A DNA stretch of 18,914 nt from Desulfovibrio sp. (GTDB lineage Bacteria > Desulfobacterota > Desulfovibrionia > Desulfovibrionales > Desulfovibrionaceae): the NCBI GenBank assembly GCA_031282465.1, contig JAITDR010000244.1, forward strand, positions 1 through 18,914, given 5' to 3'. The translations under genes and the position numbers were made by a program. Shown piece after piece: positions 1 through 18,914 of this stretch. The notes beneath the pieces were generated by a model that was given only the letters and a program-made list of their open reading frames with translations, searched no databases and was not told the origin of the DNA. Numbering within the stretch: the stretch's first letter is position 1; each line of letters opens with the position of its first letter.

Positions 1-723
1 CGATTCTTCCAGCCTGAACCGGGTGTAAAGCAGGCGAACCCCGTTGAACGGGCGATCATGCAGGTGGTTGTTGACGAGGCCGAAAGAATAGGGGCGAACA
101 TGCTGAAGATCAGCAATAAAGACATGCTCGACTTGGTGGAAAAGAAGCTGGGCATATCCGGGTTATCCTCTGTGAAGATAGGGAAGGCGGCTTCGGCACT
201 CGGGCTGATAAAAGCCAAGTGGGCGCAAGGCAGCATCCGGGGATGGACCGTGCCGGGTGAAAAAATAACTTCCTTCAAAACAACTGTCCCCACTGTCCCT
301 ACTGTCCCCAGCCCCTGCGGGAGTAAAGGAATTTTTGGAGCCGGCGCTGAAAACGATCTGTCCCCAAGTGTCCCCGCACATTCTTCGACACAGGAAGCCG
401 GGGACAGCGGGGACGGATCGAAAAAGGATATGTCCCCGGATGAACGCATTGAGGCAATGGGCCTGGGGACAGTAGGGACAGTAGGGACAGTAGGGACAAT
501 AGGGATAGTAGGGACAGTACTTCCAGAACAAAATTTTACAAAGGAACCGACCCCAAGTGCTTCTGCAGATTTTCCCGCTCCGGAAGCCGGGGACAGTGGA
601 GACAGTGCGAGAAACGAGTTGCCTCATCTTGAAAGTCCTGCCGCGGAAGCCTTGGTATCTGTGGATGTGGTTCTCGAACCTGCTGTCGGCGCGTCGGAAC
701 TACCGAATAAGGTGACGCTATGA
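1..723 (+). CDS. C-terminal part of a phage/island primase-type replication protein (left-truncated)
   Basis: The frame is open to the left edge, so the start lies outside the window; the first in-window ATG is at 58. The first 90 or so residues look like the helical or winged-helix C-terminal domain often found on phage primase/helicase replication proteins. The pattern is an acidic helix, then KISNKDMLDLVEKKLGI, then KIGKAASALGLIKAKW. The remainder (roughly residues 95-240 of the visible frame) is low complexity. It is built from VPT, GDSGD and GTV repeats that are translations of GGGACAGTA-type DNA repeats, so this part probably serves as DNA rather than as a folded domain. The stop overlaps the next start as ATGA, implying translational coupling. 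The family call is inferred from pattern and context; the catalytic domains are not in the window. Confidence 0.55.
   Translation, partial: RFFQPEPGVKQANPVERAIMQVVVDEAERIGANMLKISNKDMLDLVEKKLGISGLSSVKIGKAASALGLIKAKWAQGSIRGWTVPGEKITSFKTTVPTVPTVPSPCGSKGIFGAGAENDLSPSVPAHSSTQEAGDSGDGSKKDMSPDERIEAMGLGTVGTVGTVGTIGIVGTVLPEQNFTKEPTPSASADFPAPEAGDSGDSARNELPHLESPAAEALVSVDVVLEPAVGASELPNKVTL
283..308 (+). repeat. Inverted-orientation copies of the 9-bp repeat
   Basis: Three consecutive ACTGTCCC(C/T) units lie here. They are the reverse complement of the GGGACAGTA array at 466-519. More isolated TGTCCCC or GGGGACA cores occur at 359-365, 369-375, 400-406, 409-414, 431-437 and 589-595. The two orientations could pair as DNA or RNA over about 160 nt. 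Confidence 0.8.
466..519 (+). repeat. Six tandem 9-bp repeats, iteron-like
   Basis: Six contiguous units are visible: GGGACAGTA at 466, 475 and 484, GGGACAATA at 493, GGGATAGTA at 502, and GGGACAGTA at 511. The 9-bp period keeps the reading frame and encodes GTV repeats. Directly repeated short sites inside a replication gene resemble origin iterons, as in the lambda O gene. That role is inferred. Confidence 0.85.
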
Positions 724-1385
724 ACCCGCTCGTCAAATTGGAAAACCTTGGGATTGAAATTTATCTTGATAAGGCCGGAGGGCTTTGCCTTAGCGGGCTT
801 GGAGGATTAACCGATGTAAACTGGCATCGCACGGTCGAATTCGCGCGTCAAAATAAGGGGCTGATTATTGCCGAACTTGAAGCGCGCGCTGCCCGCATCG
901 GAGGTCAGGTCGGCCCTACAGGCCGCGACATTTCCGACAATGTCTGTGAAACGCGTCGGAATGCCTTTCATGAGGCGGTCTCTGCCGGGCGTGAAGCAAT
1001 CGAAGACAACACGCTCGTGCGGTCGCGGGCAATCCAGGCGGCCGAAACGGCCTTTCCTGCCCGGCAAGAGATCAACGATTACCTGCCAGGCGCGGAAAAT
1101 ATGGATAACGCATCCGCAGGGAAACCCCGCCGATGCCGGACCTGTTGGAAATGGGAAAACATTCGCGGCCGTTGCTGGTGGATGGGTCGCTGTACCGTCG
1201 ATGGGCGCGAAGTTGCATCCAATTCGGTTTGTAGGCTGGGGGTGACGCACGATGATTCATGGCGACTTTTTCTTCCGGCGCTTTTGCCGCCCTGCCGGCC
1301 TGCAGAAGAAAATGTTTCGCCGCTGGGCATTCATCCCGACGACTGCGTTTTTGGCGGCAGACTTGGGACATGCCGGCAGCGTTGA
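720..1385 (+). CDS. Phage/island Cys-rich protein with TubC-like N-terminus
   Basis: The ATG at 720 overlaps the upstream TGA (ATGA), so the gene is coupled to the replication gene. Residues 4-55 (ENLGIEIYLDKAGGLCLSG, then a helix ending LIIAELEAR) resemble the small TubC-type docking fold seen at the N-terminus of many accessory phage proteins placed after primases. Residues 139-171 hold a Cys cluster, C139-x2-C142, C152, C158 and C171, in a CRTCWKWENIRGRCWWMGRC context that looks like a zinc knuckle. After about residue 178 the sequence becomes Pro/Arg-rich and less protein-like. The native end may therefore have been lost to a frameshift. No function is assigned; it may accompany replication or hold a DNA or protein contact. 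Confidence 0.6.
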   Translation: MNPLVKLENLGIEIYLDKAGGLCLSGLGGLTDVNWHRTVEFARQNKGLIIAELEARAARIGGQVGPTGRDISDNVCETRRNAFHEAVSAGREAIEDNTLVRSRAIQAAETAFPARQEINDYLPGAENMDNASAGKPRRCRTCWKWENIRGRCWWMGRCTVDGREVASNSVCRLGVTHDDSWRLFLPALLPPCRPAEENVSPLGIHPDDCVFGGRLGTCRQR

Positions 1386-1836
1386 CAGCATGACGGTGCG
1401 TCCGGCCACCCGCCGCCAAGCCACCCATCAGATCGGGTTCTCAGTGCGTTTCCACTGCTTCATGATGTGTCGTCGCCCCAAAACCCTTCCTCAAAATCGA
1501 CGAGGCGCGTTTTTACGGGTAGGGCGACAGATGAACTCGCCGGTGCCTTGGGGCCGGATCGTCGGCGTAAAGAACTTTCCCCGCCAGGATGTGGAAACTT
1601 CCGTTCAACCGGGCTGCTTTTCATAACGCCACCGCTGCCGCTGCAGGCGTCGCCGAAAAAAAACTGCATGACGCAGGCAACTGTTTCGAGTAGAGTTTTG
1701 ACGGGCACAGAGGGAAGAATTGAGTCACCACGAAAAATTGTCGGTATCTTTGACGGTATCCCAAAAAATATAGTCACATAATATAGTTGTTTAATTGGAT
1801 AAAACCTGGAACTTTGGAAGTCTCCCCGACAAGGTT
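1386..1836. other. No convincing gene; degraded end of mobile element
   Basis: Short open frames on both strands here have no recognisable motifs and conflicting composition. The stretch becomes AT-rich near 1760-1800. A short imperfect hairpin, GGAACTT-TGG-AAGTCTCC with one bulged base, lies at about 1808-1825. I see no complete coding sequence or tRNA. Confidence 0.4.
1738..1760 (+). repeat. Direct repeats TTGWCGGTATC, possible integrase arm/att sites
   Basis: TTGTCGGTATC (1738-1748) and TTGACGGTATC (1750-1760) are 12 bp apart and differ at one base. A partial third copy, TTGACGG, lies at 1698-1704. GACGGTA-type direct repeats near the end of an island are the kind of sequence bound by tyrosine integrase arm domains. 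No integrase gene is in the window, so the role is inferred. Confidence 0.35.
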
Positions 1837-1884
1837 CAAGAAAGGCCAAAATCCATTGAAAATAAAGGATTTTGGCCTTTCTTG
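1837..1884. terminator. Perfect 18-bp stem-loop, bidirectional terminator
   Basis: CAAGAAAGGCCAAAATCC (1837-1854) and its exact reverse complement (1867-1884) flank a 12-nt A-rich loop. The AAAGGCC/GGCCTTT shape with T-rich sequence on the 3' side fits a strong intrinsic terminator working in either direction. It closes off the mobile-element side and insulates the promoter at 1939-1967. Confidence 0.75.
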
Positions 1885-1938
1885 TTGTCTATTTCTGAAT
1901 TTTCCGTCAACGCGGTTCAGGCAGTCGCGGCGGGGGGA

Positions 1939-1967
1939 TTGCGTCCGGGACTGCGCGGGTATAGAAT
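1939..1967 (+). promoter_or_regulatory. sigma70-type promoter of the rmlB-rmlD-lpxB operon
   Basis: TTGCGT (1939-1944), a 17-bp spacer and TAGAAT (1962-1967) are seen, just after the terminator and about 165 bp before the first gene. The leader would start near 1974. Confidence 0.5.
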
Positions 1968-2067
1968 AGTTTCAGACAAAGTGTGGATGCGGCGTTGCAG
2001 CGGACCCAGCGGCTTTACGTTCGGCTTTACGATGCCGGGTTTCTCCTTCTACTCCTTTGGACGTTTG

Positions 2068-2087
2068 AAGGAGTATTCCGTATGATG
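2068..2087 (+). promoter_or_regulatory. Strong Shine-Dalgarno plus ATGATG, out of frame with the following gene
   Basis: AAGGAG (2068-2073) is followed after 8 nt by ATGATG (2082-2087). This is the best ribosome binding site in the area, but the frame it opens is offset by two from the protein beginning at 2132. That frame stays open to 2807. It may be a leader peptide, an overlapping gene or a sign of a frameshift. Confidence 0.5.
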
Positions 2088-2131
2088 CGCCGACATCCCA
2101 ACCTCAACATTACTGTGCCTGGGGTTACACC

Positions 2132-3847
2132 ATGCCCGACAGGACCGACAAAAAAGACAATCTCATGCTGCGTGAATATTCCTCCGAAGAAGCGGATTCT
2201 TTCGCTTCACCTACTGAACTCCGCTCACCGGCGGCGCCTTTCCCTCAGCCTACCCCCGCGGTTGCGCGCAACGCGCAGGAGATGCCGGGACGGCTTGAAC
2301 TTTCCAAAAAGACGGGACCTCGCTCGCGCTTCTTCTTCGTTATGCTCGCTCTGCTCGCCTGCGCCGCTGCCGCGGGTGGCGGTCTGCTCTTTTTTTCTCT
2401 GGAGCCGGCCGGGGAATTGTTGCAGATGGGACAAGGCCCTGCAGGCAGCAAGGCCGGGCAAGCGGCAATGCCTGCCGCACCCGCGTTGCCTTCCGTTGCG
2501 CCTCCTGCATTGCCCCCCGCGGCACCCGTCCCGCAACCCTCGCCCCCGGCAGCCTCCGCCCCGTTGCCTGCGCCTGCCGCCGTACTTCCGCCCGCCGCCC
2601 CATCCCCCGCTCCCGTACTGCCCTCCACCTCGCCGCCCCCCGCCTCCGATGCAGCGACGGGGACGACTCCCGATCCCGGCGCGGCCGTTGCCGGAGAAAG
2701 CGCGTCCGCAGGCTCCGGGCCATCCTCTCCAGGCCGAGACGACAGTGTGGTACCCGACTCCGTTGCCGTCCAACCCGTTGCTTCCTCCTCTGCCGAATCC
2801 GCTTTGACTGCTGCTCCCGGTGCGGGCAAGGCCGCAGGAGCATCCGCCGTCGGGACAGTTGACGGAACTATGGACGAGATGCAGCAGCCCGCGCGGAATT
2901 CTCCGGCCGGCGCCGAGTCGGATTCGGAGGCATCTTCAAACGGAAGCAGTGTCATCTTGTACAGCCGAGCCAAACCCGTGGACGAAACGGCTTCAGCCGT
3001 GCGCGGCGCCGTGGGCCGTGAGGCGCTCGACGAACCCGGCGGCCCGCCCGCCCGCGGGTCGGGCGACAGCGTGGTGACACCGGCCATGATCGACGACCTT
3101 GCCCGCTTTCTTGCCGACAACTATTGGCCGGAAGGCTCTCTGCCCATAGCCCGCGGTCGCGGGTCCACGGCGTCCCTGCGTCTGGCAGGCCTGCGCTTCG
3201 GCAATGTTGCGCAAAAAAGCCAAGCCGCCGACCCGGCGCGAGCGCGCGGGCGTCTGCTCAACTATGTACTCATGCCTTCCATGATTCACGCCCTGTACGG
3301 CCTGTACGGCGAACGCTTTCCGGCGGCGCTTGAACGCGAAGCCCTGAACCGGCAACGAGGACCGCAGGGCAAAGCTTTCACCAACGCCCAAGTTGCGGCC
3401 TTTTTTCGCGATTACGCGGCTGTCGCACGCAGTCTGGCCGGGGTCATACACGCCTACCTGGGCGATCCGCGCATTGCCGGCCTGTTGGAAACCTATACCC
3501 GCGCCGCTGATGAAGCTTCCGCCGCCTACCAGCGTTACGAGGAAAGCGCGCGGAACGGCGCGGACCGTTCCGGCTCGGCCGATGCCTATCAGGAGGCTGT
3601 GGGCCGGCGGGAATTGCGCCGCGCCGATGTCGCGGCCGCCCTGCGCAGGGGCGGGGATACGCAGGGCTTGGATACCGATTCACTGGTCTACGCGGCTTCC
3701 TGGTTGTACCGCCGCGGAGGATCCGTCAATCAGGCGTTGAGCGCGTTGGCGGAAGTCTGCTCTTCCGGCGCCGGACGGCTTGATGCGCTGTCGGCGCGTT
3801 ACAACCTCCTGCCGCGCGAGGCGACGGCGCAGGCCGGGAGCCGTTGA
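2132..3847 (+). CDS. Membrane-anchored Pro/Ala-rich protein of unknown function
   Basis: This is the first gene of the envelope operon; I do not recognise a named family. Residues 1-65 are polar and cytosolic. Residues 66-90 form one hydrophobic segment (FFFVMLALLACAAAAGGGLL) after basic residues, so a type II inner-membrane anchor is likely. Residues 110-230 are a Pro/Ala/Ser-rich linker, long enough to reach into the periplasm. Residues about 315-560 form an Ala/Arg-rich helical domain (MIDDLARFLADNYWPEG, then LLNYVLMPSMIHALYGLYG). The start at 2132 is preceded by GGGGTT only; no earlier in-frame ATG, GTG or TTG exists before an in-frame stop at 2066-2068. It overlaps rmlB by one base (TGATG), suggesting a coupled role in surface polysaccharide or envelope biogenesis, which is inference. 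Confidence 0.8.
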   Translation: MPDRTDKKDNLMLREYSSEEADSFASPTELRSPAAPFPQPTPAVARNAQEMPGRLELSKKTGPRSRFFFVMLALLACAAAAGGGLLFFSLEPAGELLQMGQGPAGSKAGQAAMPAAPALPSVAPPALPPAAPVPQPSPPAASAPLPAPAAVLPPAAPSPAPVLPSTSPPPASDAATGTTPDPGAAVAGESASAGSGPSSPGRDDSVVPDSVAVQPVASSSAESALTAAPGAGKAAGASAVGTVDGTMDEMQQPARNSPAGAESDSEASSNGSSVILYSRAKPVDETASAVRGAVGREALDEPGGPPARGSGDSVVTPAMIDDLARFLADNYWPEGSLPIARGRGSTASLRLAGLRFGNVAQKSQAADPARARGRLLNYVLMPSMIHALYGLYGERFPAALEREALNRQRGPQGKAFTNAQVAAFFRDYAAVARSLAGVIHAYLGDPRIAGLLETYTRAADEASAAYQRYEESARNGADRSGSADAYQEAVGRRELRRADVAAALRRGGDTQGLDTDSLVYAASWLYRRGGSVNQALSALAEVCSSGAGRLDALSARYNLLPREATAQAGSR

Positions 3848-4821
3848 TGCGCCTGCTGGTTACCGGCGGCTGCGGGTTCATAGGCAGCAACTTCATACGC
3901 ATGGTGCTGCGCGAGCGTCCGGATGCCGTCGTCTGCAACCTGGACAAACTTACCTATGCCGGGAACCTCGCCAATTTAGAGTCCGTCGAAAGAGAGTACC
4001 CCGGACGTTGCGTCTTCGAGCGCGCCGACGTCGCGGATGCAGGTGCCGTGCGCTCCGTTCTCCGCAAACACAAACCCCAGGCCGTCGTGCATTTCGCCGC
4101 CGAATCCCATGTGGACCGCTCCATTGCCGACCCGGCGCCTTTCGTGCATACCAATGTCTTGGGAACGGCTGTGCTGCTCAAAGAATCCCTGGATGCCGGA
4201 CCGGAGCGTTTTGTGCAGATTTCGACGGATGAGGTGTACGGCTCCCTGCCTCTGGACGATGTAACGCCGGGCTTTACCGAGTCCTCACCCCTTGCCCCGA
4301 ACAGCCCCTACGCGGCATCCAAGGCCTCAGCCGACCTTTTTTGTCGGGCCTTTTATGAAACCTACGGCTTTTCGGTAATCATCACGCGCTGTTCCAATAA
4401 TTACGGACCCTTCCAGTTCCCGGAAAAGCTCATCCCCTTCATGTTCAGCCGGGCCGTGCGCAACGAAAGCCTGCCTCTGTACGGCGACGGCCTGAACGTC
4501 AGAGACTGGATACACGTGGAAGATCACTGTCGGGGTGTGCTTGCGGCGCTGGAAAAAGGCGCGCCGGGCGCGGTGTACAACTTCGGCGGCGGGGCGGAAC
4601 GCAGCAACCTCCATGTCGTCCGGGAAATACTCAGGTTCTGCGGCAAGGGAGAAGACCTGATCAGGCCCGTGCCCGACAGGCTTGGGCACGACCGCCGCTA
4701 TGCCATGGACTATTCCCTCGCGGCGCAGGAACTCGGCTTTGTCCCGACCCGCAGCTTTGAGGAAGGACTGCGTGACTGTCTCGCTTGGTATGCCGAAAAC
4801 GGAGAATGTTTCAATACGTGA
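3847..4821 (+). CDS. rmlB: dTDP-glucose 4,6-dehydratase RmlB
   Basis: This cytosolic short-chain dehydrogenase-type enzyme converts dTDP-glucose to dTDP-4-keto-6-deoxyglucose, step 2 of dTDP-L-rhamnose synthesis. At 324 aa the length is slightly short for the family. The NAD-binding motif GGCGFIG is at residues 7-13, SHVDRSI at 87-93, the active-site TDEVYG (Asp128, Glu129) at 127-132, and the YxxxK pair YAASK at 155-159. RLGHDRRYAMD (278-288) near the C-terminus matches the substrate-binding region. I chose the ATG at 3847, which overlaps the previous stop; a TTG one codon earlier is possible. rmlA and rmlC are not in the window. Confidence 0.95.
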   Translation: MRLLVTGGCGFIGSNFIRMVLRERPDAVVCNLDKLTYAGNLANLESVEREYPGRCVFERADVADAGAVRSVLRKHKPQAVVHFAAESHVDRSIADPAPFVHTNVLGTAVLLKESLDAGPERFVQISTDEVYGSLPLDDVTPGFTESSPLAPNSPYAASKASADLFCRAFYETYGFSVIITRCSNNYGPFQFPEKLIPFMFSRAVRNESLPLYGDGLNVRDWIHVEDHCRGVLAALEKGAPGAVYNFGGGAERSNLHVVREILRFCGKGEDLIRPVPDRLGHDRRYAMDYSLAAQELGFVPTRSFEEGLRDCLAWYAENGECFNT

Positions 4822-4885
4822 GCAGATTAACGTTGATTTTGTATGCCTCCGTCGGCCTGAGCAGGCGCAAGGCCGAACATTGAAA
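4820..4885 (+). repeat. Dispersed palindromic intergenic repeat, copy 1
   Basis: This unit of about 66 bp starts at the rmlB stop. It has a head (GAGCAGATTAACGTTGAT, then TATGCCTCCG), a stem TCGGCCT/AGGCCGA around an 11-nt loop GAGCAGGCGCA, and a tail AACATTGAAAC. A second direct copy follows at 4892 and an inverted copy is at 7144-7208. Confidence 0.85.
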
Positions 4886-4891
4886 CATTGC

Positions 4892-4947
4892 AATGTTGAT
4901 TTATGCGCCTCCATCGGCCTGAGCAGGCGCAAGGTCGAAAATTTGAA
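4892..4947 (+). repeat. Dispersed palindromic intergenic repeat, copy 2
   Basis: This is a direct copy of the 4820-4885 unit. The loop GAGCAGGCGCA is identical. The stem is TCGGCCT/AGGTCGA, so the single change keeps pairing as a G-U wobble, which suggests that structure is maintained. Confidence 0.85.
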
Positions 4948-4960
4948 CCTTGCACTGCTG

Positions 4961-4999
4961 ATTATGCCCCCGGCGGCCGGGGGAAATGATTTCCCCCGG
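4961..4999 (+). repeat. Related repeat head with two mutually exclusive hairpins
   Basis: ATTATGCCCCCGGCGGCC resembles the head of copies 1 and 2 but runs into a different palindrome. Hairpin A is CCCCCGG/CCGGGGG (4967-4983, loop CGG). Hairpin B is CCGGGGGAAA/TTTCCCCCGG (4977-4999, loop TGA), a perfect 10-bp stem. They share 4977-4983, so only one can form. No T-tract follows, so a simple intrinsic terminator is unlikely. Confidence 0.75.
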
Positions 5000-5061
5000 A
5001 CCCCCTCATCGTGGATATGTTTCTTCAAAGTTAAAGGGCTCAAAAAGGACTTTTGACAAGT

Positions 5062-5982
5062 ATGGCGGCAAAACGCAAAGCTCTTGTCCTGGGCGGATTT
5101 ACCGGACTGGCGGCAACCGCGCAGGCGGATGTTCTTGAAGAAGCCGGCTGGGCAATCCGACGTCTCGGACGCTCGGATTTGGATTTTCAGGCCGCAAATG
5201 CCTTCGGCAAACTGGAAAAGCTCCTCGACGCGCTGGAGCCGGACCTGCTGGTCAACGGCGCGGCCTACACCCAGGTGGACGCGGCCGAGGACAATCCCGA
5301 CGCGGCCGATTTCCTGAACCGCGCCGTGCCCGCCGCCTTGGGGCGTATGGTCAAAAGCCGCCCTTCCTGCATCCTCCTGCACTACAGTTCGGATTTCGTC
5401 TTCAGCGGCAAAAAACGCAGCCCCTATACCACGGACGATCCGACAGGCCCTTTGAACGTGTACGGCAAAAGCAAGGCAGCCGGAGAAGAGGCCCTGCTTT
5501 CGTTGGGTTTGGCGAACTGCCTCGTGGTTCGCACGGCTTGGCTTTTCGGTCCCGGGCGGGGTAATTTCGTCACGACCATGCTTGATCTCTGTCGGAAGAA
5601 CAGCAGCATCAACGTCGTGCATGACCAGACAGGGTCGCCGACCTACACCGAGGATCTCGCGCGCTGTTGCCTGAAGCTGGTGGAAGCCGAAGCACACGGG
5701 TTGTTCCATGTGGTCGACGCCGGAGAAGCGACTTGGTGCGAATTGGCCGACGAGGCCGTACGCCTTGCCCGGCTGGAGTGCATCATACGGCCCGTGACGT
5801 CGGCGGAATTCCCGCGCAGGGCAGCCCGCCCTACCTATTCCGTTCTGGACTGTTCGTCCTTTGAACGGGTGACGGGCAGCAAACCCAGACCTTGGCCCCA
5901 AGCGCTGCGCGACTATATTTACAAAAATACTGCTCCCGGCGGCGATGAACCTGACGGGAAACGCGATGCCGACGAGGCATGA
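5062..5982 (+). CDS. rmlD: dTDP-4-dehydrorhamnose reductase RmlD
   Basis: This is the NAD(P)H-dependent reductase for the last step of dTDP-L-rhamnose synthesis. The nucleotide-binding motif is the variant GGFTGLA (residues 11-17) instead of the usual GxxGQLG. NGAAYTQVDAAE (65-76), YSSDFVFSG (108-116) and the catalytic YGKSK (Tyr134, Lys138) follow the family order. Length is 306 aa from the ATG at 5062; AAGGA at 5045-5049 is the likely ribosome binding site. An in-frame TTG at 5053 is the alternative start. About 240 bp of palindromic repeats separate it from rmlB. Its last bases overlap lpxB as ATGA. The C-terminal 15 residues (GGDEPDGKRDADEA) are polar and probably unstructured. Confidence 0.9.
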   Translation: MAAKRKALVLGGFTGLAATAQADVLEEAGWAIRRLGRSDLDFQAANAFGKLEKLLDALEPDLLVNGAAYTQVDAAEDNPDAADFLNRAVPAALGRMVKSRPSCILLHYSSDFVFSGKKRSPYTTDDPTGPLNVYGKSKAAGEEALLSLGLANCLVVRTAWLFGPGRGNFVTTMLDLCRKNSSINVVHDQTGSPTYTEDLARCCLKLVEAEAHGLFHVVDAGEATWCELADEAVRLARLECIIRPVTSAEFPRRAARPTYSVLDCSSFERVTGSKPRPWPQALRDYIYKNTAPGGDEPDGKRDADEA

Positions 5983-7133
5983 ACGGCCCTCTGTTCTGGA
6001 TAAACGCGGGCGAGGTGTCGGGCGATATGCACGCCGCCCTGCTGATTGAGGCCCTGCGCCGCATCCGCCCCGACCTGCGCTGCACCGGCATGGGCGGACC
6101 CTGCCTTGCCGAGGCAGGGCAGGAAACGCGCTACCGCATCGAAGACCTTTCGGTAATGGGCATCACCGAAGTCATCGGGCATCTGCCGAAAATACTGCGC
6201 ATGCTCCGGAGCATCGCCCGCGACCTTGCAGCCCTGAAGCCGGCGGCCCTCATCGTGACGGACGCGCCGGAATTTAATTTCCGGGTGATCCGCGCCGCCG
6301 TACCTCTCGGCATTCCTGTTTATTATTACATCAGCCCCAAGCTCTGGGCTTGGCGCGAGAACAGGGCCGCGTTCATCAAAAAGACGGTGCGTCGCCTGAT
6401 TTCCGTCCTGCCCTTTGAAGCGGAATTTTACCGACGTTTTGCGATGGATGTGGACTATGTGGGCAATCCCTTGGTCGACATTGTGGATTACCCGTCACTG
6501 TGCTCGATTCCGGTATGCGAAGGACGCGTAGGGCTTATGCCCGGCAGCCGCCGCAGGGAGGTGCTTTCCCTGCTCCCGGAATTCGGCGGTGCGGCCCGTA
6601 TCCTGCTCCGGCGATATCCCGGCCTGTCCTTCGTCTGTCTGCGCGCTCCGGGTATGGATGAAGCCTTGCTGCGCTCCCTGTGGCCGGACGACGTCCCCGT
6701 TGCCTTTGTCGCGCCGGAACGTCGTTTCGCCTTTATGCGTTCCTGTTCACTGATGCTCGCCGCCTCAGGGACGGCAACGCTGGAGTGCGCCGTCGCCGGC
6801 ACGCCGACAATCATCGTCTACAAGGTGTCGCTGCTGAGTTACGCCGTGGGCAGACTGCTGGTCAAAACGCCCTTCATGGGACTGCCCAATCTCATACTGA
6901 AGCGGGAAATTTTCCCCGAGCTGCTTCAGGGAGCCTGCGATGCCGCGCCGTTGGCGGCCGAAGCGGAAAAACTGCTGAACCCGGCCCCCGGCGCGAAGAC
7001 ACTCTCGGGCATCCGCGCGGAACTCGACGAACTGCGCGCCCTGCTCGGGCCTCCGGGCGCGCCCGACAGGGCCGCACGGGTAATTCTGGACGATTTCGAC
7101 TCGGGAAATACCGGGGCTCCGTATATGGCCTGA
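5979..7133 (+). CDS. lpxB: Lipid-A-disaccharide synthase LpxB
   Basis: This GT19-family glycosyltransferase joins UDP-2,3-diacylglucosamine and lipid X to make lipid A disaccharide at the inner face of the inner membrane. Family motifs appear in order: GEVSGD (11-16), TDAPEFN (94-100), SPKLWAW (119-125), VGNPL (161-165), GLMPGSRRRE (185-194) and SGTATLE (263-269, donor site). At 384 aa the length is normal. The ATG overlaps the rmlD stop, so translation is coupled to rmlD and expression is tied to rhamnose-nucleotide synthesis. It is last in the operon and converges on nrdG. Confidence 0.96.
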   Translation: MNGPLFWINAGEVSGDMHAALLIEALRRIRPDLRCTGMGGPCLAEAGQETRYRIEDLSVMGITEVIGHLPKILRMLRSIARDLAALKPAALIVTDAPEFNFRVIRAAVPLGIPVYYYISPKLWAWRENRAAFIKKTVRRLISVLPFEAEFYRRFAMDVDYVGNPLVDIVDYPSLCSIPVCEGRVGLMPGSRRREVLSLLPEFGGAARILLRRYPGLSFVCLRAPGMDEALLRSLWPDDVPVAFVAPERRFAFMRSCSLMLAASGTATLECAVAGTPTIIVYKVSLLSYAVGRLLVKTPFMGLPNLILKREIFPELLQGACDAAPLAAEAEKLLNPAPGAKTLSGIRAELDELRALLGPPGAPDRAARVILDDFDSGNTGAPYMA

Positions 7134-7143
7134 AACCCCCGTA

Positions 7144-7208
7144 AATGTTCGGCCTTGCGCCTGCTTTGGCCGACGCCGGAGGCATACAAAATAACTGTTA
7201 ACCTGCTC
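7144..7208 (-). repeat. Dispersed palindromic intergenic repeat, copy 3 (inverted)
   Basis: This is a reverse-complement copy of the 4820-4885 unit, including the distal GAGCAGGTTAAC end. The stem is TCGGCC/GGCCGA on either strand (7149-7154 and 7168-7173). It fills the gap between the convergent lpxB and nrdG genes, where it may act as a bidirectional transcription end. Confidence 0.85.
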
Positions 7209-7212
7209 TAAA

Positions 7213-7719
7213 TCATGCACGCAACGTCGCCCTGACGATGTCGCGTATCTCTTTGCGTGTAAGAACCCGTTGATTGTCGCTTCCCTTGAACGCCGAATCC
7301 GGAGAGCGCAGTTCCTGAATATACGGGCCGTCCACAAGAATATCCGTCAAATGAAGCAACCTGCGGACATCTTTGTCCCGCACCGCCGACCGGACAAGGT
7401 CTTCACAAAGGTATCCGGTATAGACGACAAGGTTCTTCCCTGCCCGCTTCACATATTCCGCCGGAATACAGGCCGTCCGCGCCTGCAAAAAAGGCTCTCC
7501 CCCGGAAAGCGTCATGCCCGACAAAAGGGGATTTGCCGTGAACAGCGCGATGATGTCGTCCGTATCGGCGCTGTATCCTCCGGACGGGTCATGTGTGCCG
7601 GGGTTGTGGCATCCCCTGCAGCGGTGCGGGCACCCCTGCATGAACACCACAAAGCGCAACCCCGGCCCGTCGACTATAGATTCCTCAACAATGCCGCTCA
7701 GGCGAATACTGTGCCCCAT
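7213..7719 (-). CDS. nrdG: Anaerobic ribonucleotide reductase activase NrdG
   Basis: This is the radical SAM activase that uses a 4Fe-4S cluster and S-adenosylmethionine to place the glycyl radical on the class III reductase. The cluster motif C30-PHR-C34-RG-C37 (CxxxCxxC) is followed by HNPGTHD. TLSGGEPF is the SAM-binding GGE motif. The N-terminal GIVEESIVDGPGLRFVVFMQG is typical of the family. Length 168 aa is normal. The ATG at 7719 has GGAG six bases upstream; that GGAG is part of the last unit of a degenerate repeat. It is the third gene of the nrd operon, and its substrate would be the separate glycyl-radical polypeptide at 7820-7996. Confidence 0.95.
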   Translation of the reverse strand: MGHSIRLSGIVEESIVDGPGLRFVVFMQGCPHRCRGCHNPGTHDPSGGYSADTDDIIALFTANPLLSGMTLSGGEPFLQARTACIPAEYVKRAGKNLVVYTGYLCEDLVRSAVRDKDVRRLLHLTDILVDGPYIQELRSPDSAFKGSDNQRVLTRKEIRDIVRATLRA

Positions 7720-7842
7720 GCTTTACTCCGAGGCGCATTGTACCCCTGTACTGCGCTTCACCCCGCGCGCATTTTACCCTGCGCTTTACTCCGCGGCATA
7801 GTTCGCCCTGCGGAGTGCTTCACTCGGTTGCGTGCTTCACTC
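7720..7842 (-). repeat. Degenerate tandem repeats between glycyl-radical ORF and nrdG
   Basis: Read on the minus strand, GAGTRAAGC or a close variant recurs five times, at plus positions 7834-7842, 7817-7825, 7783-7791, 7755-7763 (GGGTGAAGC) and 7720-7728. The spacings are 17, 34, 28 and 35 bp. The first copy encodes the conserved Arg-Val-Lys of the upstream ORF and the last supplies the nrdG ribosome binding site. A 13-codon ORF (ATG near 7799 to TGA near 7758) lies in the array. Confidence 0.7.
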
Positions 7843-7996
7843 TGTCCCGTTCTTCGGCTCTTTTGGCGTTGTTGAAGCGGTCGAGCGTACCGACGAGATA
7901 CCCGGTAATTCTGCGGGTGCGTTCGAAACCGACATTTTCCCCGACTGTCTTGTCGACATTTTTGAGTTTCGCCTGTTTTTGCGTGTCAAGCAGCAC
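7820..7996 (-). CDS. Stand-alone glycyl-radical domain of class III ribonucleotide reductase
   Basis: This 58-codon ORF starts at GTG (7994-7996) and ends at TGA (7820-7822). AAAGGAG lies six bases before the GTG, the strongest ribosome binding site in the operon. The product holds the glycyl-radical signature that nrdD lacks: RRITGYLVGTLDRFN at residues 28-42, with Gly32 as the likely radical site, then NAKRAEERDRVKH (43-55), the usual end of this NrdD type. It is in the same frame as nrdD, separated by an amber stop and 35 codons with no NrdD-like sequence. It would bind NrdD and be activated by NrdG. An alternative is TAG readthrough giving one fused chain, but the dedicated start signal argues against that. 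Confidence 0.85.
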   Translation of the reverse strand: MLLDTQKQAKLKNVDKTVGENVGFERTRRITGYLVGTLDRFNNAKRAEERDRVKHATE

Positions 7997-8068
7997 AGTT
8001 GTCTCCTTTAACAGGTTATAGTGTTGCTGTGGTGCGCATCCGGCCGCTTTCCGACTCGTGCCGGCGCT

Positions 8069-8090
8069 GCAGCGACCGGGCGGCCGCTGC
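8069..8090 (-). other. Hairpin between nrdD stop and glycyl-radical ORF
   Basis: GCAGCG (8069-8074) and CGCTGC (8085-8090) form a perfect 6-bp GC-rich stem with a 10-nt loop, starting 12 nt after the nrdD amber codon. No T-run follows, so termination is unlikely. It could protect the upstream mRNA 3' end or keep ribosomes apart. Confidence 0.45.
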
Positions 8091-8101
8091 CCGAAATTGC
8101 C

Positions 8102-10360
8102 CTATTGCTTGTGTACGGGAACATCGGGATAAATCTTCCGCAAGGCGTTGAGAAAATCAACGTCGACGCCTTCGCCTTCCTTTCTGCCGCATCGCGGGCA
8201 GACATCGTTGATGACGCCGATATAGCCGCAGACCGGGTCGCGGTCCAAAGGGTGGTTGACGGAACCGTAACCTATCCCCTGCTCGTGCATATAGCGGATG
8301 ACGGCTTCAAACGCTTCAAGGTTTTTGCTCGGATCTCCATCCAGTTCGACATAGGTGATGTGGCCGGCGTTGGTCAGGGCGTGGTACGGCGCTTCCAGTT
8401 GAATTTTGCGGAAGGCCTTGACGGGAAAGTAGACCGGGATATGAAAGGAGTTGGTGTAATACTCTCTGTCCGTCACGCCGGGCAACACGCCGTATTTCTT
8501 TCTGTCGGCGGCGACGAAGCGTCCGCTGAGGCCTTCGGCCGGTGTGGCGATCAGCGTGAAGTTCAGCCCCGTTTCCCGCGACGCGTCGTCCGCGCGCCTG
8601 CGCATGTGGCCGACAATTTTCAGACCCAGTTCCTGCGCCCCGTCGTCCTCACCGTGATGTTGGCCGATCAGCGCCTTGAGAGTTTCCGCCAATCCGATAA
8701 ATCCGATAGTCAGCGTCCCGTGCCGGATAACCTCGTCAATGCGGTCGTCCGGCCCGAGTTTGTCCGAGTCCAGCCAAATACCCTGGCCCATGAGAAAGGG
8801 ATAATTACGGACCTTCTTCGCGCCCTGTATTTTGAACCTGTGCATAAGCTGGCGGAAAACAAGATCAATCATCTCATCCAGCCGGGAGAAAAAATTGTCG
8901 ACATCGCCCCCGGCCTCAATGCCCAAGCGGGGCAGGTTCACCGACGTGAAACTGAGATTGCCGCGTCCGCATGTGACCTCGCGGGATCCGTCGTACACGT
9001 TGCCGATGACGCGGGTTCGGCAACCCATGTAGGCGACTTCGCTGTTGTAGTCGCCCGGCTTGTAATAACGCAAGTTGAACGGCGCATCCAAAAAGCTGAA
9101 GTTGGGGAAAAGCCGCTTGGCGGATGTCTCCAGCGCCGCCCGGAACAGGTCGTAATTGGGGTCGCCGGGGTTGTAATTGACCCCTTCCTTGACTTTGAAT
9201 ATCTGCACGGGAAAAATGGGTGTTTCACCGTTGCCCAGCCCGGCCTGCGTTGCCGAGAGCAGGTTCTTGACAACCATCCGTCCCTCGGGGGAGGTGTCCG
9301 TCCCGTAGTTGATGGAACTGAAGGGTACCTGCGCGCCCGCCCTGGAATTCATGGTGTTCAGATTGTGAATGAGGGCTTCCATAGCCTGATAGGTGCGCCG
9401 GTCCGTCGCGGCCGATGCTTCGGAAGCCGCGTAGGCATGCGCTTTGCGCAGCAAATCCCCGTGTTCCGGGTCGGACGGGGATTGCTGAAGCGTTGCCGGC
9501 GCTTCGGCGCCGCGCATGCGCAGGCGCACGCCGTCGCCAGCCAACAGTCGGGCAGTCTGCTCCTCTGCCTGTTCCCGGTTCATCCCGTCGGCTATCTGCA
9601 GAAAAGCGCGGAAGGCCTTTTCATATTCTTTCCTGTACGTCTTGCGCACGCCTTGAGCCATGGCGAAATCAAAATTGGGCAGACTTTGCCCGCCGTGCAT
9701 TTCATTCTGGTTGGCCTGAACGGCAATGCACGCCAGCGCCGAACAGCTTTCAACGGAGTTGGGTTCCCGCAAGTGTCCGTGGCCTGTGGAAAAACCGTTT
9801 TTGAACAGCGGAATCAGGTCAATCTGGCAGCAGGTTTCCGTGAGCATGTAAAAATCTTTGTCGTGGATGTGAATGTCGCCGCCGATATGCGCCGCCGAGG
9901 CGTCTTTGGGAAGAATATAGTTGTCGATGAAAAACTTTGACCCTTCAGAACCGTACCTGAGCATGGTTCCCATCGCCGTGTCGCCGTCAATATTGGCGTT
10001 TTCTCGTTTGATATCCTCCTCAAGCGCCGGTGACCATGTCAATTTTTTATAAATATCCATCAGATACGATTCGGCATTGCGTATCTTGGTGTGTTCGGCG
10101 CGGTAGAGAATATAGGCCTTTGCGGTTTTCGCGTACCCGTAACGGATCAGGGATTCTTCGACTACATCCTGAATTTCCTCAACGTGGCGCAAATTCCTGG
10201 TCTTGAGTGTTTTGCACACTTTCTCCGTGACGAAAAGCAGATCCGTGGAGGTCATTTCCTCTTCGCCCACAGCTTTGTTGGCTTTGCTGACGGCATTCAG
10301 AATCTTGGTGGAATCGAAGGGAACGGGCGTCCCGTTGCGCTTGATGATTGTTTCGGACAC
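8102..10360 (-). CDS. nrdD: Anaerobic ribonucleoside-triphosphate reductase NrdD, lacking the glycyl-radical tail
   Basis: This class III reductase makes dNTPs from NTPs without oxygen. The start is the GTG at 10358-10360 with GAGG five bases upstream; an upstream ATG at 10435 lies before the intrinsic terminator and is unlikely. Of 752 residues, 1-95 form the ATP-cone allosteric domain (IIKRNGTPVPFDSTKI). The catalytic barrel follows, with GGDIHIHDKDF (160-170), QANQNEMHGGQS (215-226) and the thiyl-radical Cys447 in MGCRTR. A zinc-ribbon piece lies at 707-725 with Cys711, Cys721 and Cys724; a fourth Cys is not obvious. The protein then stops at an amber codon (8102-8104) before any RxxxGY glycyl-radical motif, which is normally at the C-terminus. 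That motif is encoded by the next ORF, so activity should need both chains. Expression is controlled by a cobalamin riboswitch. Confidence 0.95.
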   Translation of the reverse strand: MSETIIKRNGTPVPFDSTKILNAVSKANKAVGEEEMTSTDLLFVTEKVCKTLKTRNLRHVEEIQDVVEESLIRYGYAKTAKAYILYRAEHTKIRNAESYLMDIYKKLTWSPALEEDIKRENANIDGDTAMGTMLRYGSEGSKFFIDNYILPKDASAAHIGGDIHIHDKDFYMLTETCCQIDLIPLFKNGFSTGHGHLREPNSVESCSALACIAVQANQNEMHGGQSLPNFDFAMAQGVRKTYRKEYEKAFRAFLQIADGMNREQAEEQTARLLAGDGVRLRMRGAEAPATLQQSPSDPEHGDLLRKAHAYAASEASAATDRRTYQAMEALIHNLNTMNSRAGAQVPFSSINYGTDTSPEGRMVVKNLLSATQAGLGNGETPIFPVQIFKVKEGVNYNPGDPNYDLFRAALETSAKRLFPNFSFLDAPFNLRYYKPGDYNSEVAYMGCRTRVIGNVYDGSREVTCGRGNLSFTSVNLPRLGIEAGGDVDNFFSRLDEMIDLVFRQLMHRFKIQGAKKVRNYPFLMGQGIWLDSDKLGPDDRIDEVIRHGTLTIGFIGLAETLKALIGQHHGEDDGAQELGLKIVGHMRRRADDASRETGLNFTLIATPAEGLSGRFVAADRKKYGVLPGVTDREYYTNSFHIPVYFPVKAFRKIQLEAPYHALTNAGHITYVELDGDPSKNLEAFEAVIRYMHEQGIGYGSVNHPLDRDPVCGYIGVINDVCPRCGRKEGEGVDVDFLNALRKIYPDVPVHKQ

Positions 10361-10376
10361 GGTATCCTCGCCGTTG

Positions 10377-10390
10377 CTGCCCGCGGGCAG
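10377..10390 (-). other. 14-bp perfect palindrome before nrdD
   Basis: CTGCCCGCGGGCAG is fully self-complementary and sits between the intrinsic terminator T-tract and the nrdD ribosome binding site. It may be a protein-binding site or an RNA hairpin near the start; nothing in the sequence decides. Confidence 0.4.
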
Positions 10391-10392
10391 AC

Positions 10393-10426
10393 AAAAAAAA
10401 TTCCCCATCCCTGCGGGAACGGGGAG
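10393..10426 (-). terminator. Intrinsic terminator of the riboswitch expression platform
   Basis: On the minus strand TCCCC/GGGGA and an inner CCC/GGG close a GC-rich hairpin followed by eight T (plus 10393-10400). It lies between the cobalamin aptamer and the nrdD start. AACGGG in the leader (plus 10466-10471) can pair with CCCGTT in the terminator's 5' arm (plus 10418-10423), so it is a candidate antiterminator. Confidence 0.8.
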
Positions 10427-10500
10427 GAAACGCATTTATCCTCTCATCTCGCCCGCCGGCAAAGTCCCGTTGCCGCGGGGTCGTCTCCTGTGACGCCTGT

Positions 10501-10656
10501 AAAAAAGCAGGTTTTCCGGCTTGCCGACCTTCTTTTCAGCCTTCCCGGCCTCACGGCCAGTGGCGTACGGGGAAAAGAGGCGTTATACGGCTTACGGCGG
10601 CGGGTCCGCTCCCGATTTCAACGGGATTCCCTATTAAGCCCGTGGGCGCTTTTTTT
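10501..10656 (-). promoter_or_regulatory. Cobalamin (adenosylcobalamin) riboswitch aptamer
   Basis: On the minus strand the conserved blocks occur in order: GGGCTTAATAGGGAAT, CCCGTTGAAATCGGGAGCGG, ACCCGCCGCCGTAAGCCG, CGCCACTGGCC, GGCCGGGAAGGC, and the B12 box GGCAAGCCGGAAAACCTGC. AAAAAAGC and GCTTTTTT can pair as closing stem P1. This matches the cobalamin riboswitch consensus closely. It lies in the 5' leader of nrdD and, with the downstream terminator, should switch the nrd operon off when adenosylcobalamin is abundant. Confidence 0.93.
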
Positions 10657-11011
10657 AAAAAATATCTAAAGTTCATCGTGCCGTCAAATTTTCCATCTCC
10701 CCGCAAAAATTGAATCTCTTCTATAACAACGCAAGATAACAAAATTTTTTTTATGAAAATTTTTCCGATGCTGCCTTGTTGTTGCCTGTGGACGCACTGA
10801 TGTGCTCTTTTTGCGAGGGTGACGCCCCGCTGCATCTGCGTTTCCATAGAAGCGCGATTTCCCCGTGTCAACGTCGAAAAGGCACCCAAGCGCCGAGACC
10901 GACCTTGCTTTTTTGTCGCCGTTGCTCCAGTATTTCATGTGGGCATGCATCCTCAGCCTGCTCGAAAAAGAGATCCGGCGTTGCGCCGTGCCGGCCGGTC
11001 ACAGTCAAGCG
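10657..11011. other. Divergent nrdD/umuD promoter region, no gene
   Basis: The part from about 10680 to 10770 is AT-rich and should hold the nrdD promoter reading left. A TATAGA-like -10 is visible on the minus strand near 10720, but no good -35. The right part leads to umuD. Open frames here lack family motifs. I searched for an E. coli-type LexA site (CTGT-N8-ACAG) and saw none. Confidence 0.4.
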
Positions 11012-11482
11012 ATGTCCGTCACTAAAGCCTTTCCCGTTGCGGGTGCGTTGCCCGTTGAGTCCGATTCCTGCAGGGCAACCTCCCCGCTTTTTTTGTCGCC
11101 CGCCCAAGCGGGCTTCCCTTCCCCAGCCGATGATTATGTGGACCGCAAGCTTGATCTGCACGAGCATTTGGTGCGCAACAGCGTTTCCACTTTTTTCCTG
11201 CGCGCCTCGGGCGATTCCATGATTCGGGCGGGCATCCGGGACGGCGATCTTCTCGTGGCCGACCGCTCGCTGCGGCCTGTCAACGGTTGTGTGGTCGTTG
11301 CCGCCGTCGGCGGCGAATTGACGATCAAGTACTTTGTGCAACGGCGCGGACGTGCCCTGCTTGTTCCGGCCAACGAGGCGTATCCGGAACTCGACGTAAC
11401 CGAACGCGAAGATGCCGTGATCTGGGGAGTCGTGACTTATGCCGTCCATAAACTCGCCCCATGCCCTTTGGGCGCTGGTTGA
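11012..11482 (+). CDS. umuD: UmuD-type LexA-like self-cleaving protein
   Basis: This is the SOS mutagenesis accessory protein that self-cleaves on RecA filaments and pairs with UmuC. From the ATG at 11012 it has 156 residues. The scissile site is probably Ala33-Gly34 in SPAQAGFPSPADDYV. The Ser-Lys dyad is Ser69 (SGDSM) and Lys106 (LTIKYF). The 37-residue spacing equals that of E. coli UmuD. The start is uncertain: there is no good ribosome binding site at 11012, GTG 10988 is in frame, and the frame opens at 10865 without conserved sequence. The last 44 bases overlap umuC, showing a coupled operon. Confidence 0.9.
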   Translation: MSVTKAFPVAGALPVESDSCRATSPLFLSPAQAGFPSPADDYVDRKLDLHEHLVRNSVSTFFLRASGDSMIRAGIRDGDLLVADRSLRPVNGCVVVAAVGGELTIKYFVQRRGRALLVPANEAYPELDVTEREDAVIWGVVTYAVHKLAPCPLGAG

Positions 11483-12734
11483 CTGCAACAATTTTTTTGC
11501 CTCGTGCGAGCGGCTTTTCCGACCGGACCTGGCAGACAGGCCCGTCGTGGTGTTATCCAACAACGACGGCTGTATCGTGGCGCGTTCCAATGAAGCCAAG
11601 GCGTTGGGCATAGGCATGGGGGAACCCGAATTCAAAGTCAGAGAACTCCTGCGTATGCACGATGTCGCCGTTTTCTCGTCCAACTACGTCTTGTACGGCG
11701 ACATTGCCTCCCGCGTCATGCGGACGTTGGAGAGCATAGTCCCGGAAGTGGAACAGTATTCCATTGATGAAGCGTTTGTGCCGTTGCGCGGAGCACTCGC
11801 CGCCAATGCCGACGGAATCGCCGACGAGATGTGGCGTCGCGTGCGCCGATGGACGGGCATAGGGGTAGCGGTCGGCCTCGGCGCAACCCGCACGTTGGCG
11901 AAAATCGCATCAGAGAGAGCGAAAAAGGGATGCGGCGTCTGTCGTCTCGAAGCCGGGCCGGAAGCGAACGGGATACTGGAGGCAACGCCGGTAGGCGATG
12001 TCTGGGGCATCGGCAGAAAATCGGATTTGAAACTGCGCTCGTACGACATTTACACGGCGCGGCAACTGCGCGATGCGGACGGGGCATTGATCAGGAAATT
12101 GCTCGGCATAGCCGGGACGCACACGGCTCTTGAACTGCGCGGCATACCCTGCCTGGATGCCGCGAACGCGCCGATGCCCAGGCGGAGCATGGTATCGTCC
12201 CGGTCGTTCGGCGAAAAGGTCCGCGACAAACAATATCTGGCCGAGGCGCTTGCCATGCACGCATCTCTGGCCGGAGAGCGGCTGCGCAAGGAAAAATTGG
12301 AAGCAGGCGGATTGACCGTGCATATCCGGACATCGAGGCACGGAGTAGAGGCGTTTTACGACGAAACGGCTTCGATAACGCTTGCCCGGCCTACGTCAAG
12401 CACACGAGACTTTATACACGCAACGGCGAGGGGGTTGGAGGCAATTTTTCGACCCGGCTACGCATACGCCAAAGCGGGCATAATACTGTACGACCTTGCC
12501 GCGCCCGGCAGCCGTCCCGGCAACCTGCTCAATTGGATCAAAACTGATGCCGGCGACAAAAAAAGCGACACTAAGCTGATGCACGCGTTGGATGTGGTCA
12601 ACCGGCGCTTCGGGCGCGGTATGCTCCGATTTGCGGCTGAAGGCAAACGTGCGGCCCCGTGGCACGTCAAAAGCGACAGGCGCTCGCCGAGAGCCACAAC
12701 GGCTTGGGATGAACTGCCGGTGGTTAAATGCTGA
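11439..12734 (+). CDS. umuC: DNA polymerase V catalytic subunit UmuC
   Basis: This is a Y-family translesion DNA polymerase. LVDCNNFFASCERLF (residues 13-27) carries the first metal-binding Asp15 and the steric-gate region. SIDEAF (108-113) carries catalytic Asp110 and Glu111. A helix-hairpin-helix region and little finger follow. The C-terminal RFGRGMLRFAAEG and SPRATTAWDELPVV are typical of the UmuC tail that contacts UmuD' and the beta clamp. Length 431 aa is normal. The ATG has GGGGAG (11424-11429) nine bases upstream. It overlaps umuD by 44 bp and its 3' end overlaps a leftward ORF by 11 bp. Confidence 0.96.
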   Translation: MPSINSPHALWALVDCNNFFASCERLFRPDLADRPVVVLSNNDGCIVARSNEAKALGIGMGEPEFKVRELLRMHDVAVFSSNYVLYGDIASRVMRTLESIVPEVEQYSIDEAFVPLRGALAANADGIADEMWRRVRRWTGIGVAVGLGATRTLAKIASERAKKGCGVCRLEAGPEANGILEATPVGDVWGIGRKSDLKLRSYDIYTARQLRDADGALIRKLLGIAGTHTALELRGIPCLDAANAPMPRRSMVSSRSFGEKVRDKQYLAEALAMHASLAGERLRKEKLEAGGLTVHIRTSRHGVEAFYDETASITLARPTSSTRDFIHATARGLEAIFRPGYAYAKAGIILYDLAAPGSRPGNLLNWIKTDAGDKKSDTKLMHALDVVNRRFGRGMLRFAAEGKRAAPWHVKSDRRSPRATTAWDELPVVKC

Positions 12735-13017
12735 TGCAGACGGCGGAACCGGGCAGGGGAAGCGGCAAGATGCCGGCAACCCGCATCCGATAAGGCGTGA
12801 GCAGACCCTCGGCCACCGGAAGATTGCCGGCAACATCGTCGACAACCGGCACTTCCGCCTCCGGTGCGGTAAACGTGACGCGTTGTATCTCCGCCCGCGC
12901 CGCCGCATCGGTTATGTTGCCCATGGGCGTCCTGTCGGCCACGGCCTGGATCAACGCGGCCTTAAACGCGGAGCCTTTGCCGTACTCGCTCCTTTTATGG
13001 AGAGAGTAGGGACCCAT
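12724..13017 (-). CDS. Hypothetical 97-aa protein downstream of the chemoreceptor
   Basis: The ATG at 13017 lies 9 bp after the chemoreceptor stop, so it probably shares its transcript. Third codon positions are GC-biased like neighbouring genes, while the opposite-strand frames are not protein-like. It begins MGPYSLHKRSEYGKGSAF, continues with a helical AALIQAVADRTPMGNITDAA, then an acidic PEAEVPVVDDVAGNLPV stretch. It has no signal peptide, membrane helix or Cys pair. I do not recognise the family. It ends inside the convergent umuC 3' end. It could be a chemoreceptor accessory factor or the remnant of a larger gene. Confidence 0.6.
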   Translation of the reverse strand: MGPYSLHKRSEYGKGSAFKAALIQAVADRTPMGNITDAAARAEIQRVTFTAPEAEVPVVDDVAGNLPVAEGLLTPYRMRVAGILPLPLPGSAVCISI

Positions 13018-13026
13018 TGTGGAGAC

Positions 13027-15051
13027 TCACGCCTTGCGAAGTTGGGCCACCAGTTCATGCAACTCGCGTACTTGGGAGGCCACGTCGCCGACCGCACCCA
13101 CCGAACGGCGCATCAACTCGGCCGAGGCTTCAGCGCTGCTGTTGATCTCACTGAGGGCTCCGGATATCTCGGCGCTCGTCGCAGACTGCTCCTCGGCAGC
13201 AGATGCGATGCCGCGCACACGGTCGGCGCTCGTCGCCGCCTCTTCGACGATTTCCGAAAGTGACCCGCCCGATTTGTTGACCAATTCCACCGTCGAACTA
13301 ATGTTCGTTCCCGTGCGGTCAACGGACTCAATGCTCTTATGCGTGCCTTCTTGAATGCTGCGGACGGCGTCGGTAACGTCCTTAGTGGCAGTCATGGTCT
13401 TTTCCGCGAGCTTGCGCACCTCGTCGGCCACGACGGCGAAACCGCGGCCCGCCTCGCCGGCGCGCGCCGCCTCAATGGCTGCGTTGAGCGCAAGCAGGTT
13501 GGTCTGATCGGCAATATCGTTGATAACGGTGATAACCTCGCCGATACCTTCCGCCTCTTTGCCGAGGTTGCTCATAAAGGTACGGAGCGTGCCCACCTCA
13601 TCGCTCACCTGTTTTATGGCGTTAATGCATTCATTGACGATAACGGAGCCGGAGTTTGCTTTTTGCCTGGCATTGACTGCGGACTCGGAAGCAAGCGAAG
13701 CGTTGCGGGCAACGTTGAGCACTGTACTGTTCATCTCGTCCATTGCTGCCGAGCAGGAAACCACCAGTTCGTGCTGGTGTTCCGCCCCTCGGCCTGCGGC
13801 CTCAACCTGTCCGTTGAGTTGCTCGGCTGCGGCCGCCAGACGGCCGACCACCTGTTCCACCTGCTCCGCCGCCTTGAGGATGGCTTTCTGCCCTTCTTCG
13901 GCTTCGTTCTTGGCAATCTCGGCCTCGCCCACGGCAACAAGTGCTTTCTCGGCCTGCCGAGCGGCCTCGCGTGAGCGTTCGTCGGCTTCGCCTATCTTAC
14001 CCTTTAAATTTGCCACCATGACAGCCAAGGCTCCAGCCAGCGCACCGACCTCGTCTCTTGTTGTCACAACAAGCTTACCATCGAAATTCCCACCGGCGAC
14101 CTGCTCGGCGTACGCGGTAGCTTGCCGCAGCGGACGGGAAATCGCCCCGGCAGTGAGAACGCCCACGCCTATCAGAAACAGCCCCAGACCCACCCCGGCC
14201 AGCAGAAAATACATGATTACCCGGTTCTGCGCGGCGGCGATAGTATCGCGGGACAAGCCCACGAAAAACATGCCGCCGTTGGTTCCGGAAAGATCCTTCC
14301 AAGGCCAGTAAATCGTGTCGTAGTCGGTCCCGGCGATTACGTTCCGCGTGACGACAATTTCTCCTTGGCGGATGACCCTGTCGAGAATAGCATTGTTGTT
14401 CAGCTTGGTGTTGATTACAGGCTTGCCGTCATGCATGACTGTGGTGCTTACCCGCTCGTCACCGTGAAAGATGGTGCATTCGACGCCGAGCGTGGCCTTG
14501 ACGGTATTCACGAACGCGCCGGAAGAAAGATCCGCTCCGAGAATCGCAATCCCGACTTGCTTGCCGTTATGCCGTAGGGGAATTCCGGTACCGAGACTCA
14601 AGCGTATCAGCGCACCCGGTTCAAGACCCACTATGCGCCGGCCCTCCTTGAGCGGTACTGCCACCATGCGCCGATTCATGCTTAACGTATCACCTGTCCT
14701 GTCGGAATGGCCTCTGACAACGACAACTCCCTGCATATCGGACACGGTGAACTGATCTATGCCGGGCATGCCGATAACCCTGCCGGCCACGGTTTTCAAT
14801 GCCGCGGCGTCTTTGGCCGCTACCGCGTCGGCCAGTTCACTGTCGGCCTCAAGCATCTCCGCAAAGACGGCGAATGATTCCAGCTTGGCATCAATAGCCG
14901 ACTGCATCGACTTCTGGGCGATTCCCAGTGTTTTCCAGGCATACTCGTTTCCTGATGAAAAAATGATGAGATACCCGACGATCCCCAACGCGACGACGAG
15001 TGTACTGATAGTGCCGACAACAAGCGCGATAAGTTTCTTTGAGATGGACAT
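13027..15051 (-). CDS. Methyl-accepting chemotaxis protein with periplasmic Cache-type sensor
   Basis: This is a transmembrane chemoreceptor that signals to CheA/CheW. Residues 7-31 are TM1. Residues 32-276 form a periplasmic ligand domain of Cache type, suggested by length, the [13 protein letters not shown] stretch and YWPWKDLSG before the membrane. Residues 277-303 are TM2 and about 303-355 a HAMP domain ([19 protein letters not shown]). A long coiled coil carries the conserved hairpin tip [20 protein letters not shown] (503-522), followed by [20 protein letters not shown] (523-542). The protein ends in LRKA without a CheR/CheB-binding pentapeptide. The ligand is unknown. The start at 15051 has GGGGGC just upstream. 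Confidence 0.96.
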
Positions 15052-15072
15052 GGTGCCCCCGAATCAACTGAT

Positions 15073-15088
15073 TAGATTATCAAATCTA
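15073..15088. promoter_or_regulatory. Palindrome in the chemoreceptor leader
   Basis: TAGATT-ATCA-AATCTA lies 22-37 bp upstream of the chemoreceptor start. A second inverted repeat, GGGAAG/CTTCCC, is at 15093-15115. Both could be operator-like sites or leader hairpins; neither matches a regulator I can name. Confidence 0.4.
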
Positions 15089-15115
15089 TGGGGGGAAGTG
15101 TGGTTCCGCCTTCCC

Positions 15116-15686
15116 TTCAAAATACTTTGCATTCGACGCGGCATGCTGTCGCGGATTCCGCTTCCGATTTTTCCTGCCCAACTTGAAGCCGAGAGACAAA
15201 TCCTTTCATGAGAAGAGCAAAAGGCAGAACCGATTCTGTTTAGCGAAGAAATCAAGGCCGGAAAGAAGCTGCAAAACCGCGCCTTTTCGATGGATGACGC
15301 GTCAATGGAGGGGTTGCGGGGGGGAAGTAAAATCCGGGCCGGAATCGCTGATTTAAGCCCGATTATACGTCTTGCTCCAAATCCGGAACGCTTGCTTCAC
15401 CCCTGGTTTCATGTCGTCCGCCGGAAACGAAAAATTTGGCTCAGCAATACCGGAAAGTCGAACGGCATTTCTCACTATGCGTATAACTACCCGATTGAAA
15501 AACACAAGTCAAGGCAGGAATCCCTCGGCGATGTCTCTCTGCTCTCTTCGGTTTTATAACGCATTCTTATGTAAATTCAGTATGTTGAGATAATATGCGC
15601 TATTTTGTAACCATCTGAATTTTTGAGGAAATGCAGCGAACAGAATAACCTTGAGGTGTCGCTGAGCGTCAAGCAAGTTTCCTGCA
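15116..15686. other. Gene-free stretch
   Basis: The longest open frame (15290-15559, plus, 89 aa) has no motif, no clear ribosome binding site and no match I recognise. An AT-rich patch at 15555-15615 with TATAAC- and GATAAT-like hexamers may hold a promoter for the polyamine operon. I see no tRNA or insertion sequence ends. Confidence 0.4.
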
Positions 15687-15792
15687 AGGTCCGCTCATAT
15701 GACTTGGACCTGTCGGGCTTTCAGTGACGGTTTTTTGACTCAGTGGTTCCCTAGTAGAGCCTTCAAGCGGGAGAGTCAAGCTGCGGAACCAC
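15687..15792 (+). other. Structured region upstream of speA, possible leader RNA
   Basis: Several complementary pairs are packed here: AGGTCC/GGACCT (15687-15692, 15706-15711), CTGTC/GACGG followed by six T (about 15710-15736), GACTC/GAGTC (15737-15741, 15773-15777) and GTGGTTCC/GGAACCAC (15743-15750, 15785-15792). The first two compete for the same bases, as in an attenuator. The last two interleave like a pseudoknot. No known riboswitch consensus fits. Confidence 0.4.
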
Positions 15793-15820
15793 CCGTGTCG
15801 ACGCCCTGCGGACATGCCCC

Positions 15821-15849
15821 TTGACAGGCCGCCTTTGCCGGGATAATGA
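15821..15849 (+). promoter_or_regulatory. Consensus-like promoter of speA
   Basis: TTGACA (15821-15826), 17-bp spacer, TAATGA (15844-15849); GATAAT at 15842 with a 15-bp spacer is the alternative -10. The -10 overlaps the ATG at 15846, so if this promoter is used the real speA start must be downstream. Confidence 0.5.
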
Positions 15850-15920
15850 ACACAATCGTTTTCTCAAGGCGCAAACATCCTCCAAACGCCGAATACCTCG
15901 CATCCGCAGGGCCGAAATCC

Positions 15921-17861
15921 TTGGCAAAAAAACGCACTCTCCAACGCTGGAGCGCAGATGACGCCGCCGAATTGTACGGCGTGCACAACTGGGGCGCCGG
16001 CTATTTCGACATTTCCCCCGAAGGTGACGTTCTGGTGCGCCCGTTCGGACGTAAAAATCCCGTGACCGTCAGCGTCATGGACATCATCCGCGGCATGCGC
16101 GACCGGGGGCTGAACATGCCGGTCCTGTTGCGCATAGAAAATATCCTGGATACGCAAATTGCCCTGTTGCACGACAGTTTCCGCAAGGCCGTCAAAACCT
16201 TGGGCTACCGCGGGGATTACCGGGGCGTCTTCCCCATCAAGGTCAATCAGCAGCAGCAGGTGGTGGAAGCCGTTGCCCGCTTCGGCGCAAATTTCCATCA
16301 CGGTATGGAAGTGGGCAGCAAAGCCGAGCTTTTCGCCGCCCTCTCGCAGTTGCGGGACGAAGAAGCCTGCTTGATCTGCAACGGATACAAGGACGAAGAA
16401 TTTATCGAACTCGGCCTGCATGCCGTCCGTTTGGGCTTTCTCTGCTTTTTCGTGGTGGAAATGCCGAGCGAACTTCCCCTTATCCTTGAATGCTCGGAGC
16501 GCACGGGCGTCAAACCTCTGATCGGCGTGCGGGCCAAGCTCGCCTGCCAAGCCGGCGGACACTGGACGGCTTCCGGCAGCGATCACTCCACCTTCGGCTT
16601 GACCACCACCCAGATAGTCGACGCCGTGGATATCCTGCGCGAACGGGGCATGCTTGATTCCTTCCGCCTGCTGCACTTCCACCTGGGGTCGCAGCTCTCC
16701 AACATCCGTGATATCCGCGATGCGGCCATGGAAGCCTCACGCGTGTACGCCGGACTGGTGAACGAAGGCGCCCCCATGGGTTTTCTCGACCTCGGCGGCG
16801 GTTTGGCCGTCGATTACGACGGCTCGCGCACCAATTTCATCTCCAGCCGCAACTACAGCTTGGACGAATATTGTACGGACATGGTGGAAGCAGTAATGAG
16901 CATCATGGATGAAAGCGGTATCCATCACCCCGTCCTGATTACGGAATCAGGACGGGCTACCGTCGCCTACTACTCCATACTGCTTTTCAACGTGCTCGAC
17001 GTAAGCCGAATCGCCGATCAGGGGTCGACGCTTGAGACGACTGAGGAAACCGTCCTGCCGGACGACGCGGCGGAATCCACGCGCAACCTGCTGCAAACCC
17101 TGCAGGGTATCAATCTGCGCAATCTGCAGGAAAGTTACAACGATGCCGTATACTACCGCGACGATATCCGTCGGCAGTTCCTGCAAGGCAAGGCCGGCTT
17201 GCGCGAACGCACCGTGGCCGAACGCCTGTTCTGGGCTATCATCAACCGCATCGCCCGCGAAAAGGGCAAGCTGCCGCACATACCCAAAGATTTGACGGAA
17301 ATCGATCTGGCCCTTGCCGACATATATTACGGCAACTTCAGCGTCTTCCAGTCCCTGCCCGATGCCTGGGCCATAGGCCAGCTTTTCCCCGTCATGCCTG
17401 TCCACAGGCTCACTGAAGAGCCGACCAGACAGGCTATTCTTTCGGACATCACCTGTGACAGCGACGGGCGCATCGACCATTTCATCGATGCCGGGCAAGG
17501 CGTGAAAAACACGCTGGATCTACATGTATTGAAAGAAAACGAAGAATATTACCTCGGCGTCTTTCTCGTCGGCGCGTATCAGGAGACGCTGGGGGATCTG
17601 CACAACCTGCTCGGGGACACCAATGTGGTGTCCGTGCGCGTCGGCGAAGACGGCAGCTTCGAATTCGTACGCGAACTGCGGGGAGACTCTGTGGCCGACA
17701 TACTCTCCTATGTGGAATACGACCCTCGCCGTATCCTGGAAAGACTGCGCAAAGCCGCGGAAAAAGCCGTGCGCGACGGACGCATCCAGCCCGCGGAACG
17801 CCTGCTGACCATGCAGGCGTTTGAAGACGGCCTGCGTGGCTATACCTATTTTGAGAGATGA
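15921..17861 (+). CDS. speA: Biosynthetic arginine decarboxylase SpeA
   Basis: This PLP-dependent fold III enzyme converts arginine to agmatine, the first step to putrescine and spermidine. PIKVNQQQ carries the PLP Lys107; HFHLGSQ (252-258) and DLGGGLAVDYDG (290-301) bind phosphate; ESGRA is at 342-346; CDSDG (512-516) supplies the catalytic Cys512 from the partner subunit. The start is uncertain. TTG 15921 gives 646 aa beginning MAKKRTLQRWSADDAAELYG, where family similarity begins. ATG 15846 would add 25 unconserved residues and falls in the -10 of a consensus promoter. It is followed after 4 bp by the carboxyspermidine synthase gene. Confidence 0.95.
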   Translation: MAKKRTLQRWSADDAAELYGVHNWGAGYFDISPEGDVLVRPFGRKNPVTVSVMDIIRGMRDRGLNMPVLLRIENILDTQIALLHDSFRKAVKTLGYRGDYRGVFPIKVNQQQQVVEAVARFGANFHHGMEVGSKAELFAALSQLRDEEACLICNGYKDEEFIELGLHAVRLGFLCFFVVEMPSELPLILECSERTGVKPLIGVRAKLACQAGGHWTASGSDHSTFGLTTTQIVDAVDILRERGMLDSFRLLHFHLGSQLSNIRDIRDAAMEASRVYAGLVNEGAPMGFLDLGGGLAVDYDGSRTNFISSRNYSLDEYCTDMVEAVMSIMDESGIHHPVLITESGRATVAYYSILLFNVLDVSRIADQGSTLETTEETVLPDDAAESTRNLLQTLQGINLRNLQESYNDAVYYRDDIRRQFLQGKAGLRERTVAERLFWAIINRIAREKGKLPHIPKDLTEIDLALADIYYGNFSVFQSLPDAWAIGQLFPVMPVHRLTEEPTRQAILSDITCDSDGRIDHFIDAGQGVKNTLDLHVLKENEEYYLGVFLVGAYQETLGDLHNLLGDTNVVSVRVGEDGSFEFVRELRGDSVADILSYVEYDPRRILERLRKAAEKAVRDGRIQPAERLLTMQAFEDGLRGYTYFER

Positions 17862-17865
17862 ACCC

Positions 17866-18914
17866 ATGCAAAAAGTGCTTATCATAGGCGCGGGCGGCGT
17901 CGGGGCCGTCACGGCCCACAAATGCGCTCAAGTTCCCGAAGTTTTCAGTGAAATCATGCTGGCAAGCCGCACCAAGGCGCGTTGCGATGCCGTGGCCGCC
18001 CGGCTGCCCCACCCCGTCCGCACCGCCGGGGTCGACGCGGACAACCCGCGGGAACTCGTGCCGCTCATCAACAATTTCAAGCCGGATATTGTCATCAATG
18101 TCGCCCTGCCTTACCAGGACCTGCATATCATGGACGCCTGCCTGGAATGCGGCGTGCATTACCTTGATACCGCCAACTATGAGGCTCCGGATAAAGCCGA
18201 ATTTGCCTACGGCCCGCAGTGGGCCTACCGCGAACGCTTCAGGAATAAAGGTCTTACAGCCGTCCTCGGCTCGGGTTTCGACCCCGGCGTGACCAACGTC
18301 TTTTGCGCTTATGCCCAAAAACACCACTTCGACGAAATCCGGGAACTGGACATCATAGACTGCAACGCCGGGGACCACGGTCTGCCCTTCGCCACCAACT
18401 TCAACCCGGAAATCAACATCCGCGAGGTCACCGCGCGCGGCCGCTGGTGGGACCGGGGCGAATGGTTGCAAACCGACCCCCTGTCCTGGTCCATGACCTT
18501 CGATTTCCCCGACGGCATCGGCCGAAAAAAATGTTTCCTCCTCTACCACGAAGAACTGGAATCTCTGGTGCTCAACATACGCGGCCTCAAGCGCGCCCGT
18601 TTCTGGATGACCTTTTCCGAGTCCTATCTCACCCACCTGAAAGTCCTTGAGAACATCGGCATGACCCGCATAGACGCCGTCGACTTCGAAGGACAAAAGG
18701 TCGTGCCTTTGCGTTTTCTGAAGGCGCTGCTCCCGGACCCCGCCTCCCTCGGACCGCTGACCAAGGGCAAAACCTGTATCGGCTGTCTGTTCAAAGGCAG
18801 CAAAGACGGCGTGGATCGCGTCTGTTACCTGTACAACGTCTGCGACCATCAGGAATGCATGCGCGAGGTCGGGTCCCAGGCCGTCAGCTACACCACCGGC
18901 GTCCCCGCCATGAT
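17866..18914 (+). CDS. Carboxyspermidine/carboxynorspermidine synthase (right-truncated)
   Basis: This saccharopine dehydrogenase-like NAD(P)H enzyme condenses aspartate semialdehyde with putrescine (or diaminopropane) to make carboxyspermidine (or carboxynorspermidine). The frame is open to the window edge with about 349 codons visible of an expected 400 or so. The N-terminal MQKVLIIGAGGVGAVTAHKC is the Rossmann motif. HYLDTANYE, LGSGFDPGVTNVFCAYA, DCNAGDHGLPFATNFNPEIN and SYTTGVPAM near the edge are typical of this family. Its position directly after speA, 4 bp away, supports the arginine-agmatine-putrescine-carboxyspermidine route. A decarboxylase gene is expected just beyond the edge. Confidence 0.93.
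   Translation, partial: MQKVLIIGAGGVGAVTAHKCAQVPEVFSEIMLASRTKARCDAVAARLPHPVRTAGVDADNPRELVPLINNFKPDIVINVALPYQDLHIMDACLECGVHYLDTANYEAPDKAEFAYGPQWAYRERFRNKGLTAVLGSGFDPGVTNVFCAYAQKHHFDEIRELDIIDCNAGDHGLPFATNFNPEINIREVTARGRWWDRGEWLQTDPLSWSMTFDFPDGIGRKKCFLLYHEELESLVLNIRGLKRARFWMTFSESYLTHLKVLENIGMTRIDAVDFEGQKVVPLRFLKALLPDPASLGPLTKGKTCIGCLFKGSKDGVDRVCYLYNVCDHQECMREVGSQAVSYTTGVPAM

Follow-up and report, generated by a model that had tools for sequence, protein, structure and literature searches.

Glycyl-radical enzymes are destroyed by oxygen, which cuts the chain at the radical. In class III ribonucleotide reductases (RNRs) of known structure (8p23, 9d3x and 1h78), a full-length NrdD combines an ATP-cone where present, a barrel and a zinc ribbon with the radical loop on the same chain. 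Small separate glycyl-radical proteins are also known (GrcA/YfiD and Y06I of T4), and phage-encoded versions exist; by 2021 only two such spare-part proteins had been validated, both for pyruvate formate-lyase, and spare parts for other glycyl-radical enzymes were raised as a possibility (PMC8683613). A further precedent is the split class II RNR NrdJa/NrdJb, in which the C-terminal domain became a separate gene; the NrdJb domain is cysteine-rich, binds zinc and is linked to re-reduction and oligomerisation, and is not a radical carrier (PMC4520616, PMC5704485, PMC9669993). Neither a split NrdD nor an RNR spare part turned up in the accessible portions of the open-access literature, a corpus thin on subscription papers and without bioRxiv preprints (including PMC9669993, PMC9531940, PMC11226230, PMC12288474, PMC5704485, PMC8683613, PMC10507020, PMC12338860, PMC3019208, PMC4390871, and PMC4493059).

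The window (the whole stretch of DNA analysed, 18,914 nt) comes from Desulfovibrio sp. (GCA_031282465.1, contig JAITDR010000244.1), whose own genome is a fragmented assembly, 67% complete. On its minus strand nrdD is followed by a spacer, a short open reading frame (ORF) for a separate glycyl-radical domain (GRD), and nrdG (Table 1). Like full-length NrdD, the core has an ATP-cone, a catalytic domain and a zinc ribbon; unlike full-length NrdD, the radical loop is on a gene of its own.

Table 1. Features of the nrdD locus (positions are those of the window)
Feature	Position	Strand	Basis or remark
nrdD core: ATP-cone, NRDD catalytic domain and zinc ribbon, without glycyl-radical loop	8102..10435	-	
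Zinc-ribbon cysteines CGYIGVINDVCPRC, kept on the core	8189..8230	-	Sequence; same site when a fused relative is aligned to 8p23
28-residue tail after CPRC, where the glycyl-radical loop would be	8105..8188	-	Sequence
105-nt spacer, including ribosome-binding site AAAGGAG (8009-8003)	7997..8101	-	Length and frame vary in relatives
Separate GRD gene, 58 codons, GTG start	7820..7996	-	
Predicted radical-glycine codon, Gly32 in RRIT-G-YLVG	7901..7903	-	Alignment to P. copri NrdD
nrdG, radical-SAM activase	7213..7719	-	Best family TIGR02491

The first-pass annotation had described an nrdD that ends at a TAG after the zinc ribbon without a glycyl-radical motif, and a separate GTG ORF with AAAGGAG six bases upstream; coordinates and features were confirmed for both, and the small product has 58 amino acids. 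The TAG (8104-8102) is reached 21 residues past CGYIGVINDVCPRCGRKEGEG, and the small protein bears FERTRRITGYLVGTLDRFNNAKRAEERDRVKH. The ATG at 10435 is probably too far upstream to be the nrdD start, which would rather be near 10360, since residues 1-24 have pLDDT below 50 and family matches begin at about residue 28. Family searches divide PF13597 (NRDD, 562 positions) between the two products: positions 1-531 are on the long protein, which stops there and lacks the glycyl-radical domain, and positions 533-562 are on the small one, for which PF13597 is the only family above cut-off; PF01228, the glycyl-radical domain of the pyruvate formate-lyase type, had no match in the small ORF, so that the small protein belongs to another family than GrcA/YfiD.

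The core matches PF13597 (E 3e-187), the ATP-cone family PF03477 (E 2.4e-20) and PRK07111 (1057 bits, above the cut-off of 764). NrdG matches TIGR02491 at E 7e-35 with 120.2 bits, slightly below the cut-off of 126.1, and the radical-SAM and Fer4_12 families above cut-off. The window core contains AYMGCRTRV, with the finger-loop cysteine region MGCRT, and CGY...CPRC, with the zinc-ribbon cysteines, both placed by aligning a fused relative to 8p23; among 92 proteins counted (5 of them other NrdDs), 90 have MGCx[TS] and 88 have the zinc motif. The model of the core resembles NrdD structures, and its best PDB matches by sequence and fold are P. copri 8p23, S. thermophilus 9d3x and T4 1h78; the core did not test as a class II (NrdJab) barrel and fits class III models and structures best. 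A class I/II-type RNR (PF02867, G000:C57) is present in this genome as well, and the cell might therefore survive without the class III enzyme.

When the fused relative L071 was aligned to 8p23, the glycine of TGY fell at chain position 715; the radical residue of P. copri NrdD is Gly711 (PMC11226230), and the four-residue offset is taken as an expression tag. Since the TGY glycine aligns with the P. copri radical glycine, Gly32 is the predicted radical site; the P. copri radical loop is of the RITGYLVGT type, as in the window. Gly32 is unchanged in all 30 rows of an alignment of stand-alone domains, which were picked from 120 among the matches listed. The small ORF is not a chance frame: among scored candidates of 32-101 aa, 7996/8000 match it at E<=0.01, some of which may be ends of fused proteins cut off at contig edges. 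The GRD is under purifying selection in cellular and viral copies: over a 31-codon domain, pN was below pS in 3741/3741 cellular pairs (87 copies; medians pS 0.91, pN 0.12) and in 2835/2835 differing viral pairs (76 copies; medians pS 0.84, pN 0.13), with synonymous sites near saturation in most pairs of either kind. Between the window and nine relatives from its genus, pS was 0.14-0.98 and pN 0-0.08 in this domain. Because TGYLV was built into the search pattern, its invariance in the selection set is not evidence; outside the pattern, 100% conservation across the two sets is confined to the final Gly of LVG and to N, K, E, and R within NNAKRAEERDR.

We consider it highly probable that the locus encodes a genuine two-chain class III RNR, a core plus a 58-residue glycyl-radical subunit, in which the small chain would dock, be activated by NrdG and be open to exchange after damage. 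The core (ATP-cone, catalytic barrel and zinc ribbon) would be made apart from the subunit carrying the radical loop and C-terminal tail; the small chain would dock at the place of the fused domain, NrdG would generate the radical on its Gly32, and the radical would move from there to the finger-loop cysteine of the core. Since oxygen cleaves glycyl-radical enzymes at the radical glycine, damage would cost only the ~6.5-kDa chain, which could be replaced. The data show the structure of the genes, their conservation and order, selection on the domain, co-occurrence of the two parts, and repeated change between split and fused forms; from these comparisons and from knowledge of the family we infer assembly, activation by NrdG and exchange after damage. 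Anatomy, conservation, co-occurrence, and the interleaving of split and fused relatives all support the earlier proposal of a radical glycine carried by a small protein of its own. An AlphaFold2 model of the window chain read through the TAG (with Q in its place; 38 rows) left the GRD undocked at a pLDDT of ~30 and so gives docking no structural backing, the alignment being shallow for this domain (9 fused and 4 stand-alone rows). A natural two-chain enzyme of this kind would allow the radical subunit to be separately labelled, swapped and mutated, which is hard with a fused NrdD.

A scan of species genomes with the 30-domain alignment gave at least 587 relatives; we retained the best 80, which biases the set toward stand-alone forms. 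The same split as in the window was found in 68 of these best 80 of at least 587, with an nrdD core upstream of the small ORF; the remaining 12 comprise seven stand-alone domains without a core upstream in the fetched stretch, three fused proteins, one locus cut by the contig start and one variant motif outside the search pattern (L107). Together with the window and nine relatives from its genus, the 68 make up 78 split loci, and nrdG lies downstream in 68/78. This mostly kept operon order, and the small ORF's own ribosome site, which permits a different ratio of the two products, are what would be expected if the split tunes expression or stoichiometry (half-site loading, rapid synthesis) with no role in repair. 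Such tuning is compatible with a two-chain enzyme, but operon stoichiometry alone does not explain the unlinked and phage-borne copies described below, and we regard it as a possible, somewhat doubtful account.

Small subunits away from the core, or in excess of it, occur in several cellular genomes; these are mostly draft assemblies, so binning errors are possible case by case. In the Desulfovibrio MAG G203 one core is directly followed by nrdG with no GRD between, and the GRDs found are on other contigs; G199 is ambiguous, with a motif remnant next to its core and two GRDs on separate contigs. One core with one adjacent and two unlinked GRDs is found in G034, one core and one extra GRD in each of G026 and G070, and one core with extra GRDs in G200 and G206. 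The copies within a genome may match: both in G026 have an identical one-residue insertion and both in G206 read RRVTG, while those of G070 differ at several positions. Some extra copies have phage-like neighbors: L184 lies beside genes for terminase subunits and endolysin, L174 after a tail protein and L173 near a replication-initiation protein, and for L172 the neighbor's only match is to a phage family of unknown function. In G007 a candidate for a further spare was rejected: it looks like a fragment, with a stop immediately before it.

The same alignment retrieved 371 relatives from IMG/VR. Among the best 80 of these 371, 76 are separate short frames, three are fused and one lacks the motif; eight of the 76 separate GRDs have an nrdD match in the fetched stretch (in L253 the nrdD is in pieces). 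Profile searches of the whole record for 50 of the 80 found a GRD without a core in 42 and core sequence in eight, though the records may be fragments. Ten neighboring proteins were compared with families at eight viral loci: eight match phage families of stated function (RusA resolvase, replication initiation twice, endolysin twice, tail fibre, internal virion protein, and, weakly, excisionase), one falls in a family of unknown function and one has no match. Among 50,697 annotated phage records, 14 match; for example, Eggerthella phage OP172808 carries nrdD with a GRD downstream in a region annotated as hypothetical.

That scattered anaerobes share the split and that phages carry loose GRD copies suggests that the GRD is a swappable part. 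The first-pass annotation had called the small protein an exchangeable subunit, and the extra, unlinked and phage-borne copies, together with the core-then-nrdG arrangement of G203 with its GRDs on other contigs, count in favor of that view. A broader reading, to which we give even chances, is that the class III radical domain is both mobile and interchangeable. Split-enzyme bacteria would use it as a replaceable subunit; other anaerobes would pair an intact NrdD with an unlinked spare of ~88 aa that has its own docking domain; and phages would carry a lone GRD, sometimes matched to the host, by which dNTP synthesis could be kept up after oxygen cleavage or host shut-down. If true, spare parts would serve a second glycyl-radical enzyme. 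Split NrdD, together with its loose relatives, provides testable spare-part candidates for the oxygen-free DNA-precursor enzyme of anaerobes and phages.

The ~88-aa proteins consist of a conserved N-terminal domain of ~50 residues followed by the radical domain found in the small ORF, and occur together with a full-length NrdD in G202, G205, G208, and G210. In the order of G205 (a MAG titled uncultured Clostridiales), 6/71 genomes have them (seven genes), nrdD is intact and fused in all six (L272, L279-L282, L126), the N-terminal domain is present in 7/7 candidate spares (L273-L278, L190), and none of the 71 genomes has a split core. Their genes sit on contigs other than that of nrdD, except in G420, where the two are ~1.3 Mb apart on one 3.97-Mb contig. 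Query coverage was 98-100% in all 120 homologues among the matches listed, and AlphaFold2 modeled the protein alone with a beta-alpha-beta-beta N-terminal domain (pLDDT 71-79) and a GRD below 50. Of the arrangements described here, that of the ~88-aa family is the closest to GrcA/YfiD.

These proteins lend some weight to the idea that the small protein of the window serves chiefly as an emergency spare of the GrcA kind, or as a regulator, with another full-length NrdD as the working enzyme: a related family does coexist with intact NrdD in other genomes, and GrcA/YfiD plays that role for pyruvate formate-lyase (PMC8683613). GrcA, however, replaces the damaged end of a full-length enzyme and coexists with its intact parent, whereas the adjacent window core never has the domain, and the full-length nrdD that the first-pass annotation had named as a possible active enzyme did not appear, there being no second PF13597 match in the own genome (67% complete). 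Fused NrdD is likewise lacking in 15/17 split-core genomes of the window's family (exceptions G001 and G008) and in 14/17 of a Bacilli order (exceptions G341, G359, and G381). We judge a spare or regulator very unlikely here; since the core has no glycyl-radical domain, the small protein is a required partner at this locus. In this respect the likeness to GrcA drawn by the first-pass annotation does not hold for the window, and finds its closer analogue in the ~88-aa family elsewhere.

The preferred reading of a core with an obligate small subunit is also supported by co-occurrence. Taking the window's own genome with 68 others of its family, each >=95% complete, 17/69 have split cores, and a stand-alone GRD is adjacent in 16/17, two of these being single-contig genomes (G039 and G040); the 17th core (G073) ends 115 nt from the contig end. 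Within the window's genus the small gene is present in 10/15 genomes and a full-length NrdD in the other 5, of a distant type in all four that were read. The Bacilli order of G329 (a MAG titled uncultured Bacillales) has 17 split cores and 17 adjacent GRDs in 60 genomes, and none of these genomes has a GRD away from a split core; an adjacent GRD is present in 17/17 split-core genomes vs 0/43 others (Fisher p 2.6e-15). The first-pass annotation could not say how widespread the split is: it is scattered among anaerobes, being seen in Desulfovibrionaceae, Bacilli, single clostridial lineages, a MAG titled Anaerobiospirillum, and phages, but it is not general in Clostridia, an idea rejected because no split core was found among the 69 genomes sampled from the class of G204 (a MAG titled Anaerostipes), where G204 and G324 alone have a stand-alone GRD.

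In the window, the TAG and the small ORF share one frame with the TAG as the sole stop between them, which makes readthrough a serious rival, and relatives were compared for this reason. A TAG decoded by a suppressor, as pyrrolysine or in a programmed manner would give one long NrdD. Across the 78 split loci, however, the three frame relations between core and small ORF are evenly used (26/23/29, chi-square p 0.71) and the core stops are TAA in 40, TAG in 23, and TGA in 15; the nearest relative, L114, whose small protein is 95% identical, is in a different frame with a 119-nt gap. The small ORF also has its own ribosome site ahead, and in 80/82 stand-alone frames a ribosome-site-like tetramer precedes the start codon (counted without a shuffled control). 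Given these frame and stop-codon statistics we reject readthrough, pyrrolysine included, as extremely improbable. A normal nrdD broken by sequencing error or recent pseudogenisation, which the fragmented, 67% complete assembly might invite, has a negligible probability and is rejected, because the parts are separated by a 28-residue tail and a 105-nt spacer rather than by a single lesion, the split recurs in many lineages (two single-contig genomes included), and the GRD is under purifying selection.

The tail after CPRC has a median of 28 residues (range 16-54) in 87 split cores. We placed these 87 with nine fused proteins of the same type and 10 outgroup sequences in a quick tree of 106 cores (SH-aLRT support only), which omits 30/40 RVVGY-type proteins, three CGY-type and two other fused proteins; the window's row is identical to L001. 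Split and fused forms are interleaved, with at least six changes, all forced by starred branches, although long branches meet in this tree and single placements are therefore unsure. A single origin of the split is unsupported on these grounds, and with at least six changes both splitting and re-fusion are possible. One split and one fused viral protein are 86% identical. Such repeated fusion and separation on this tree, six times or more, makes it very probable that the two chains assemble.

The interval between the small radical-domain gene and nrdG in the window contains degenerate repeats (GCTTTACTCCGCGGC-like and GCGCATTNTACCC), and the opposite strand upstream of nrdD encodes a UmuD/LexA-like peptidase of the S24 family together with a polymerase of the UmuC type.

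Some Desulfovibrionaceae-type genomes with a split nrdD also carry additional stand-alone radical-domain genes amid phage-like genes (terminase, endolysin, tail and replication); around L172, one of two such loci in G034, a phage family of unknown function is the sole phage-like match. Eggerthella phage EL753P1 (OP172808) has a long nrdD, and downstream of it a stretch annotated as hypothetical matches the radical domain in two pieces. The viral nrdD of IMG/VR record G248, which holds locus L253, falls into five separate profile matches, with stops within one; introns, decay or another code may each account for this fragmentation.

A separate family of ~88-aa proteins, in which a conserved N-terminal domain precedes the NrdD radical domain, is encoded by unlinked genes in genomes with intact full-length NrdD, and is a candidate ribonucleotide-reductase spare part. 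Eleven of the Bacilli-order genomes (G342, G347, G349, G351, G361, G366, G367, G374, G383, G390, and G393) contain open frames of 632-675 aa that resemble NrdD but are divergent, and in which the match to the profile ends short of the radical domain; in 10 of the 11, all except G383, a fused nrdD lies 1-2 kb from one such frame.

Table. Positions of the features described
Feature	Position	Genome
Degenerate repeats	window 7720-7831	
S24 peptidase and polymerase genes	window 10865-12734	
Extra radical-domain gene	L184:1447-1611	G203:C187 (Desulfovibrio MAG)
Extra radical-domain gene	L174:1978-2181	G026:C9
Extra radical-domain gene	L173:2181-2411	G034
Extra radical-domain gene	L172:2071-2277	G034
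Phage nrdD region	L271:3700-7131	EL753P1
~88-aa family gene	L190:1327-1593	G205
~88-aa family genes	L273-L278; L147; L182
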